Shown: one piece after another, positions 1 through 64,000 of the stretch
Numbering within the stretch: position 1 is the first letter of the stretch
How the letters are laid out: the number at the start of each line of letters is the position of its first letter
The notes under the pieces: generated by a model
The model's input: only the letters and a program-made list of their open reading frames with translations
The model's database searches: none
What the model was told of the DNA's origin: nothing
NCBI RefSeq assembly: GCF_029889745.1
Contig: NZ_CP123639.1
Location: 996,501 to 1,060,500, forward strand
Length of the DNA: 64,000 nt
Source of the DNA: Ligilactobacillus faecis
GTDB taxonomy: Bacteria > Bacillota > Bacilli > Lactobacillales > Lactobacillaceae
Reading direction: 5' to 3'
Position numbers and translations under genes: made by a program

Positions 1-1
1 T

Positions 2-712
2 GAAAATGACTTTCCTGAGGTCGATCTAGTCCGATTTGGTAAGAGCATCGATGAGATCATGGAACGAAAAACGTTTAGACAGTGCTCACTCTTGCTTCAG
101 TTTAGAGGTGCGCTTAAGCAGTATCGAAAGTATTATGAATACGAACAAATAAGCGGAACAACAAGAAAGAAGGCCCAGTTGATCCCAGAAGTTGCGTTTC
201 GTGAAGCACTTGCCAATGCACTTGTCCATCGTGCTTGGGATGTTTCAGCTAATATTTTGATCTCAATGTATGCAGATCGGATCGAGCTCCGTTCACCTGG
301 TGGTTTACCTTTTGGAGTCACAAAAGATGAGTACTTGCGGGGGTATATCTCTGTCCCGCGCAACCCGATCATTGCTAATCTCTTTTTTAGATTGAAATAT
401 ATCGAAATGTTTGGGACTGGTATCTTACGGATCAAAAATGCGTATGTGGATGAGTTTGTACAACCAAGTTTTCAAGTACTGCCAAACGCTGTGATGATCA
501 CGTTACCAGTTTTGCATGCGAAAACAGAGCTTTCCAAAGATGAATTATTAGTGTTAGAGCAGTTTGAGACGGGGGAGCTTTTATCTAAGCGGGAACTAGT
601 CACTTTGACTGGTTTGAGCAGTAGTAAGCTTAGTCGCTTGCTAGCTAAATTAGTGAGTGACCACCGTTTGACCCGCATTGGTGCTGGACGAGCTACTAAG
701 TATCAAAGGTAA
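2..712 (+). CDS. AlbA/ATPase-type putative transcriptional regulator, 3' part
   Basis: The frame is open from base 2, so the start lies outside the window and the ATG at 59 is probably internal. The visible part fits the C-terminal half of the Schlafen AlbA_2 plus HATPase_c_4 regulators: an ATPase-like stretch with REALANALVHRAWD, then RIELRSPGGLP and FGTGILRI, followed by a C-terminal winged-helix-like segment (LLSKRELVTLTGLSSSKLSRLL). These proteins are predicted regulators whose ligands are mostly unknown. The downstream neighbour is convergent. The family call rests on the N- and G-box-like motifs; the target is unknown. Confidence 0.75.
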   Translation, partial: ENDFPEVDLVRFGKSIDEIMERKTFRQCSLLLQFRGALKQYRKYYEYEQISGTTRKKAQLIPEVAFREALANALVHRAWDVSANILISMYADRIELRSPGGLPFGVTKDEYLRGYISVPRNPIIANLFFRLKYIEMFGTGILRIKNAYVDEFVQPSFQVLPNAVMITLPVLHAKTELSKDELLVLEQFETGELLSKRELVTLTGLSSSKLSRLLAKLVSDHRLTRIGAGRATKYQR

Positions 713-721
713 ATTTACAAT

Positions 722-758
722 AAAAAATAAACCATCCGTACAATTTAGCGGATAGTTT
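722..758 (-). terminator. Terminator of the 28-codon minus-strand gene
   Basis: Arms 729-738 and 749-758 pair over ten positions. The single non-Watson-Crick position is a G-U wobble on the minus-strand transcript but a C-A mismatch on the plus strand, and the U-run (722-728) is on the minus strand. Both facts say it serves the minus-strand transcript. The stop codon of the small gene lies inside the stem. Confidence 0.7.
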
Positions 759-843
759 AAATAAAAGAAGCTAATATTTTAGAATCTGAAAAGCGCCATT
801 GCAGACGCCAGAGTCCAGGTGCGGCATTCATTAAAAACAACAT
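757..843 (-). CDS. Small 28-residue peptide gene, unidentified
   Basis: A short ORF with complete expression signals. ATG 843-841 follows a ribosome binding site reading AGAGGTGAG (848-856), and the stop TAA at 759-757 falls in a terminator stem. The product begins MLFLMNAAPGLWRL and contains two Trp and three Arg, giving a short hydrophobic, basic, Trp-rich peptide. I do not recognise it. It could be a type I toxin-like membrane peptide, a leader or a signalling peptide. It lies between a convergent AlbA-type regulator and a divergent ABC/two-component operon. The gene call rests on the signals, not on homology. Confidence 0.5.
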   Translation of the reverse strand: MLFLMNAAPGLWRLQWRFSDSKILASFI

Positions 844-879
844 AGCTCTCACCTCTACGTAGCTCTAATTTACAAGCTA

Positions 880-908
880 ATTATAATTTTTGAGTTTAGT
901 CAAAGCAA
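880..908 (-). promoter_or_regulatory. Promoter of the 28-codon gene
   Basis: On the minus strand TTGCTT (908-903) and TATAAT (885-880) are separated by 17 nt. The predicted transcription start is near 873, about 30 nt before the start codon. Confidence 0.65.
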
Positions 909-943
909 CTACTGAGCAATAGGTTTAGAAAATCAAATATCAT

Positions 944-974
944 AAAAAGTCGTTCTTTGGGGCGACTTTTTTTG
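944..974 (+). terminator. Hairpin with T-run upstream of the ABC operon
   Basis: AAAAAGTCG (944-952) pairs with CGACTTTTT (963-971), followed by more T. It insulates the ABC/two-component operon from upstream transcription. The opposite strand also ends in several T, so it may act in both directions. Confidence 0.65.
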
Positions 975-1000
975 TGACATTTGTCATGAAATAGTATGAC
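975..1000 (+). promoter_or_regulatory. Overlapping palindromes, candidate response-regulator operator
   Basis: TGACA-TT-TGTCA (975-986) overlaps GTCAT-N8-ATGAC (983-1000). Such short inverted repeats directly upstream of a NarL/LuxR-type regulator operon are typical autoregulatory sites. The natural candidate to bind is the regulator encoded at 3771-4376. Binding is inferred. Confidence 0.5.
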
Positions 1001-1050
1001 ACTCACGCCTAGGAAGGGCTAGCTTCTTTGTTTAGACTAAAGGAAAGGAT

Positions 1051-1950
1051 GTGAAAGAGATGAAAAGAGTAGTCAAAGTTAAAAATGTTGCCAAAGCGTA
1101 CGATAACAAATTTGTTTTAAAACAAGTTGGATTTGAGATCAAAAAAGGTGAGTTGGTAGCTCTTTTAGGTAAAAATGGTGCGGGAAAGTCAACTTTGTTG
1201 AATGTTTTGTTACAATTGACACCTAAAGATCAAGGCGAGATCGAGATCTTAGGTGAAAAGAGCTTAAAAACTGAGGCACTTGGAGTGATGTTTCAAGAAG
1301 ATTTTGTCCTTGAACGAGTAACTGTCAAGGAGATCATCGAGTTGTGGCGAAGTTATTATCCTAAAAGTAAAAGTTATGCCGAATTAATAAAGATCGCAGG
1401 ATTGGTTGAGAAATCAAATGTATTAATAACTAAACTCTCAGGTGGTCAAAGGCGGCGTCTGTATTTTGCGTTATGTTTAGCAGGTGATCCAGATCTGATC
1501 ATCTTAGATGAACCGACGGTCGGCATGGATTTGGAGAGCCGCCAAGCATTTTGGCATCAGATCAAAAAGCTGCAAGCCGCTGGTAAAACGTTTTTGATAA
1601 CAAGCCATTATTTAGAAGAGTTGCAAAATATCGCACAACGTTTTTTGATCTTACAGGATGGATGTATAACTTTTGCTGGAACTTTGCAGGACTTGCAACA
1701 GAAATATCAAAAAGTGACGGTGCGCTTTAGAAGCTCATTAAAACCAAGTTTTTTTAGAAAATTAGCTGGGGTCGTGCAGCTACAGTCCGAGGTTGGGAAT
1801 TATACTTTACAGACGACTAAATTGAACGAATTTCTTAAACAATTAACACCTTATTTGGCAGAACTTGAAGATTTAAATATCGAACAAGGTACGTTAAATG
1901 AGCTCTTTTTAGAGATCACTGGAGGGAATAGCGATGTTTTATCAAAGTAA
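1051..1950 (+). CDS. ABC transporter ATP-binding protein
   Basis: Nucleotide-binding subunit of a type-2 ABC exporter. Walker A GKNGAGKST is at about residues 40-48, the signature is LSGGQRRR, Walker B is DLIILDEP and the switch histidine is in TSHYLEEL. At 299 residues it has the usual C-terminal extension of drug, bacteriocin or sodium exporters. GTG 1051 has AAAGGA 6 nt upstream; ATG 1060 is an alternative with a second AAAGGA 10 nt upstream. It overlaps the permease gene by 17 nt and heads a four-gene operon with a sensor kinase and response regulator. That layout suggests an exporter induced by the compound it removes or by membrane stress. Substrate unknown. Confidence 0.9.
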   Translation: MKEMKRVVKVKNVAKAYDNKFVLKQVGFEIKKGELVALLGKNGAGKSTLLNVLLQLTPKDQGEIEILGEKSLKTEALGVMFQEDFVLERVTVKEIIELWRSYYPKSKSYAELIKIAGLVEKSNVLITKLSGGQRRRLYFALCLAGDPDLIILDEPTVGMDLESRQAFWHQIKKLQAAGKTFLITSHYLEELQNIAQRFLILQDGCITFAGTLQDLQQKYQKVTVRFRSSLKPSFFRKLAGVVQLQSEVGNYTLQTTKLNEFLKQLTPYLAELEDLNIEQGTLNELFLEITGGNSDVLSK

Positions 1951-2653
1951 ACTCAATTTTAAGCGGATCATTTTAAGAAATCCAAATTTTTTCTTCTTTG
2001 ATATTTTGTTACCAATTTTATTTTATTTACTTTTTACCAAGATCATGCCGGCTAATCCGACATTTAAACGCGATTATCTTGTGTCGATGATGATCTATGC
2101 TAATTTACTAGGATCAGTTTTGACGGTCGCTAATACTTTAGTGATCGATCATGTAAGTGGCTATGCTAAATTATTACAGGTACTTCCGTATAAACAATGG
2201 CAATACTATGTATCGATCGGAAGTGTCTTTTGGTTGTTGAACGTCTTTTGTGTAGGGGCTTTAGGATTGACTGGTTGGGTATTCAATGGTATCGTTTTTT
2301 CAATGAAATTATGGTTGATCTTAGAAGGACTTATCCCTCTATTAGCTACTCCGTTGATGTTGATCGGGATGTTGCTAGCAACGTCACGTGATCTAAACAC
2401 AGTCAATATTTTAGGAAATATTGTCTTTTTATTAGCGATCATCAGTGGTTTGTGGTTCCCATTCCAAACTTTGCCACCTTGGGTTCAAGCTATTGGACGT
2501 TATACGCCAGTATATTATGTAGCTGAACTTGCTCGTGGGTTGATTCAGGGACAGATGTTTAACTGGGGATATCTTTTTGGGCTTATTTTGTGGAGCATTA
2601 TCTTAGTAAGTTTGATCTATGCTGTTGAAAAATTAATTCGAAGGACAAATTAA
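1934..2653 (+). CDS. ABC-2 type permease
   Basis: A 239-residue integral membrane protein with about six hydrophobic segments, beginning MFYQSKLNFKRIILRNPNFF and ending in a basic tail (EKLIRRTN). Size, topology and the PVYYVAELARGLIQG segment fit the ABC-2 membrane family that pairs with NatA/CcmA-like ATPases. The start overlaps the upstream ATPase gene, which implies translational coupling, and only 2 nt separate it from the sensor kinase gene. It is the channel half of the exporter. Confidence 0.85.
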   Translation: MFYQSKLNFKRIILRNPNFFFFDILLPILFYLLFTKIMPANPTFKRDYLVSMMIYANLLGSVLTVANTLVIDHVSGYAKLLQVLPYKQWQYYVSIGSVFWLLNVFCVGALGLTGWVFNGIVFSMKLWLILEGLIPLLATPLMLIGMLLATSRDLNTVNILGNIVFLLAIISGLWFPFQTLPPWVQAIGRYTPVYYVAELARGLIQGQMFNWGYLFGLILWSIILVSLIYAVEKLIRRTN

Positions 2654-2655
2654 GA

Positions 2656-3774
2656 ATGAAAAAGTTTTTGCGCACCTATCTTTTATTTCCTGAGTACCTA
2701 GGGCTTGCTCCGTATTTTTGGTTACTCTTTTTATTACCAGTATTCAGTTTGATCGGTGAGCTAACTGGATCAGAGCGATACTTTTGGTATGGATTGCTCT
2801 TTTTTTATACTAAAGTCTATCGAGATAGCTTTATGACGGCTAAAAATTTTTGCTTACGGGTCGTTGTTCAATTGGTGATCGATCTGATCTTTGCATGGCG
2901 TTTTAACTATATCTATTTATTTATATTCACGTCGTTTTTGATCGGTTCTTTCCCGCTGGCAAAAGTGCAGTTTAAACGTTTATTAGGGCTTTTTTATATG
3001 TTTTTAGCGCTCGGTTTTGGAATAGTATTCTATGGATTATGGTCAGTAAAGGCTAATATTGATATCTTTGACTTAGTTTTGATGATCTTAGCGACAGCTA
3101 TGCCGGTGTTGGCTTCACGTTCTTTAGGGGAAAAACAAAAACAAAAACGGAACTTACAAAATGAAAATCAAAGATTACGTTTATTAGCAGCAGAAAGAGA
3201 TCGGATCGCTCAAGCTTTGCATGATGATCTAGGACAAAGCTTTTCTCTGTTGGCTTTAAAGGCCGAACTAGCTCAGAAGCTTTTAGAAATTGATCCAGTT
3301 AAAACTCAGATCCAGCTTGAGCAAATTGCAACTGAAGCACGTAAAAATTTAGATATTGTACGCCAGATAGTACATGATTTAAAGTACGAGACCTTGGGCC
3401 AGATCTTAGATGGAACAAGTGATAAGTTGAAACAAGCAGAGATCAAGTTGATCGTTGAAAATGCTGAGAATGTAGTCTTGTGGGAAGTGGAGACCCAACA
3501 AACGATCGCAGCGGTCATTAATGAAGCAGTTACAAACACGATCAGGTATAGTCAAGCTAGCTTTTTTAAAATATCTTTTGCTGAAGATGCTCTAAATTAT
3601 CGCGTCATATTAAAAGATAATGGTATCGGATTTGATACTAGACAAGCTTCGTTTGGGATCACGGGTATCAAGCAACGTGTTACTAAAGTAGGTGGCACTA
3701 GCACATTTACGACAGAAAATGGAACGCTGATCACACTTGTATTTCCAAAGCAGAAAGGACTGGTAACAAAATGA
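2656..3774 (+). CDS. Sensor histidine kinase, NarL/DesK-type (HisKA_3)
   Basis: 372 residues. The N-terminal half carries about five to six transmembrane segments and no large extracellular domain, as in DesK- or LiaS-like membrane sensors. A helical linker (QKQKRNLQNENQRLRLLAAERD) leads to the HisKA_3 box IAQALHDDLGQSF with the phospho-accepting His189. The ATPase domain contains NEAVTNTIRYSQA and DNGIGFD. The gene overlaps the response regulator gene by 4 nt. It probably senses the envelope or the exporter's substrate within the bilayer. Confidence 0.9.
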   Translation: MKKFLRTYLLFPEYLGLAPYFWLLFLLPVFSLIGELTGSERYFWYGLLFFYTKVYRDSFMTAKNFCLRVVVQLVIDLIFAWRFNYIYLFIFTSFLIGSFPLAKVQFKRLLGLFYMFLALGFGIVFYGLWSVKANIDIFDLVLMILATAMPVLASRSLGEKQKQKRNLQNENQRLRLLAAERDRIAQALHDDLGQSFSLLALKAELAQKLLEIDPVKTQIQLEQIATEARKNLDIVRQIVHDLKYETLGQILDGTSDKLKQAEIKLIVENAENVVLWEVETQQTIAAVINEAVTNTIRYSQASFFKISFAEDALNYRVILKDNGIGFDTRQASFGITGIKQRVTKVGGTSTFTTENGTLITLVFPKQKGLVTK

Positions 3775-4376
3775 TAACGATCTATTTAGCAGAAGATCAA
3801 GTAATGATCGCACAAGCACTACAAACACTTCTTGATTTGGAAGCGGATCTAAAAGTTCTCGGAGTCGCAAATGATGGACAACAAGCCTTAAAAGATATTT
3901 TAGAACTCAAACCAGATATAGCGCTATTAGATATTGAGATGCCACATTTGAATGGCTTAGATGTAGCAACACAGCTAAGAGAAAGTGTTTGGTCAGGAAA
4001 AGTTATCGTTTTAACAACATTTGCGCGAAAGGAATATTTTGCTAAGGCAATAAAAAATGAGGTTGCCGGTTATTTGTTGAAAGATTCACCGAGTGTAGAT
4101 CTGATCCAAACGATCAAAACAGTTTTTAATGGTCAAACTGTCTATGAGAGTCGTTTAGTCAAAGGGATGTTCACCAAGGAGGAATGTCCGTTGACTAAGC
4201 GAGAATTACAGATCTTGAGTGCATTGCAAACTTCAAGTAATACACAACAGATCGCTCAAAAAGTCTACTTAGCTGAAGGAACGATCAGAAATTATATTTC
4301 AGCGATCTTGAGCAAGACAGGAACTAGTTCGCGCCTAGAAGCTGTGCTCTTAGCTAAGGAAAATGGTTGGATCTAA
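3771..4376 (+). CDS. Response regulator, NarL/LuxR family
   Basis: 201 residues. The receiver domain has acidic residues E8 and D9, phospho-acceptor Asp54 in ALLDIEMPHLNG and a conserved Lys in LKDSPS. A LuxR-type helix-turn-helix covers about residues 135-195 (LTKRELQILSAL, then AEGTIRNYISAILSKTG). It is the last gene of the ABC/kinase operon and probably binds the palindromes at 975-1000. Confidence 0.9.
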   Translation: MITIYLAEDQVMIAQALQTLLDLEADLKVLGVANDGQQALKDILELKPDIALLDIEMPHLNGLDVATQLRESVWSGKVIVLTTFARKEYFAKAIKNEVAGYLLKDSPSVDLIQTIKTVFNGQTVYESRLVKGMFTKEECPLTKRELQILSALQTSSNTQQIAQKVYLAEGTIRNYISAILSKTGTSSRLEAVLLAKENGWI

Positions 4377-4534
4377 ATGAAATAATATAAGTCTAGAAAT
4401 AATTTTCAATAAGTTACTAAGTTGATTTTAAATGGTGGTAAAATTAAAGCGATAAAGTGAGTAGGTGTTTGATCGTATATCAATAGCTACACATGTTGGA
4501 GCAGAGAGGCGCTAGAATGATATTATAGGAAATG
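4377..4534 (+). other. Intergenic stretch with no gene found
   Basis: AT-rich DNA after the response regulator gene. Both strands were read and no ORF with a credible ribosome binding site was found. It ends in the hairpin at 4535-4572. Confidence 0.4.
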
Positions 4535-4572
4535 AAGAAGCATGACATATCGTCATTGCTTCTTTTTTATTT
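4535..4572 (+). terminator. Terminator after the ABC/two-component operon
   Basis: AAGAAGCATGAC (4535-4546) pairs with GTCATTGCTTCTT (4552-4564) with one mismatch, followed by a T-run. It overlaps the 3' end of the convergent XRE gene. Confidence 0.75.
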
Positions 4573-4923
4573 TTTGGGGAATTCCTCTAGAGATCTAAAA
4601 AGATCTAGAAAAACTTTGCTGAATTGTTCAGCATCTTCATTAGGTAGGTTTTGAAGTTTTAAAAAGAGTAATTCGGTGTAAGGCGTAGAATTATCTGAAA
4701 ATTGCGGTTTTTTAGTAGAGAGTAGAGTGGCTAAATCGACCTCAAGTGTATTTGCGATATTTGCGAGATTTTGAATACTGATATTGGTAGAAGCATCATT
4801 TTCTAACAAAGAAATATACTTAACAGATAAATTGCTTTTTTCAGCTAGTTGTTCTTGAGTCATTCCTTGCTGCTTGCGATAAAATCTGATCGTTTGTCCG
4901 ATATCGATTTGCTTAGAACTCAT
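4567..4923 (-). CDS. XRE-family transcriptional regulator
   Basis: 118 residues. An N-terminal Cro/C1-type helix-turn-helix covers about residues 8-65 (IGQTIRFYRKQQGMTQEQLAEKSNLSV region, then YISLLENDASTNISIQNLANIANTL). The C-terminal tail of about 45 residues is probably for dimerisation or ligand sensing. It is divergent from the acyltransferase gene at 5173. The 250-nt space between them holds several similar repeats that may be its operators. Confidence 0.88.
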   Translation of the reverse strand: MSSKQIDIGQTIRFYRKQQGMTQEQLAEKSNLSVKYISLLENDASTNISIQNLANIANTLEVDLATLLSTKKPQFSDNSTPYTELLFLKLQNLPNEDAEQFSKVFLDLFRSLEEFPKK

Positions 4924-4961
4924 ATTTATACACTCCTATCATATTTACTTTTTATGATAGA

Positions 4962-5059
4962 AAAATATTTCCTGTATTATAACTTAATATATTTCTGTAT
5001 AAACTAGTAAAATATTTCTTGTTATACGTGTTTATTGGAAATATAATTCTTGTTATAGG
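4962..5059. repeat. Four imperfect direct repeats, candidate XRE operators
   Basis: Copies resembling ATATTTCTTGTTATA lie at about 4964-4981, 4987-5003, 5011-5027 and 5041-5057, spaced about 23-31 nt. They fill the space between the divergent xre and acyltransferase genes. Repeats on one helical face next to an XRE gene suggest cooperative operators, but the DNA is AT-rich and binding is not shown. Confidence 0.45.
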
Positions 5060-5172
5060 GTTGTAAAAGGATATGCTATGTAAAAATGGCAAATAACAGC
5101 CTGTATTTGTATAGAATATCTGTTTATCTTTGATCGGGAAAACAAAAGTAAGTTAGGGAGAAATGTAGATTT

Positions 5173-6255
5173 ATGACCAAAAGAAATTATGGGATCGATC
5201 TACTCAGGATCGTTTCGATGTATCTGATCGTTTTGAATCATATTTTGCTTATTGGGGGTGTGCTCGGTCAAGCTACACAATTAGGAACAGGAACGTTCAA
5301 TTATAAATTGAGTTGGTTGCTTGACATTATCTGTTATGGAGCTGTTAATTGCTATGCTTTGATATCGGGGTATGTAGGTGTTACGAGTCGATACAAACCC
5401 CAAAACATCATCCGCTTATGGTTACAAGTTTTATTTTATTCAGTCGTTTTGAATATTGCAGTGGTAGCTTTAGTGCCTGGCTTAAAACTAAGTAAAGAAG
5501 ATCTCCTGGCGATGTTTATGCCGATCTCATATCAAAGATACTGGTATTTTTCTGCGTATTTTGTGCTTTTTCTTTTTATACCGTTTTTGAACTATCTTTT
5601 GAATAATCTAAGTCGAGCTTCATTGCAAAAAATGCTCTTCATGCTGATCATGATCTTTTCTTTTGGCGAGACCTTTATTTTTCGGGTCAAAGATTTTTTA
5701 GCACTTAACAGTGGGTACAGTGCTTTATGGCTTCTTGTCTTGTATTTGATCGGGGGCTATATTCGTTTATATGATTGGAACTTATGGCACGCCGATCGAC
5801 TGGTATTTAGTGGACTTGTACTCCTTTCTTTTATTTGCTTTTTAGTCTTTGGGGGTGAAGCAGGACATGGACGGGTCTTAGTCAACTATCCAGCACCTAC
5901 GATCCTGTTGATGGCGATCGCATTATTAGCTTATTTCAAAGATCTCAAACTCGATCCTCGAAGTATCAAATGGATAAAATGGTTTGCTCCTTTGACGTTT
6001 GGGGTCTATTTGATCCACTTACAACCCATGGTAGCGGTGCATCTTATGCAGGGGCGTTTTAGCTCACTTGCAAAAGAAGCGCCTTTGATCTTATTAGTAG
6101 ATGTTGTAGGTGGAAGTTTGTTGATCTATTTAGGATGTTCATTGCTTGAAAAATTAAGGCAAGTACTTTTTAGCTTATTAAGAATAGAGTTACTTGTTCA
6201 GAAGATAAAAACATTGTTAGTGCAAGTCGTTCATTTAGGAACGAGTAGATTATAG
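5173..6255 (+). CDS. Acyltransferase 3 family membrane protein
   Basis: A 360-residue polytopic protein of the acyltransferase-3 (OatA/WecH-like) membrane family. It starts YGIDLLRIVSMYLIVLNHIL, with the family's conserved Arg and His in the first helix, and has about ten hydrophobic segments. No SGNH extracellular domain is attached, unlike OatA. Such proteins acetylate or otherwise acylate cell-wall polysaccharide, teichoic acid or exopolysaccharide at the membrane. The next gene starts about 20 nt downstream and is also a large membrane protein, suggesting a two-gene unit for surface-glycan decoration. The substrate is not visible. Confidence 0.85.
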   Translation: MTKRNYGIDLLRIVSMYLIVLNHILLIGGVLGQATQLGTGTFNYKLSWLLDIICYGAVNCYALISGYVGVTSRYKPQNIIRLWLQVLFYSVVLNIAVVALVPGLKLSKEDLLAMFMPISYQRYWYFSAYFVLFLFIPFLNYLLNNLSRASLQKMLFMLIMIFSFGETFIFRVKDFLALNSGYSALWLLVLYLIGGYIRLYDWNLWHADRLVFSGLVLLSFICFLVFGGEAGHGRVLVNYPAPTILLMAIALLAYFKDLKLDPRSIKWIKWFAPLTFGVYLIHLQPMVAVHLMQGRFSSLAKEAPLILLVDVVGGSLLIYLGCSLLEKLRQVLFSLLRIELLVQKIKTLLVQVVHLGTSRL

Positions 6256-6276
6256 TTAATGGTCGAGGTGGATAAA

Positions 6277-8010
6277 GTGAACAGATCAAAGAGAAATATT
6301 GAGATATTATTATTATTTTGTTGTTTGAGTTTCTTTTTTACCTTTTGGGTAGCGAGAACTCAGTTATTGAGTGGCTTTACTTCAGATGGTAGTTTTCATT
6401 TTTCACGGGCAGAAGAGATCTATCAAAATTTACGCTCAGGACATTTATTTACATTTATTGCGACGCATACCTTTCACAACAGCGGTGTCGGTTCATTCTT
6501 ATTTTATCCGACAGTCTTTTTATATCCTTGGGCGCTTCTAAGATTCGTTTTTGATCCGATCATGGCTTTTTATATTTGGTATGGTCTTTTCATGTTCTTG
6601 ACCCTTAGTTGTGCTTACTATGCCATGTATGGTTTCTCACGTGATCGTTTGCGGGCGGTAATGTTTGCGCTCTTTTATACGATCTCGAGCTATCATGTTT
6701 ATTTGGGACTTAGAAATTACGTTTTAGGCGAATTTATCGCCTATACTTTTATTCCGCTCGCCATGTATGGTTTTTACGAAGTCATCTGGGGTGATCAGCG
6801 TAAATGGTCTCTTCTAGCAGGAGGTGTGGCTTTACTGACTTATAGTCACATGATCAGTGTTGTTATTACGGTAGGGCTTTTTATTTGCTTATTTCTTTGT
6901 CGATTAATAGTAGATCGCCATTTTTCAAAAGAAAGATGGGTGACACTGCTTAAGAGTGTAGCAGTAACTTTTCTTTTGGTCGCTTGGTTCGTATACCCAT
7001 TTTGGACAGACTTCATCAAAACGCGTTTAGGGACTCCTAGTTTTGGCTTTGCATTTTTATATAGTATGCAAGATCTGTGACAAGCATCTTTGGAAAATTA
7101 TGCGACTAACCGAGGTTTAGGGATCGTTTTACTTGCAACCGCACTTGGTGGCTGGTACTTTGTTCGCCACGATAAGCGTGAATTGAGTCTTTATATCTTG
7201 GGGCTGATCTTTATCGTATTATCGACAAATCTTTTTCCATATACTGAGATAGCTCGGATCAAGTTTCTGAAGATCTTAGGGGTGATCCAGTTCCCGTATC
7301 GTTTTACGACCTATTCATCATTCTTTATGGCAGCTATCTTATCATTGGTTTTAGTGTGCATATTTAGACATTTTCAAGGTAAAACAAAAGTGTTAGTGGG
7401 CTTGTTTGTGCTTAGTATTGCAATGTGTTTATATGTTCAGACACTTACTCCTGTGTTGGAGCGACTCTACAATGTTTCAGCAACAACGCTATTAAAGAAG
7501 GCGACTGATAAATTTGCGACGATTCCAGAAGGGGCTGTCATAAGTAAGAAAAACTATTACGACCTGTATACTTATCGGATACCTTATGGTGAGACTGATT
7601 ATTATCCTAAAGTCGCGTTTGACGGAAACATGATCGAGACAAATCCAAAGACGCAAAGTATTTTGCTACATCAGGCCTATATCAACCATAAAGTTATGGT
7701 GGTTTCTCCACGACCACAAGCTAATGCACTAGAGTATCAAATAAAATTAAAAAATGTGGCCACGGTCGATCTGCCAGTTGTAGCTTATCCGAGTGAAAAA
7801 GTTTCTGTTAATGGGCGCACAAGTGCATATACAGTTAGTGAGCGCGGAACAGTTCAAGTCAACTTAGAACGTGGTGTGAATAATGTCACAGTTTACTTTG
7901 AAATGAAGAAGCCTTACTATGTTTTATTTGGTCTTGCTGTGCTGACATGGTTTGTTTTGCTCGTGACACAATTTATCAAATTGAAAAAAGCATTGCACGA
8001 TAGTAATTGA
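6277..8010 (+). pseudogene. Large membrane protein (PTPS-related/GT-C-like), cut by in-frame TGA
   Basis: One reading frame runs from 6277 to 8010 with a single TGA at 7078-7080; no frame change occurs across it. GTG 6277 is preferred because GAGGTGG (6265-6271) lies 5 nt upstream; an ATG at 6259 lacks such a site. The whole would be 577 codons: about ten membrane segments, then an extracytoplasmic beta-rich region and a last helix with a basic tail. It resembles PTPS-related or YfhO-like membrane proteins linked to glycan or lipoteichoic-acid glycosylation. TGG to TGA is a simple origin. The parts (about 267 and 306 residues) may be nonfunctional, or this is a read error. Confidence 0.7.
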
Positions 8011-8162
8011 TAGTCATACTTGAGTTCTAAACTTTCAACCAGTTCATTGATTTAGAGAGCTAGACGAGTTTTTTTGGAATATATTCTAAAGAGATGTTCA
8101 AAATGATCATGTGTTAATTTATGTTATTCTTTCGGGGGGATCGTGAGATAGCTGGGTAGGGC

Positions 8163-8417
8163 TCAATCGTGAAAAAGAAAAGAACTACCCGCTATAGCTC
8201 CTGTTAGTTGTGGTAATTCACTTAGAATAGGCCCACCACCCATTGATAAAATATAAAGTAGTGTATCTTTAAAACCAAGTTTTTTCTGGCGTATAAGATC
8301 ACTTTTAGGATCGACAACATATTTTTCTTGGTCGATCGAGTCAAAGGTAGTTAAAAATAACTTCTTCAATTGTGCTATATTCATAATGCTTACCGCAGCT
8401 AAAATCATAGATGTCAA
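8163..8417 (-). pseudogene. IS4-family transposase, N-terminal remnant
   Basis: 84 codons. The segment MNIAQLKKLFLTTFDSID...GFKDTLLYILSMGGG matches the N-terminus typical of IS4-family transposases in lactobacilli, but the ORF ends where several hundred residues with the DDE triad should follow. The likely start is the internal ATG at 8384. The last 20 or so residues look unrelated, so the truncation point is near 8230. A perfect 21-bp inverted repeat lies upstream at 8420-8469. Confidence 0.55.
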
Positions 8418-8419
8418 AT

Positions 8420-8469
8420 AAGAGAGCTTGTATCAAATTTTAATTTAGAAATTTGATACAAGCTCTCTT
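8420..8469. repeat. Perfect 21-bp inverted repeat with 8-nt loop
   Basis: Arms 8420-8440 and 8449-8469 are exact reverse complements; the loop is 8441-8448. It lies between the 3' end of the GNAT gene (minus) and the IS4 remnant. It can serve as the GNAT gene's terminator. It may instead be the hairpin that IS4-type elements carry ahead of the transposase to block outside transcription. The minus-strand T-run after it is weak. Confidence 0.75.
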
Positions 8470-8502
8470 GCTTTAATGACATTGCTTTTACGAGGGATCT
8501 TT

Positions 8503-9012
8503 TTAAAGCCCAAAAGCTTCATCGTAATGTACGATACCGCTTAGAACAGGGGCGTTTGGACTAAGTTTGGCGGCCATAAAGAACTCATCAGAGACGGTGA
8601 ATGGAGCTTTGATGTCGTATGAACTAGCTGGACGATAACCAAAACGGGAATAGTAACCTGGATGGCCTAAAACGATCGAGTAAGTGTAGCCAAGTTCCTG
8701 GGCCTTTATATGTCCTGCTTTAATAAGTGCTGAACCGATGCCTTGCTTTTGAAATTCAGGTAAAACGGCTAAAGGAGCCAGGGCTAAGGCTTGATGGTTT
8801 TCGATCGTGACTTTTGTAAATAAGATGTGACCAACGATCTGTTCGGCACTTACGGCAACTAAAGAAAGTTCGGGGATAAAGTTTTGACTATGGCGCAGCT
8901 TTTCCACTAGTTGTGCTTCATTACCATCGCGATGTGTTGCTTTAGCAAAAGCTTGTTCGATCAGTAAAGTGATTTTTGGGTAGTCAGTGATATTTTCTGG
9001 TCTGATTTGCAT
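8503..9012 (-). CDS. GNAT family N-acetyltransferase (YhbS-like)
   Basis: 169 residues. The acetyl-CoA-binding motif A is seen as LAPLAVLPEFQKQGIGSALIKAG (Q/RxxGxG/A loop QKQGIG), followed by IVLGHPGYYSRFGYRPAS, the strand-helix pattern of YhbS-type acetyltransferases. It is monocistronic. The acceptor substrate is unknown. Confidence 0.88.
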   Translation of the reverse strand: MQIRPENITDYPKITLLIEQAFAKATHRDGNEAQLVEKLRHSQNFIPELSLVAVSAEQIVGHILFTKVTIENHQALALAPLAVLPEFQKQGIGSALIKAGHIKAQELGYTYSIVLGHPGYYSRFGYRPASSYDIKAPFTVSDEFFMAAKLSPNAPVLSGIVHYDEAFGL

Positions 9013-9389
9013 AGGATCCCCCTTGCTAAAATTATTTTTGTACTAAGGTAAAGAAAAATATCTGTGATAAACGAATGATATATATAGTATACTGTGAAAT
9101 TTTATTTTAGTAAAAAGTAAGTCTAGCTCTGGATCTTTAAATATTTGAGAGATCATTTTTAAGACAATGGAGTAATAGTTGTATATCTCGCTATTAAAAT
9201 AAGTTTATATTTATTATATTTTTAAATTAAAAATTATCGTTATTTTGTGTATTTATGGAATAAAGACTCTTTTATAGAAGAATACAGTTTTTCTTTGATC
9301 AATAAGATTGCTTTTTTTTGATAAGAGCTGTATCACATAAGTGTAAGTTTTATAATTAAAGACTTATGACAATAGTAAGGGGGATCACT
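9013..9389. promoter_or_regulatory. AT-rich intergenic region upstream of the adhesin
   Basis: No ORF with a plausible ribosome binding site was seen in these 377 nt. TATAAT at 9351-9356 is a candidate -10 for the adhesin, giving a leader of under 30 nt, but no good -35 sits at the right distance. Divergent transcription of the GNAT gene also starts here. Confidence 0.4.
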
Positions 9390-12300
9390 ATGCTATCGAA
9401 GAACAATCAAAAGTTACAGTCACAAAAGATGCGATCAAAGCACCAACATTTTACGATCAAAAAATTCACTGTTGGAGTAGCTTCAATTTTGATCGGAACG
9501 ACTTTTACGACCTATACGGGGACCACGGTCGGTCATGCCGATCAAGTAAACGAACAAACGACTAAAGAACAAGGTGTGGCTTCAAATGAGGTCACCAATA
9601 AACAACAGATCACAGATCCGGCTAGTGACCTCAAAGAAAAAAAGCCAGTTGAGCCAAATGCGACTGTCACACAAGCGCCCAGTTCAGTAGCGTCTGATAC
9701 AAGTAACGATGTTTCTGGAACTAAAGTAGCCTCTACCGCAGCGGGGGTAGCTTCAGTAGCCGATACGGATCCAGTTTCAGCTGTACCAACAAGATCGAGT
9801 GCGGCTCAGTTATCAAGTCAGGCATCAGCAGCCCAAGTTGGCGCGTCTGCTTCTTTCCAACAAACAGCCCCGCAATTTGCCGAAAAAGCAGTGCATGTTG
9901 CCACGATACAAGCTTTGCAAACGGCCTTGAATAATAAAAACGTTACGCAAGTTATTTTAGACCAAAACGTCACTAATGCTAATAAAGATACGAATGTGAC
10001 TGTTGATGGAGAAGGAGTAGCTCGAGCAGTCCAGATCACGGGGAAAACAGCGCAAACGACACTTGATCTAGGAGATGCTTCATTGCTGTTTAAGAATAAT
10101 ACTTATGGAGCTGACAGCACTAAAAAATGGCAGTTAAACTTTAAAGATCTTGCACTCTCTACCAATAATGCTGATGGTTATGGTGTCGTCCGCTTTCAAA
10201 GTGATAAAAGTGATGGAGCAACAGTTACGTTTGATCATGTGACAAGTGCAGGTAATGGCGTCTTAGTTTATGCCCCAGATGCAGATGTCACTTTAAACGA
10301 TGTTGTTACGACACCAAGTACAGTGACAGATCCTAATATCACTGCCAAAAATGTCAATATAGGGGATAATGTAGCGTTGAGTACGCGTCAAAATAGTTAT
10401 GTAAATGCTAATATCGTGGCTAATGGCAATGTCACTTTCACTGGCAAAAATATTGCGCTACACACAGACGTTACAAACGACAGTGTTGCCACTAACGTTA
10501 GAGCAACAGGCGCTGTTAATGTTGTGAATGGGGCCAGTGTTATTTTGAGCGCTAATAATAATTATAGTAACGAGATCCAAAATATTAAGGCTCAGGCTTT
10601 AAATATCGATGCAGGAGCTAGTTTGACTGTTGATTCTACGACCTCAGCGACAAATATTTCGACCCCGACCAATTGGGGAACGTATGCTTTTGTTGATGGA
10701 TATAGCGCAGTCCTTTTAGAAAATGGGAGTGCGGTGATTGATGGTGATCTGACTTTTAACGCTATTTCAAAAAATCGTCCCTCAAGTGGTATCGTAGCTG
10801 CTTTGGCATTATATGCCCCTTCAACGGCGACGCGATCTGATGTTAAGATCGGATCAAGCGGGAAATTAGTCGTTAATGCAAGTAAATCACCGAATACACG
10901 AGGTGTCTATTTTGTAAATAACAATCATAACATGGGACTATTAAAAGGTGCGAAAGCTTCATTTTATATGGGCCATGGTGTTTCAAATGCTCTGTGGAAC
11001 CCAGATAATTTAGTGTTAAATGAAGGGGCAGTTCTAAAGATCGAAACATTGCAAGATAATAATGGAAACACAAATAATGGGATCCAAAGTGATGGAGCTG
11101 GTGTCCACTCAGCCCCACTCACTTTAAACTGGGGTTCGACACAAAATTATGCCGATAACTCTGACCTAACGAAGGGCAATATTCACGGTACACTTGATAT
11201 CAAAAAAGATGCTTCTCTAAAGATCAAACGTTTGATGGATGCTGATTCTAAACAAGTAGGAAGTCCCTTGATCTCTTATGGCGGGATAAGTGCCAATAAT
11301 GTTAGTGCCACACTTGAGGTAGATCATGGAACATTAGAACTGTCTGATGATATGCAAGATAATAGCTCAGATGGGATCAATGGTTATGCTTATGAACAAT
11401 ATTTAGGTAATACTGAGACTAAATTTCCTATTTATCCAATGGGAATGATCGCGATGTGGGGCGTGGCCACTAAAAATAAGATCACTTTGACAGATCCGCG
11501 ACTTTTTAAATTGGTGCGAAATGGCGCACAGCAAGGGATATTTTTACGTTTAGAAGGGATCGACAATAAAGTTGAACTTAAGGCGGTAGATGAAGAAGAG
11601 CTCCCTTTAAGTTTTAAAACAGTTGCTGGCGTAAAATATGCAAATGGAAGTACTACAAAAGCTAAAAAATATTTAGTTGCCGTCAAAGCTTTGGACTCGG
11701 TCAATAAGCAGGGAGATTGGTCTATGCATTTTAATAATAAAGATGGTGATACAACAACACGTCCCGCTTATGCAACAGGTGTTTCATTTGGCGAAGCAGA
11801 TGCAAGCGTAACCTTTGGAAATAAAGTTTCAGAAGTTACTAAAGCGGCATTCAACAATGCCTTTAATTGGTGGGGGATCAATAACTTAGCCTTGGGGACT
11901 GATCTGATCGATTATGTGCCCAGCTATGCCCCATTAACAGTCAAACAAGGTGAGCGAGCGGTCTCAGCGGTCAAATATAATACATCAGATAGACCAACAG
12001 GTGAGTCTTATGGTTTGGGTGGAGGAACGCCAGCGTGGGTGACAATAACTCCACAGGGAGATCTGCTTGTTGCACCAACAAAACAGACTTCGCCAGGATT
12101 ATATAATGTGTTAGTGACGACCTATTTTCCAAATAGAACGTTAAGATATACTTATGCCCCGATCTTTGTTACTGATGGGCACGAAAATATTCGCTGGAAT
12201 GCAAATGGAGCTTTAGTCGGGACTGCTGCATCCCTGACAACGCATAAGACAAGTGATAAAAATATTCTTCCAATGGCGAGTCAAGCAGTCGCAAGTCTTA

Positions 12301-15300
12301 CCACTTACCAAAAAGATCAAGATGGGAAATATGTTGCACTGGAAACTTATGATGTTTTACCAGATGGAAATTTTAAGGCTAAAAATAGTAATGTTATGAT
12401 CCAAGGGGTCAAAGTGACCTGGAAGAACGCACCGACAACGCTTGTCCCGGCCCAAAGTACACATACTGATTCAGAAAAATTACTGACTGAGGTCGATATT
12501 AAAAATGCAAATGTCTTTTTCCCAGAAGTGGGAACTTTTGCAGATCTTGATCGATTGGGGGTCTCGCTCGAACTCCTAGGTGCAACAGCCAAATCTGAGG
12601 GGAAGGCCTATCAAAATGAGCTCCAAACTTTACCCTCTGCAACTGATCTAGTTGATACAACAGCTTTAAATAATTTGGTTTCAACGATCACATGGGAGCA
12701 AGCACCATCTTTAACGACAGCTAACGCTAAAGCACAAGGAGTTGTCAAATTAGCTTTTGTTGATGGATCGTACTTGAATGTGCCTGTGACAGTAGATGTT
12801 ATCGGAGTCAAGCAAGGTGACATTTCACAAGATAACATAGAATTGGAGCATAAGATCGACCGTACGATCATAGTTGATTATCCAAAAAGTCCAGCTCAAA
12901 CTGTTGTTCAGACTGTTGTCTATTCGCGTAATAAATATACTGATCTTGCTAAGCCCAAAGGAAAGCAAGTGACGTACTCGACTTGGACGCCAGTAACGAA
13001 CACGACTTTTGGGCCGTATTCGTTCTCACCTGTTGCAGGTTATAAAGCTAGTGCTGTTAGTGGAAAAGATGCTGTCTTACTTACAACTTCAGCGACACAA
13101 TTAATTGTTCCAGCTCAAGAAAATGTAAGTTTTACAACTCCATCAACAACAGTTGTAGTTGATTTTACAGCCAATGATCATGAAGTGACAGTTAAGTATG
13201 TTGATGATGCAGGACAGCAGGTCGGGGCAAGTTATACTGTTCGGGGTAAAACTGGGGAAACAGTCAAATTAGATGTTGCATCTCATGCACCACTTAATTG
13301 GGTATTAGCCCCAAAACAACAAACGACAACAGATTATACATTTGGCACTGATACTCCAAGTGAGTTGGTTTATACAGTTCAGCATAAAAAAGAGCAAATC
13401 GATAATGAACGGAAAGTTACACGGCAGATCTACATGACTAAGCCTAATGGAAAGAGAGAATTAGTCGCAGATGAACAACAAAAATTTCAACGAACTGGTC
13501 TTAAAGATCTTGTGACAAATGATATTGTTTGGCATGCATGGTCGCCTGTTAGTGCAGATTTCCCAGGTTATAATTTTGCTCAAGTTAAAGGTTATATCTC
13601 AAAAGTTAACGGCAAACCAGCAACTAGTGTGCAAAAAATGAAAGTAACAGCAACTTCACCAAATACTAGCGTTGAAGTGACGTATGCTGTATTAGATGCT
13701 GGAAAATACACACCAGTAGGACAAGTAATAACAGTCACTCAAGGTCAAGTTCCTACCCCAGAAGCAGGTGTAAGAAATAAAGTTAAACTGCCAGTATCAA
13801 CAAAATACAGTTGGCAAGAAGCACCCGACACATCAAAAGTTGCTCAAACAAAAGGGACAGTCGTAGTAACTTATCCAGATGGTAGTAAAGAAGAAGTGCC
13901 AGTTGAAGTGAAAGTGGTAAGTGCAAAGACATCAGAAGTAACTCCAGCAGAGCACCAACCAAAAGAACAGACAGCAGCAGATAAGTATACGCCAGTAGGT
14001 CAAACAGTAACAGTCACTCAAGGTCAAGTTCCTACCCCAGAAGCAGGTGTAAGAAATAAAGCCAAACTACCAGCGTCAACAAAATACAGCTGGCAAGAAG
14101 TACCCGACACATCAAAAGTTGGTCAAACAAAAGGGACAGTCGTAGTAACTTATCCAGATGGTAGTAAAGAAGAAGTGCCAGTTGAAGTGAAAGTGGTAAG
14201 TGCAAAGATATCAGAAGTAACTCCAGCAGAGCACCAACCAAAAGAACAGACAGCAGCAGATAAGTATACGCCAGTAGGTCAAACAGTAACAGTCACTCAA
14301 GGTCAAGTTCCTACCCCAGAAGCAGGTGTAAGAAATAAAGCCAAACTACCAGCGTCAACAAAATACAGCTGGCAAGAAGTACCCGACACATCAAAAGTTG
14401 GTCAAACAAAAGGGACAGTCGTAGTAACTTATCCAGATGGTAGTAAAGAAGAAGTGCCAGTTGAAGTGAAAGTGGTAAGTGCAAAGACATCAGAAGTAAC
14501 TCCAGCAGAGCACCAACCAAAAGAACAGACAGCTGCAGATAAGTATACGCCGGCGGAGCAACCAGCAACGATGTCCCAAGGCCAAGTTTTTGTCCCAGAA
14601 GATAGTGCGAAAAATAAAGCAAATTTACCAACAAAAACAAAAGGGACAGTCAAGGTAACTGACTTAGATGGAAACAAAGGTGTTGTGTCAACTGAGACAA
14701 AAGCAGAAAATGATCTGCACAAAACTAAATTGCCAGTAGTGAGCTCAACAGCGCCACGCGCAGATGCAGAGAAACACACGGTAGCAAACCATGCAGTGAT
14801 GGTGATCCAAGATCAAGTTCCAAAAGTAGGCGTAAAAAATAAAGCAGGTTTACCAGCAAAAACAAAAGGGACAGCTAAAGTGACTGATCTAGATAGTAGT
14901 AAAGACGTGCATGTCAAAGTTGAAGAGGCAAACAAACAGGAGCATAGTCTCGAGCCAGAAGTTCAAAAGACTTCAGTTCAAGTCGGAAAATATCTAACTA
15001 CAGTAGAGAAAAACAAGGGTAAAGGGACTCGCTCAGATAGTCCAAAACAGACTGTTGTCAAAGTAACAAATAGCGATAAACACAAACCTGCAACTCAAAA
15101 GAACACATATTTTCAAAGTGAGCCAGGAGTGCCCACAAAAGCAGACTCAAACAAAACTGCTCTACCAGCAAAAACGAAGAAGCAAGTGCAAGAAGTCTCA
15201 GATACGACAAAAGAGAAAGGGGATAAAGATGCCAGAGTAATCAAGGTAAAAAGAGTGAATGGACCAAAGAAAGTTGCTTTATCAGAAGTGTCCAGAGAGG

Positions 15301-15872
15301 ATAAGTACCAAAAAGGCTTGACCGATGCTGATAAATATATGCCAGTAGGAAAAGTCGTAACTGTTGTTCAAGGTCAAGAGCTTGCGCCAGAAGCTGGCGT
15401 CGCTAACCGCTCTACTTTACCAGCAAAGGCCAAATATAGTTGGCACGAGAGCCCTGTAGTGACTAAAGTTGGAAAAACACATGGAGTAGTTACGATCCTA
15501 TATCCAGATAAAACTAAGGATATGTTAGTTGTTAGTGTGTTTGTTCGTGAAAAAGAAGCAAGTGCGATGCCACAAGATAAAGTTCAAAGTTTAAGTCAAA
15601 CGGTAGCACCTCAGACTGAAAAAGACTTAGATGACACCCATTTAGAGCAAAGCTTATTAAAAGATCAGTTTGCCAAAGTAGTACTTAATAATAAAGAAAC
15701 GCCTAAAGATCTTTTTTCTACTACTTTAGCAACAAAAGAAGTTTCAAAAGCTCAATTACCACAAACCGGTGAAACAAAGGTAAAACATCTAGGGATCTTG
15801 GGAACGTTACTTACTTTAAGTGCATTCTTTTTGGGATATGAAGATCCGAAGAAAAAACATGAAAACGAATAG
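9390..15872 (+). CDS. Giant LPxTG cell-wall adhesin (YSIRK signal, pectate-lyase-like, MucBP, Rib)
   Basis: 2160 residues from ATG 9390; AAGGGGG (9377-9383) lies 6 nt upstream and an ATG at 9366 has no site. A YSIRK-type signal (HFTIKKFTVGVASILIGTTF) leads to a low-complexity Ser/Ala/Thr stretch. A beta-helical pectate-lyase-like adhesive region spans about residues 165-800. A Rib-like unit (about 1100-1137), two Muc_B2-like units (about 1155-1235 and 1345-1425) around a MucBP domain (about 1265), three 93-residue Rib repeats and one more Rib unit near the end follow. The sortase signal LPQTG is at residues 2123-2127, then a hydrophobic segment and KKKHENE. It is probably anchored to peptidoglycan by sortase A and binds mucin or host glycans. 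Confidence 0.93.
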   Translation: MLSKNNQKLQSQKMRSKHQHFTIKKFTVGVASILIGTTFTTYTGTTVGHADQVNEQTTKEQGVASNEVTNKQQITDPASDLKEKKPVEPNATVTQAPSSVASDTSNDVSGTKVASTAAGVASVADTDPVSAVPTRSSAAQLSSQASAAQVGASASFQQTAPQFAEKAVHVATIQALQTALNNKNVTQVILDQNVTNANKDTNVTVDGEGVARAVQITGKTAQTTLDLGDASLLFKNNTYGADSTKKWQLNFKDLALSTNNADGYGVVRFQSDKSDGATVTFDHVTSAGNGVLVYAPDADVTLNDVVTTPSTVTDPNITAKNVNIGDNVALSTRQNSYVNANIVANGNVTFTGKNIALHTDVTNDSVATNVRATGAVNVVNGASVILSANNNYSNEIQNIKAQALNIDAGASLTVDSTTSATNISTPTNWGTYAFVDGYSAVLLENGSAVIDGDLTFNAISKNRPSSGIVAALALYAPSTATRSDVKIGSSGKLVVNASKSPNTRGVYFVNNNHNMGLLKGAKASFYMGHGVSNALWNPDNLVLNEGAVLKIETLQDNNGNTNNGIQSDGAGVHSAPLTLNWGSTQNYADNSDLTKGNIHGTLDIKKDASLKIKRLMDADSKQVGSPLISYGGISANNVSATLEVDHGTLELSDDMQDNSSDGINGYAYEQYLGNTETKFPIYPMGMIAMWGVATKNKITLTDPRLFKLVRNGAQQGIFLRLEGIDNKVELKAVDEEELPLSFKTVAGVKYANGSTTKAKKYLVAVKALDSVNKQGDWSMHFNNKDGDTTTRPAYATGVSFGEADASVTFGNKVSEVTKAAFNNAFNWWGINNLALGTDLIDYVPSYAPLTVKQGERAVSAVKYNTSDRPTGESYGLGGGTPAWVTITPQGDLLVAPTKQTSPGLYNVLVTTYFPNRTLRYTYAPIFVTDGHENIRWNANGALVGTAASLTTHKTSDKNILPMASQAVASLTTYQKDQDGKYVALETYDVLPDGNFKAKNSNVMIQGVKVTWKNAPTTLVPAQSTHTDSEKLLTEVDIKNANVFFPEVGTFADLDRLGVSLELLGATAKSEGKAYQNELQTLPSATDLVDTTALNNLVSTITWEQAPSLTTANAKAQGVVKLAFVDGSYLNVPVTVDVIGVKQGDISQDNIELEHKIDRTIIVDYPKSPAQTVVQTVVYSRNKYTDLAKPKGKQVTYSTWTPVTNTTFGPYSFSPVAGYKASAVSGKDAVLLTTSATQLIVPAQENVSFTTPSTTVVVDFTANDHEVTVKYVDDAGQQVGASYTVRGKTGETVKLDVASHAPLNWVLAPKQQTTTDYTFGTDTPSELVYTVQHKKEQIDNERKVTRQIYMTKPNGKRELVADEQQKFQRTGLKDLVTNDIVWHAWSPVSADFPGYNFAQVKGYISKVNGKPATSVQKMKVTATSPNTSVEVTYAVLDAGKYTPVGQVITVTQGQVPTPEAGVRNKVKLPVSTKYSWQEAPDTSKVAQTKGTVVVTYPDGSKEEVPVEVKVVSAKTSEVTPAEHQPKEQTAADKYTPVGQTVTVTQGQVPTPEAGVRNKAKLPASTKYSWQEVPDTSKVGQTKGTVVVTYPDGSKEEVPVEVKVVSAKISEVTPAEHQPKEQTAADKYTPVGQTVTVTQGQVPTPEAGVRNKAKLPASTKYSWQEVPDTSKVGQTKGTVVVTYPDGSKEEVPVEVKVVSAKTSEVTPAEHQPKEQTAADKYTPAEQPATMSQGQVFVPEDSAKNKANLPTKTKGTVKVTDLDGNKGVVSTETKAENDLHKTKLPVVSSTAPRADAEKHTVANHAVMVIQDQVPKVGVKNKAGLPAKTKGTAKVTDLDSSKDVHVKVEEANKQEHSLEPEVQKTSVQVGKYLTTVEKNKGKGTRSDSPKQTVVKVTNSDKHKPATQKNTYFQSEPGVPTKADSNKTALPAKTKKQVQEVSDTTKEKGDKDARVIKVKRVNGPKKVALSEVSREDKYQKGLTDADKYMPVGKVVTVVQGQELAPEAGVANRSTLPAKAKYSWHESPVVTKVGKTHGVVTILYPDKTKDMLVVSVFVREKEASAMPQDKVQSLSQTVAPQTEKDLDDTHLEQSLLKDQFAKVVLNNKETPKDLFSTTLATKEVSKAQLPQTGETKVKHLGILGTLLTLSAFFLGYEDPKKKHENE
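13704..14540 (+). repeat. Three 279-bp tandem repeats coding Rib domains
   Basis: Units start at 13704, 13983 and 14262, each exactly 279 bp (93 codons, KYTPVGQ...). Units two and three are nearly identical at DNA level; the only change noticed is one codon (Thr to Ile) near 14209. A degenerate fourth copy begins at 14541. Such near-identity suggests recent unequal crossover and likely length variation between strains. Confidence 0.93.
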
Positions 15873-15884
15873 ATCTTAAAGATC

Positions 15885-15928
15885 AAATAGAGTCAGATGG
15901 GAGTTTTTCTTATCTGGCTCTATTTGTA
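15885..15928 (+). terminator. Adhesin gene terminator
   Basis: AAATAGAGTCAGAT (15885-15898) pairs with ATCTGGCTCTATTT (15912-15925) with one G-U wobble, 13 nt after the stop codon. Confidence 0.75.
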
Positions 15929-16047
15929 TACATTTTGAGATATGTGTCGCATTCTATTGTAGACCAATATTTGGATATTAAGGTAGACTCCTGTTATATC
16001 AAGGGTTTTGAAAGGTATATCGAACGAATCTGTTGAATGAATAAGGA

Positions 16048-16076
16048 TTGTTTTTTTAAGATAATAAGTGTATATT
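16048..16076 (+). promoter_or_regulatory. Promoter of the YhgE/Pip gene
   Basis: TTGTTT (16048-16053) and TATATT (16071-16076) are 17 nt apart, about 45 nt before the start codon. Confidence 0.5.
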
Positions 16077-16120
16077 ATAGAACGGTTAACAAAAATTTTA
16101 AGTAAGGAGTGTAAGCGATC

Positions 16121-19057
16121 TTGAAAACGATCAAAGCTGAGTTCAAGCATATCAAAAGCCAAAAAATGCTATTAGCGGCGATTTTGGCGATCATGTTCAT
16201 TCCATTTTTGTATTCAGTATTCTTCTTGAAATCAGTTTGGAATCCGTACGGGGATGCTAAATACTTACCTGTTGCGGTCGTAAATGAAGACAAATCTGTT
16301 AAATTTAACGGAAAAACGCTTGATGTCGGTGATCAACTGGTCAAGAAGTTAAAGGAAAATGACGGTTTAGACTGGAATTTTGTTTCGAAAAAAGAAGCTG
16401 ATTATGGCTTGAGTCATAAGAAATACTACATGGTCATCACGATCCCTAAAGATTTTTCTAAAAATGCAACAACTGTTTTGGATAAAAATCCAAAGAAAAT
16501 GCAGTTGAAGTATACAACTAATGACTCTTTAAACTACATTGGTAAAGTTATCAGTGAAGAAGGTGCTAAGCAAGTCAACTCACAAGTCAAAGAAACAGTT
16601 TCAACGTCTTATGCTGATACGATCTTTGGCGTGATCAAACAAGTTGGCAAAGGTTTTAACACAGCTGCTAAAGGTTCAGAACAGTTGAGTGATGGTTCAA
16701 AAACTTTATCTAATGGTATTAACACATATACAGCCGGTGTCGGTAAAGTCAACGATGGGGTGATCCAACTCCAAACAGGTGTCGTACCGCTAGGACAAGG
16801 TGTTTTAAAATTAGCTGATGGTTCAAATACATTAGCTAACGGCATCAACACCTATACAGCTGGTGTTGATCAAGTCAATAATGGTGTTTCCCAACTTCAA
16901 AATGGGACTGGGGCGCTTGCAAGTGGTGTTGGTCAATTAGCAACAGGCTCAAATACATTGGCAAATGGTATCGGTACCTATACAGCTGGTGTTGGTCAAG
17001 TCAATGATGGTGTGCTCCAACTTCAAAATGGTAGTGGAGCGCTTGCAAATGGTGTTGGTCAGTTAGCAAGTGGTTCAACGACTTTGACTTCAGGGATCTC
17101 AAGTTATACGCAAGGGACGAAGGATCTTCAAAAAGGTTTGAGCACGTTACAAACTAATTCTGAAAAGCTGCAAACTGGTGCAAATAACTTAGCTGCCGGC
17201 AACCAAGAATTAGCTACCCAATTAGCTCAAGGTAGTAACCAGATCCTCGCCTTGTTACAATCAGAACAAACACAAGCTGCGATCGAAGGGTTAACGACTT
17301 TGAAGACGCAAGCTCCAGCGATCCAAAAGACGTTGGGTGAGCTGCAAAATACGATCACAAGCGTGCCAAATGTCATGCAAAGTGTAAATAGTCAAGCAGA
17401 ACAATTTAAGTCAACTTTGACATCAAACTTACAAAGTGCAGGTTCAAACGTACAGACAGCAGCGACAGATGTTGCTCAAGTTTTAGCTGCTAATAAAGAT
17501 AAATTATCAGCTGAAGATCAAGCTAAACTAGCCGATGCTATTCAAAAGAACCAAGCAGCCGGTGAAAACATTAAACAAGCTGGTGTTGCAGCTCAAACAT
17601 TTAGCGATCAATTAAATGGCGTTCAAAGCCAATTAAGTAGTGTTGTGCAACAAGCTAACCAGTTGAATGAAGCTGGTAAACAAGTCAATGCTTTATTGGC
17701 GCAGCTTCAAAATGCTGATCTTTCAGATGTTGATAAATTAAAAGAAGTTCCAGCACAATTACAAAAATTGACTGCTGGTGCAAATCAGTTAGCCGCTGGT
17801 TCAAAAGAATTAGCAACAGGTATCACGACGTATACAAATGGTGTTGCGCAAGCTTCAGCTGGTGCAAATCAATTAGTAGCTAACAACAACGCTTTGAACA
17901 GTGGTGCAAGCCAATTAGCTGGCGGTTTAGGGCAATTGAATGCCCAAGTACCAACGTTAACGACTGGTATTGCCCGTTTAGCAAACGGTACAGGTCAATT
18001 AACAGCTAACTCAGCAGCTTTGAACAGTGGTGCGAGCCAATTAGCTGGTGGTTTAGGGCAATTGAACGCCCAAGTGCCGACCTTGACATCTGGTATCGGT
18101 CAATTAGCAAATGGTACGAGCCAACTTGCAGCTAACTCGGCTGCTTTAAGAAGTGGTGCGAGTCAGTTAGCTGGCGGTTTAGGGCAATTGAATGCCCAAG
18201 TACCGACCTTGACATCTGGGGTAGATCAATTAGCCGATGGTACAAAACAACTAGCTGCTAATTCCCCACAATTGTCATCTGGTGCTGCTAAGTTGAGTCA
18301 AGGTAGTGACAAACTTGCGACAGCTCTTGCTAAAGGTGCTACTCAAGTCAACGACAATACAAAGAATGTGACCTCGAAGACTTCAAATATGTTTGCATCG
18401 CCAACTGAACTCAAGCATACAAATTACAGCTACGTGCCAAATTACGGTTATGCTTTAGCACCATACATGCTTTCAGTTGCATTATATGTTGGCGCCTTAG
18501 TCTTTAACCTTGTTTACCCAATACGTCGCCTTTCTGATCCAGATGCAACGGCAACTGAATGGTGGGCAAGTAAGCTTGCGATCGGTGCGATCATGGCAAC
18601 AGGAACTTCAGTCGTTGAAATTCTCTTGATGATGGCTTCTGGTCTTCATCCTGAACATCTAGGTGCAACCTTGATCAATGCTTGGTTCTTTGCTTTAGCA
18701 AGTACCTACATCGTCATGTTCTTAGCGATCGCCTTTGGTAATATCGGACGCTTTATCGGGATCATCTTCTTAGTCTTGCAACTTGGTTCTTGTGGTGGTT
18801 CGTTCCCAATTCAGATCACACGGGCGATGGGCGGATTCTTCCAATTGATCAACCCATTCTTGCCGATGACTTACTCAGTTTACGGTTTCCGTGAAGCACT
18901 AACATCTGGTCTAGGTTCGAACCAGATCTTGATCTCAGTCGGAGTTCAATTGATCTACATCGTAGTTGCTGTAGGTCTTCTCTGGGTCGCAATGAATATC
19001 GAACGTAGTAAAGTAACTTACGTTGATGTAAACGATCAAGAAGAATTAAATGCTTAA
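16121..19057 (+). CDS. YhgE/Pip-type membrane protein
   Basis: 978 residues from TTG 16121 (AAGGAG 11 nt upstream). One N-terminal membrane helix (LLAAILAIMFIPFLYSVFFL) and an extracellular alpha/beta part with PVAVVNEDKSV precede about 600 residues of heptad-like repeats (SGASQLAGGLGQLNAQVPTL and relatives). Five or six C-terminal membrane helices of ABC-2 permease type follow. The layout is that of YhgE/Pip, the family containing the Lactococcus phage-infection protein, a membrane protein needed for infection by some phages; related proteins are linked to type VII secretion and envelope transport. The long helical stalk is probably a coiled coil at the cell surface. It is monocistronic with its own promoter and terminator. 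Confidence 0.9.
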   Translation: MKTIKAEFKHIKSQKMLLAAILAIMFIPFLYSVFFLKSVWNPYGDAKYLPVAVVNEDKSVKFNGKTLDVGDQLVKKLKENDGLDWNFVSKKEADYGLSHKKYYMVITIPKDFSKNATTVLDKNPKKMQLKYTTNDSLNYIGKVISEEGAKQVNSQVKETVSTSYADTIFGVIKQVGKGFNTAAKGSEQLSDGSKTLSNGINTYTAGVGKVNDGVIQLQTGVVPLGQGVLKLADGSNTLANGINTYTAGVDQVNNGVSQLQNGTGALASGVGQLATGSNTLANGIGTYTAGVGQVNDGVLQLQNGSGALANGVGQLASGSTTLTSGISSYTQGTKDLQKGLSTLQTNSEKLQTGANNLAAGNQELATQLAQGSNQILALLQSEQTQAAIEGLTTLKTQAPAIQKTLGELQNTITSVPNVMQSVNSQAEQFKSTLTSNLQSAGSNVQTAATDVAQVLAANKDKLSAEDQAKLADAIQKNQAAGENIKQAGVAAQTFSDQLNGVQSQLSSVVQQANQLNEAGKQVNALLAQLQNADLSDVDKLKEVPAQLQKLTAGANQLAAGSKELATGITTYTNGVAQASAGANQLVANNNALNSGASQLAGGLGQLNAQVPTLTTGIARLANGTGQLTANSAALNSGASQLAGGLGQLNAQVPTLTSGIGQLANGTSQLAANSAALRSGASQLAGGLGQLNAQVPTLTSGVDQLADGTKQLAANSPQLSSGAAKLSQGSDKLATALAKGATQVNDNTKNVTSKTSNMFASPTELKHTNYSYVPNYGYALAPYMLSVALYVGALVFNLVYPIRRLSDPDATATEWWASKLAIGAIMATGTSVVEILLMMASGLHPEHLGATLINAWFFALASTYIVMFLAIAFGNIGRFIGIIFLVLQLGSCGGSFPIQITRAMGGFFQLINPFLPMTYSVYGFREALTSGLGSNQILISVGVQLIYIVVAVGLLWVAMNIERSKVTYVDVNDQEELNA

Positions 19058-19058
19058 T

Positions 19059-19093
19059 AAAAAGAGGTCAGCGTGTGACGCGACCTCTTTTTT
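19059..19093. terminator. Bidirectional terminator
   Basis: AAAAAGAGGTC (19059-19069) pairs with GACCTCTTTTTT (19082-19093). The A-run and T-run on either side let it serve both the YhgE gene and the convergent hydrolase gene. Confidence 0.85.
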
Positions 19094-19103
19094 GTATGCA
19101 AAA

Positions 19104-20042
19104 TTATTTTAGGTATTTAGCCATGAAATCGCCAACGCGTTTCGTATATGCGCTTGGATCTTCATAGTAAGACATACCGTGGGCTGCTCCTTTGACGACC
19201 CAGAGCTCTTTTGTGCTTTTATTGGCTTGGTAATTTTCATAGACCATCTCGCTTGGCACAAAACGATCTTTTGAACCGTGGATGAAAAGGGTAGGTAGTT
19301 TATTTTTGGCCAATTGTTTTGTCGTATCACCGTCTTTGAAATCAAAACCGATAAATGGGCGCGCCAACCAGCTTGCAGTTGTCAAGATCGGTTCTTTTGG
19401 AAGCCCAAATTGAGCTGAAAGTTGCTCACCTAATTCAGCTTTGATCGAAGAATAGCCACAATCTTCGACGATCGCTTTGACTTGCGAAGGTAATTTTTCA
19501 CCGCTGAGCATCATGACTGTTGCCCCGCCCATGCTGACGCCAAAGAGTCCGATCTCTGAGTCAGAGCCATTTTTTTGGATGACTTGGGTGAGCCATTTTT
19601 GATAGTCTAAACGGTCAAGCCAGCCAAAAGTGATATATTTTCCTTCACTTTTACCGGCGGCACGATCATCAGGGGCAAGGACGTTATAACCGAGATCATG
19701 AAACATGCGAATATAACTTGCCATCCGTAAGTTATTTTCTCGGTAGCCGTGAGCAATGACGATCGTTTTTAACGTTTGCTTTTGAGCAGGTAAATACAAA
19801 GCTTTGAGTTCTAATTTACCGTCAGCTGAACGTTCCTGCCAAGTTTGGGTCTTTTGCGTCTTGAGCCATTTTTGATCAGCTGTCAAAAGTTTCGCCTTTT
19901 TAGGCGCTGAGGCTCCAAGAGTAGCTGAATCACGCACAAAAGCATAATTGACTAGGTAGGCATTACCCCCCAGATAGATCAGTGCTAAAAGTGCTCCGAG
20001 AATCAATAATAATTTCTTTTTGTTGAATTTCTTTTTCATCAC
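19104..20042 (-). CDS. Membrane-anchored alpha/beta hydrolase
   Basis: 312 residues. An N-terminal signal anchor (KKKLLLILGALLALIYLGG) is followed by an alpha/beta hydrolase fold. TIVIAHGYREN gives the oxyanion strand, GLFGVSMGGATVM the nucleophile elbow Ser, HGSKDRFVPSEMVY the acid Asp and KGAAHGMSYYED the His. The fold resembles the BAAT/YqkD-type extracellular hydrolases of Firmicutes. It probably acts on the outer face of the membrane; its ester or peptide substrate is unknown. Confidence 0.88.
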   Translation of the reverse strand: MMKKKFNKKKLLLILGALLALIYLGGNAYLVNYAFVRDSATLGASAPKKAKLLTADQKWLKTQKTQTWQERSADGKLELKALYLPAQKQTLKTIVIAHGYRENNLRMASYIRMFHDLGYNVLAPDDRAAGKSEGKYITFGWLDRLDYQKWLTQVIQKNGSDSEIGLFGVSMGGATVMMLSGEKLPSQVKAIVEDCGYSSIKAELGEQLSAQFGLPKEPILTTASWLARPFIGFDFKDGDTTKQLAKNKLPTLFIHGSKDRFVPSEMVYENYQANKSTKELWVVKGAAHGMSYYEDPSAYTKRVGDFMAKYLK

Positions 20043-20100
20043 TAAAAAGTTAGCTTAACAAAATGCTAACGAATGCGCCTCTTTCTTCGTAGGTATTTTG

Positions 20101-20931
20101 TCACAAGCATTCAAAACCGACCATCAGACCACCTTGTTCGGCATAGTAACTACAGATCCCACGGGTCTTAGTCAAAGTGATCTGTGCTTTAGGGTGTTGC
20201 GCTTTGATCTTTTCAGCCAGTAGTTTAGCGCCTGCTTCGTTCAAACAGTGGGCGATACAAACTTTTCCTTCGGTAAACCCACTGGCTCCCATTTCATTTA
20301 AGATCAATGACAAGGCTTTAGCTTGGCCACGCGCTTTTCCAAGCGGAGTCAATTTTCCATCTGTGTCAGTCCCAACGATCCGAAGTTTCAATAAATTTGC
20401 GACTTTTGCCGTTGCGCGACTGACCCGTCCGTTATTGACAAGATTGGTCAACGATTCAAGGGAAAAGATCAGTTTTGTTTTTGTCAAATAAAGCGTAAGA
20501 GCTTGTTTGATCCCGTCAAATGAGACCCCTTCATTGATCAAAGTAACTGCTTTATGTATCAGAAGTTCCATTCGTGGCCCCGCTGAGGTGCTATCTAAAA
20601 CAAAGATCTTAGCTTCAGGATGGTCTTCTAAGTAAAGTTCGCGTGCTTGGACAGCTGCTGAGTAACTACCTGAGAGTGCTCCAGTGATCGTAAAAACGAT
20701 GACGATATCGGCACCTGCGTAGGCGCGCATCCACTGATCGATGTTAGGACAAGCAGTACTACTCTTTGTTGTTAATTGACTCAGGTCAGTGATCATTTGG
20801 GTGACATCTAAAAAACGATCATCGCGATACTCTTTTTTATCTGCCATGATCGTGATCGGGACGTTTTCAAAAGTGACACCTGGTAAGTCAGTTAAGTTAG
20901 CACCAGAATCAGTAACGATCTTGTAGTTCAT
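20101..20931 (-). CDS. DegV family fatty-acid-binding protein
   Basis: 276 residues beginning NYKIVTDSGANLT, the hallmark of DegV (FakB-like) proteins. ITGALSGSYSAAVQAR and VLDSTSAGPRMELL supply the lipid-head-group contacts, and the segment LVNNGRVSR matches the conserved NGR site. FakB proteins present fatty acids to the kinase FakA for incorporation into phospholipids. No fakA gene is next to it, which is normal for the several DegV paralogues of a lactobacillus. Confidence 0.9.
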   Translation of the reverse strand: MNYKIVTDSGANLTDLPGVTFENVPITIMADKKEYRDDRFLDVTQMITDLSQLTTKSSTACPNIDQWMRAYAGADIVIVFTITGALSGSYSAAVQARELYLEDHPEAKIFVLDSTSAGPRMELLIHKAVTLINEGVSFDGIKQALTLYLTKTKLIFSLESLTNLVNNGRVSRATAKVANLLKLRIVGTDTDGKLTPLGKARGQAKALSLILNEMGASGFTEGKVCIAHCLNEAGAKLLAEKIKAQHPKAQITLTKTRGICSYYAEQGGLMVGFECL

Positions 20932-21082
20932 TAAGAACCTCCTTAATATTGAATATCTTTTTAGCGGTTTTTGAAAAACTTGTGGTATATTGAGTATAAA
21001 CAGATAAATTCTTTTTGTAAAGTTAAAACTAGCTCGCAGTTTTAAATTAAGTTATAATTAAAAATGTGAAAGGAATATGATA

Positions 21083-21592
21083 ATGGCGACTGAAATGCAA
21101 AAAAGGTTACAGGAAACGATCAAAGATTTTTCTTTACCAACGTTTGAGGAGATCCCGACAGTAGGACTTTATCTAGAACAAACATCGAATTTTATCAATA
21201 GTTATTTAGAGGAATTATTAGGGACCAAACTGACTCCTTCAATGATCAGTAATTATGTCAAAAAAAATTTGATCGCTCGCCCAGAAAAAAAGTTATATTC
21301 GCGCGAACAACTCGCATATCTATTTTTCATTGCTCTAGCTAAAACAGTCTTACCGCTAGATGATCTTAAACTCCTTGTTAAAGTTCAGCAAGAATCATAT
21401 GCGACAGAAGTAGCTTACCGTTATTTTTGTGAAGAATTGAAACAAACTTTAACAGCAGTTTTTGAACATAAAGCTTTAGAGCTGACGACGGCTGATCAAC
21501 CTGAGCAAAAGATCATGTTGTCAAATATCATTATTACAGTCGCACATAAGATCTATTTGGAAAAGTATTTCGCTGTTTTACAAGATAAATAA
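21083..21592 (+). CDS. DUF1836 domain protein
   Basis: 169 residues from ATG 21083, chosen because AAAGGA (21069-21074) is 8 nt upstream; the ATG at 21077 is too close to it. The MerR-like helix-turn-helix pattern (LTPSMISNYVKKNLIARPEKKLYSREQLAYL) is typical of DUF1836 proteins, probably small DNA-binding regulators. It is 11 nt upstream of a NatAB-like ABC exporter operon and may control it. Function not established. Confidence 0.82.
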   Translation: MATEMQKRLQETIKDFSLPTFEEIPTVGLYLEQTSNFINSYLEELLGTKLTPSMISNYVKKNLIARPEKKLYSREQLAYLFFIALAKTVLPLDDLKLLVKVQQESYATEVAYRYFCEELKQTLTAVFEHKALELTTADQPEQKIMLSNIIITVAHKIYLEKYFAVLQDK

Positions 21593-21603
21593 GGGGGTAG
21601 GGT

Positions 21604-22506
21604 ATGTTAGAAGTAAAGCGACTCAACAAAAGCTTTGGCCAGATGCAAGCTGTCAATGATCTATCTTTTCAGATCGAAGATGGACAGATCTTAGGATTGA
21701 TCGGACAAAATGGTGCAGGCAAAACGACGACTTTTAGAATGATCTTAGGTCTGATGCAAGCTGATCAAGGTGAAGTCTTATGGAATGGAGAACCGATCGG
21801 ACCAAAGCATCAAAATTTGATCGGGTATTTACCTGAGGAGCGTGGACTTTATCCTAAAGAAACAGTCGAGCATCAGATCATTTATTTTGGGAATTTACGG
21901 GGAATACCAGCCTCAGAACTCAAACAAGAAGTGGATGTATGGTTAGAAAAGTTTGCCGTGAAAGGTAAAAAGAGTGACAAGATCAAATCACTTTCAAAAG
22001 GAAACCAACAAAAAGTTCAATTGATCACGACCTTGATCCATCGACCTAAACTTGTCATCTTAGATGAACCGTTCAGTGGACTTGATCCCTTGAACGCAGA
22101 CATTATGAAACAAGCGATCCTAGAGCTCAAAAAAGCTGGAGCGTGTGTGATCTTTTCTAGTCATAATATGGCCAATGTGGAAGAGCTTTGTGATCAATTA
22201 TTGATGATCAAAGATGGAAAAGAAGTTTTAGCCGGAACGGTGACTGATATCCGTGAATCTTTTGGACGGATCAAAGTCTTCTTAGAAGCGCAAGTGACGC
22301 TTGCCGAGCTGGAAGCTTTACCATATGTCGAAAAGGTCAAAGAAAAACAAAAACTCTTTGAAGTGACTTTGACGACACCAGAAGCAGGAAAAGAACTTTT
22401 TAAGTTTGCGCTAAAAGATGATTATATCGCAACTTTTAGTCAGCAACCGCTCTCATTAGAAGAGATCTTCAAACTAAAAGCAGGGCAGGTGAAAAGAGAT
22501 GAGTAA
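21604..22506 (+). CDS. ABC transporter ATP-binding protein, NatA/YhaQ-like
   Basis: 300 residues. Walker A is GQNGAGKTT, the signature LSKGNQQKV, Walker B LVILDEPFSGLDP and the H-loop FSSHNMANVE. A C-terminal DUF4162-type extension (residues about 220-300) is diagnostic of NatA/YhaQ-type exporters. It overlaps the permease gene by 8 nt. The usual role is sodium or drug export, or envelope stress response. Substrate unknown. Confidence 0.9.
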   Translation: MLEVKRLNKSFGQMQAVNDLSFQIEDGQILGLIGQNGAGKTTTFRMILGLMQADQGEVLWNGEPIGPKHQNLIGYLPEERGLYPKETVEHQIIYFGNLRGIPASELKQEVDVWLEKFAVKGKKSDKIKSLSKGNQQKVQLITTLIHRPKLVILDEPFSGLDPLNADIMKQAILELKKAGACVIFSSHNMANVEELCDQLLMIKDGKEVLAGTVTDIRESFGRIKVFLEAQVTLAELEALPYVEKVKEKQKLFEVTLTTPEAGKELFKFALKDDYIATFSQQPLSLEEIFKLKAGQVKRDE

Positions 22507-23752
22507 GTTTTGGATCATTGCCAAAGACGTTTATTTTAAAACGATCAAGACCCCTTCATTTATCATCGGGATCTTTTTACCCTTTATCGTAGTTTTAGGG
22601 GGGATCTTTTTTGCAAATTTCGCCAAAGAAGACCAAAGTTTGCAAAAAATTGGTGTTTATACTAAAGAACCGGCTTTGACGCAAGCACTTGTCGCACAAA
22701 AACAAGCTCAAGTTCGCTATCGCCCACTATCGTCGTTAAAAGAGGCCAAATCCCAGCTCAAAGCAGAAAAGATCGACTATTACTTAGTAGTTGAGCAAAA
22801 AGGTGTCCAATTGACGAGTACGGTCTATGGGAAAGATATCCCGGGAAATAATTTAAAGCAAAAGCTCACCCAAACGGTAACCAATGTGCAGTTAGGCTTA
22901 AAAGCAAACGCTTATCAGCTCACACCAAAGCAGATCGAGACTCTCGTTGAACCAGCGCAACTAACGCCTAAAAAAGTTGATTTTGAGGCAGATGGGCAAG
23001 TTCAGATCAAAGATGATACTTCAGATATTGAGTTTATGATCGCGTATGTTGCTTGTATTTTTACTTTCTTTTTAGTGATGACGTATGCTAGTATCATCGC
23101 ACAAGAGATCGCAAGTGAAAAAGGGATGCGGATCATGGAAGTCATTTTGTCAAGTACGAGTGCTAAGACGCATTTTTATGGGAAATTAGCTGGTGTGATC
23201 TTGGCGACACTCACGCAATTATTTTTAATGGGACTTTTACTCGTTGGGACTAAATTTGCTTTTCAAAATGATGAAAATGTCAAGGGTCTATTTAAAATGG
23301 TCGATCTTGATCAAGTCTCCAGTAGTTATTTAGTCTTCTTATTGCTCTTTATTATTGGTGGTTGCTTGCTTTATGCTGTTTTGGCTGCTTTATGCGGTTC
23401 TTTAGTCAACCGGGCAGAAGACGCCCCTAAAGCAGTAGCGCCAGTCAGTTATTTGTTACTGATCGCGTATATTTTAGGCTTAGTGATGGCAGTTAATGAT
23501 CCCAATAATATTTTAGTGACGGTGACGAGTTACCTGCCATTTTTCTCGACCTTTATCATGCCTGTTCTCTTAGCTAAAGGTCTAGCAACGACTTTGAGTG
23601 CAGTGCTCTCGCTTGTGATCTTAGGTGGCTCGCTAGTTGTCTTAGCCGTTCTTTCGGCTAAGATGTATAAAGCTAATGTTTTAGTCTATGATCAACGAGG
23701 AATTTGGTCAGCTCTCAAGAAATCGGTCGTTTTGTTACGAAAAGGTGTTTAG
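22499..23752 (+). CDS. ABC-2 permease, NatB/YhaP-like
   Basis: 417 residues. One N-terminal helix, a large extracytoplasmic domain (about residues 40-180) and five to six C-terminal helices with the conserved IASEKGMRIMEVILSSTSAKTHFYGKLAG segment make a NatB/YhaP-type permease. Translational overlap with the ATPase gene shows they form one exporter. A terminator follows at once. Confidence 0.9.
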   Translation: MSKFWIIAKDVYFKTIKTPSFIIGIFLPFIVVLGGIFFANFAKEDQSLQKIGVYTKEPALTQALVAQKQAQVRYRPLSSLKEAKSQLKAEKIDYYLVVEQKGVQLTSTVYGKDIPGNNLKQKLTQTVTNVQLGLKANAYQLTPKQIETLVEPAQLTPKKVDFEADGQVQIKDDTSDIEFMIAYVACIFTFFLVMTYASIIAQEIASEKGMRIMEVILSSTSAKTHFYGKLAGVILATLTQLFLMGLLLVGTKFAFQNDENVKGLFKMVDLDQVSSSYLVFLLLFIIGGCLLYAVLAALCGSLVNRAEDAPKAVAPVSYLLLIAYILGLVMAVNDPNNILVTVTSYLPFFSTFIMPVLLAKGLATTLSAVLSLVILGGSLVVLAVLSAKMYKANVLVYDQRGIWSALKKSVVLLRKGV

Positions 23753-23754
23753 CT

Positions 23755-23786
23755 AAAAAACTGGTCATTTAATTGGCCAGTTTTTG
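23755..23786 (+). terminator. Terminator of the NatAB-like operon
   Basis: AAAAACTGG (23756-23764) pairs with CCAGTTTTT (23777-23785), 3 nt after the stop codon. Confidence 0.8.
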
Positions 23787-23826
23787 CGTTATAATTGAAT
23801 TACAAAAGTACAAGGGGGATCAAAAG

Positions 23827-24078
23827 ATGGAACGTAAACGTAATGTACGTCGCAAAGAAGAAAAGAAGATCGAGATCAGTAGTGCTGGAAAACCTTTCGT
23901 TAAGGGGACTCATGTTGCCTTTTCTTATCATCGGCACCATTTTAAAGGGACCATCGAAAAGCAATTGCGAAATTCAGCGATCATCGTCTTTGATCCCGAA
24001 TACGAAATGACTAATACTGCGATCGATCTTAAGCAACGGATCGTGATCAGTTATACTAAAATGAAAGCGATCAAGTGA
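23827..24078 (+). CDS. DUF2187-like small protein
   Basis: 83 residues from ATG 23827 (AAGGGGGAT 6 nt upstream; a longer frame from 23773 runs through the terminator and is rejected). A very basic N-terminus (MERKRNVRRKEEKKIE) precedes a KOW-like beta barrel: FVKGTHVAFSYHRHHFKGTI, SAIIVFDPEYEMTN, KQRIVISYTKMK. This matches YkvS/DUF2187 in pattern. It overlaps the potassium-channel gene by 4 nt and may be co-expressed with it. Confidence 0.7.
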   Translation: MERKRNVRRKEEKKIEISSAGKPFVKGTHVAFSYHRHHFKGTIEKQLRNSAIIVFDPEYEMTNTAIDLKQRIVISYTKMKAIK

Positions 24079-25475
24079 TAAGAAGTATGTTTTATAAGCT
24101 AAAAAAGAAAATCGGGATGAAATATCGAGAGGCGACTCCGATCCAATTATTGGTCGCTTACTATGCGATCGCAACGCTAGTGACATTTTTTTTACTATGT
24201 TTACCAGTTTTTAAATTACCCGATGCCCCAAAGACAACGCTTTTAGATGACCTTTTTATGGCGATCTCAACGATCAGTGTGACAGGCTTGACGACTTTTC
24301 CGATCGATCAAGTTTATAACCAATACGGGGTGATCTTACTGGAAGTCTTGTTCCAAGTTGGGGGCTTTGGGGTTACGATGTTAGCGACTGTTGCGATGGT
24401 CTTGACTGGAAGACGCATCGGTCTGCATCAACGGCAACTGATCCAATTTGATATGAATCAGCCACGTTTGAGTGGGATGGTCAAATTGGTGACGTCTGTC
24501 TTTGGACTGATGCTGATGGTCCAACTTATCTTTGGGATCTTATTTTCACTTTATTTTGCGTGGAACGAGGTCTATCCAACTTTTAGCGAAGATCTATTTC
24601 ATGGGATGTATATCTCAGTTAGCGCAGTTACCAATGCTGGGTTTGATGTGACTGGGGATTCGATCATTCCGTTTCGTAACGATCATCTTTTCTTATTGAT
24701 CATTATGGTCTTGATCGTGATCGGCAGTATCGGTTATCCTGTGTTGACTGAGATCGAAGCTTGGCTCGTTTATAAATTTAAGTATCCTGGACGCCGAAAA
24801 TTTCGTTTTTCGCTCTTTTGTAAACTAGCTGTCTTTTTTGCAGTTATTTTTACAGTGGTGGGAACGGTCTTGCTTTATCTTTCTGAAAATGAAGGCTTCA
24901 AGTTGCGCGCAGATAGTTTGAGCAACTTTATGTCAGCAATGTTTTATAGTGTTTCAGCGCGTAATGCCGGACTGCAGATCAATAGTATGAATGATTTTAA
25001 TCATACGACGTTATTGATGTTAGCTTTACTGATGTTTATCGGTGCTAGTCCAAGTTCAGTCGGTGGCGGAGTCCGAACAACAACGATCGGGATCTTTATT
25101 TTATATCTTTATTCATTTATTCGCGGGCGTAATAATATCAATATCTTTAATCGACGGATCAGTCAAGGTGATGTGCAAAAAGCGATCGTTGTCGTAAGTT
25201 TATCGACTCTTCTATGCGTCTGTGCGGTCTTTATCTTATCAGTCACAGAAGATGCTCCGCTGTTAGCACTTGTCTTTGAAGTCGCTTCGGCGTTTGGAAC
25301 GACAGGTCTTTCGCTTGGGATCACAGAAAGCCTTTCAACTTTAGGAAAGATCGTGATCATGGTCTTGATGTTTGTCGGACGGATCGGGATGCTATATACG
25401 CTGATGTTTTTCATTCGCAAGCGTGACCGCGATCTTAGCTATAAGCTTCCGACAGAGAAGATCATCATTGGTTGA
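24075..25475 (+). CDS. Potassium uptake channel subunit, TrkH/KtrB family
   Basis: 466 residues with about ten helices and four pore-loop repeats: ISVTGLTT, SAVTNAGFD, SARNAGLQ and SAFGTTGLS. The central glycines form the K+ selectivity filter of the SKT superfamily, here KtrB-like. Transport needs a cytosolic KtrA/TrkA RCK subunit; none is in the window. The start is either the GTG at 24075, overlapping the upstream TGA, or ATG 24087. Confidence 0.92.
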   Translation: MIRSMFYKLKKKIGMKYREATPIQLLVAYYAIATLVTFFLLCLPVFKLPDAPKTTLLDDLFMAISTISVTGLTTFPIDQVYNQYGVILLEVLFQVGGFGVTMLATVAMVLTGRRIGLHQRQLIQFDMNQPRLSGMVKLVTSVFGLMLMVQLIFGILFSLYFAWNEVYPTFSEDLFHGMYISVSAVTNAGFDVTGDSIIPFRNDHLFLLIIMVLIVIGSIGYPVLTEIEAWLVYKFKYPGRRKFRFSLFCKLAVFFAVIFTVVGTVLLYLSENEGFKLRADSLSNFMSAMFYSVSARNAGLQINSMNDFNHTTLLMLALLMFIGASPSSVGGGVRTTTIGIFILYLYSFIRGRNNINIFNRRISQGDVQKAIVVVSLSTLLCVCAVFILSVTEDAPLLALVFEVASAFGTTGLSLGITESLSTLGKIVIMVLMFVGRIGMLYTLMFFIRKRDRDLSYKLPTEKIIIG

Positions 25476-25623
25476 TCTTTTTAGGGAAGGTTTTTTGTCT
25501 GATACTGGTGTGGTATAATCGAGAATGCAGGAAGTTTTTTGACCAGTGTGCACTTAAAATAAGTGGATACGTTTCAAATATTTTTACGGTCAGGGGACCG
25601 GATTCTTTAATGGAGGCTTTTTT
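25476..25623 (+). promoter_or_regulatory. Promoter and structured leader of azlCD
   Basis: An extended -10 promoter, TGGTATAAT (25511-25519), precedes a leader of about 95 nt. The leader can form CACTT-AAAAT-AAGTG and CGGTC-AGGG-GACCG hairpins. The second lies about 25 nt before the ribosome binding site GGAGG (25612-25616). No match to a T-box or named riboswitch was seen; regulation is inferred only. Confidence 0.45.
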
Positions 25624-26391
25624 GTGGAAAAAGAGAAACCACGTTGGCGCGAGGTCTTTGATATCTCGCTCCCTTTATGTCTTAGTTATATCCCGATCGG
25701 ACTAGCCTGTGGTGTTTTGTTACACGCCGCTGGTTTTAATTGGCTCATGACAACATTAGTTTCATTATTAGTCTTTTCAGGAGGAGCGCAGTTTATGATC
25801 GCATCGATGTTAGTTGCCAATGCACCGATGCATACGATCTTGATCATGTTATTTTTCTTAGAATTGCGGTATGCCTTACTTGGTTCAAGTCTGTCGCAGT
25901 ATATGCGGGGGACTAGCAAGAAATTTTTATATCTCTTTGCCGCTTCTTTGAATGATGAAAACTATGCAGTCAACTATTTGAAATCTGCGACTGATAAAGC
26001 ATGGACCCCTAAAGATGCTCTACTTGTTGAACATTATTCGCTTTTATTTTGGACAGGGGCCAACTTGATCGGAAGCTTGATCGGAAATATGATCACCATC
26101 AATTTAGATATCGTTGATTTTGCATTAACAGCACTTTTCCTTTATATGATCGTGATGCAAGTCAAGAATGTTTTGACGATCGTGATCAGCTTTTTAGCGG
26201 CGGTGTTAGCGATCATTGCGATGGTCTTGATCAAGAGTACGATGGGACTTGTTGTTGCGACGTTACTTGCTTCTTTGATCGGCTTTATGATCGAAGACTA
26301 TTTGGTCAAGCATGGACGTGAAAAAGGCTTTTTACTAAAGAAGATCAAGCCTAAAGCAAGTCGAAAAGTTATCAGCAAGTCGGGGGAATAG
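25624..26391 (+). CDS. azlC: Branched-chain amino acid exporter large subunit AzlC
   Basis: 255 residues from GTG 25624, with GGAGG 7 nt upstream. The opening segment (FDISLPLCLSYIPIGLACGVLLHAAGF) and FSGGAQFMIASML match AzlC. Helix density fits an inner-membrane large subunit. With the adjoining AzlD-type gene it forms the exporter known in other bacteria for branched-chain amino acids and their toxic analogues. Confidence 0.9.
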   Translation: MEKEKPRWREVFDISLPLCLSYIPIGLACGVLLHAAGFNWLMTTLVSLLVFSGGAQFMIASMLVANAPMHTILIMLFFLELRYALLGSSLSQYMRGTSKKFLYLFAASLNDENYAVNYLKSATDKAWTPKDALLVEHYSLLFWTGANLIGSLIGNMITINLDIVDFALTALFLYMIVMQVKNVLTIVISFLAAVLAIIAMVLIKSTMGLVVATLLASLIGFMIEDYLVKHGREKGFLLKKIKPKASRKVISKSGE

Positions 26392-26394
26392 CTT

Positions 26395-26736
26395 ATGAGT
26401 ATGTCTAATATGGATCATTTGATCTTGATTTTATTATCCATGGTAGTTGCCTATTTACCACGCTTTATTCCTTTGCGGATCTTTTCGACACGGCAGATCC
26501 CACAGTGGTTCAATGAATGGATGAAATATGTGCCAGTCTCTTTATTTACGGCACTTGTTGTTAAAGATGTTTTTATCGATACCAAGGATTACACCTTTGT
26601 TGGCCTTGGATATATGGCAAAGATCTTTGCAGCGATCTGTGTGATCGTTGTCGCTTACCGCTCACGTTCGATGGGGCTTTCCGTTGTTTTGGGCTTAGTG
26701 GCAGTCGCGATCTTGGCCTTATTTATGCCAGTATAG
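26395..26736 (+). CDS. azlD: Branched-chain amino acid exporter small subunit AzlD
   Basis: 113 residues with four hydrophobic segments. YLPRFIPLRIF and WMKYVPVSLFTALVVKDV are the typical AzlD motifs. It starts 3 nt after azlC and is certainly co-translated. Confidence 0.9.
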   Translation: MSMSNMDHLILILLSMVVAYLPRFIPLRIFSTRQIPQWFNEWMKYVPVSLFTALVVKDVFIDTKDYTFVGLGYMAKIFAAICVIVVAYRSRSMGLSVVLGLVAVAILALFMPV

Positions 26737-26742
26737 TTTCAT

Positions 26743-26774
26743 GACCGTTGCCACTTAAGGTAATGGTCTTTTTT
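26743..26774 (+). terminator. Terminator of azlCD
   Basis: GACCGTTGCC (26743-26752) pairs with GGTAATGGTC (26759-26768) with mismatches in the middle, followed by a T-run. Confidence 0.65.
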
Positions 26775-26798
26775 AGCTAAAGAAAAGAGGGGTCAGTG

Positions 26799-27599
26799 AT
26801 GAAAAGATGGATCTGGTGGAGTATCGTTGGCGTGATCGTAGCAGTCTGCTTTATCGGTTTTGGTCTAACTAAAAAAGTTGAGACTGATAAGATCTACCAA
26901 AATGCCTTCGATTCAGGTCAAAGCTATTTAAATGATGGGAATTATCGCGATGCTAAGATCGCTTTTCAAGATGCGCTCAAAAAGCGGCCTAACGATCAAA
27001 AGGCTACAGCTCATTTGAAACAAGTCACGCTTTACGAACAAGGACTCGCACAGATCGATCAAAGAGCCTATACGAAAGCTAAGGCGACGTTCAATAAGAC
27101 AGAACAAGTCAAAGACGGTTCACCACTTTTGAATAAACGGGCGATCGAAAAACAAGTCGAGTTAAAAGAAGTCAGTGTTCAGCGCGCGAATTTTGCTAAA
27201 GCTTATAAAAAAGCAGCCTCGTTGACTAAAAATTATGAATATACTTCGTCAAACACTCAATTAGCGGTGATCTTAGGTTATAGCGGGATCGAGCAAACGT
27301 ATTATGAAGATATCTTCCAAAAAGCCCAAGCATTGAAAAAAGAAAATGATGCCCAGTTGAGACGGTTAGGATATACTGTCAAAAGCCCAGATGACCGTTC
27401 TGAAAGTGCAGAACAAAGCGCGACGAAGTTAGCTCGTCAAAATAAGATCTCAAAAGCTCAGATCAGACAAGCTAAACAAGAACTTGAGCAAAGTGGATTA
27501 GATATCAGTGATTTAGACGATAAACAGATCATCAAATTGATCATTCAAGCCAAAAGTGAAAAGAAAAGTATTCAAGCGATCGCTGAAGAATATAAATAA
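26799..27599 (+). CDS. Membrane-anchored TPR protein
   Basis: 266 residues from ATG 26799 (GAGGGG 6 nt upstream). One N-terminal helix (WWSIVGVIVAVCFIGFGL) anchors an extracytoplasmic or cytoplasmic helical domain. Two tetratricopeptide-like units are visible: YQNAFDSGQSYLNDGNYRDAKIAFQDALKKRPND and YEQGLAQIDQRAYTKAKATF. The C-terminal part is charged and helical. It is monocistronic. TPRs mediate protein-protein contact; the partner is unknown. Confidence 0.7.
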   Translation: MKRWIWWSIVGVIVAVCFIGFGLTKKVETDKIYQNAFDSGQSYLNDGNYRDAKIAFQDALKKRPNDQKATAHLKQVTLYEQGLAQIDQRAYTKAKATFNKTEQVKDGSPLLNKRAIEKQVELKEVSVQRANFAKAYKKAASLTKNYEYTSSNTQLAVILGYSGIEQTYYEDIFQKAQALKKENDAQLRRLGYTVKSPDDRSESAEQSATKLARQNKISKAQIRQAKQELEQSGLDISDLDDKQIIKLIIQAKSEKKSIQAIAEEYK

Positions 27600-27637
27600 A
27601 GTATTTGATCTAGTACGATCAGATGCTTTATTTTTTT
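27598..27637 (+). terminator. Terminator of the TPR protein gene
   Basis: AAAGTATTTGATC (27598-27610) pairs with GATCAGATGCTTT (27617-27629) using G-U and one mismatch, followed by a T-run. Confidence 0.75.
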
Positions 27638-27674
27638 GTTTTTTATTTTTGTATATACTTTTGATACATATGAG

Positions 27675-27703
27675 TTGACCAATTTAAACATTTAATATAT
27701 ACT
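27675..27703 (+). promoter_or_regulatory. Promoter of the beta-glucoside operon
   Basis: TTGACC (27675-27680) and TATACT (27698-27703) are separated by exactly 17 nt. The predicted start is near 27710, about 110 nt before the EIIC start codon. Confidence 0.75.
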
Positions 27704-27719
27704 AACAATTGTAAAAAAA

Positions 27720-27794
27720 GTTAAGCGTTTACAATAGATGTAAAAGTATAGTCATTTTTGTGAGATATTCATATTTTTTGTAAACGGTTAAACA
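27720..27794 (+). promoter_or_regulatory. Two cre-like sites
   Basis: 27720-27733 read on the minus strand is TGTAAACGCTTAAC, 12 of 14 positions of the CcpA box TGWAANCGNTNWCA. 27779-27792 is TGTAAACGGTTAAA, 13 of 14. Both lie downstream of the -10 box, as expected for a roadblock or operator in catabolite repression. The two sites are inverted relative to each other and could also form a long hairpin in the leader RNA. Confidence 0.55.
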
Positions 27795-27820
27795 AAATTA
27801 TAAAATGGAGGAAATGGGTC

Positions 27821-29269
27821 ATGGTAGAACAAAAGAAAGGCAGAGTCGGAGCGTTTATCAACGCTAAGGTCCTGCCTCCGATCATGAAATTTGTCAATAC
27901 AAAAGCTATTGTTGCTTTAAAAGACGGGATGGTCTATGCTTTGCCCTTCATCATCATCGGTTCGATCTTTTTGATCTTGAATTCGTTCCCGATCCCGGCT
28001 GTCCAAGAATGGTTCAAAGATATCGGCTGGTCAGTTTTTTTCAATCAAGCTTACCAAACGACTTTTGCGATCATTTCGATCTGGACAGTCATCGGGATCG
28101 CCTATGTTTATGCCCGCAATGAAAAACAAGAAGCCTTGCCGTGTGGATTGACTGCGCTATCAGTGTTTTTACTCTTGCAAAACTTAGTCGTCAATAGTCC
28201 CCTAGTTTCGGCGATGGGAAAAGATGGTGCGGGGATCACAAATGCAGCTGGAAAAGTTGTTTACACTGGCACTCAACTTGCTGATCAGATCGATAAACTC
28301 CCGCAGATCGTGCAAAACTATTTGACTTCACCAGTCACGGGGGCGATCAATATGACATGGTTAGGCGGTCAAGGGATGATCGCTGCGATCATCGTCGGTT
28401 TATTAGTTGGTTGGAGTTATACGGCGATGGCCAAAGCTGGTTGGAAGATCACCTTACCAGAACAAGTTCCAGCTAACGTGGCTAACCAATTTTCAGCGAT
28501 GATCCCTTCGGGTGTGATCATCACCGTTTCAATGTTAGTCTACGCTTTCTTTGCTAAAGTCTTTGAGACTGATATGTTACAGTGGATCTACGATGTCTTA
28601 CAAGCGCCGTTGCAAGGGCTTTCAGATTCGCTGGGAGGTGCTTTAGTTTTAGCATTTATGGTCGTCTTCTTCTGGTTCTTTGGGGTCCACGGTGGTTTGA
28701 TCATGGGTGGTATCGGAGGAGCCTTTTTGATCCCAAATACTGCTGATAATGCAGCTTTATTAGCTAAAGGTGAATTGACGATGCAAAATGGTGCACATAT
28801 CGTAACAAATGAATTTTACAACAACTTTATCAATTTGACGGGTTCTGGGATCACGATCGGCCTATTAGTTTTCACACTAGTGGCAGCTAAGTCGGTCCAA
28901 TTCAGATCATTAGGAAAAGTTGAAGCTGTTCCTGGGTTATTCAATATCAACGAACCATTTCTCTTTGGGATCCCGTTAGTGATGAATCCTTGGCTTGCGA
29001 TCCCATTTTTCATGACACCTGTGATCGTGGCACTCTCAACGTATCTGGTGATCTACTTTGGCCTTGTCCCACCAACTGGGGCGGCAGCTCCATGGACGAC
29101 GCCACCGATCATCTCTGGCTTCTTGATCGGCGGTTGGAAAATGGCTTTATGGCAAGCGATCGTTTTATGTATCTCGGTCGTGCTTTACTGGCCATTTGCG
29201 AAAAAATATGATAACTATCTTTGCGAGCAAGAAGCTGCTGCGCAAATGAATGAAGAAAATAAAGAATAA
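27821..29269 (+). CDS. PTS cellobiose-family EIIC
   Basis: 482 residues of the lactose/cellobiose (Lac) PTS permease family. The sugar-site histidine is in FGVHGGL (His290) and the conserved Glu in NEPFLFGIP (Glu378). About ten helices with the usual re-entrant loop are visible. It imports a beta-glucoside such as cellobiose, which the EIIA-EIIB relay phosphorylates. EIIB follows 14 nt downstream. The promoter and cre-like sites upstream suggest catabolite control. Confidence 0.93.
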   Translation: MVEQKKGRVGAFINAKVLPPIMKFVNTKAIVALKDGMVYALPFIIIGSIFLILNSFPIPAVQEWFKDIGWSVFFNQAYQTTFAIISIWTVIGIAYVYARNEKQEALPCGLTALSVFLLLQNLVVNSPLVSAMGKDGAGITNAAGKVVYTGTQLADQIDKLPQIVQNYLTSPVTGAINMTWLGGQGMIAAIIVGLLVGWSYTAMAKAGWKITLPEQVPANVANQFSAMIPSGVIITVSMLVYAFFAKVFETDMLQWIYDVLQAPLQGLSDSLGGALVLAFMVVFFWFFGVHGGLIMGGIGGAFLIPNTADNAALLAKGELTMQNGAHIVTNEFYNNFINLTGSGITIGLLVFTLVAAKSVQFRSLGKVEAVPGLFNINEPFLFGIPLVMNPWLAIPFFMTPVIVALSTYLVIYFGLVPPTGAAAPWTTPPIISGFLIGGWKMALWQAIVLCISVVLYWPFAKKYDNYLCEQEAAAQMNEENKE

Positions 29270-29283
29270 AGGATGGATCGATC

Positions 29284-29601
29284 ATGTCTGAAAAAATTAT
29301 TATGTTAGCCTGCTCAGCAGGGATGTCAACTTCGATGTTAGTACAAAAAATGCAAGAAGCTGCGAAAGAAAATGGAAAAGACTATGAGATCTTTGCCCGT
29401 TCAGTGGCTGAGATCGATCATCAATTTGAGACTAATAAACCTGACGTTTTGATGCTTGGACCTCAAGTGGCTTATATGAAAGCTGATGTGCAAAAGAAAT
29501 GTGATGATGCTGGAGTACCGATGGAAGTCATCAATATGTCAGATTACGGGATGATGAACGGAAAAAATGTTTTAGCCGAAGCTGAAAGGATCATGGGCTA
29601 A
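29284..29601 (+). CDS. PTS cellobiose-family EIIB
   Basis: 105 residues. The phospho-accepting Cys10 lies in MLACSAGMSTSMLV, the EIIB-cellobiose P-loop. It passes phosphate from EIIA to the sugar in EIIC. It is the second gene of the operon, between EIIC and EIIA. Confidence 0.93.
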   Translation: MSEKIIMLACSAGMSTSMLVQKMQEAAKENGKDYEIFARSVAEIDHQFETNKPDVLMLGPQVAYMKADVQKKCDDAGVPMEVINMSDYGMMNGKNVLAEAERIMG

Positions 29602-29618
29602 GAAAGGATACGATCAAG

Positions 29619-29942
29619 ATGACAGATGAAAGAATGCAAGTCGTTATGGGCTTGATCATCGCTGGTGGCAATGCCAAAAACCATGCGATGGAGGCGATCA
29701 CAGCCGCTAAACAAGGTGATTTTGAGTTAGCTGAAGAAAAGTTAAAAGAGGCTAATGAAGCCCTTGTCAACGCCCATAACGTACAAACTGAGATGTTGAC
29801 TAAAGAAGCCCAAGGTGAGCATACTGAGATCGATCTCTATATGGTCCATGCTCAAGATCATTTGATGACAGGGATCACGTTTGTTGATCTTGCAAAAGAG
29901 ATCATCGCAGTTTACCGCAATTTAGCAGAGATAAAAGCCTAA
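29619..29942 (+). CDS. PTS lactose/cellobiose-family EIIA
   Basis: 107 residues, an all-helical EIIA. GLIIAGGNAKNHAMEAI and the active-site motif VHAQDHLMTG (His77) are typical. It accepts phosphate from HPr. A hairpin with a T-run follows it. Confidence 0.93.
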   Translation: MTDERMQVVMGLIIAGGNAKNHAMEAITAAKQGDFELAEEKLKEANEALVNAHNVQTEMLTKEAQGEHTEIDLYMVHAQDHLMTGITFVDLAKEIIAVYRNLAEIKA

Positions 29943-29952
29943 GGGTCTTAAG

Positions 29953-29988
29953 AGAGGCTAGAGAATTTGACTAGTCTCTTTTTTTTTA
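29953..29988 (+). terminator. Intra-operon terminator between EIIA and ROK genes
   Basis: AGAGGCTAG (29953-29961) pairs with CTAGTCTCT (29971-29979) with one G-U, followed by nine or more T. Since the ROK and GH1 genes have no obvious promoter of their own, it may be leaky and lower their expression relative to the PTS. Confidence 0.6.
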
Positions 29989-30023
29989 AAATAAAAGTAT
30001 ATACATTATCAGAGGTGAATATA

Positions 30024-30899
30024 ATGCACGAGCTGATCGTGATCGATGTTGGAGGGACAACGATCAAATTTGGCGTGTTTCATCACGGGAAACTCTTTAA
30101 ATTTGGAAGTGTACCGACGCCAGCTAAATTAGCTGATTTTTATGAAGTTTTGACAAAAAAAGTCAAAACTTTACAACAAAAATATCCCATTCAAGGGGTA
30201 GCTTTGAGTGTTCCTGGGGCAGTCAATAAGAAGACAGGTGTGATCGAAGGTGCCAGTGCGGTGCCCTATATCCATGACTTTGCGATCAAAGCTGAATTTG
30301 AAAAGCGTTTTGGCTTACCTGTCAGTTTAGAAAATGATGCAAATTGTGCCGCTTTAGCCGAGGCCAAGAGTGGTGCTGGTAAAGATCAGCAAAGTTTAGC
30401 TGTTTTAGTGATCGGGACTGGTGTTGGTGGAGCTTTTGTTTTGAATAAAAAGATCTGGCATGGAGCACATTTAGTCGGAGGTGAATTCGGTTATCTGCTG
30501 GCTACTGAAGAACTGACGCTTAGTATGGCAGCTTCACCTGTTAGCATGGCTAAACGTTATTTTGAAAAAACGGGAAGAAAAGTTACAGGTAAAGAAGTTT
30601 TTGCTTTAGCTAAACAAGGTGATGTAGACGCTCAAAAAGAAGTTGAGTTATGCATCAGTTCTTTAGCCAAGGTGATCTATGCACTCCAATATAGCCTTGA
30701 TCCAGAGCTGTTTGTTCTTGGAGGGGCGATCTCCAATAACCCTGACTTGATCCCATTATTAGAGCAGAAATTGACGCAGCTCTTAGCTCAAGTCCAGATC
30801 GCAAAAGTCAGACCGCGCTTAGCACTGTGTACTTATCGGGAAGATGCAAATCTTTTAGGCGCAGCCTTTGATTTTGAACAAACAAATAGAGGTGAATGA
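30024..30899 (+). CDS. ROK-family sugar kinase
   Basis: 291 residues from ATG 30024 (AGAGGTGA upstream). Phosphate-1 motif DVGGTTIKFGVF, the catalytic region ENDANCAALAE and GTGVGGAFVL mark a ROK kinase. The Cys-rich zinc motif of classical ROK glucokinases is not seen. It is followed 1 nt later by the GH1 gene. It probably phosphorylates the free glucose released from the 6-phospho-beta-glucoside, or acts on a related hexose. A ROK repressor is unlikely because no N-terminal helix-turn-helix is present. Confidence 0.85.
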   Translation: MHELIVIDVGGTTIKFGVFHHGKLFKFGSVPTPAKLADFYEVLTKKVKTLQQKYPIQGVALSVPGAVNKKTGVIEGASAVPYIHDFAIKAEFEKRFGLPVSLENDANCAALAEAKSGAGKDQQSLAVLVIGTGVGGAFVLNKKIWHGAHLVGGEFGYLLATEELTLSMAASPVSMAKRYFEKTGRKVTGKEVFALAKQGDVDAQKEVELCISSLAKVIYALQYSLDPELFVLGGAISNNPDLIPLLEQKLTQLLAQVQIAKVRPRLALCTYREDANLLGAAFDFEQTNRGE

Positions 30900-30900
30900 A

Positions 30901-32292
30901 ATGGTTGGATTTCCAAAAAATTTTGCTTGGGGAGCAGCGACTTCGGGCCCCCAATCAGAAGGTAATTTTAAGAAAAAGCATCAAAATGTCTTTGATTATT
31001 GGTATGCCAAAGATCCTAAGGCTTTTTATGCTGGTGTTGGACCAGATACAGCTTCCAATTTTTACAACGACTATCGTGAAGATATCCCGTTGATGCGGCA
31101 AGCTGGGATCAAAGTTTTACGCACTTCGATCCAGTGGAGTCGCTTGATCGCAGACTTTGAAAAATGTAGCGTCGATGAAGAGGCTGTAGCCTTTTATAAC
31201 GATATGATCGATACGTTGCTTGAAAATGGGATCACGCCGTATCTCAATTTATGTCATTTTGATATGCCAGTCGAACTTCAACACAAATACGGTGGTTTTG
31301 AATCAAAACATGTAACTGATCTCTTTGCCGGGTATGCGAAACGATGTTTTGAATTGTTTGGGGATCGAGTCGATCATTGGTTCACTTTCAACGAACCAAA
31401 AGTGATCTTAGATGGCGGCTATCTTTATCAATTCCACTATCCGCTAAAAGTTGATGGACCGTTAGCTGTCCAAGTCGCTTATAACTTGAATCTCGCATCA
31501 GCCAAAGCGATCGCTGAATTTCGCAAGCTTTATGGAAATGATGGGACAAAAAAGATCGGAACGATCTTGAATTTGACACCCGCATACGCAGCAAGTGAGA
31601 GCAAAGCAGATCAAGCAGCGGCCGAGTTTGCTGAATTGTGGGCAAACAAAATGTTTTTAGATCCAGCTGTTTTAGGTGAATTTCCTAGTAAATTAGTTGA
31701 GATCTTAGAAAAAGATGGTGTTTTGTGGGAAGCTACACCAGAAGAACTTGCGTTGATCAAACAAGAGACAGTCGACTTGCTAGGGATCAACTTTTATCAT
31801 CCGTTCCGAGTCAAAGCACCTGAAATTTCGGCTAAAAGTTTGCAAGATTGGATGCCAGATATTTACTTTGATGACTATGAGATGCCAGGACGGGTGATGA
31901 ATGTTGATAAAGGCTGGGAGATCTATCCAGAGGCTTTGTATGATATTGCGCTAAATATTCGCGATAACTATCACAATATCGAGTGGTTCGTCTCTGAAAA
32001 CGGAATGGGTGTTTCACGGGAAGAACGTTTCATGGATGAACATGGGATGGTCTGTGATGATTATCGGATCGAATTTTTAAAGGAGCATTTACGTGCGTTG
32101 CATCGAGGGATCACTGCTGGTTCAAATTGTCACGGTTACTTTGTCTGGACAGGGATCGATTGTTGGTCTTGGCAAAATGCTTATCGCAATCGCTACGGCT
32201 TGATCAGAGATGAGATCCATACTCAAACGAAAACTTTAAAAAAATCAGGCTATTGGTTTGCCAAAGTTAGTGCACAAAATGGATTTGAATAG
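30901..32292 (+). CDS. 6-phospho-beta-glucosidase, GH1
   Basis: 463 residues from ATG 30901 (AGAGGTGA, 5 nt spacing). Acid/base Glu165 is in WFTFNEPK and nucleophile Glu366 in WFVSENGMG, both standard for GH1. The family hydrolyses 6-phospho-beta-glucosides in the cytosol after PTS import. The genes upstream encode a complete cellobiose-family PTS and a ROK kinase, which fits this role. A terminator follows immediately. Confidence 0.92.
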   Translation: MVGFPKNFAWGAATSGPQSEGNFKKKHQNVFDYWYAKDPKAFYAGVGPDTASNFYNDYREDIPLMRQAGIKVLRTSIQWSRLIADFEKCSVDEEAVAFYNDMIDTLLENGITPYLNLCHFDMPVELQHKYGGFESKHVTDLFAGYAKRCFELFGDRVDHWFTFNEPKVILDGGYLYQFHYPLKVDGPLAVQVAYNLNLASAKAIAEFRKLYGNDGTKKIGTILNLTPAYAASESKADQAAAEFAELWANKMFLDPAVLGEFPSKLVEILEKDGVLWEATPEELALIKQETVDLLGINFYHPFRVKAPEISAKSLQDWMPDIYFDDYEMPGRVMNVDKGWEIYPEALYDIALNIRDNYHNIEWFVSENGMGVSREERFMDEHGMVCDDYRIEFLKEHLRALHRGITAGSNCHGYFVWTGIDCWSWQNAYRNRYGLIRDEIHTQTKTLKKSGYWFAKVSAQNGFE

Positions 32293-32294
32293 GG

Positions 32295-32331
32295 AAAAAG
32301 ACCACCGTCTAAGGATGAGGTGGTCTTTTTT
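32295..32331 (+). terminator. Terminator of the beta-glucoside locus
   Basis: AAAAAGACCACC (32295-32306) pairs with GGTGGTCTTTTTT (32319-32331). Perfect 12-bp stem. Confidence 0.9.
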
Positions 32332-32425
32332 GAATTGACTGCCAGATCGTGAAGAGGTTTTATTTATCTAGAAATAAAATAGTAGGGAGATCTTTTTAAA
32401 TATAAAAGTTTAATTAATTTTCTTA

Positions 32426-32454
32426 TTGCATATTAATTTTAGCTGTGCTAAACT
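32426..32454 (+). promoter_or_regulatory. Promoter of the leader peptide/MFS unit
   Basis: TTGCAT (32426-32431), 17-nt spacer, then TAAACT (32449-32454), with TG upstream of the -10. Start predicted near 32461. The ribosome binding site of the leader ORF follows at 32475. Confidence 0.75.
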
Positions 32455-32487
32455 GCTAATTAACAAATTTAAATGGAGGGAAAAAGC

Positions 32488-32553
32488 ATGAGCCAAGTTC
32501 GCTTAACAAACATTCAAGTAAATATTAGCATTATTCGAATCATTGATAAGTGA
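32488..32553 (+). CDS. 21-residue isoleucine-rich leader peptide
   Basis: ATG 32488 has GGAGGG (32475-32480) 7 nt upstream and a promoter 30-60 nt upstream, so translation is very likely. The peptide starts MSQVRLTNIQ and ends SIIRIIDK; six of 21 residues are Ile, all in the second half, with an Arg amid them. It is followed by mutually exclusive hairpins and an intrinsic terminator before the transporter gene at 32708. This is the structure of a translation-dependent attenuator. The peptide is not one I can name. The stop codon overlaps the first arm of the first hairpin. Confidence 0.7.
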   Translation: MSQVRLTNIQVNISIIRIIDK

Positions 32554-32656
32554 TGCGGATAGTTTGTGATGTCTGCATCCTACAGGAGGCAGACAAGCGA
32601 AGAGAACTCAGCTTTAGAGCTCAGCGTTTGTTTGAAAACAGGCGCTGAGCTTTTTT
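32552..32656 (+). promoter_or_regulatory. Candidate attenuator with intrinsic terminator
   Basis: Arm 32552-32559 (GATGCGGA, starting in the leader stop codon) can pair with 32572-32579 (TCTGCATC). 32570-32576 (TGTCTGC) pairs perfectly with 32589-32595 (GCAGACA) and excludes it. 32593-32599 (ACAAGCG) can pair with 32625-32631 (CGTTTGT). The terminator is 32618-32626 with 32643-32651, then T to 32656. Overlapping alternatives of this kind are the hallmark of attenuation. The effector and the logic are not known. Confidence 0.65.
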
Positions 32657-32707
32657 CATTTAGATTTGAGGAAATTTACATAGCAAGAAAAGAAGGGAAG
32701 CGATGAA

Positions 32708-34042
32708 ATGGAATCATCAGAAGTAACGACGCCAGTCAAAGAAGTTGAAGAAGTAGTTATGCCACAAGTTTCACAAAGTTCAGTCAAAACTGTGATCGTA
32801 GCCTCTATGATCGGAACAGCAGTCGAATTTTTTGATTTTTATGCTTATGGCACAGCCTCAGCCGCTTATTTTCCCAAAGTCTTTTTCCCACAAATGACAC
32901 CAGTCTTAGCCACGGTTTTAAGTCTATTGACTTTTGGGGTCGCCTTTGTCGCGCGCCCAGTGGGGTCATTTTTATTTGGACATTTTGGTGATCGTTTAGG
33001 GCGGAAAAAAACGCTAGTCCTTTCAATGCTCGTCATGGGGGTAGCGACAGTAGCGATCGGCTTTTTACCAGGATATGCGACAGTTGGGGTTTGGGGAGCG
33101 CTTCTCCTTTGTGTCTGCCGTTTTGTGCAAGGGATCGGTCTTGGTGGCGAGTGGTCAGGCGCTGTTTTAGTCGCAACTGAAAATGCACCGGCAGATAAAC
33201 GTGCTTTATACGGAGCTTTTCCAGAAGTCGGAGCACCGATCGGCTTTTTCTTATGTAACGGGCTCTTTTTCTTACTAGCTAATTCATTGACAGAACAACA
33301 GATGCTAGCATTTGGCTGGCGCGTTCCGTTTTTAGTTTCAGCAGTTTTAGTTGTGATCGGATTATATGTGCGGCGTCATTTAGAAGAAACACCGTTGTTC
33401 AAGTTAGCGCAAGAAAATGACAATACGACGAAAACTCCGCTTAAAGAAGTTTTTCAGTCAAATTGGAAAGAGATCGTCAAAGGGACTTTTATCATGGGGG
33501 GAACGTATGCGATGTTTTACACTTTGACGACTTGGTCTTTAGCGTATGCGACGACAGCGCTTGGCTTTAGTCATTCTGAAATGCTTTTATTATTGATGGG
33601 AGCGATCGTTGAATTTGCCGTTTTGATCATGACGACTTCACTTTTAGCCGATAAAATTGGGCGTAAAAAAGTCTTATTGACAGCAACCGTGGCTTTAGTT
33701 GGTTTTTCCATTGTCTTTCCGTACTTCTTAGAAGGACAGCATAACTTAGGGGGGATGCTCTTATTTTTAGGTGTTGGCTTTGTCATCATGGGGACGTTGT
33801 ATGGTCCAGTTGGTGCAGTTTTGCCAGAGCTTTTCCCGACTAAAGTCCGTTATTCAGGTGCTGGGATCACTTATAATCTTGCAGCGGTGATCGGTGCTGC
33901 CGTTGCTCCCTCAGTAACGACATGGTTGATCGCGCGTCATGGTCTACATGCGGCTGGACTTTACATGCTAGTCTTAGCCGTGGCTTCGGTCGTAGCTTGG
34001 TTGACGACAAAAGAGACAAAAGATATCGATTATACAAAATAA
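32708..34042 (+). CDS. MFS transporter, MHS (metabolite:H+ symporter) family
   Basis: 444 residues and 12 helices. FFDFYAYGTASAAYFPKVFF in helix 1, GHFGDRLGRKK in loop 2-3 and RFVQGIGLGGEWSGAVLVATENAP are the diagnostic MHS motifs (ProP/ShiA/KgtP relatives). Members import organic acids, betaine or proline with protons. A 21-codon leader peptide and attenuator precede it, so expression may respond to a translation-related signal. It is monocistronic; a strong bidirectional terminator follows. Confidence 0.9.
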   Translation: MESSEVTTPVKEVEEVVMPQVSQSSVKTVIVASMIGTAVEFFDFYAYGTASAAYFPKVFFPQMTPVLATVLSLLTFGVAFVARPVGSFLFGHFGDRLGRKKTLVLSMLVMGVATVAIGFLPGYATVGVWGALLLCVCRFVQGIGLGGEWSGAVLVATENAPADKRALYGAFPEVGAPIGFFLCNGLFFLLANSLTEQQMLAFGWRVPFLVSAVLVVIGLYVRRHLEETPLFKLAQENDNTTKTPLKEVFQSNWKEIVKGTFIMGGTYAMFYTLTTWSLAYATTALGFSHSEMLLLLMGAIVEFAVLIMTTSLLADKIGRKKVLLTATVALVGFSIVFPYFLEGQHNLGGMLLFLGVGFVIMGTLYGPVGAVLPELFPTKVRYSGAGITYNLAAVIGAAVAPSVTTWLIARHGLHAAGLYMLVLAVASVVAWLTTKETKDIDYTK

Positions 34043-34061
34043 AGTTATCCACTTGTGGATA

Positions 34062-34106
34062 AAAAAATAACGTAGTAGTTCAGAGCTGACTACTACGTTA
34101 TTTTTT
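34062..34106. terminator. Bidirectional terminator
   Basis: AAAAATAACGTAGTAG (ending 34078) pairs perfectly with CTACTACGTTATTTTT (from 34090). A-run and T-run flank it, so it serves the MFS gene and the convergent Rrf2 gene. Confidence 0.9.
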
Positions 34107-34533
34107 AAGCTAATTTAGCTCGTTTGCTCAAAGAAGCACTGATGCTAGCTAAGCTGATCTGTGCCATTTGGGCCTCAGCTGCTTGTTGGATCAGTTCATA
34201 TTTTTCTTCTAAAGTAGCTTGAATATTGGCGCCCACGGGACATTTTGGGTTCGTGTGTGGATCAACATGTAAAAGATCGGTGTTGTCTGCGATAGCTTGA
34301 TAGACCTCAAGCATGCTGATCTCTTCTGCTGGACGCGCTAAACTTGCTTTAGCTACCCCCGGCTGATTATTCAAAAGACCGGCTTTTTTCAAGCGTGCCA
34401 TCGTTCCTCGGACAACGCTTGGATTAGCTTCGATACTATTAGCGATCGCTGCACTGCTGAGATCGCCGTCAGGGTAAAGATCGATATATGTCATGATGTG
34501 TAAAGCATCACTTAATTTATATGAATAGCGCAT
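34105..34533 (-). CDS. Rrf2-family transcriptional regulator
   Basis: 142 residues. A winged helix-turn-helix at the N-terminus (DLSSAAIANSIEANPSVVRGTMARLKKAGLL) and a dimerisation helix make a typical Rrf2 protein. It has a single Cys (NPKCPVG), not the three that hold Fe-S in IscR/NsrR, so it is more like YwnA-type redox or electrophile sensors. It lies 72 nt downstream of the NAD(P)-binding protein gene, same strand, with its own promoter and a palindrome between. Confidence 0.88.
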   Translation of the reverse strand: MRYSYKLSDALHIMTYIDLYPDGDLSSAAIANSIEANPSVVRGTMARLKKAGLLNNQPGVAKASLARPAEEISMLEVYQAIADNTDLLHVDPHTNPKCPVGANIQATLEEKYELIQQAAEAQMAQISLASISASLSKRAKLA

Positions 34534-34551
34534 AAATTTCCCTTTCTAAAT

Positions 34552-34568
34552 TTGATATCAATATTATA
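34552..34568 (-). promoter_or_regulatory. -10 box and palindrome upstream of the Rrf2 gene
   Basis: On the minus strand TATAAT (34568-34563) is followed by the perfect palindrome TTGATATCAA (34561-34552). The position next to the start site suits an autoregulatory Rrf2 operator. Binding is inferred. Confidence 0.5.
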
Positions 34569-34607
34569 GAAAAAGATCGCCGTTTAGACAAATACCGCTA
34601 AAAAATT

Positions 34608-35450
34608 TTAGTGAGCGCTAAGTTGTTTGATAGCTTCTGCAAAAGGTGTGAGTTCATGCCCTAACACATCTGGCAGATCTCTTGTTGTATGTTCAAGGTC
34701 ACCAGCGGCGATCACTTCTTGCGAAAGCGTGGCGATCATGATCGTTGCTTCAGGCAGACCAGCGTCTGTTAAAGCTTTTTTGTAAGCTGAAACGCTGACT
34801 GGCACTGGCTTGATCTCTTTTTCAAAAATTTTAGTAAGGACTTGAGCCATATCGGCATAAGTATGCGCTGGACCAGAAAACTCATAGATCTTTTTCGGTG
34901 TTTCAAGTTGTAAGACTTTTGCTGCCCCTTGGGCGTATTCGGCTTCAAGGGCCCAACCAACAGCATGACCATTTGAAGCTTCGAGAAAATCATTTCCAGT
35001 AAAGTTACTTGCCTCATTTTCAAGATACCAGTTATTGCGCAAGAAAGAATAGTCTAGACCGCTATCGATCAGCATTTTTTCCGTTGCTTTATGATCGTCA
35101 GCTAAAGCCGAAGTTGCTTGATCAGCGTGAGCAAAACTCGTATAAGCGATGTAAGGTACGCCTGCTTTTTTAGCCGCTACGATCACATTTTCATGTTGCT
35201 TGATCCGTGGTAAAGAACCGCCTGGTAAAGATGAGATGAAAAGAAGTTTATCAACACCAGTTAACGCTTGGACTAGCGAAGCTTCATCGTCGTAATCGCC
35301 AAAGCGAACTTCAAGATCTGGGTAAAGTTCTTTGGCCTTTTCAGTGTTGCGTGCGATCAAAACGAGATCTTTAGCTGGAACAGTCGTCAAAAGTTCTGTG
35401 ATCGCTGCGTGGGCAAATTTTCCGGTAGCTCCTGTAATTGCATATTTCAT
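34608..35450 (-). CDS. NmrA/QOR2-like NAD(P)-binding oxidoreductase
   Basis: 280 residues. The N-terminal Rossmann motif AITGATGKFAHAAI and the segments VLIARN, KLLFISSLPGG and YTSFAHADQ match the atypical SDR family of NmrA/quinone oxidoreductase 2. Such proteins reduce quinones or serve as NADP sensors. The downstream Rrf2 gene on the same strand is probably its repressor. Promoter TTGACT-17-TATATT is visible at 35517-35489. Confidence 0.85.
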   Translation of the reverse strand: MKYAITGATGKFAHAAITELLTTVPAKDLVLIARNTEKAKELYPDLEVRFGDYDDEASLVQALTGVDKLLFISSLPGGSLPRIKQHENVIVAAKKAGVPYIAYTSFAHADQATSALADDHKATEKMLIDSGLDYSFLRNNWYLENEASNFTGNDFLEASNGHAVGWALEAEYAQGAAKVLQLETPKKIYEFSGPAHTYADMAQVLTKIFEKEIKPVPVSVSAYKKALTDAGLPEATIMIATLSQEVIAAGDLEHTTRDLPDVLGHELTPFAEAIKQLSAH

Positions 35451-35488
35451 AATTATCGTCCTCCTGTTGTTTTATTATCAACAATTAA

Positions 35489-35517
35489 AATATAACATCT
35501 TGTTATTTTAAAGTCAA
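35489..35517 (-). promoter_or_regulatory. Promoter of the NmrA-like gene
   Basis: TTGACT (35517-35512) and TATATT (35494-35489) on the minus strand with a 17-nt spacer. Confidence 0.7.
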
Positions 35518-35526
35518 CAGGTTAAA

Positions 35527-35557
35527 TGAAAAAATTAACGATCAAATCTGATCGTTA
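35527..35557 (-). terminator. Terminator of the GNAT gene
   Basis: TAACGATCA / TGATCGTTA arms around a 4-nt loop (35536-35557), with the T-run on the minus strand at 35527-35535. Confidence 0.7.
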
Positions 35558-35566
35558 GTTTGTGAT

Positions 35567-36145
35567 TTATTTATGTTGTTTGAAATACATATCTTTAGTA
35601 ATGATCCATTGCTCAGCTGTGATCGATTCGACTTTTCCCGTGAGATTAGAGAATTCCCGTTTATAATCTGGGAAAGTGCCAATCCTTTGCATACCGATCT
35701 TTTGCATCACACGACCACTGGCAGGATTGTCGACGTGGTGGAGCGCATGAACTTGTGTGAGCCCTAAAACTTCAAAACACAGTTTCAAAAGAGCACTGGC
35801 AGCTTCAGGCATCACTCCTTGTCCCCAAAAGGTGCGATTTAAGATATAGCCTAGTTCAGCTTGATGTTCATCAAGGCTCATCAAAGAGATCGTCCCGATA
35901 AATTTGCCAGTCTCTTGCCAAATGATCCCCCAAGTTTGTAATGTGTTTGGCATAAAGTGATTAGCGATCGCTTCTTGACTATCAACGACTGTTTGATGAC
36001 GTGGAAAACTGACATAGCGCACAGTCATTTGATCGCTTGCATATTCAAAAAGATCATTAGCATCGCTTAAATGCACTTTACGTAAAAGGAGCCGTGGTGT
36101 GGCTAAAGTAGCGTTTTGAGCTAAACGTAAGTTAAGTGATGTCAT
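35567..36145 (-). CDS. GNAT acetyltransferase, RimJ/RimL type
   Basis: 192 residues from the ATG at 36145, which has GGGGGA 6 nt upstream; the frame extends further upstream without a site. LATPRLLLRKVHLSDANDLFEYASD is the start seen in RimJ/L-like acetyltransferases and GYILNRTFWGQGVMPEAASALL the acetyl-CoA loop, followed by HALHHVDNPASGRVMQKIGMQRIG. It may acetylate a protein N-terminus or a small molecule. Monocistronic. Confidence 0.85.
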   Translation of the reverse strand: MTSLNLRLAQNATLATPRLLLRKVHLSDANDLFEYASDQMTVRYVSFPRHQTVVDSQEAIANHFMPNTLQTWGIIWQETGKFIGTISLMSLDEHQAELGYILNRTFWGQGVMPEAASALLKLCFEVLGLTQVHALHHVDNPASGRVMQKIGMQRIGTFPDYKREFSNLTGKVESITAEQWIITKDMYFKQHK

Positions 36146-36310
36146 AAATATCCCCCCTAAAATTGCACATAGTATACCACAAAAGTTCGCCGAGAGGTTA
36201 CTGATTTGAAATATACGTTTTGCGTATAGTGATATAAAAAACAAGCATTATCCAAGCTCACAAATGTACGTTAAACTAAAGGCAACAAATCAAAGCAGGG
36301 GGGAAAATAA

Positions 36311-37198
36311 ATGTCAGAAGTACCAATGAGTGAATTAAATAACGGAGTCAAAATGCCAACGCTAGGTTTTGGTGTCTTCCAAGTCCCTGAACCAGCTCAA
36401 GCTAAAAAAGCGGTGGCGCAAGCGTTAGCGACTGGTTATCGTTTGATCGATACAGCCCAAGCTTATCAAAATGAAGAAGCTGTTGGACAAGCGATCAAAG
36501 AGAGTAATGTTTCACGGGAAGATGTTTTTGTGACTTCAAAACTTTGGGTCTCAAATTTCAACTACGAATTAGCTAAGCAAGGGATCGATGCTTCCTTAGC
36601 TAAGCTTGGCACCGATTATATCGATCTTTATTTGCTCCATCAACCATATGGTGACACGATGGGCGCTTGGCGTGCGCTAGAAGAAGCTTATCATGCTGGC
36701 AAGATCAGAGCCCTTGGTGTTTCCAATTTTGCACCTGATCAATTAAAAAATCTAGCTTTGACGATGCCAGTGATGCCAACAGTCAACCAGATCGAGATCA
36801 ACCCTTGGTATCAACAAGAACAAGCCGTTGACTTTGCCCAAAGTATCGGTGTTAGAGCTGAAGCTTGGGCTCCATTTGCTGAAGGGAAAAATGGGATCTT
36901 TACAAACGAAGTGATCACACAGATCGCAAATGCGCATGGAAAATCAAATGGACAAGTCATCTTACGCTGGCTCTTACAACGTGGGATCACAGTGATCCCT
37001 AAATCAGTGCATCAAGAGAGAATGCAAGAAAATATCGATGTCTTTGACTTTGAATTAACAAAGGAAGAAATGACCTTGATGGCGACGCTCAATAAAAATG
37101 AGAGTCAATTCTTTGATCATCGTGACCCAGTGACGATCGAACAGATCTTTGGCTCAAGTTTGAAAAATGTTCAAGATAATGAAAGGAAGAAGATCTAA
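36311..37198 (+). CDS. Aldo/keto reductase
   Basis: 295 residues. NADPH-dependent AKR fold. Catalytic tetrad residues are visible as Asp and Tyr in DTAQAYQNE, Lys in TSKLWV and His in YLLHQPYG. The cofactor site PKSVHQERMQENIDVF is at the C-terminus. GGGGGGA precedes the ATG. It overlaps the next AKR gene by 1 nt, and the two products share most motifs, so they arose by duplication. They probably reduce small aldehydes or ketones such as methylglyoxal, or 2,5-diketogluconate-like compounds. Confidence 0.92.
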   Translation: MSEVPMSELNNGVKMPTLGFGVFQVPEPAQAKKAVAQALATGYRLIDTAQAYQNEEAVGQAIKESNVSREDVFVTSKLWVSNFNYELAKQGIDASLAKLGTDYIDLYLLHQPYGDTMGAWRALEEAYHAGKIRALGVSNFAPDQLKNLALTMPVMPTVNQIEINPWYQQEQAVDFAQSIGVRAEAWAPFAEGKNGIFTNEVITQIANAHGKSNGQVILRWLLQRGITVIPKSVHQERMQENIDVFDFELTKEEMTLMATLNKNESQFFDHRDPVTIEQIFGSSLKNVQDNERKKI

Positions 37199-38055
37199 TG
37201 TCAAAAACTTTCAAGTTAAATGATGGAAATGAGATCCCAGCTCTTGGCTTTGGTGTCTTTCAAGTTCCAGCTGATGGTTCAACCAAAGAGGCTGTCTTAA
37301 CAGCTTTGAAAGCTGGTTATCGGCATATCGATACAGCTGTTGCTTATTTTAACGAGCAAGAAGTCGGTGAAGCGATCCGCGAAAGTGGGGTCCCACGTGA
37401 TGAGATCTGGGTCACAAGTAAATTGTGGTTCCAAGACTATAAGTATGAAGATGCCAAAAAAGCGCTCGACCTTTCGTTTAGAAAGTTAGGGCTTGAGTAT
37501 ATCGACCTTTATCTTTTACACCAACCGTATGGACCAGTCGAAGAAGCTTGGCAGGCGTTAGAAGAAGCTAAACAAGCTGGTAAAGTTCGTTCGATCGGTG
37601 TTTCCAACATGACACCTAAACTTTATCAAAAGTATGTGCCACACTTTAACGAAAAACCAGCAGTCGACCAAGTTGAGTTCAATCCATATTTCCAACAAAA
37701 AGAATTACGTCAGCTCTTAGCCAAAGATGATGTTGTGTTAGAGGCTTGGGCGCCTTTAGGTCAAGGAGATCAAGGGCTCTTGTCAGAACCCCTTTTACAA
37801 AAGTTAGCGCAAAAATATGAGAAAAATGTGGGCCAGATCATCTTGCGCTTTGAGCATCAAGAAGGGGTGATCGTTTTTCCAAAATCGGTTCACGCAGAGC
37901 GGATCAAAACGAACCAAGAGATCTTTGACTTTACGCTAAACAGTGCGGAAATGGATGCGATCCGTGCCTTAGATAAAGGTCATGGACGCCACGATCCAGA
38001 TGCACCTGGTGTGGAAGAGATGTTGCGTCAATATGATGTTCACGCAAACGATTAA
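37198..38055 (+). CDS. Aldo/keto reductase, second copy
   Basis: 285 residues. The tetrad is DTAVAYFNE, TSKLWF and YLLHQPYG; the cofactor loop is FPKSVHAERIKTNQEIFDF. It starts at the last base of the upstream AKR stop codon, so it is translationally coupled. It is followed 7 nt later by the terminator hairpin that an IS1182 element has entered. Confidence 0.92.
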   Translation: MSKTFKLNDGNEIPALGFGVFQVPADGSTKEAVLTALKAGYRHIDTAVAYFNEQEVGEAIRESGVPRDEIWVTSKLWFQDYKYEDAKKALDLSFRKLGLEYIDLYLLHQPYGPVEEAWQALEEAKQAGKVRSIGVSNMTPKLYQKYVPHFNEKPAVDQVEFNPYFQQKELRQLLAKDDVVLEAWAPLGQGDQGLLSEPLLQKLAQKYEKNVGQIILRFEHQEGVIVFPKSVHAERIKTNQEIFDFTLNSAEMDAIRALDKGHGRHDPDAPGVEEMLRQYDVHAND

Positions 38056-38062
38056 ATAAAAA

Positions 38063-38089
38063 AAGTTTCTGAGGTCAGCTCAGAAACTT
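38063..38089. terminator. Left copy of a duplicated terminator hairpin (27-bp target duplication)
   Basis: Two 11-bp arms (AAGTTTCTGAG / CTCAGAAACTT) around a GTCAG loop. It terminates the AKR operon. The identical 27 bp occur at 39608-39634 on the other side of the IS element. Confidence 0.9.
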
Positions 38090-39607
38090 CAGAATGTAGA
38101 CTAAGTCATCAGAGTATGTGCTCTGGTGACTTTTTTTTGTATAATTAAAGAAAACGGTTACGGAGGTGCTCATTATGCTTCACAAAAGTGATCCCAATCT
38201 CAAACGCTGTGAATATGCTCGTACTTCTCTAGATGATTTGGTCCCAAAAGATCATTTACTCCGTAAAATTGATCAAATTATTGATTTCTCTTTTATTTAT
38301 GATCTTGTCGAAGATTCCTATTGTAAAAATAATGGTCGTCCTAGTCTTGACCCTGTACTACTCATAAAGATTCCTTTGATCCAAAATCTATTTGGTATTC
38401 GTTCTATGCGTCAAACGATCAAAGAAATTCAAGTTAATGTCGCTTATCGATGGTTTCTAGGACTAGGTTTAAATGATCCTGTTCCTCATTTCTCTACCTA
38501 CGGTAAAAATTATAAAAGAAGATTTGCTGAAAGCCATGTAATAGAAGCTATTTTTGCTCATATTTTGAAACTCTGTTTAGAAAATGATCTTATCGACACA
38601 ACTGATATCTTTATTGATGGAACTCATTTGAAAGCTGCTGCTAACAGCCGTAAATATACTACTGAAGTTATTGAAACTAAGTCAAAATTTATGAGTGAAG
38701 ATCTCGAAAAAGAAATAAATGTAGATAGAGCTAAACATCAAAAGAAACCCTTAAAAGAAGAAAAACCTAAAAAAAAACTAGACAAGTAAAAATATCTAAA
38801 ACTGATCCTGATAGTGGATGGTTTCATAAGGGTGAACACAAACAGGTTTTTGCCTATAACGTTCAAGCTGCCTGTGATAAAAATGGGTGGCTCTTAGCTT
38901 ATGTGGTCGGTGCGGGAAATATCCATGATACGCAACTTTTTCCTGAAATATTTGAAAAAGTACGGAAGTACGACCCACAATATATTATCGCTGATTCTGG
39001 CTATAAAACACCCACGATCGCACACTTTTTACTATCTCAAGGCATAATTCCCATTCTTCCTTATAAACGCCCAAGGGGCAAAGTTGGTACGCTTAGACCC
39101 AAAGATTTTGTTTATGATGAATATTATGATTGTTATTTATGTCCTGGCGATCAAATCTTAATGTACTCCACAACTAATCGAAGTGGTTATCGTGAATATA
39201 AAAGTGATCCTACAATCTGTGAAAAATGTCCTTTACTGCACAAATGTACACAAAGTAAAAATCATCAAAGAGTTATCGCTCGTCATGTTTGGCAAGATAG
39301 TATGGAAAAATGTGAGGATATCAGGCATCAAACTGGCTCAAAATTAAAGTATGAAGCGCGAAAGGAGACGATCGAAAGAAATTTTGGTTCGGCAAAAGAA
39401 TATCACAACTTGAGATACGCCCGAGAAGTAGGAATTGATAAAATTCTAGCTAAAGTTGGGTTGATATTTGCGTGCCTAAATCTAAAAAAATTGGTAAAAA
39501 TACTGGGGAAAAACCCTGTTATATTCGTATATTTCAAAGTATATAGTTATAAAAATACATAAAAAAACAAACTCTATCCGATTTGAATAGAGTTTGTCTA
39601 CGTTCTG
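38090..39607 (+). mobile_element. IS1182-family element, 1518 bp
   Basis: Ends are CAGAATGTAGAC (38090-38101) and, read inward from the right, CAGAACGTAGAC (39607-39596), 11 of 12 identical. The 27 bp on each side are exact copies of one another. Inside are an insulating terminator (38103-38138), the transposase gene (frame broken at an A9 run) and a second hairpin before the right end (39568-39597). The target was the terminator between the AKR operon and a convergent small gene. Confidence 0.88.
38175..39562 (+). pseudogene. IS1182-family transposase, frame change at A9
   Basis: The N-terminal part starts at ATG 38175 with GGAGG 8 nt upstream. It carries the IS1182 N-terminus (RPSLDPVLLIKIPLIQNLFGIRSMRQ) and the first acidic site (FIDGTHLKAAANSRK), then stops at 38789. 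The C-terminal part continues one base back (-1) from the run of nine A at 38769-38777 through KISKTDPDSGWFHKGEHKQ to ERNFGSAKEYHNLRYAR. The break is exactly at the run. Either one A was lost or gained, or -1 slippage on the A-run makes the full transposase. IS1182 elements are normally single-ORF, so decay is likelier. Confidence 0.75.
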
Positions 39608-39634
39608 AAGTTTCTGAGGTCAGCTCAGAAACTT
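39608..39634. terminator. Right copy of the duplicated terminator hairpin
   Basis: Identical to 38063-38089 and followed by T on the plus strand. On the minus strand it overlaps the last codons of the 55-residue gene at 39620-39787; that gene's stop codon is inside the stem-loop. Confidence 0.9.
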
Positions 39635-39787
39635 TTTTAGTATTTGGCCTAAAAGAAAGCATGCGTTCAAAAAAATAAGACTGACTAAAGTTGTACTTGT
39701 AAAGGGAAAAAGACCTAAATAAACGCCTAAAAACGTCCCCAAAAGAGAAGCTAGAAAAAAGATCAAACTCAAGCGGTATTTTTTCAT
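39620..39787 (-). CDS. 55-residue membrane protein
   Basis: ATG 39787-39785 has AAAGGAG 8 nt upstream. The product begins MKKYRLSLIFFLASLLGTFL and has two hydrophobic segments with a short basic start and KKFLS end, so it probably spans the membrane twice with both ends inside. The final codons and stop lie in the terminator hairpin shared with the AKR operon before the IS arrived. Downstream of a MerR regulator (same strand) with about 94 nt between. No family recognised. Confidence 0.6.
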   Translation of the reverse strand: MKKYRLSLIFFLASLLGTFLGVYLGLFPFTSTTLVSLIFLNACFLLGQILKKFLS

Positions 39788-39880
39788 CGCAAACGCTCCT
39801 TTCTTACCTTGAGCATAACAAGAAGTAAATGCTCAAGTAAAGAAGCAAGCTTAGCCAAAATGAGCGCTCAAAATTTAAAC

Positions 39881-40297
39881 TCAGTTTCGTTCCCAGAGCC
39901 GTTCGATCGTTGGGTTATCGTGGTCTTTAGTATTGAATTTAGCTAAATGTTCATCGAAGTTGTCAAGTTTATAACGCAAGAGCGCTTGAGCTTGTGCCAG
40001 TTCTTCGATCTTTTCATTGATGTCAGCTAATTGAGCCCGTAAGATCGCTTTTTGTTCGGTCGCTGCATCAACTTGAGATGCTTTTTGTGAAAGTCGCGTG
40101 TACTTTTGTAAAGCGTTGATCGGCATTCCCGTTTTGCGCAACGTTTTAACGAGATAGATCCAGTTGAGATCAGTCGTTTTATAGTCACGGTAACCATTTT
40201 TATCACGGGCGATCGGGGGAATGATCCCGATCCGTTCATAATAACGTAGAGTATCGATCGAAAGTCCAAATAACTGTGAAACGTCTTTTGCTTACAT
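39881..40297 (-). pseudogene. MerR-family regulator with TAA at codon 2
   Basis: From ATG 40297-40295 the second codon is TAA (40294-40292). After it the frame is open for a complete MerR protein of about 138 codons: KDVSQLFGLSIDTLRYYERIG, then IARDKNGYRDYKTTDLNWIYLVKTLRKTGMP and a coiled-coil dimerisation helix. CAA to TAA would explain it. No in-frame ATG, GTG or TTG is available before the helix-turn-helix; the next (TTG 40141) is too late to keep DNA binding. The gene is probably inactive, or it starts at a nonstandard codon. Confidence 0.75.
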
Positions 40298-40405
40298 AAA
40301 GTGCCTACTTTCAGATTTTATAATTTTATTATAAGCGCCCGAGTGAACTTCAGTGTTAGTAAAAAGCTCAAGTATAATAAAGATAAAAAATAGAGGTAGA
40401 GTCAA

Positions 40406-41572
40406 GTGCAAGCATTAACAGAACAACTTCAAGTTTTGTCAAAAGAAGGTTGGGATAAGCAGGCCCAAGCAAATTATGTACGTTATGTAAATCAAGAACA
40501 AATGGAGCTGGCTGAATGTTTTAGGCAAGTTCATCTAGTTGGTTCACCTTTATATACGCAAATGCTTCAAGTCGCGCGTCTTAGTCCAAGAGAAAAGTTG
40601 GCGCTCATCTTGCGCCAACTGGGAGCGTATGTTGATGAATATGATTTTTTACAGCTCTCTGTCCGAGCCAAATATACGTTTGACCCTGAGCTAGCGCCAC
40701 TGGCGCCTTTTTATGTTTTGGTCAGAAGTTATGTTTTACGACTTTACGGTCGGGCGAAAAGGAAAAGTCAGCCGTTTTTGCAAGAATTTGCCCAAACAAA
40801 TGACCGCAATGCTTTTAGCAGCCAGTTGAATCTACTGCGGACGTATTTAGATCGCCAAGCGCTTAGTTATTTGCGGACGAAGTATCTAACTGAAGCAAAC
40901 GATTTAGCGCGTTTACTATGCTATGCCAAACAGACAGGTTGTGCGCTTGATTTTGAGACAGGGGCGAGTTTTCACAATCGGTGTTTAAAGACGACACACG
41001 CTTATTTGCCTAAAAATATGAAAGTCCAATTAGCTAAAACCGATACGACTGGCTATTTTAACTTAAAAAATAACGCGCGCATGATCGAATACATCGTCTC
41101 CCTTGAAAGTTTGAATTTTGTCAGCCAATGGAACGTGCTCAAAAAAAGAGCAGATCAAACGTACGAATCCGATCCTAAATGTTACGACCTCTTTGAGTTA
41201 GAAGAGATCGCTAACACAGAATCGTTCAACTACGGGATCCCGTATGGTCGCGGGACCGTGCCTTTTTGGTATCGGGCTTCGCATGCTGAACTTGATGGTG
41301 TCAGTCAACTCGATAGCCAAGTGCGCCGAGCAGCTAAAAAGAAATGGCGTTATTTAAAAGACGCGCGCCAAACTAAAGCCGGGCTAGCTTATGCCGATAT
41401 CGTCAATCAAGGTGGCTTGACAGATCTTTTTTTGTGGCGAAGTATTTCCCAGGAAAAGCGCTTGTCTCTTTACCAAGCATATGTAGACTATCTGCGCCAA
41501 ACCGACCAAAAAGCTCCCGGGATCACAGCATTTTTGACAAAGACCGATCGGTGGTATAAAGCATCAAACTAA
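40406..41572 (+). CDS. Uncharacterised 388-residue protein
   Basis: Starts at GTG 40406 with AGAGGT about 8 nt upstream. It is a soluble, largely helical, basic protein with many Arg, Tyr and Leu and no signal peptide or membrane segment. Segments such as ESFNYGIPYGRGTVPFWYRASHAELDGVSQLD suggest a folded domain in the second half. It resembles DUF3114-type proteins confined to Lactobacillales in size and style, but that is a weak impression. Monocistronic, divergent from the MerR pseudogene, with its own terminator. Confidence 0.6.
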   Translation: MQALTEQLQVLSKEGWDKQAQANYVRYVNQEQMELAECFRQVHLVGSPLYTQMLQVARLSPREKLALILRQLGAYVDEYDFLQLSVRAKYTFDPELAPLAPFYVLVRSYVLRLYGRAKRKSQPFLQEFAQTNDRNAFSSQLNLLRTYLDRQALSYLRTKYLTEANDLARLLCYAKQTGCALDFETGASFHNRCLKTTHAYLPKNMKVQLAKTDTTGYFNLKNNARMIEYIVSLESLNFVSQWNVLKKRADQTYESDPKCYDLFELEEIANTESFNYGIPYGRGTVPFWYRASHAELDGVSQLDSQVRRAAKKKWRYLKDARQTKAGLAYADIVNQGGLTDLFLWRSISQEKRLSLYQAYVDYLRQTDQKAPGITAFLTKTDRWYKASN

Positions 41573-41593
41573 ATTTTAGTTTGGTGCTTTTTT
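41560..41593 (+). terminator. Terminator of the 388-residue protein gene
   Basis: GCATCAAACTAAA pairs with TTTAGTTTGGTGC (one G-U), followed by T. The stop codon is inside the stem. It also abuts the convergent LysR gene. Confidence 0.8.
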
Positions 41594-42486
41594 TAGTGTA
41601 ATTTGCTTGCGAGCGAGGCAAGAGACAATTTGCCGTTTGAAAAAAGGGCCACTTGATAGGGCTTAGGCAAGGTGAGCTTTTTGGAAGCTAATTCTTTATA
41701 AAGTGCGCTTTTTTGCTGATGCTTGGCGAGAAATTCAGGCAAGATCGTGACTGAATTAAACGGTTTATGACTGATAAGATAGCTGATAAAGTCAAAACAA
41801 TTAACAGTTTGGATCAAAGGACGAGAAAGCAAGGCACGGTCAAATAAATGCTCTAACTGCGGTGCAAGGGCACTGTATTCGGGATGGAGAATAAAACGCG
41901 TATCTTTTAGATCGGTGATCTGCAAGGTTGAAGTGGCTACTTTTTGTAAAGCTTGATTTTGTTTAGCGTAAACAACATAGTAAGGTTCTGAGCGGAGCAG
42001 GTGTTTTTCATAACTATGTGTCAGTTTATTTTCTAAAAAATCATTCATGAAAATGATATCTAAAAGGCCGTAGTTGAATTTTTCGATCAATTCAGACGTC
42101 TGATTGGTCAAAAGCAGTTGTTGTTTTTCAAGGGGTAAAGTGCTAAAAAAGTGGGGATACAATAAGGCAGCGATACTGTCCAATGCACCGATCTGTAGAC
42201 ATTCAAGCTGAGGTTCAGCTTGGTCTGACTCAGTTGCGTAAAGTGCATCAAAATCGTGAAGCACTTTGAGCGCTTGTTGATAAAAGGTTTGGCCAGTCAT
42301 AGTGAGCATCATTCCATGTGCAGAGCGGATGAATAACTTTGCCTGAAAGTGTTCTTCTAGTTGCTGGATCTTTTTACTGATAGCAGGCTGTGAGAGTGAG
42401 AGGATCGTACTGCTTTTGCTGATACTTTGCGTTTTGGCAACAGTAGTAAAGACATATAACAAATCGATATTTAGTGAACTGTACAT
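41593..42486 (-). CDS. LysR-family transcriptional regulator
   Basis: 297 residues. The N-terminal winged helix (NIDLLYVFTTVAKTQSISKSS, LSQPAISKKIQQLEEHFQAKLFIR) and the periplasmic-binding-like effector domain give a standard LysR protein. It is divergent from the truncated gene at 42603, with about 116 nt of shared promoter region, so it probably controls the interrupted locus extending to the ATP-grasp gene. Effector unknown. Confidence 0.9.
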   Translation of the reverse strand: MYSSLNIDLLYVFTTVAKTQSISKSSTILSLSQPAISKKIQQLEEHFQAKLFIRSAHGMMLTMTGQTFYQQALKVLHDFDALYATESDQAEPQLECLQIGALDSIAALLYPHFFSTLPLEKQQLLLTNQTSELIEKFNYGLLDIIFMNDFLENKLTHSYEKHLLRSEPYYVVYAKQNQALQKVATSTLQITDLKDTRFILHPEYSALAPQLEHLFDRALLSRPLIQTVNCFDFISYLISHKPFNSVTILPEFLAKHQQKSALYKELASKKLTLPKPYQVALFSNGKLSLASLASKLH

Positions 42487-42602
42487 AACTAAAGCCCCTT
42501 TTTGCTTAGATATAACGATTGATTATAACGAGGTATTATATATTGTTAATTCCCAATAATCAAATAAAATGATATTCTAGCGAGAAAATGGGGGGAGAGC
42601 CG

Positions 42603-43097
42603 TTGGAAGAAAGAGAAGTTTTTAAAAAATATCAGTGCAAAGATCTTACGACCCATAAATTGACGCAAGGCAAGTGGTTTATCGGTTCAGCCTTGCAAGC
42701 TGTTGCTTATCCTGATCTGAATAAAGGTTGTTACTACTATCATCAACCAACGATCTGGACGCGGATGCTTCAAGTTGATCCGATCAATCCTTATTGGGAG
42801 ATCCATAATGAAACTGAAAATTTTTTGTTGGTAGATGGTTCAAACAAAGAGGCAACTGCTTTATTAGAAGATGTTCTTACTGAATATTTCCAAAAAAAGA
42901 GCGAAAAACCGCTCAAACTCTACTCGTTTGGCGTTGGAAAAAGACGGCTATTTGCTGGAAAAGTCGTCGAAACTGAATTGGAGATCCCTTTTTATATCGA
43001 TAAGATTCGGGTCGGTAATTATCGTAAAGTTTTTGTGCAGATCGAAGGTCGTTTTTATCCACTGCTTGACTGGGGCTGGGAAAAAACTCAGTTCTAA
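42603..43097 (+). pseudogene. 5' part of an IS-interrupted gene, unidentified
   Basis: TTG 42603 is preferred: GGGGGGAG (42590-42597) is 5 nt upstream, whereas the ATG at 42588 overlaps that site. The reading frame enters the left inverted repeat of the IS1182 element at about 43068-43072, so the last ten or so codons (WGWEKTQF) are IS sequence and the true C-terminus is missing. Visible host part: about 155 residues with aromatic-rich segments (CYYYHQPTIWTRML, DPINPYWEIHNETENFLLVDGS). No family recognised. It may be the 5' part of the gene seen again at 44902-45414 and 47072-47166. Confidence 0.55.
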
Positions 43098-44897
43098 TAA
43101 AGAAAGAGGCTCACGTCGAATTTTTTCAACGTGAGCCTTTTCATATGATCGATCTCTTGCTAATATTAAGTTGTCCAAAAATAATAAAGGAGAGACCTAC
43201 CATGTATAAAAATTATAACACATCTGAATTAGAATTGGATATCACTTATTCAATGAAATTACCTGCTGATCATATTGCTGTTTTGATCAGTCATTTTGTT
43301 GATTCGATCCCCCAAGATATTCTTTTAGAGGACACTTCACATACCGGTCGTCCAGCTTTTCATCCAGCTATGCTTTTAAAAATGACTTTATTTGCTTACC
43401 ATGAATCCGTCTTTTCTGGTAGAAAGATCGCTAAATTGAATCAATACTATCTTCCAATGATGTGGTTAAGCGGAAATACTTCTGTTAGTTATAAGACTAT
43501 CAATAACTTCCGGTCAAGTGATCATGCTAAAGAAATCATCGAAAAAGCCTTTGTGCTGTTTACCTTGCTTCTATCTAAAAATGGTATGTTAGATGCCGAT
43601 GAAGCTTTATTTATTGATGGTACTAAATTAGAAGCTGATGCTAATCGCTATAGTTTTACCTGGAAAAATGCTTCTGATAAGTTTGAAAAGTCGCTTGATG
43701 AAAGAGTAGCTAAGACCTATGACGAGCTGATCCAACACCAAGTTGATATCGCTATTTCAAAAGATATGCTGGGGTCCAGTGATGCGATAAAGGAGCTTAT
43801 TAAGGGGACCGATCTTAAATTAGATGCGATTGAAGAAGATATCGCTACTGAACCTAAAGTCATAAAAGGTGGTTCAAAAAATAAGCGAGCTCGTCGAAGA
43901 CTAAAAAGCATCAAACGCAAACTCCAAACTGATCTTCTGCCAAGAAAAGAAAGATACGAACGTAATAGGAAGATCTTTCAGGGACGAAATAGCTTCTCAA
44001 AAACAGATAATGACGCTACTTTTATGCGTTTAAAGGAAGATCATATGAAAAATGGGCAACTAAAGCCTGCTTACAATTTACAGATCGCGACTAGCGGTCG
44101 CTTTGTCCTACATTATGATATATTTCCTAACCCAACGGACACACGGACATTAGTGCCATTTTTAAAATCTTTTACTAACTTAGAACTATTCAAATATATA
44201 GTGGCGGACGCTGGATATGGGAATGAAGCTAACTATCAGGCTGTTACTGATATGTTTGAAAAAATTCCCTTGATGCCCTATCCAATGTATCAAAAAGAAC
44301 AGAGTCGCAAATACAAAAAAGATCCACGCAATATCAAAAATTGGACATATCATGCAGAAGATGATTATTATACAGATCCTGACGGTGTAGTATTTAAGTT
44401 TCAAAGATACAGTTCAAGTGTGGACAAATATGGATTCAAAAGAAACTTTAAAGTTTACGTAGCTGATGTTTTCCAGGCCACTAAAGAACTTGAAAACTTA
44501 GCTAAGACACCTAAGGGCTATCAGCGAACTAAAGCCATAAATTATAACTGGGAATTTTTTAAAAATAGTGCCGCAGAAGACCTTTCAAGTGAAAAGGGTT
44601 CAAAGATCTACGCGAGAAGACGTACAGATGTTGAAACCATTTTCGGAGATATGAAGGGTAATTTTGGCGTACGCCGAGTACATGTTAGAGGAGAGAAAGC
44701 AGTTCGAAATGAGATCGGACTGATACTTTTGACGATCAATATATCAAAATTATGGCACCTATTCAAAGAAATAGGGGGAGGATTTTTGAAAAAACGATCC
44801 GAAAACAAGCATAAAAGAAAAATACCTGATCAAATTTCTCAAAAACGAGATTTGATCAGGTATTTTTAGTTCAGGCTAGTAGTTTTTTCCCAGCCCC
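43072..44897 (+). mobile_element. IS1182-family element, about 1.83 kb
   Basis: The first 17 nt (GGGGCTGGGAAAAAACT from 43072) recur inverted at the right end (44897 backwards). Four more bases outside (GACT / GACC) also nearly match, so the ends may be 43068-44901. Inside are an insulating terminator (43108-43142), one complete transposase gene and a long hairpin at its stop (44818-44868). No target duplication was seen. Confidence 0.85.
43202..44869 (+). CDS. IS1182-family transposase, complete
   Basis: 555 residues from ATG 43202 (GGAG upstream; the frame is open from 43145 without a site). The N-terminal domain is HTGRPAFHPAMLLKMTLFAY, the first acidic site is LFIDGTKLEADANRYSF, the second YIVADAGYGNE, and the C-terminal RRTDVETIFGDMKGNFGVRR carries the catalytic Glu. 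The protein has the usual long insertion and is intact, so this copy may be active. Confidence 0.92.
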   Translation: MYKNYNTSELELDITYSMKLPADHIAVLISHFVDSIPQDILLEDTSHTGRPAFHPAMLLKMTLFAYHESVFSGRKIAKLNQYYLPMMWLSGNTSVSYKTINNFRSSDHAKEIIEKAFVLFTLLLSKNGMLDADEALFIDGTKLEADANRYSFTWKNASDKFEKSLDERVAKTYDELIQHQVDIAISKDMLGSSDAIKELIKGTDLKLDAIEEDIATEPKVIKGGSKNKRARRRLKSIKRKLQTDLLPRKERYERNRKIFQGRNSFSKTDNDATFMRLKEDHMKNGQLKPAYNLQIATSGRFVLHYDIFPNPTDTRTLVPFLKSFTNLELFKYIVADAGYGNEANYQAVTDMFEKIPLMPYPMYQKEQSRKYKKDPRNIKNWTYHAEDDYYTDPDGVVFKFQRYSSSVDKYGFKRNFKVYVADVFQATKELENLAKTPKGYQRTKAINYNWEFFKNSAAEDLSSEKGSKIYARRRTDVETIFGDMKGNFGVRRVHVRGEKAVRNEIGLILLTINISKLWHLFKEIGGGFLKKRSENKHKRKIPDQISQKRDLIRYF

Positions 44898-44901
44898 GGT
44901 C

Positions 44902-45434
44902 AAAAAAACTATTTTGAGATCAATTTGAACTGCTCTTATCTTGAAATGGCAAGACGGCAATTAGCGTGCATTTTCTATGGGGAAAGGTACTTAAAATATA
45001 CCGAATATTTTGAGCTTACCCCAGCTAAGTTGATCACAGATCAAAGATATCTGCGCCTTATTTCTCTACTCGAAACAGTAGCTTTTTTAGAAAAACGCGC
45101 TTTTAAAACGACTGCTAGTTATTTAGGGCACACCGTAAAAAAGATCCATAAACTTTTGGCGCTACAAGTTTTCTTACTAAGGCTCCCATCAACTACTTTA
45201 CATGAACTCTTAGATGGAGCAGCACTTGAATCGGTAAAACAAGAAGTACATAAACTTGAAACATTTGAACTAGCAAACTTAGAGAAGTACGCACCAGAGA
45301 TCTTGGCTGATCGTTACGGGATCACCTTAGAAATGCAAACGGCTTTGCAAGGCAAGAAAGACTATGTGAGAAACTATACGCAAAAGACCGCTAAATATTT
45401 TGATATGATTCCCCTAGAGTGGACACGGAAATAA
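44902..45434 (+). pseudogene. Middle part of an IS-interrupted gene, unidentified
   Basis: The frame is open from inside the IS1182 right end and the only start codon near the host boundary is TTG 44925 with no ribosome binding site. The right end runs into the IS3 element at about 45411 (last codons PLEWTRK are IS sequence). Visible host part: about 165 residues, helical, with RQLACIFYGERYLKYTEYFELTP and KTTASYLGHTVKKIHKLLALQ, which may be a helix-turn-helix-like or scaffold helix pair. No family recognised. Confidence 0.55.
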
Positions 45435-45468
45435 TAAAGATTCTGTGATCACTCTAGGGGGATTTTTT

Positions 45469-46158
45469 ATGTCTAGAAGAACTACTAAACATACACTTGA
45501 AGAAAGATACCAGGCAGTCTCCGAGTATCTTAGTGGACAATATAGTAAGTACTTTATCTGCCGGAAATATACCATTTCTAAAAATACATTTGATAATTGG
45601 ATCAGAAAATACAAAGCTGGCGGTTTAGATGGCTTAAAAGAGTCTAGAACCTGGAAAGAATATTCAGTTGAATTAAAAACAACTGCGGTTCTAGAATATT
45701 TAGAAAATGGACGTTCACCAAAGAAAATTTGTGATAAATACAATATTTCGAGTGTTTCGGTTTTACGTAAATGGATCAACTTGTATACTAATGGAAAAGG
45801 CTTTAAAGCTACCATTGGAGGTCGTAATAGAATGAAACATGGACGTAAAACTACTTTTAAGGAACGGCTCGAAATAGTTCAGTATACACTTGCTAATAAT
45901 AAGAATTATCACAAAGCGATCGATAAATATAATGTTTCTTATTCCCAAGTCTATAATTGGGTCAAAAAGTTTGAAGTAGATGGCGAAAAGGCATTATACG
46001 ATAATCGTGGTAAAACAGTTAAAGATCGTGATTATAAGACTCTTTCTGAAACTGAGCGTCTCAAGCTTGAGATCCTACGTTTGAAAGAACGTAATAAATA
46101 TCTAGAAGCAGAAAATATCGTTTTAAAAAAATTGGACGAACTCGAAAGGAGGAGATAA
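45469..46158 (+). CDS. IS3-family OrfA
   Basis: 229 residues from ATG 45469 (GGGGG upstream). Two helix-turn-helix modules (residues about 10-60 and 120-180) and a C-terminal leucine zipper (LKLEILRLKERNKYLEAENIVLKKL). It binds the IS ends and, as a fusion with OrfB, forms the transposase. Confidence 0.88.
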   Translation: MSRRTTKHTLEERYQAVSEYLSGQYSKYFICRKYTISKNTFDNWIRKYKAGGLDGLKESRTWKEYSVELKTTAVLEYLENGRSPKKICDKYNISSVSVLRKWINLYTNGKGFKATIGGRNRMKHGRKTTFKERLEIVQYTLANNKNYHKAIDKYNVSYSQVYNWVKKFEVDGEKALYDNRGKTVKDRDYKTLSETERLKLEILRLKERNKYLEAENIVLKKLDELERRR

Positions 46159-47039
46159 GCTTTATACCTAAAAATCTGCGTTTTAAAGCTATTCAGGAAG
46201 TTCTTAAAGAGTTTCCACAAATTGAACTCTGGATCCTTTGTGCGATCTTAAATGTATCGCGCTCAGGGTATTATCGTTATTTAACTGCTCCAAAATCACA
46301 ATGTACTTTGGAAAATGAATGGTTAAGTGAGATCATAAAAAAAGAATTTCATGCTTTAAATGGAATTTACGGTTCTAGAAGAATGACTCTTCTTATCAAT
46401 CGAAAGTATCAAAAACAATATAACTTCAAACGTATTCGTCGCTTAATGAGAGTCCTTGGTTTATATTCAGTAATTCGTCGCAAACGCCGAGGTTGTACTC
46501 GTTCAGAACATTTAAACTACGAAGAAAATACTTTAGGTCGTGATTTTTCCGCTACTAGACCTAATCAAAAGTGGGTGACTGATGTCACTTATTTAGAATA
46601 TGGCTTAGGACAAAAAGCTTATTTAAGTGCGATCAAAGATCTATACGATGGATCTATCATAAGTTTTGAAATTAGTAAAAGAAATGATAATCGGCTTGTC
46701 ATGAAGACTTTAGAAAAAGCATTCACGCATTTAAATGAAGCTAATCTACTTCTTCACAGTGATCGTGGATTTCAATATACTTCAAAGGAATATCTTCGGT
46801 TGACCTCAAGGCATGGTGTTACAAGAAGTATGTCTCGAGTGGGGAAATGTATCGATAACGCACCAATGGAAAGTTTTTGGAGTCATTTCAAGACAGAATG
46901 TTATTATTGGCTAAAATGTGAAACATATGGAGAACTTGTAGAAATGATCGAAAACTATATCAAGTTCTACAATACCCAACGTTACCAAATAAAACTAAAC
47001 AGCCTGACTCCAGAAGAATACCGGAATCAGGCTGCCTAG
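46143..47039 (+). CDS. IS3-family OrfB (DDE integrase domain)
   Basis: The frame is -1 to OrfA and stays open from the A7 run at 46125-46131, giving the usual OrfAB fusion by slippage. It carries HTH_21-like KKEFHALNGIYGSRRM and the DDE residues: Asp in WVTDVTYL, Asp in LLHSDRGFQYTS, Glu in NAPMESFWSHFKTE. There is no ATG before 46308, but AAAGGAGG (46145-46152) inside the overlap could support re-initiation. The catalytic residues are all present. Confidence 0.88.
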   Translation, partial: RKEEISFIPKNLRFKAIQEVLKEFPQIELWILCAILNVSRSGYYRYLTAPKSQCTLENEWLSEIIKKEFHALNGIYGSRRMTLLINRKYQKQYNFKRIRRLMRVLGLYSVIRRKRRGCTRSEHLNYEENTLGRDFSATRPNQKWVTDVTYLEYGLGQKAYLSAIKDLYDGSIISFEISKRNDNRLVMKTLEKAFTHLNEANLLLHSDRGFQYTSKEYLRLTSRHGVTRSMSRVGKCIDNAPMESFWSHFKTECYYWLKCETYGELVEMIENYIKFYNTQRYQIKLNSLTPEEYRNQAA

Positions 47040-47071
47040 AATTTTAATTATTTAGTTGTTCACTTGACGGG

Positions 47072-47166
47072 TCTCAGATCATTTTACAGATCTCCCTTTT
47101 TGTACTGATATTCAAACAGAAGCTGAATTTATCACAACGCTTTTGAAGATCCAACAGCAAAAATAA
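47072..47166 (+). pseudogene. 3' end of the IS-interrupted gene
   Basis: In-frame sequence SDHFTDLPFCTDIQTEAEFI and a few more residues ends at TAA 47164-47166, 21 nt before the MFS start, with the MFS ribosome binding site between. This looks like the true C-terminus of the gene split by the IS3 element. Its ORF has no start of its own. Confidence 0.55.
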
Positions 47167-47187
47167 TATGTAAAAGAGGTGAAACTA

Positions 47188-48348
47188 ATGACAGGACAAA
47201 AGCGGTTAACGATCTCCAAGACGCTATCTTTTGCAGGCACGACTTTTTTTAATGCGATCTTAAATATTTGGGTCTTAGAAGTGTTTGGTTCAAGCAAAGT
47301 TTTAGGCAATATCAATGGCTATATCGGTGTTGCAGCGATCATTTGTAATTTATTAGGTGGGGCATTTGCTGATAGTCGTTATCTAGTACGCTTATTGCTA
47401 TGGTCAGACCTTATCGCGAGTTTGGTGTGTTTTTATATCGTTGGGATGAACTTAGTAGAAGAATTATTGTGGCTTTACATCCTTGTTTTTAGTCTAAATG
47501 CTAGTACATATCTAGCTTCACCACTTTTTAAAACTTTAGTTCGCTATGTGCTAGCTAAAGATGAGATCGTCAAATATAATACAGAGCTTTCTTTTTTGAT
47601 CCAATTAGCGACGATCGTTGTCCCACCTTTAGCCACGACGCTTTACGCCACTAAATGGATCACAATGAACGAAGCGATCCTTTTGAATGGCGTTTCGTAT
47701 TTGATCTCGTTTGTGGCTTTATTTTCGCTACGAAAGCTCAAACTTAAAAATACCCGGCTTGATTTTAACTACTACGCTGCCTTACAGGAGTTGAAAGCTA
47801 AAAGAAATATCTTGTTTTTAGTCTTGACGGGTGGCGCTTTAAATGCTTTTTTAGCTGGTTTTAATTTATATGCACCGCTTTTTGCGACGACGCTCATGAA
47901 AGATCCCGCACTTTATGGATATTTGATGTCTCTTGAAGCGATCGGTGGGATCTTAGGGATCATTTCTCTTAAATGGCTGGATATTTCGCAAAAGATCGGC
48001 TTAGAGCGTTACTTATTTGCACTTGCAGCCGGTGCACTTATTTTCGTTTACGTCTTTACTAGTATTTTTTGGATCGCTCTGTTTACCTTGATCTTGACTT
48101 TTTGCTTAGCGCGCTACAATGTAGCGATCCAATCGATCATTCAACAAGAGATCGTGCCTCAAGTTCTTGGCAAAGTTTTTTCGCTGTTTTTTTTAGTTGT
48201 AAATATCGGGCTTTCGAGCGGAAGTTTTATTTTTGGTCATTTATTTGCACTTGATCATAATAAACCACTACTTTTAGTAGCTGGCGGGTTGATCTTGATC
48301 GATCTTTTATGGTTTTTTGTCACTAAACTTGAACAAAAGGAGAATTAA
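47188..48348 (+). CDS. MFS exporter
   Basis: 386 residues from ATG 47188 (AGAGGTGA upstream; GTG 47179 lies in that site). Twelve hydrophobic segments. The start (LTISKTLSFAGTTFFNAILNIWVLEVFG) and the loop LLGGAFADSR are like MFS-3/enterobactin-exporter type drug efflux proteins. The ATP-grasp gene begins 1 nt after its stop codon. The pair suggests synthesis of a small molecule by the ligase and its export by this protein. Confidence 0.88.
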   Translation: MTGQKRLTISKTLSFAGTTFFNAILNIWVLEVFGSSKVLGNINGYIGVAAIICNLLGGAFADSRYLVRLLLWSDLIASLVCFYIVGMNLVEELLWLYILVFSLNASTYLASPLFKTLVRYVLAKDEIVKYNTELSFLIQLATIVVPPLATTLYATKWITMNEAILLNGVSYLISFVALFSLRKLKLKNTRLDFNYYAALQELKAKRNILFLVLTGGALNAFLAGFNLYAPLFATTLMKDPALYGYLMSLEAIGGILGIISLKWLDISQKIGLERYLFALAAGALIFVYVFTSIFWIALFTLILTFCLARYNVAIQSIIQQEIVPQVLGKVFSLFFLVVNIGLSSGSFIFGHLFALDHNKPLLLVAGGLILIDLLWFFVTKLEQKEN

Positions 48349-48349
48349 T

Positions 48350-49564
48350 ATGCAGATCATTTTCTTTCGTTATTCACCACGTGTCGTTGAATTGAAATAT
48401 GTTGCTAAAGATGCGCTCATCATTGCTCCAAAAGCTTTAAAGGCTAAGTATGATGCATATGCAGGTCTACAAGCAAAAGTCATTTTCCTAGAAGATTACA
48501 CATTGCCAGAATTTATCAAATGTCTTAAACGTTTAGAAAAAAAGGTGACGATCGAAAGTATCACCACGTTAAGTGAAGAAGATATGGATCAGGTCGGATT
48601 TTTAGCAGATCTTTTTTTACATAGAAAAACAACTTTTGGCGTCAACACGCTCTTTAAAGATAAGTACTATATGCGTTCAGTTTTAGCCGGATGTACAGAT
48701 ATCTTACAACCGAAGTTTGAATTAGTTATCGATCATGAACAGATCTGTGAATTCTTTAAAAAGCATCATTTACAAAAGGCCGTGATCAAAGTGCGAAATT
48801 TGGCGGGAACAGAAGAGATCTATCCGATCACTGAAAAAGAACTAGCTCAGTTACCAAAACATATATATAACGGTGGCTATTTGATCGAAGAATATGTCTC
48901 CTTAAAGCGGATGTTGACTTGCGATGGTTTTGCATTTGGTAGCAAGATCCAATACATTTTTTCACACGAATATGAAGATTTATTATTAGATACACTAAGT
49001 AAAAATAGTGGTTATATCATTCGAACTAATCATTTGTATTGGACAAAACGCAAGTTGCTAGAACAGGTCTTTGAGAAGAGCCAAAAAGTCTTAGCGACGT
49101 TCACTGATAGTGATGAAGTGACTCCATTTCATTTTGAGTGGTTTTATGATGAAAAAACGGAACGCTTTGTCTTTTGTGAAGTTGGAAAACGGTTTGGGGG
49201 TGGAGCGATCCCGGCTTTGATCCAATATGGATTTGGGGTGAATGTTTTAGAAAAATATTGGCAAGCACTTACGCAAAAAAATGATCATCAAAAAACAGAG
49301 AATGTCTTTATTTTGCCCCAAAAGATCGCAACTTCATATTCACCTTATCTTCAAAACGGGGTGATCACGGCGCTCCCAGCCAAAGAAGAATTTGACTGGA
49401 CTAAAGAAACTTATTTCTTTGTTGATGTCGGTAAAAAAGTAACGGCAGCTACAGCAGTCGTTCAAAATACCTTCCTCAGTATTTTTACAAGTGATGGTGA
49501 AGCTGAGTATCGTGCCTCACTTGCTAAGTTGGCCCAGTTAGCCCAAAAATTTAAATATGAATAA
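48350..49564 (+). CDS. ATP-grasp ligase-like protein
   Basis: 404 residues from ATG 48350 (AAGGAG upstream). The N-terminal part is a Rossmann-like pre-ATP-grasp domain. VNTLFKDKYYMRSVLAGC is the usual start of the ATP-grasp fold, KAVIKVRNLAGTEEIYPIT the ATP-lysine region with a G-rich loop, YLIEEYV the hinge and FHFEWFYDEKTERFVFCEVGKRFGGGAIP the metal-binding Glu/Asn-like end. Such proteins join a carboxylate to an amine, as in dipeptide antibiotics. One nt separates it from the MFS exporter gene. Product unknown. Confidence 0.8.
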   Translation: MQIIFFRYSPRVVELKYVAKDALIIAPKALKAKYDAYAGLQAKVIFLEDYTLPEFIKCLKRLEKKVTIESITTLSEEDMDQVGFLADLFLHRKTTFGVNTLFKDKYYMRSVLAGCTDILQPKFELVIDHEQICEFFKKHHLQKAVIKVRNLAGTEEIYPITEKELAQLPKHIYNGGYLIEEYVSLKRMLTCDGFAFGSKIQYIFSHEYEDLLLDTLSKNSGYIIRTNHLYWTKRKLLEQVFEKSQKVLATFTDSDEVTPFHFEWFYDEKTERFVFCEVGKRFGGGAIPALIQYGFGVNVLEKYWQALTQKNDHQKTENVFILPQKIATSYSPYLQNGVITALPAKEEFDWTKETYFFVDVGKKVTAATAVVQNTFLSIFTSDGEAEYRASLAKLAQLAQKFKYE

Positions 49565-49566
49565 GA

Positions 49567-49597
49567 AAAAAAGTCTGCCAGCAACTGGCACTAGGGC
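49567..49597. terminator. Left arm of a terminator split by an IS3 element
   Basis: AAAAAAAGTCTGC (from 49566) here pairs with GCAGACTTTTTT at 51268-51279 on the other side of the IS. Before the insertion they enclosed a loop with an inner CTGGCA/TGCCAG stem, serving the ATP-grasp gene and the convergent macrodomain gene. Confidence 0.75.
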
Positions 49598-49630
49598 CCG
49601 TCAAGTATACAGTTTAAATAGAAAAATAGT

Positions 49631-50541
49631 TTATGCGGTTTGAACGCGGAATTTTTCTGCGGTCAAGCCGTTTTTTGATGTATATGCACGTTGCGTGTTG
49701 AAATATTCAATAGATTCTTTTACTGATTCCTCTAATTCTTCCAACGTCTTAGGTCGAGCGCGTTTTGCTAACCAAATTAGTTTAAAGTCATTCCACCAAC
49801 GTTCCATCGGTGAGTTTTCCCAAGGATGTCCTGGGTGAGACATACTATGAATACAGTTTCGACTGGCTAAATAGTCGTTAAAATCAATAGAACGGTATGC
49901 TGCTCCGCGATCCGTATGGATCATCGGATGTGCATCAGGTTCTATTTTAAATGCTCGTCTAAATACTTCAATTGCCGAAATTGCAGTTTCTGTAACGGAA
50001 ATATTGTAACTCAATGCATAACGACCATACAGATCCAGAACTATATGCACTCGAGCCTTCTTTAACTTATCTACTCCATACAGAACTTCTGTAGTATCAG
50101 TTACCCAAACTTCATTTGGTCTTTGGCGATCAAATTGTCCGTCGAGTAGGTTATCATTTATATACTCCTCATGGCGTTTAACTCGATTATGTTTCTTTTT
50201 ACGGATATTTGCTCTAATTCCATGTTTTCGCATACAGTTGGTTACTCGCTTTAACCCTACTTTAAAATTCAGTTTATTTTCAAAAGCCAGTTGTGTCGTC
50301 ATACCTAAATAACCCAAAGTCCACTTATGTTTTTCTTCCAATTCTAGAATTGAACTAAGTAATTCTGCTTGTTCATTTTCGTGCTTGCTTGGCTTTCTGC
50401 GAACCCATTTGTAATAGGCGTCTCTAGTAATACCAGCGATTTGACACAAGCTAACGATTGACCAACCATATTCTTTATTTAGTTCTTTGATGGCTTGTTG
50501 TTTGAAGAATCGTTCGCCTCCCGATCGCGTATTTCCATCAC
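49631..50541 (-). CDS. IS3-family OrfB (DDE integrase domain)
   Basis: The frame runs from the slippery A7 site (minus strand of 50542-50548) through FFKQQAIKELNKEYGWSIVSL to the stop. Only a TTG (50449) offers an internal start. DDE residues: Asp in VWVTDTTEVLYG, Asp in MIHTDRGAAYRS, Glu in NSPMERWWNDFKL. Expressed most likely as OrfAB by -1 slippage. Confidence 0.88.
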
Positions 50542-51192
50542 TTTTTTTGCGTATGCTTCCTCCATTTCTTTACGGAGAAGTTGGGCCTTTAATAATCGAT
50601 TCTCAGCCTTTAGCTGATCAATTTCTGTCCACTCTTTTTGTGTCTTGGCTTTGCCTCGACGATCACGAAGTGATTGTGGATCATTGCCACTTTTACGATA
50701 CTTTTGATACCACCCATAAACTTGTTGATAACTAACGTTATATTTTTCTACGGCCCAGTTGTAATTGACATCGTGCTTGATCAACTCTTCGATTATCGAT
50801 AATCGTTCTTCAAAAGTAGTTTTTCTTCCTAGCATAATTGAATCTCGCTTTCTTGGCGTATAAGCCTTTAGTTTTGATTCATTATACTGCATAATCCAAT
50901 CTAGCAGTTGTGTTTTGGACTTTAGCCCATGCTTGATTGCGAATATTTCAAGCGACTCATCTGATTTTTGATACTGTTGGACCAAAAATACTTTAAATTC
51001 CTTTGAATATCTATGATTATTGTGAGTAGATCGTAAGCCATCAATGCCCTGATATTTATATAGATACCCCCAAGTTCTAATAGTTTTCTTGCCCACCGCA
51101 TACTTTTTAGCTACCTCACTGATACTAGAACGATTTAGTTCATTTAGTATAGCTAATTTTTGTTCTGCACTGTATTTTGATTTCCTAGACAT
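50479..51192 (-). CDS. IS3-family OrfA
   Basis: 237 residues from ATG 51192 (GGAGGG 7 nt upstream; the frame extends upstream into the inverted repeat). Two helix-turn-helix modules and a C-terminal leucine-rich helix (IDQLKAENRLLKAQLLRKEM). The sequence GCAAAAAAAG near its end is a classical A7 slippery heptamer. Confidence 0.88.
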   Translation of the reverse strand: MSRKSKYSAEQKLAILNELNRSSISEVAKKYAVGKKTIRTWGYLYKYQGIDGLRSTHNNHRYSKEFKVFLVQQYQKSDESLEIFAIKHGLKSKTQLLDWIMQYNESKLKAYTPRKRDSIMLGRKTTFEERLSIIEELIKHDVNYNWAVEKYNVSYQQVYGWYQKYRKSGNDPQSLRDRRGKAKTQKEWTEIDQLKAENRLLKAQLLRKEMEEAYAKKVMEIRDREANDSSNNKPSKN

Positions 51193-51279
51193 ATAAAATA
51201 CCCTCCAAATATAAGATGAAATTTCTATTTCATCTGTATACTTAGAGGGCATTATAACCACTGCCAGCAGACTTTTTTC

Positions 51280-52038
51280 TTATTCATCAGTCAATAAATA
51301 GCGGTAAAGGTTCAAGTCGAGATCTTTATATGGCGTCAATACGATCTTTAGACTTGGGTCTTTAGCTTGGGCTTTTTTAGCTGCTGTGATCGCGATCTTA
51401 GCGGCTAATTCATTTGGAAAGTTTGCCGCTCCAGTTCCTAGAGCACACAAAGCGATCGTTTTGATCTGATATTTAGTAACAGCTTCAAAGATCCCCGCAT
51501 AACAAGAACGTAGAGCTTCGATCTGTTCAGGCTGTAAGACTCCGTGAACAGTAGGGGCGATAGCTTGGATCACATATTTAGCAGGTAAATGATAACCGGG
51601 GTTAACGTAAGTTTGTCCGCTTGCTAACGGCGTTTTGCCAGCTTGCTTTAACTTATGCCCAGTTTCGCGTAAACGACTACCTGAAAAAACGTGAACTTCA
51701 TTGTCTAAACACGGATGCGTGGGGTCAAAGCATCCTAATAAGTCTGGGTCGGCTGGATCAACGAATGCTTCGACTTGCAGTGTCGTGATGTCGCCTTGAT
51801 AAAGGTAAAGCCCGGGTAAAACTTCGTCGAGCTCTGCTAAAGTCACGAGGGGACGTCTTTGCCATAAAAGATGTAAAAGTTCATCTTCTTTTTGTAAATA
51901 ATTGGTTGGTAAATAGCCCGGTTCTCTAAGCGTCACTAGTTCACGCCAGTAAGCTAGTTGAGCTGGCGTTGTTGTTGGCAAAGGCCCAGTTGGCGCGAGT
52001 TTTGTGATCAATTCGGGTAAAAGTTCTGTGATTTCCAT
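51280..52038 (-). CDS. Macrodomain protein, zinc-dependent type
   Basis: 252 residues from the ATG at 52038; the longer frame upstream has no site. The order is an N-terminal helical cap, GLYLYQGDITTLQVEAFVDPADP, zinc-site residues in LGCFDPTHPCLDNEVHVFSG, then VIQAIAPTV and CALGTGAANFPNELAA. This is the layout of Zn-dependent macrodomain ADP-ribose hydrolases of streptococci and staphylococci. The usual VNAANS is here VDPADP, removing the Asn that normally contacts ADP-ribose, so activity is doubtful. It ends beside the IS3-split terminator. It is divergent from the metallophosphoesterase gene. Confidence 0.85.
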   Translation of the reverse strand: MEITELLPELITKLAPTGPLPTTTPAQLAYWRELVTLREPGYLPTNYLQKEDELLHLLWQRRPLVTLAELDEVLPGLYLYQGDITTLQVEAFVDPADPDLLGCFDPTHPCLDNEVHVFSGSRLRETGHKLKQAGKTPLASGQTYVNPGYHLPAKYVIQAIAPTVHGVLQPEQIEALRSCYAGIFEAVTKYQIKTIALCALGTGAANFPNELAAKIAITAAKKAQAKDPSLKIVLTPYKDLDLNLYRYLLTDE

Positions 52039-52143
52039 ATTAAACACTTCCAAATTTTGAGATATGTAGTAAAAAGCTATCGCATTAATTATAGAAAAAT
52101 GGTAAAGTTTAGACAAATATATTGTAAGAAATAAGGTGGAAAG

Positions 52144-52752
52144 ATGAATTTCTTTACAGCTGATACTCATTTTTTCGATAAACATCTGCTGGGAAAGACT
52201 GATTTTGCTGATCGCCAGTACTTGACCGTTGCCCAGATGAATGAAACGATCATCGCTAACTGGAATGAAGTCGTTTTGCCGACGGACACAGTTTATCATC
52301 TCGGTGATATCGCAGTACACTTTGTGCGTCCAGAAAAACGAGCCCATCAAGATATTTTTGAAGTTTTACGGCGTTTAAATGGGAATTTAGTCTTTGTCAA
52401 AGGTAACCACGATAGTCGAGCGTTATTTAAATACTTGGCTAAAAATAACTACGAAGTCAATGGCAGACCTAAATTTAGTTTTCATGACGTTGGCGTATTG
52501 TTCAAATATGACCATCGTCAATATTATTTGACGCATTACCCGCTGATGTTAGGGATCGCTCCAAAGATCATCAACCTTCACGGGCATATCCACCATTATG
52601 CTGTCAATGTCAAAGAAAATATCAATGTCGGGCTTGATTCACCAGAAGTTGATTATTTAAAAGAAAAACCGGCTTTTGGCCAACCGCTATCGCTGGAACA
52701 AGTTACCCAGATCATCGCAGCTAAACGCGATGATTATTTGAAACGGAGGTGA
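52144..52752 (+). CDS. Metallophosphoesterase
   Basis: 202 residues. Calcineurin-type motifs in order: ADTHF, HLGDIA, KGNHDSRAL, THYPLMLG and NLHGHIHHY supply the dinuclear metal ligands. It is a small cytosolic phosphoesterase of the YfcE/phage-type class. GGTGG precedes the ATG. The surface-hydrolase gene begins 4 nt downstream, so it may start that operon. Confidence 0.88.
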   Translation: MNFFTADTHFFDKHLLGKTDFADRQYLTVAQMNETIIANWNEVVLPTDTVYHLGDIAVHFVRPEKRAHQDIFEVLRRLNGNLVFVKGNHDSRALFKYLAKNNYEVNGRPKFSFHDVGVLFKYDHRQYYLTHYPLMLGIAPKIINLHGHIHHYAVNVKENINVGLDSPEVDYLKEKPAFGQPLSLEQVTQIIAAKRDDYLKRR

Positions 52753-52756
52753 GAAG

Positions 52757-53584
52757 GTGCAACAAAAGAAGTTTGGCTGGTTCATCTGCTTTTTCATCAG
52801 TTTAAGTCTTGCTTTTTTAGGGCAGAGTCAAGTTGCTTTGGCTAAGACTCAAACGATGATCCCGACTCTGTTTATTCATGGGTGGGGCAGTAGCTATCAC
52901 GCTGAAGAGAAAATGGCACAAGCGGCTAAGAAGGCTGGCGTGACGAAGACGATCATTTTAGCTGATGTCGATCTAAATGGCAATGTCACCTTAAAAGGTA
53001 AGATCCCAGCGCAAGCTAAAGCTCCGCTCGTCTTAGTCAATTTTGAAAATAATAAAAATGTCAATGCCAAAATGGAAGCTGGTTATTTGAAAAGTGTCCT
53101 CGAAACGCTTCAACAAAAGTATCATTTTCAAAAGATGAATCTCGTCGGGCACTCAATGGGAAATATGGCGATCTTAGATTATCTCTTGGAAAATGCCCAA
53201 AATAAAGAACTACCGCAGTTGAATAAACAAGTAGCGCTCGCGGCTTTTCCTAATGGATTAGTCGAAGAGATGCCGTCTGATGTCACAGTGGCAAAAGATG
53301 GGCGACCAGATCAAGAGACGAGTACGTTTACCGAGCTGTTACCGCTAAGAGAACTTTATCCTAAAGGGGCCTCAGTCTTAAATATCTATGGTAACTTAGA
53401 AGATGGGAGTGATTCGGACGGACCAGTCCCAGTTAGATCGGCGCAAACTTTGCGCTATTTAGTCACACCAAATGCGAAAAGTTACGAAGAACATCAGATC
53501 ACAGGAAAGCTTGGACAACATAGTAAGCTGCACAACAACCGCGAAGTTGACCGCTTACTGATCAAATTTTTGTGGGGAAAATAA
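52757..53584 (+). CDS. Secreted DUF915 alpha/beta hydrolase
   Basis: 275 residues from GTG 52757. Signal peptide with a hydrophobic core (WFICFFISLSLAFLG) and A-L-A-K cleavage region. The hydrolase fold shows IPTLFIHGWGSS (oxyanion), NLVGHSMGNMA (nucleophile Ser), DSDGPVPV (Asp) and GQHSKLHNN (His). DUF915 proteins are cell-surface hydrolases of lactobacilli with ester or lipid substrates. A paralogue is encoded two genes downstream with an EIIC-like transporter between. Confidence 0.88.
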   Translation: MQQKKFGWFICFFISLSLAFLGQSQVALAKTQTMIPTLFIHGWGSSYHAEEKMAQAAKKAGVTKTIILADVDLNGNVTLKGKIPAQAKAPLVLVNFENNKNVNAKMEAGYLKSVLETLQQKYHFQKMNLVGHSMGNMAILDYLLENAQNKELPQLNKQVALAAFPNGLVEEMPSDVTVAKDGRPDQETSTFTELLPLRELYPKGASVLNIYGNLEDGSDSDGPVPVRSAQTLRYLVTPNAKSYEEHQITGKLGQHSKLHNNREVDRLLIKFLWGK

Positions 53585-53599
53585 AACGGGGGAAAAAAC

Positions 53600-54841
53600 A
53601 TGAATAAGATCATTGATATTTTTGCAAGAGCTTATCAAAAAAAGCTCACTTTGATCGTGATCCGGACTTTGCGGGTCCTCTTCCCGCTCATTTTACTAGG
53701 AAGTTTTGCAGAAGTTATCAAACTGACCTTTTTAACACCGACCGGCTATATCGCAACTTTATTTGCTGTCCCAGACTGGCTACCATTTGTTGACGTTATC
53801 GCCCGGATCTTAGGCACGATCTATCACTGTACGATCGATCTGATCGCACTGTATAGTGCTTATGCGATCGCTTATCAGACAGCTAAAGCGTATCAGCTCG
53901 ACCCAGCTTTGCCGAGCTTATTAGGGGGTGCTTCTTTTATCTTACTAGCGTATCGACCTAACGGACAAAACGTGATCGGGTTCAATGAACGCTTGTTGAG
54001 TCAAGGGATGCTGATCGCTTTAGTCTGTGGTTATGTGAGTGTGCGTTTATTGTTATTTGTCCAAAAGAAACTAAAAAAAACACAAAACGCTCAGATCGTA
54101 ACGATCACGCTCATCTTGCTCGGGGCTGCAGTTTTGAATTACCTTCTGCGCTTATTAGGTGAACTTGAAGTGCCGACCTATGTCGCAAGTACGATCATGA
54201 AAAATACGGCCGGTAATGCCTTTTTATATGTCGTTTTACTAGGCTTTTTGACCGATCTGTTATCTTTTATCGGGATGGGGGGACCTTTTAGCATGAGTCC
54301 GACTTTTACCGATGCGACTTCGTTTGCGAACCTAAACCATGCCCTAAAGACGGGTTCTGCTTATGGAGTACCGTATCCCTTTACCGATACGACGCTCTTT
54401 CATAGTTATGCTAATTTTGGCGGTAACGGAGTCTTGTTAGCGTTAGTGATCGCGATCGCTTTGACAGCAAAAACAGCCGATCATAAATATAAGAGCGTCA
54501 CCAAATGGTCTCTTTTTCCAACGTTGTTCAATAACCATTATCCGTTGATGTTAGGGTTGCCGATCTTGTTTAATCCACTTTTGTTTATTCCGTTTATCCT
54601 GGCGCCCCTAGTCAATATGCTGATCGCCGGTGCGTTTATCGCACTTGATTGGATCCCAACGGCCGCCTATCCCGTTCCTGCCGGTACGCCAGGACCTTTG
54701 ATCGCTTTTATCGGCACAAATGGGAATTTTTTAGCGTTAGGCTTAGGGATCTTGCTGTTGATCTTAGATGTTTTGCTCTACTTGCCATTTGTTAAATTAG
54801 CTGAAAAGATCAAACAAAGGGCAGGTGAATACGATGTTTAA
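53600..54841 (+). CDS. EIIC-fold transporter lacking PTS sugar-site residues
   Basis: 413 residues with about ten helices in the cellobiose-EIIC pattern (compare 27821-29269). In the true EIIC the site residues are His290 (FGVHGGL) and Glu378 (NEPFLFGIP). Here the aligned segments read IGMGGPF (Gly227) and NNHYPLMLGLP (Tyr314). Both are missing and no EIIA or EIIB is nearby. It starts 15 nt after one DUF915 gene and overlaps the next by 8 nt, so the three are one unit. Probably a non-PTS transporter or receptor for a surface compound. Confidence 0.8.
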   Translation: MNKIIDIFARAYQKKLTLIVIRTLRVLFPLILLGSFAEVIKLTFLTPTGYIATLFAVPDWLPFVDVIARILGTIYHCTIDLIALYSAYAIAYQTAKAYQLDPALPSLLGGASFILLAYRPNGQNVIGFNERLLSQGMLIALVCGYVSVRLLLFVQKKLKKTQNAQIVTITLILLGAAVLNYLLRLLGELEVPTYVASTIMKNTAGNAFLYVVLLGFLTDLLSFIGMGGPFSMSPTFTDATSFANLNHALKTGSAYGVPYPFTDTTLFHSYANFGGNGVLLALVIAIALTAKTADHKYKSVTKWSLFPTLFNNHYPLMLGLPILFNPLLFIPFILAPLVNMLIAGAFIALDWIPTAAYPVPAGTPGPLIAFIGTNGNFLALGLGILLLILDVLLYLPFVKLAEKIKQRAGEYDV

Positions 54842-55712
54842 GCAAAAAAAGTTCTGGTTCAGTTTGTTAGGTGTTCTCTTAAGTGTGATCCTTTTAGTTT
54901 GTTCGCTAAATTGGTCCCGCCAAAATGTCGCTGAATTGACTCGCTGGCACCGCTCCAAAGTTTCACCTGTGATCATGATCCCAGGCAGTTCAGCGACTGA
55001 AAATCGGTTTGATCGTCTCGTTAAAAAGCTAAATCAAAACGCAAATGAAAAACACAGTCTGCTTAAAGTCCGCGTGACAAATGATGATCAGATCCACTAT
55101 TCAGGTTCGATCCGTCCGGGGGATAACGAACCGATCATCGTGGTCGGTTTTGAGAATAATCATGATGGCTATGACAATATCAAACAGCAAGCGCGCCGTT
55201 TTGCTTTAGCTTTTGAAGATCTGAACGAACAGTATAACTTTAATAACTTTAAAGCGATCGGGCATTCAAATGGTGGCTTGATCTATACGGCATTTTTAGA
55301 AAAATATTATCCCGAATATGCCCAACAAGTCACGCTCAAGCGTTTGATGACGATCGGAACACCGTATAATTTCAACGAAGGTTCGATGCAACACAAGGCG
55401 CAAATGTTGACTGATTTCATCAAAGATCGTAAAAAATTGCCGACTGAGCTCGTGATGTATTCGGTGGCAGGTTCCCAAACGTATAACGCTGATGGGCTAG
55501 TTCCAGTTGGCAGTGTCTTGGCAGGGCGTTATATTTATCAAGGGCAAGTCAAGCAATTTACGACGATCACGGTCTCAGGTGAAGATGCGCAACATTCTGC
55601 CCTACCGCAAAATGATCAGATCGTTGAGTTGATCGAACGCTATATGCTCGATCATGTTAAAAAGCGGCCTACGATCCAAGGGATGCCCCAGCTTAGAGGC
55701 GATGAGAAATAG
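54834..55712 (+). CDS. Membrane-anchored DUF915 alpha/beta hydrolase
   Basis: 292 residues from ATG 54834 (AGGTGA 5 nt upstream; GTG 54825 is within it). An N-terminal anchor (FWFSLLGVLLSVILLVCSLNW) leads to VIMIPGSSATENRF, AIGHSNGGLIY (Ser), ADGLVPV (Asp) and DAQHSALPQND (His). The paralogue at 52757 has the same catalytic order. Overlap with the EIIC-like gene implies co-translation. Confidence 0.88.
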   Translation: MFKQKKFWFSLLGVLLSVILLVCSLNWSRQNVAELTRWHRSKVSPVIMIPGSSATENRFDRLVKKLNQNANEKHSLLKVRVTNDDQIHYSGSIRPGDNEPIIVVGFENNHDGYDNIKQQARRFALAFEDLNEQYNFNNFKAIGHSNGGLIYTAFLEKYYPEYAQQVTLKRLMTIGTPYNFNEGSMQHKAQMLTDFIKDRKKLPTELVMYSVAGSQTYNADGLVPVGSVLAGRYIYQGQVKQFTTITVSGEDAQHSALPQNDQIVELIERYMLDHVKKRPTIQGMPQLRGDEK

Positions 55713-55723
55713 GAGGAAGAAAG

Positions 55724-56365
55724 ATGGAAAATTATTTATTTGATTTTGATGGAACTTTAGCTGACTCAGGCAAGACAGCTGTTGTTGCTACAAAAAAAGC
55801 TTTCTTAGATCTCGGGTTAGCGGCACCGGAAAAAGAAGCGATCTTAGGCTATATGGGGATCCCGATCGAAAGCTCCTTTGTCCTTTTAGGGGCAAAAGAT
55901 CTGCCAAAAGCAGATTTAAATGAGTTATTTGAAAGATTTAGGGCGCACTATCAAGCTAACGAAAATGAATACGTCACGCTTTTTCCTGGGGTAAAAGACG
56001 TCTTGGCTCAACTTGTTTCTGCTAAGAAGCAATTATTTGTCGTTTCTAGTAAGCATTCCGAAGCGTTAGCCCGCAATCTAGAATTTTTAGGGATCGCTAA
56101 GTATATCACTGACCTAGTTGGTTCAGATAATGTGAAAAATTATAAGCCAGCGCCAGATGGGATCGAGCTCTTAGTTAAGCGCCATACTTTAACAAAAACA
56201 CAAAGTGTGATGATCGGGGATGCGATCTATGATATCGAGATGGGGCAAAACGCTCAAGTCAAAACAGCCGGAGCGCTATGGGGCGCGCACGATCCGAAAG
56301 CCGTTACAGCTTTGAGTCCGACTTTTGCCTTAAAAGACCCAAAACAATTACTGACTTTACCATAA
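55724..56365 (+). CDS. HAD-family phosphatase, phosphoglycolate-phosphatase-like
   Basis: 213 residues. Motif I is LFDFDGTLADSG with nucleophile Asp7 and acid Asp9, motif II VVSSK, motif III/IV YKPAPDG and MIGDAIYDIEMG. A helical cap lies at residues about 17-85. It starts 11 nt after the DUF915 gene and closes the operon. Substrate unknown. Confidence 0.9.
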   Translation: MENYLFDFDGTLADSGKTAVVATKKAFLDLGLAAPEKEAILGYMGIPIESSFVLLGAKDLPKADLNELFERFRAHYQANENEYVTLFPGVKDVLAQLVSAKKQLFVVSSKHSEALARNLEFLGIAKYITDLVGSDNVKNYKPAPDGIELLVKRHTLTKTQSVMIGDAIYDIEMGQNAQVKTAGALWGAHDPKAVTALSPTFALKDPKQLLTLP

Positions 56366-56457
56366 CTAAAGTGGATCATTTAACATGAAAAATAAGCATT
56401 TTAAGTTTTGATCAAAAAGTGCGATGATAAAGATAGTTAAACAATGAGGTGATCAGA

Positions 56458-56925
56458 ATGGAAAAAGCAATAGTCGTTTATTTTTCGTGTACCGATACGA
56501 CCGCTAAAAAAGCAGAAGTTTTAGCTCAGATCCTCAAGACAAAGGCTTGGCGCTTACAGGCAAAGCTCCCTTATACTCAAGCTGATCTAACTTGGCAAAA
56601 TGCAACAAGTCGTGCAAATCAAGAACAAGAGGATGAAACAAGTCGTCCTGAATTTGTCCCGTTAGAACTACCTGAATTTGAAACGTTATTTTTAGGTTAT
56701 CCGACATGGTGGGGGCTTCCACCGCGCTTGATCGAGACGTTTTTAGAGAGCTTGGACCTAACTGGAAAACGCGTCGTATTATTTACGACTTCAGGTTCTT
56801 CGACACCAGAAAAGGGACTAGCAGAATTAAAACAGCTCTTTTCTCAAGAAAAATTTGGACCAGCTAAGCGTGTTAATAATGCGACAGCAACAGAATTGGC
56901 AGCTTGGATCAAAACATTGAAGTAA
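56458..56925 (+). CDS. Flavodoxin-like protein
   Basis: 155 residues from ATG 56458 (AGGTGA 6 nt upstream). KAIVVYFSCTDTTAKKAEVLAQ is the FMN-phosphate loop and LFLGYPTWWGLPPRLIETFLE the second FMN contact. It matches the flavodoxin_4/lactobacillus-type reductase class that carries electrons or reduces quinones. Own promoter region and terminator. Confidence 0.88.
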   Translation: MEKAIVVYFSCTDTTAKKAEVLAQILKTKAWRLQAKLPYTQADLTWQNATSRANQEQEDETSRPEFVPLELPEFETLFLGYPTWWGLPPRLIETFLESLDLTGKRVVLFTTSGSSTPEKGLAELKQLFSQEKFGPAKRVNNATATELAAWIKTLK

Positions 56926-56933
56926 ACTTTTAT

Positions 56934-56972
56934 ATAGCAACGAGCATGAAACGATGTTCGTGCTATTTTTTT
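56934..56972 (+). terminator. Terminator of the flavodoxin-like gene
   Basis: ATAGCAACGAGCAT (from 56934) pairs with ATGTTCGTGCTAT with two weak positions, then seven T. Confidence 0.8.
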
Positions 56973-57041
56973 GTTTATTTACGGCCCAAAATAACCTAGG
57001 TTATAATAATAAGTAGTACAAAACTAAAAAGGGGGTAGACG

Positions 57042-58613
57042 ATGTTAGTATCAGCATTTGTGTTATTACTAGTATCGGTCTTTAGTTTAGTGATCTCGCG
57101 GCTCTTTCCGCGGATCTCAGTCAATTACGTGAGTACTTTTGTCGGGATCATCTGTGGGCTTATTCCGTTTATCGATCAAAAGGTCGAAACCTTTCACTCT
57201 GAAGTTTTTATGTTAACGATCATTGCGCCATTGCTATTTTTTGAAGGCTTTGCGACGCCGTTTGGAAATCTAAGGAATAAGTTGCGACAGATCATGGGGA
57301 TCACCGTCGTGATGGTCTTATTGAGTACGATCGTAGCTGGAGTCGCGCTTCATTTAGCGATCGGCGTCAGTTTGCCGTTAGCCTTTGTGATGGCTGCGAT
57401 CAGTACTCCGACTGATGCGACGGCAACTTCTTCGGTCTCAATGGGGTTGAAAATGCCTAAAAAGGCCAGCGAATATTTGCGCTTAGAATCACTTTTTAAC
57501 GATGCTTCAGGCCTGATCTTATTACAAGCAACTGCTTTATGGCTCGTTAATGGACAGTTTAATTATCAAAAGACATTCGTTGATTTTTTGAGCTCTGCTT
57601 TAGGTGGGATCGCAGTCGGGATCGCTTGCTGTACGGTCGTGATGCTCTTTCGGCAACGCCTTTTACGCACGCTAGTCGATAGTTTGACTGTTCAGATCAT
57701 GTTGTATATCTTAACACCGTATATCATTTATCTTGTGGCTGAAGAATTACATGTTTCAGGGATCTTAGCTGTCGTTGTAGCCGGGATCATGCACAATAGT
57801 GAAGCCCGTGTCTCACTTTTTGTCGATGCACGTTTGTCTTTTATCACGCGCAATACGACCGATATTATGAATAATCTTTTGAATAGTAGTGTTTTTGTGA
57901 TCTTAGGGATCTTAGCTGTGCGGGTCTTTCGCGAGTATTTTAGTTTACAAAATATTGCGATCTGGGGGATCAGTGGGATCTTACTATATGTGATAGCTTT
58001 ACTCGTGCGTTACTTTTACGCGCGCTATAAAATGCGAGAGACAAAGCAAAATGCGCTTGTTTTTGCCTTAGGTGGTGTGCATGGGGCAGTCACTTTAGCC
58101 CTTGTTTTTTCTTTACTGGAATTAGGTGTTTCTGACAAAGATTTTAGTTTGATCTTGATGGCCGAATTTATCTTGATCATCTTGAGTATGTTAGTGCCAA
58201 CGGTCGTTTTTCGGTTTATCTTACCTAAGAAAAGAAGTGATGCTGAGATCTTGCAGTGTTTAAGCCAGATCAGAACTGAGATGGTCGAAGCAGCGCTTGC
58301 TGAAGTTGAACAGATGCACTTACCTAAGCCGGCTAAAAAAGTTATCAGTACGTATTTGCGTGACCAAGCTAAAGCAACTTCGATGAGCGAGTTCAACCGC
58401 CGTTTTGCCCGTGTTTTACGACTTCCTGAGATCCAAAATGATTTTTATCATAACTTCCGCTATCGCGTTTTTACCCGCTGTTTTGCGGTTGAAAGGGAAT
58501 ATTTGCAACAGGCAGTCGAAAAAGGACGGATCGAAGATACACATGCGGCTAAACTCTATCAAGAAGTTTTATTAGCAGAAGCGATGTTAGTTGATAATCG
58601 TGAAGATGAATAA
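57042..58613 (+). CDS. Na+/H+ antiporter, CPA1/NhaP-type
   Basis: 523 residues. Twelve or thirteen helices: ISTPTDATATSSV and LESLFNDASGLI hold the ion-binding Asp and Asn, and GGVHGAVTLALV is a further family motif. A C-terminal cytosolic tail of about 130 residues is regulatory. CPA1 antiporters exchange Na+ (or K+) for protons, important for pH and salt homeostasis. Monocistronic. Confidence 0.9.
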   Translation: MLVSAFVLLLVSVFSLVISRLFPRISVNYVSTFVGIICGLIPFIDQKVETFHSEVFMLTIIAPLLFFEGFATPFGNLRNKLRQIMGITVVMVLLSTIVAGVALHLAIGVSLPLAFVMAAISTPTDATATSSVSMGLKMPKKASEYLRLESLFNDASGLILLQATALWLVNGQFNYQKTFVDFLSSALGGIAVGIACCTVVMLFRQRLLRTLVDSLTVQIMLYILTPYIIYLVAEELHVSGILAVVVAGIMHNSEARVSLFVDARLSFITRNTTDIMNNLLNSSVFVILGILAVRVFREYFSLQNIAIWGISGILLYVIALLVRYFYARYKMRETKQNALVFALGGVHGAVTLALVFSLLELGVSDKDFSLILMAEFILIILSMLVPTVVFRFILPKKRSDAEILQCLSQIRTEMVEAALAEVEQMHLPKPAKKVISTYLRDQAKATSMSEFNRRFARVLRLPEIQNDFYHNFRYRVFTRCFAVEREYLQQAVEKGRIEDTHAAKLYQEVLLAEAMLVDNREDE

Positions 58614-58614
58614 C

Positions 58615-58643
58615 AAAAAAGGACGCCTCGTTGCGTCCTTTTT
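58615..58643. terminator. Bidirectional terminator
   Basis: AAAAAAGGACGC (58615-58626) pairs with GCGTCCTTTTT (58633-58643). It serves the antiporter gene and the convergent PepSY gene. Confidence 0.88.
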
Positions 58644-58645
58644 GA

Positions 58646-59191
58646 CTATCTTGTTTTTTCGCTGAGGATCTTACCGTTATCGGCATCTAACTTTAATTTG
58701 ATCTTTTTATTGTTTTCGACGAGCTTGATCTTGTAGATGAGTTGATCGTTATCATTTAGATCAAGTTCAACTTCGTAAAGTTTAGCGTTAGGGTATTTTT
58801 CTTGGGCTTTCTTTTGAGCATCATCAAAAGAAAGTTTAGGGGTAGCTTTGCTCAATTTGACATCTTCAGCCTCGTCAGCGATATTTTCTGAGCTTGTTTT
58901 TAAAACTTTACCGTTATTACCGTCGATCTTGTATTCTTTTTCAGTTTCACCGTCTAAAACAGTTGCTTCATAGTAAACTTTGTTCTTTTTACCTTCAAGC
59001 TCTAAGTTGACAAGTTTTCCTTGTTTGGCTTCTTTCAACACGATCTCTTGAGCTTTATCAAAATCGAGTTTAGCATTTAAATTTTTAGGTGTATCTGCTA
59101 AAGCTGTCCCAGCTGGGATCAAGCTAGCTGTGAGTAAAGCTAAACCGCCTAAAGCTGCGATAAGTGGACGTTTTTTTGTTTGAATTTTCAT
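58646..59191 (-). CDS. Secreted PepSY-domain protein
   Basis: 181 residues. Signal peptide KKRPLIAALGGLALLTASLIPAGTALA and then two PepSY units: LDFDKAQEIVLKEAKQGKLV and LSFDDAQKKAQEKYPNAKLY. PepSY domains inhibit or sense proteases at the cell surface. It is divergent from the two-component genes that start at 59324. In several lactobacilli a PepSY protein is the target or accessory of the adjacent OmpR-type system, so co-regulation is likely. Confidence 0.88.
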   Translation of the reverse strand: MKIQTKKRPLIAALGGLALLTASLIPAGTALADTPKNLNAKLDFDKAQEIVLKEAKQGKLVNLELEGKKNKVYYEATVLDGETEKEYKIDGNNGKVLKTSSENIADEAEDVKLSKATPKLSFDDAQKKAQEKYPNAKLYEVELDLNDNDQLIYKIKLVENNKKIKLKLDADNGKILSEKTR

Positions 59192-59323
59192 GTTTTTTCC
59201 TTCTTTCCTGATTTCTTGTCTTTAGTATAAAAAGGAAAAATGAATGCTAGATGAATAGAGCTTTTATTTTACAAAAAAATTTTTGTAGTTTAGGCTAAAA
59301 TTGAAGAAAGTGGGGTGAAAGTG

Positions 59324-59992
59324 ATGAAGATCTTACTAGTTGAAGACGACAAAGATTTGAATCGTAGCTTACAAAAACTTTTAAAGACGCAAAATTACAG
59401 CGTTGATCCAGCTTTTGATGGAAAAGAAGCTTTAGCATATAGTACTAATTTTGACTATGATGTGATCATCTTAGACGTGATGATGCCAAAGATGGATGGT
59501 TTTGAATTCATCACACGCTTGCGCGCAACGGGAAATGAAGTTGCCGTTTTGATGTTAACGGCTAAAGATGCACTAGAAGATCGGATCAAAGGTCTTGATC
59601 TAGGGGCTGATGATTATTTAGTCAAACCGTTTGAATTTGGCGAGTTACTTGCCCGCTTACGTGCCTTACTCCGCCGTAAAGAACGCAAAGTTTTGAATGA
59701 CACGCTCAAACTAGGCGACATCACGTTGAGTATCGCACAAAAACAAGTAACAAAAGGTAAAGAAGTGATCCCTTTGACGGCCCGTGAATATGAGGTTTTA
59801 GAATATTTAGCGCGCCATCGCGGGCAAGTTTTGACGCGTGAGCAGATCCGCGAGCACGTCTGGGACTTTGCCTATGAAGGAGAATCCAATATCATCGATG
59901 TGCTCATCAAAAATATTCGAAAGAAGACAGGTGAGGCGACATTGATCAAAACTAAAAGAGGTCTAGGTTATGTCATTCCGGAAGAAAAATAG
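59324..59992 (+). CDS. Response regulator, OmpR/PhoB family
   Basis: 222 residues from ATG 59324 (GGGGTGA 5-6 nt upstream; GTG 59315 is a weaker choice). The receiver has EDD at 7-9 and Asp51 in VIILDVMMPKMDG. The winged-helix domain (LTAREYEVLEYLARHRGQVLTREQI) is of OmpR type. It overlaps the histidine kinase by 23 nt. With the divergent PepSY gene the trio probably senses envelope stress. Confidence 0.92.
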   Translation: MKILLVEDDKDLNRSLQKLLKTQNYSVDPAFDGKEALAYSTNFDYDVIILDVMMPKMDGFEFITRLRATGNEVAVLMLTAKDALEDRIKGLDLGADDYLVKPFEFGELLARLRALLRRKERKVLNDTLKLGDITLSIAQKQVTKGKEVIPLTAREYEVLEYLARHRGQVLTREQIREHVWDFAYEGESNIIDVLIKNIRKKTGEATLIKTKRGLGYVIPEEK

Positions 59993-61292
59993 TATCGTGT
60001 TCAAGGTAACGCTATGGTACAGCGCGTTTATCCTTATTTTATTGAGTTTGTTAGTCGGCGGTGCGTATCTAGTTGCCACGAATCTCGCTGATGCGAAAGG
60101 CCAAGCTAAACTCCAAGAAGATACGCTTGAATTAGCGCAAGATATCAAAGAATACGAAAGTTTTGATGATGGGATCTATTATGCGCTCTATGCAAAAGAT
60201 GGCACGGTCCTGCGCAGTAGTTTTCCAAGAAATTTCAAGCAAAACTTACCTTTTAGTCAAGAGAACGTCAAACAAGTAACAGTCAAAGGCGTCACTTACC
60301 AATACTTTGATGTCTGCGTCAAAGATTCTTCTGACTGGCTTCGCGCGATCCGTTTACGCCCTAAACTCGATCATGAGATGCTCTTTTTTTTAGGGAGTTT
60401 AGCTTTAGCAGCGCCCCTTTTAGTAGTTGCGGTCGTGTTTGGAGGTTATCGGATCTTAAAACGGGCTTTTATTCCAGTCGAGCAGATGTCGCAAACAGCT
60501 TTAGCGATCACTAAGAGCCATGACTATACGAAACGGATCCCAGTAACTCAAAAAGAAAATGAACTTAGCCGTTTAGCCCAAACGTTCAACAAGATGTTAG
60601 CTTCGATCGAGCGTTCTTTTGAAAGAGAAAAGCAGTTCAACCATGACGTTTCCCATGAATTACGGACGCCGATCGCCGTGATCTTAGCCGAAAGTGAATA
60701 TGCCAAAGATTATGCAACTCAGTTAGACGAAGCCAAGGATTCAGCGCAAACGATCAACCGGCAAGCTAAAAACATGAAAGAGTTGTTAGAACAATTACTT
60801 GAATTGACACGCTTAGAAGCTGGGCAGCCGATCCCGTGTGCGACATTTGATCTTAGTGAGATGCTTGCACAACAACTAGCAGATCAGCAAAAGATCTTAA
60901 TGAAAAAAGGCCTTATCCTTAAACAAGAGCTAGAGCCAGAAGTGTTGTATTACGGCAATGAATTACTTTGTCAGCGCTTAGTGGCAAATCTTTTGAGCAA
61001 TGCCTGCAAATTTGCACAAAAAGAGATCTCAGTCACTTTGAAAAAGCAGGCACAAAATGTTATTTTGACAGTCACAGATGATGGGCGTGGGATCAAGGAA
61101 ACTGAGCTCGATAAGATCTGGGATAAATTTTATCAAAGTGATCAAGCCCGTAGCAAAGCGCAAAATAATGGTGTGGGACTTGGTTTGGCGTTAGTCAAAG
61201 ATATTGTTCTTAAACACCAGGGACAAGTGAAAGTTACTTCAACCTTAGGTAAGAAGACGACCTTTACCATTACGTTACCGCTGAGACACTAA
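59970..61292 (+). CDS. Sensor histidine kinase, HisKA type
   Basis: 440 residues. Two membrane helices (about 11-35 and 138-160) flank a small extracellular domain. HAMP region 160-215, H-box NHDVSHELRTPIAVI with His229, N-box LVANLLSNACKFAQ, G1 DDGRGIKE and G2 NGVGLGLALVKDI. Partner of the regulator at 59324. Confidence 0.92.
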   Translation: MSFRKKNSIVFKVTLWYSAFILILLSLLVGGAYLVATNLADAKGQAKLQEDTLELAQDIKEYESFDDGIYYALYAKDGTVLRSSFPRNFKQNLPFSQENVKQVTVKGVTYQYFDVCVKDSSDWLRAIRLRPKLDHEMLFFLGSLALAAPLLVVAVVFGGYRILKRAFIPVEQMSQTALAITKSHDYTKRIPVTQKENELSRLAQTFNKMLASIERSFEREKQFNHDVSHELRTPIAVILAESEYAKDYATQLDEAKDSAQTINRQAKNMKELLEQLLELTRLEAGQPIPCATFDLSEMLAQQLADQQKILMKKGLILKQELEPEVLYYGNELLCQRLVANLLSNACKFAQKEISVTLKKQAQNVILTVTDDGRGIKETELDKIWDKFYQSDQARSKAQNNGVGLGLALVKDIVLKHQGQVKVTSTLGKKTTFTITLPLRH

Positions 61293-61320
61293 AAAAGGGA
61301 TGTCAAACCATCCCTTTTTT
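61291..61320. terminator. Bidirectional terminator
   Basis: AAAAAAGGGATG (61291-61302) pairs with CATCCCTTTTTT (61309-61320). Perfect stem between the kinase and TMEM175-like genes. Confidence 0.9.
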
Positions 61321-61978
61321 AGTGTTCTTTTTTATTTTCACGTCGTGGACGCCGTCTTTTTTGTTCGGGAACGAGTAATGAGACTAGCGGTAAGATCAAA
61401 TAAAGTACTAACGTTAATTTAGGTAAAAACATAATGATCAAAGTCAGTGGTAATAAGATCAAACCAAAACGGGTTAGCGTCATGCCTGCAATACTGTGTT
61501 GAAAACCAGCTTGCTTGATCGAGTCAAAATTTCCCGCAATAAAGATGAAAAAGAGTGACATTTCGATCAGAAGATAGACGATCCCGTAGTTAAAGAGTGC
61601 CAATTTACTTGACGAATGGATCACCCATTTAGTCATCACAGGGATCAAAGAAAGCATCGCTAAGTAAAAGAAATTAGCGATCATCACTGATTTAGTCGCT
61701 TTTTCAAACGTATTGAAAACTTTATGCCCGTCATACCAAAAATTAGCAACGATCACAAAGCTTGCTAAAAAGTTCGCGATATCGCGTAAAAAATCAAAAT
61801 AAGAAGCTAATGAATCTTTAGGAACTGGGATCTCTAAGACGATGATCGTAATGATGATCGCGATGACAGCATCGTTGAAGACATCTAAATGATCGTGGAG
61901 CGAAGTCGTTAATTTTTCTTTTAAACTTGCCTCATCAAATGGAGTTTCAACTGGACGCGAGCCTTTTTTCTCTGACAT
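61319..61978 (-). CDS. TMEM175-family (DUF1211) potassium channel-like protein
   Basis: 219 residues from ATG 61978 (AAAGGAA upstream). DHLDVFNDAVIAIIITIIVLEIPVP in helix 1 matches the pore helix of bacterial TMEM175, with FND in place of FSD. Six membrane helices are visible. The family forms K+-selective leak channels as tetramers. Monocistronic. Confidence 0.85.
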   Translation of the reverse strand: MSEKKGSRPVETPFDEASLKEKLTTSLHDHLDVFNDAVIAIIITIIVLEIPVPKDSLASYFDFLRDIANFLASFVIVANFWYDGHKVFNTFEKATKSVMIANFFYLAMLSLIPVMTKWVIHSSSKLALFNYGIVYLLIEMSLFFIFIAGNFDSIKQAGFQHSIAGMTLTRFGLILLPLTLIIMFLPKLTLVLYLILPLVSLLVPEQKRRRPRRENKKEH

Positions 61979-62061
61979 AAAATAGTTTCCTTTCAAAGTA
62001 AAAGTTCTGTTCCATTATAGTGCAGATAGGACCTAGCGTCTAGTTGACTTAAAAATTTGAG

Positions 62062-62105
62062 AAAAAAGATCAAGTTACTATTTTCAAATGGCTTGATCTT
62101 TTTTT
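62062..62105. terminator. Terminator downstream of lacD
   Basis: AAAAAAGATCAAG (62062-62074) pairs with CTTGATCTTTTTTT (62092-62105), about 10-50 nt after the lacD stop. It lies between two minus-strand genes and is near-symmetrical. Confidence 0.75.
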
Positions 62106-62112
62106 AGAAATA

Positions 62113-63102
62113 TTATTGATTTTTAAGACCAGTCAATGCTGGAAGTGGCGTGGCGGTCTCTTTTAAAACTTGGTTCAAACGTTCGATATTTTGACGCCCC
62201 ACGGTCCGACACCAAGTACGTGCAGCTTCACTGCCTGCGCTGGCAAAAGGTTTGATGCTATCTTTCCAAGTGGCACGCCCACATAAAACACCGTTGAAAG
62301 TCGAGCCGGCGTCATGCGCAAAATAAAGCGTTTCTTGGAACATCTCGGCCGAGACCCCAGCGCTCAAGAAGATAAACGGGACGCCGTTTGCAGCTAAAAC
62401 TTGCTCTTTAAAGTAGCGCATTGCTTCTGCTTTAGAATAAAGTGGCGCTTCAGTTGACATCCCACTCACAAAGCGCATCTCAACGGGAACTTCAACTTTC
62501 AAGACATCGACGTTATATTGTGGCTTAGAAAATTCAGCCATCATCGCGTTGACTTTATGCGGTTTGATCCGCGCATAAGCTTCACTTTTTGTATCGTTGA
62601 TGTGGGCATCATAAGACATCAGCTCAAGGAAAAATGGCAACCCTTCAGCGACGCATTCGCTTCCGATCCGTTCAACAAAAGCTTGCTTTTTGCTGTTGAT
62701 CAAAAAAGATTCATCTGTATCGTAATAAAGCATGAATTTAACAGCATCGGCCCCCGTTTCTTTTAAGCGTTTGACAGACCAGGTCGAGAGTAAGTCTGGC
62801 ATCCGTCCAGGTGCAGTCGTATCATAGCCAGTTTTTTCATAGGCTAATAAAAGCCCGCAGTCGTTAGAGCGGGCAAAAGCTGCCGGCAGACCGTATTCGG
62901 GATCAAGTAAGATCGCTGATGAATACGCTGTCATTTCTTGAGAAATGATCTCTTTGAAATGACTGAGAGCATTCGGGCTAAGGGGCTTGTCAGCTGCTTT
63001 GGCTAACATCTTTTGTAACGAGCCACGTTGATCGATCGCTAAAGCTGCGATCACGCCGTCAGCATTGGCTAAACGACTTAACTTGTTGAGCTTTGTTTCC
63101 AT
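62113..63102 (-). CDS. lacD: Tagatose 1,6-bisphosphate aldolase
   Basis: 329 residues from ATG 63102 (AAGGTG 8 nt upstream; GTG 63111 sits too close to that site). Class I LacD-type aldolase: ALAIDQRGSLQKML, LLDPEYGLPAAFA, and the Schiff-base Lys202 in LKVEVPVEMRF. It cleaves tagatose 1,6-bisphosphate to dihydroxyacetone phosphate and glyceraldehyde 3-phosphate. No lacABC or PTS gene is adjacent, only a GntR regulator, so it may act in another ketose or sulfosugar pathway of similar chemistry. Confidence 0.85.
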   Translation of the reverse strand: METKLNKLSRLANADGVIAALAIDQRGSLQKMLAKAADKPLSPNALSHFKEIISQEMTAYSSAILLDPEYGLPAAFARSNDCGLLLAYEKTGYDTTAPGRMPDLLSTWSVKRLKETGADAVKFMLYYDTDESFLINSKKQAFVERIGSECVAEGLPFFLELMSYDAHINDTKSEAYARIKPHKVNAMMAEFSKPQYNVDVLKVEVPVEMRFVSGMSTEAPLYSKAEAMRYFKEQVLAANGVPFIFLSAGVSAEMFQETLYFAHDAGSTFNGVLCGRATWKDSIKPFASAGSEAARTWCRTVGRQNIERLNQVLKETATPLPALTGLKNQ

Positions 63103-63149
63103 TTGCGCCACACCTTCCGTTCAATGTTTGAATTTGTTTTTACGAGTTT

Positions 63150-63178
63150 AAATTAACATTAACGAACATATTAGTCAA
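63150..63178 (-). promoter_or_regulatory. Promoter of lacD
   Basis: On the minus strand TTGACT (63178-63173) and TAATTT (63155-63150) with a 17-nt spacer. It allows lacD transcription independent of the regulator gene upstream. Confidence 0.65.
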
Positions 63179-63208
63179 CTTTTTAGTTCGATGTTGTTCG
63201 TTTTTGTT

Positions 63209-63928
63209 TTATTTATCTGGATCAAGCGGAACTTTGTAAGAAAAATAGTGGGAAGGAGCCGTTGTGATCGTAAATTCGATCGGCCGTTCATGTTGGTCAA
63301 AGGCCGTGCGTAAGATCTTAAGACAAGAAGCGTTAGGACGAAGTGAAAGCAAAGTGGCTTCTCGTTCAGTGATCGTACTTGCAAAAAATTCTTCGGTCCC
63401 GTGTTTGACTTGAAGTCCGTATTTTTGTGCCAAAAGTTCGTACAGCGAATTTTTGGCGAGTTGATGCCGTTTAAGGGCTGGGAAAAGTCGGGCTGGTAAA
63501 AATGTTTTTTCAAAGAGGACAGGGCGTCCTTGCAAAAGCCGCAACCTTTCCAAGCGATAAACTGTTTCGTTTTTATCGAGTTGGAGCATGTGGGCGACAT
63601 AGTAGTTGGGGATCGTTTTTGTAAAAAGAATGATCTCAGTTGCAGGCGCTAAATTTTGCTCTTGACCAGACCGACTAAAGCTATAAAAATGAGCAAAGTC
63701 ATATGTGGCTGGTTCGTAAGATACATAGTAACCAACATTTTTTTCTTTGGCGATAAATTTAAGATCTTCGAGTTCGCTTAAAGCGGCACGGATCGTTGAG
63801 CGACTGACTGCAAATTTTAAAGCTAATTCTTTTTCAGTAAAGAAGCGTTCGTTTGTTGTTTTTTCTTTATTTAAGATCAACTGGATCAATTGATCAGCGA
63901 TCATAGCATATTTGGGACGGTTCGACAT
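63209..63928 (-). CDS. GntR/HutC-family regulator with UTRA domain
   Basis: 239 residues from ATG 63928 (AGGTGAG 5 nt upstream; a longer frame from 63955 has no site). Winged helix (KYAMIADQLIQLI, FTEKELALKFAVSRSTIRAALSELEDL) and UTRA effector domain (about 90-235, YRLERLRLLQGRPVLFEKTFLP). HutC members sense sugar phosphates or small acids. It lies upstream of lacD in the same direction and probably controls it. A 7-bp palindrome sits next to its own -10. Confidence 0.9.
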   Translation of the reverse strand: MSNRPKYAMIADQLIQLILNKEKTTNERFFTEKELALKFAVSRSTIRAALSELEDLKFIAKEKNVGYYVSYEPATYDFAHFYSFSRSGQEQNLAPATEIILFTKTIPNYYVAHMLQLDKNETVYRLERLRLLQGRPVLFEKTFLPARLFPALKRHQLAKNSLYELLAQKYGLQVKHGTEEFFASTITEREATLLSLRPNASCLKILRTAFDQHERPIEFTITTAPSHYFSYKVPLDPDK

Positions 63929-63964
63929 CAGACTCACCTCACAAAGATTGTACATTGTAAAAAC

Positions 63965-63996
63965 GCATACATAATAATATTTGTATGCACATTATA
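63965..63996 (-). promoter_or_regulatory. -10 box and operator palindrome of the GntR gene
   Basis: On the minus strand TATAAT (63996-63991) is followed by GCATACA-N10-TGTATGC (63988-63965), perfect arms of 7 bp. The site would overlap the start of transcription, which suits autorepression by the GntR protein. The -35 lies outside the window. Confidence 0.65.
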
Positions 63997-64000
63997 CTGC

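Follow-up and report, generated by a model that had tools for sequence, protein, structure and literature searches.

How is the gene for an MHS-type MFS transporter of Ligilactobacillus faecis controlled, and what does the region ahead of it suggest about the compound that is carried? In the 64,000-nucleotide stretch of DNA analyzed here (the window), the order from 5′ to 3′ is a glycoside hydrolase gene, a promoter, a ribosome binding site (RBS), a leader ORF, hairpins, a terminator, and the MHS-type MFS gene, with a terminator-like site behind the glycoside hydrolase gene, upstream of the leader. With a probability of roughly 0.86, we read this region as a transcription attenuator operated by the ribosome, in which the Ile codons of the leader serve to sense isoleucyl-tRNA and which controls an MHS-type transporter of the branched-chain amino acid (BCAA) regulon. 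Its parts are as follows.

32426–32454, (+) strand: promoter, −35 element TTGCAT (32426–32431) and −10 element TAAACT (32449–32454), read from the sequence.
32475–32480, (+) strand: RBS of the leader, GGAGGG, read from the sequence.
32488–32553, (+) strand: predicted leader ORF, MSQVRLTNIQVNISIIRIIDK, 21 codons plus TGA, read from the sequence and conserved in orthologue loci.
32532–32544, (+) strand: arm 0, within the Ile/Arg codons; partner arm 1 (32549–32561); from folds, with weaker covariation.
32552–32561, (+) strand: arm 1, starting in the TGA stop codon of the leader; partner arm 2 or arm 0; from sequence and covariation.
32570–32579, (+) strand: arm 2; partner arm 1 or, via 32570–32576, arm 3; from covariation.
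32589–32599, (+) strand: arm 3; 32589–32595 pairs with arm 2 and 32590–32599 (antiterminator) with arm 4; from covariation.
32617–32634, (+) strand: arm 4, 5′ arm of the terminator (32617–32632) and partner of arm 3 (32625–32634); from covariation and a terminator scan.
32637–32656, (+) strand: arm 5, 3′ arm of the terminator (32637–32652) plus T-tract (32651–32656); from sequence, a terminator scan, and covariation.
32708–34042, (+) strand: putatively regulated gene, MHS-type MFS transporter of 444 aa; from a family search and orthologues.

A sequence-only reading of this DNA had listed the promoter, the RBS, a 21-codon ORF, overlapping hairpins, and an intrinsic terminator, all of which are present, as is the start of arm 1 inside the stop codon (TGA overlaps 32552). 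It had also placed six Ile codons in the second half of the ORF; there are six in all (five ATT and one ATC, at codons 9, 13, 15, 16, 18, and 19), five of them in that half, and codon 9 lies earlier. With its RBS and its run of codons for one amino acid, the predicted short ORF has the makeup of an attenuator leader. The −35 and −10 elements are 17 bp apart, and TGC before the −10 element makes it an extended −10; the leader promoter is absent from the output of a generic promoter scan of the window. A TGnTAnnnT motif stands ~40 nt ahead of the leader start in 28 of 48 leaders (chance expectation not computed). The pairings that had been named exist and reach further (32552–32561 with 32570–32579, 32570–32576 with 32589–32595, and 32590–32599 with 32625–32634), and they are joined by one helix that was new, in which the Ile/Arg codons at 32532–32544 pair with 32549–32561; this pairing of arm 0 with arm 1 came from computed folds, not from hand reading.

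Helices 1:2 (10 bp), 2:3 (7 bp), 3:4 (10 bp), and 4:5 (16 bp; all lengths read by hand) form a chain in which each rules out the next, and the terminator helix (32617–32632 with 32637–32652) has six T after it. The leader segment folds at −72.4 kcal/mol, compared with −42.8 ± 3.5 kcal/mol in dinucleotide shuffles (z = −8.45; 0 of 200). Rfam release 15 gave no match in the window, its T-box model included, and identity as a T-box was dropped; the upstream regions of two brnQ genes in the same genome do match that model.

The set of orthologues comprised the best 80 of 375 loci encoding transporter relatives in a genome-contig scan, namely 52 Firmicute loci (Lactobacillaceae, three Sporolactobacillus, and one Streptococcaceae MAG), 2 from Pseudoclavibacter, and 26 others, of which one is a Paraburkholderia and the rest bear actinobacterial names. 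A short Ile(/Val)-rich leader ORF with an RBS stands upstream of the gene at 45 of the 52 Firmicute loci, in nine named genera (examples: MRSANNNTIIINNIIIRIIHR, MKNVMQFHNAADIIIIRIII, MTTNVRVEIIII, MTTNTNILIIIIISAIIN, and MKTNTTFNANTIIVRVVVII). It is absent at four (L038, L043, L045, and L072), and three more (L051, L053, and L076) end at a contig edge before the leader region. By eye, two of the loci lacking the attenuator (L043 and L045) retain the promoter, and L038 shows a decayed arm 1/arm 2; in genome G019, leader L129 lies at the end of a contig. Ile accounts for 278 of the 858 residues in 46 leaders, followed by Asn (109), Thr (78), Val (58), and Leu (55). The N-terminus, the C-terminus, and the length of the peptides differ; what persists is the Ile run, together with the RNA arms. 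In eight leaders, the ORF extends through arm 1 and the peptide ends in Thr-Ala-Gly, Thr-Val-Gly, or Asp-Ala-Gly, so that arm 1 is kept as RNA while its reading differs.

Farther away, no Ile-run leader was found at the 11 inspected of the 26 loci beyond Firmicutes and Pseudoclavibacter, and the covariance model R1, built from the leaders as described below, had no match in 7 of the inspected distant loci. Both Pseudoclavibacter orthologues (L078 and L079) carry a leader ORF with three Ile codons (III), with a clear terminator found by script in L079; R1 matched neither of them. These two actinobacterial loci encode a transporter of 59–60% identity, and it is possible that transporter and control region were transferred together. 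An Rfam search over 20 related loci returned a single T-box, which lies in L047, ~1.9 kb ahead of the transporter gene.

Covariation was scored in an alignment (A1) of 46 leaders, i.e., the window and 45 loci, with both Pseudoclavibacter left out. For the read-through pair of helices, 1:2 and 3:4, 89.0% of the cells were paired, 15 of 19 base pairs showed double changes, and 47 cells were doubly changed, compared with 12.1 ± 4.4 in shuffles (0 of 500). The corresponding values for 2:3 and 4:5 were 92.8%, 19 of 21, and 158 against 43.0 ± 7.6 (0 of 500). Controls with slid partners fell far below the named helices 1:2, 2:3, 3:4, and 4:5, in a comparison that somewhat favors these helices, since they were named after inspection, and in which the related sequences are not independent. 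Terminator and antiterminator, which exclude each other, both covary.

Helix 0:1 covaries weakly, with shuffles matching the observed value in 3, 184, 24, 214, and 0 of 500 cases for five measures. It is 77.4% paired in the register that fits the leaders with Arg, and the register shifts in other genera. When leader plus arm 1 was folded, at least four bases of arm 1 paired with upstream codons in the minimum-energy structure of all 46 leaders. This segment exceeded the average stability of synonymous recodings in 35 of 46 leaders (mean z = −0.78) and that of codon permutations in 39 of 46 (mean z = −1.21), the values for the window itself being +0.34 and −0.98, respectively. Helix 0:1, a protector formed by the codon run with arm 1, is likely real, though not proven.

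These data bear on a rival account of the locus, namely an ordinary intergenic terminator beside which an ORF and further hairpins arose by accident. Short ORFs are frequent, as are terminators, and a simple terminator scan of the region found 2 terminator-like sites where 0.6 ± 0.9 were expected, but the leader is conserved, the mutually exclusive helices covary across genera, and related elements stand before BCAA genes (see below). Because of this conservation, a chance terminator is very unlikely, and we leave it hardly any weight.

We then asked what a ribosome on the leader would do to the competing helices of the attenuator. Transcripts were folded to end before arm 5, and ribosome masks extended to 14 nt past the start of the A site, which is an assumed footprint. 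Across the 46 leaders, the mean probabilities of 0:1, 1:2, 2:3, and 3:4 were 0.63, 0.19, 0.70, and 0.10 with no ribosome; 0.54, 0.27, 0.59, and 0.47 with a ribosome on codon 2; 0.05, 0.56, 0.35, and 0.66 on the Ile codons; 0, 0.02, 0.83, and 0.34 on the last Ile codon, where 1:2 is already gone and 2:3 dominant; and 0, 0, 0.81, and 0.39 at the stop codon. The probability of 3:4 with the ribosome on the Ile codons exceeded that at the stop codon in 39 of 46 leaders; it was also above the no-ribosome value in 42 and above the codon 2 value in 35. In the window, the same four probabilities were 0.88, 0, 0.92, and 0 with no ribosome; 0.15, 0.67, 0.27, and 0.60 on the Ile codons; and 0, 0, 0.88, and 0.22 at the stop codon, and the fold with the ribosome on the first Ile codon (codon 9) resembled the no-ribosome state. 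Going by these helix-by-helix probabilities, the middle Ile codons would be the favorable stall sites, early codons would help partly, and the last Ile codon would not. A ribosome on codon 2 lifts 3:4 as well (0.47, or 0.56 in the cruder scan described next), so the favorable positions are not the Ile codons alone.

The cruder scan counted any upstream pairing of arm 4 in 47 leaders (the 46 plus L079) and gave means of 0.33 with no ribosome, 0.56 on codon 2, 0.62 on the Ile codons, and 0.50 at the stop codon, with the Ile value above the no-ribosome value in 43 of 47 leaders and above the stop value in 40 of 47. Shuffling of the spacer largely abolished these differences (0.290 vs. 0.007 ± 0.017 and 0.120 vs. 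0.025 ± 0.026). In the eight leaders that overlap arm 1, the stop value (0.63) was not below the Ile value (0.56), a misfit at the stop codon. Since it hardly separates early from Ile codons, we rank the cruder scan behind the helix-by-helix scan as the main evidence. In both computations, the position of the ribosome on the codons is predicted to alter the fold.

From the computed helix competition, it would follow that transcription reads through on isoleucine shortage and terminates when translation is finished or absent. The six arms (0 to 5) would act as a chain of mutually exclusive pairings. With isoleucine scarce, the ribosome would stall on the Ile codons and cover arm 0, upon which 1:2 would form and free arm 3 for arm 4, yielding the antiterminator and transcription of the gene. 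With isoleucine plentiful, a ribosome at the stop codon would cover arms 0 and 1, so that 2:3 and 4:5 would form and transcription would stop; it would stop as well with no translation, through 0:1, 2:3, and 4:5. The translation-controlled attenuation proposed in the sequence-only reading is supported by conservation, covariation, and this computed competition, and the search for homologous leaders that it had called for brought out both the Ile(/Val)-rich peptides at 45 of 52 loci and the competing stems 1:2, 2:3, 3:4, and 4:5, whose covariation no shuffle reached.

Where else does the element occur? A covariance model (R1), built from A1 with helices 1:2 and 4:5, gave 125 matches at an E-value of ≤0.01, spread over 93 of the 397 family genomes; at this per-genome threshold, about four chance matches are expected in the 397 genomes, the E-values are rough, and matches with no detected leader ORF may be false. 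The copy in the window is the only one in its genome. For 30 matches (loci L111–L140), an MHS gene adjoins the element in 28, and the other two lie at contig ends; six further matches are already known MHS leaders. The remaining 89 were examined by translated comparison, which assigned 23 to MHS genes (L154 has another MFS gene first), 23 to BrnQ, 11 to IlvD, 9 to a hydratase-like gene and then BrnQ, 6 to a hydratase-like gene in a stretch where BrnQ was not found, 1 to BrnQ plus a weak MHS-like match (L176), 2 to ApbE, 2 to L-LDH/hydroxyacid-dehydrogenase-like genes, and 3 to an EIIC-like membrane protein, one of them followed by a hydratase-like gene. The last nine showed none of the tested genes; they include L157, with a weakly SSS-like transporter, and L177, with a beta-glucoside PTS gene, both of which stand behind Ile-rich leaders. 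Pfam searches of 64 first downstream genes identified 24 Branch_AA_trans and 11 ILVD_EDD domains. Besides the MHS gene, BrnQ and IlvD are the genes found most often downstream of R1 matches, and through them the targets lie in the metabolism of the sensed amino acid. A minority lacks an evident BCAA link, namely the beta-glucoside PTS gene, the two ApbE genes, the three EIIC-like genes, and others among the nine.

The leader residues track the target gene. Specifically, the 11 IlvD leaders contain 23% Ile, 16% Val, and 18% Leu; the 20 distinct BrnQ or hydratase-BrnQ leaders contain 36% Ile, 4% Val, and 3% Leu; and the MHS leaders contain 32% Ile, i.e., Leu/Val/Ile for ilvD and mainly Ile for brnQ and MHS genes. 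Because R1 finds the element before brnQ and ilvD in other Lactobacillaceae, the MHS-type transporter probably belongs to the BCAA regulon, and the pairing of such a leader with an MHS-type transporter, which had seemed unfamiliar, makes sense.

Several individual R1 loci deserve mention. The leader of L177, MENSLFSNNNNIISAVIII, is Ile-rich and precedes the beta-glucoside PTS gene, which has no evident BCAA link. Genome G020 (contig C44, 7818–12804) carries three tandem copies of the attenuator (L034/L154/L157), two of them with identical leader peptides, ahead of a weakly SSS-like transporter, an MFS gene, and an MHS gene. A hydratase-like gene lies between the Ile leader and brnQ in L182, L190, L193, L194, L196, L199, L209, L213, and L214; it is weakly like 2-keto-pentenoate hydratases (below the NCBIfam cut-off and with no Pfam match), which suggests an enzyme of this kind linked to BCAA uptake. 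In a search reaching beyond the family, R1 matched in six genomes, two of which belong to another family; neither of these two matches resembles the present element, and both were dropped, one being a Leu-run leader at a thiolase gene and the other an apparent end of a coding region. The former (L237, reverse strand, ~1438–1650 of the reversed locus) shows an ORF ending in LLLLLLAN and hairpins upstream of the thiolase gene, possibly a Leu attenuator in another family of the same order.

Might the leader answer to something other than isoleucyl-tRNA? The sequence-only reading had offered isoleucine/arginine charging or arrest of the peptide by a small molecule. Isoleucine charging is the better of these candidates, its run being shared among the leaders. 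The Ile run often includes an Arg codon; other genera have Ser-Ala (AGC GCN) instead, or nothing, and the AGC GCN codons pair with a correspondingly changed arm 1. Pairing between the CGN of the Arg codon and arm 1 accounts for this codon better than sensing does. More generally, the leader could sense a general slowing of translation or another amino acid (Arg, Asn, or Thr), Ile being no more than tolerated: Asn (109/858) and Thr (78/858) are common, Arg recurs in the run, and a ribosome on early codons favors the antiterminator to some degree. Yet Asn and Thr are mainly N-terminal, away from the arms (by eye), Arg does not occur in some entire genera and its codon forms pairs with arm 1, and the ilvD leaders switch to Leu/Val/Ile, matching the pathway, which leaves this account highly improbable.

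Small-molecule arrest is another rival, and nothing seen hints at arrest by a drug or metabolite on a conserved motif of the peptide. On this account, a small molecule or ribosome drug would arrest the nascent chain, as in the BmrB and erm leaders, and induce an exporter of the compound. The target is indeed a transporter, stalling on the Ile codons would have the same effect whatever its cause, and one L. ruminis copy stands before another MFS gene. By eye, however, no residue beyond the Ile/Val run is evidently conserved, the residues before the stop codon vary widely, and no conserved peptide arrest motif of the erm/bmrB type is seen. Furthermore, with a ribosome on the final codons of the ORF, 1:2 is absent and 2:3 is favored (mean of 0.81), which means the terminator, and related elements precede brnQ and ilvD, genes that are not known to be linked to drugs. 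Attenuation of a transporter by a ribosome drug via a leader does exist in BmrB, as the accessible text of PMC4191407 describes, and we consider arrest improbable here. Isoleucyl-tRNA remains the more probable signal.

The transporter and its host were examined for clues to the cargo. Its best match, at nearly full length, is TIGR00883 (NCBIfam) with 417.2 bits, and since this lies below the cut-off of 443.45, we call the protein MHS-type and do not name it a member of the MHS family. The nearest named orthologues are those of L. apodemi, L. animalis, and L. murinus (88–91% identity). Solved structures were tried as a clue to the substrate and gave no help, the matches being distant MFS proteins alone (phosphate, SLC22, and SV2 proteins). 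Of 100 nearest neighbor genes, ten on the same strand, from ten loci, were scanned (nine downstream and one upstream, the latter in L061), and no neighbor family was shared. The upstream gene of L061 is an amino acid permease. The genome of the window has three brnQ genes (L141, L142, and L143), of which L141 and L143 match the T-box model, with specifier triplets that look, by eye, like GUA (Val) and AUC (Ile); L142 showed no T-box and no Ile leader. An IlvD-family match was found in 1 of 26 genomes of the genus, and because the genome of the window has none, its isoleucine probably comes from outside by import. The MHS-type transporter may import isoleucine or a closely related compound.

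Codon choice in the leaders departs from local usage. In 46 of 46 cases, AUU makes up a larger fraction of the Ile codons in the leader than in same-locus ORFs (≥150 codons), with 239 AUU, 38 AUC, and 1 AUA in the leaders and 2,387, 2,132, and 354, respectively, in the ORFs, in a comparison in which many single loci are not significant and related leaders are not independent. In the window, the leader has 5 AUU and 1 AUC, compared with 199 AUU and 769 AUC in the genes (AUU share of 5/6 vs. 199/1,041; P = 0.0013, uncorrected). Codon counts of the genes at BrnQ loci were left aside, as the longest open frame there did not always correspond to the gene. A codon read more slowly, by wobble, would be expected to make the response of an attenuator sharper, and the preference could also reflect avoidance of structure in the codon run. 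In the bmrB leader, rare codons tune the basal level, according to the accessible text of PMC4191407.

A wider reading, to which we give somewhat less than an even chance, is that a widespread, uncatalogued family of Ile/Val/Leu attenuators makes up a BCAA regulon in Lactobacillaceae that runs in parallel with T-boxes and can be exchanged for them; that the MHS-type protein represents a new class of importer for isoleucine (or BCAA keto/hydroxy acids); and that AUU, read by G-U wobble, keeps the leaders sensitive in AUC genomes. The element gives an orphan transporter family of many food and gut lactobacilli a testable substrate class, and a conserved RNA element is added to a group in which T-boxes usually get the credit for amino acid control. 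Related genera can be compared for how one kind of gene, brnQ, is controlled by T-box or by leader peptide, and the AUU preference against local usage makes ideas about codon choice in attenuators testable.

The attenuation mechanism is classical; the element itself has no Rfam match and gives a functional hint for the transporter. In open-access literature, we found no description of an MHS leader element; BCAA leader attenuators are described there for ilv operons and T-boxes for lactobacillar transporters. The closest layout is that of the his attenuator of E. coli and Salmonella, which has six segments (A–F): a stall on the codons leads to B:C and D:E and read-through, and completed or absent translation leads to C:D and the terminator E:F. 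The element in the window shares the six exclusive arms and the logic of codon stall and read-through, and differs in having Ile instead of His codons, Gram-positive hosts, and transporter/BCAA targets; the two are likened by layout alone. The general mechanism of his operon attenuation is treated in the accessible text of PMC9413887.

BCAA leader-peptide attenuators are described for ilvGMEDA and ilvBN (PMC1183508) and for ilvD of S. aureus (PMC5794164), along with the ilvB-II uORF of Corynebacterium (PMC10272879). They have in common with the present element a short ORF with BCAA codons, alternative hairpins, and an intrinsic terminator, but they control biosynthesis operons, whereas the element of Lactobacillaceae precedes mainly transporters (MHS and BrnQ), and ilvD in some species. 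Firmicute leader peptides that replace T-boxes, e.g., at hisS paralogues of bacilli, appear in PMC2965389, whose main text, as accessible, names no isoleucine leader (isoleucine, 0 occurrences); the hisS/hisZ leaders likewise substitute leader-peptide attenuation for T-box control, with His codons. The bmrB leader of B. subtilis bmrCD also places a leader ORF, a terminator, an antiterminator, and an anti-antiterminator before a transporter, but it answers ribosome-targeting antibiotics, and the accessible text reports no amino acid codon run (PMC4191407). Finally, T-box leaders of amino acid transporters are described for lactobacilli in the available part of PMC2494555; there, too, transcription of the transporter responds to tRNA charging, but T-boxes bind the tRNA directly, whereas the element in the window would work through translation.
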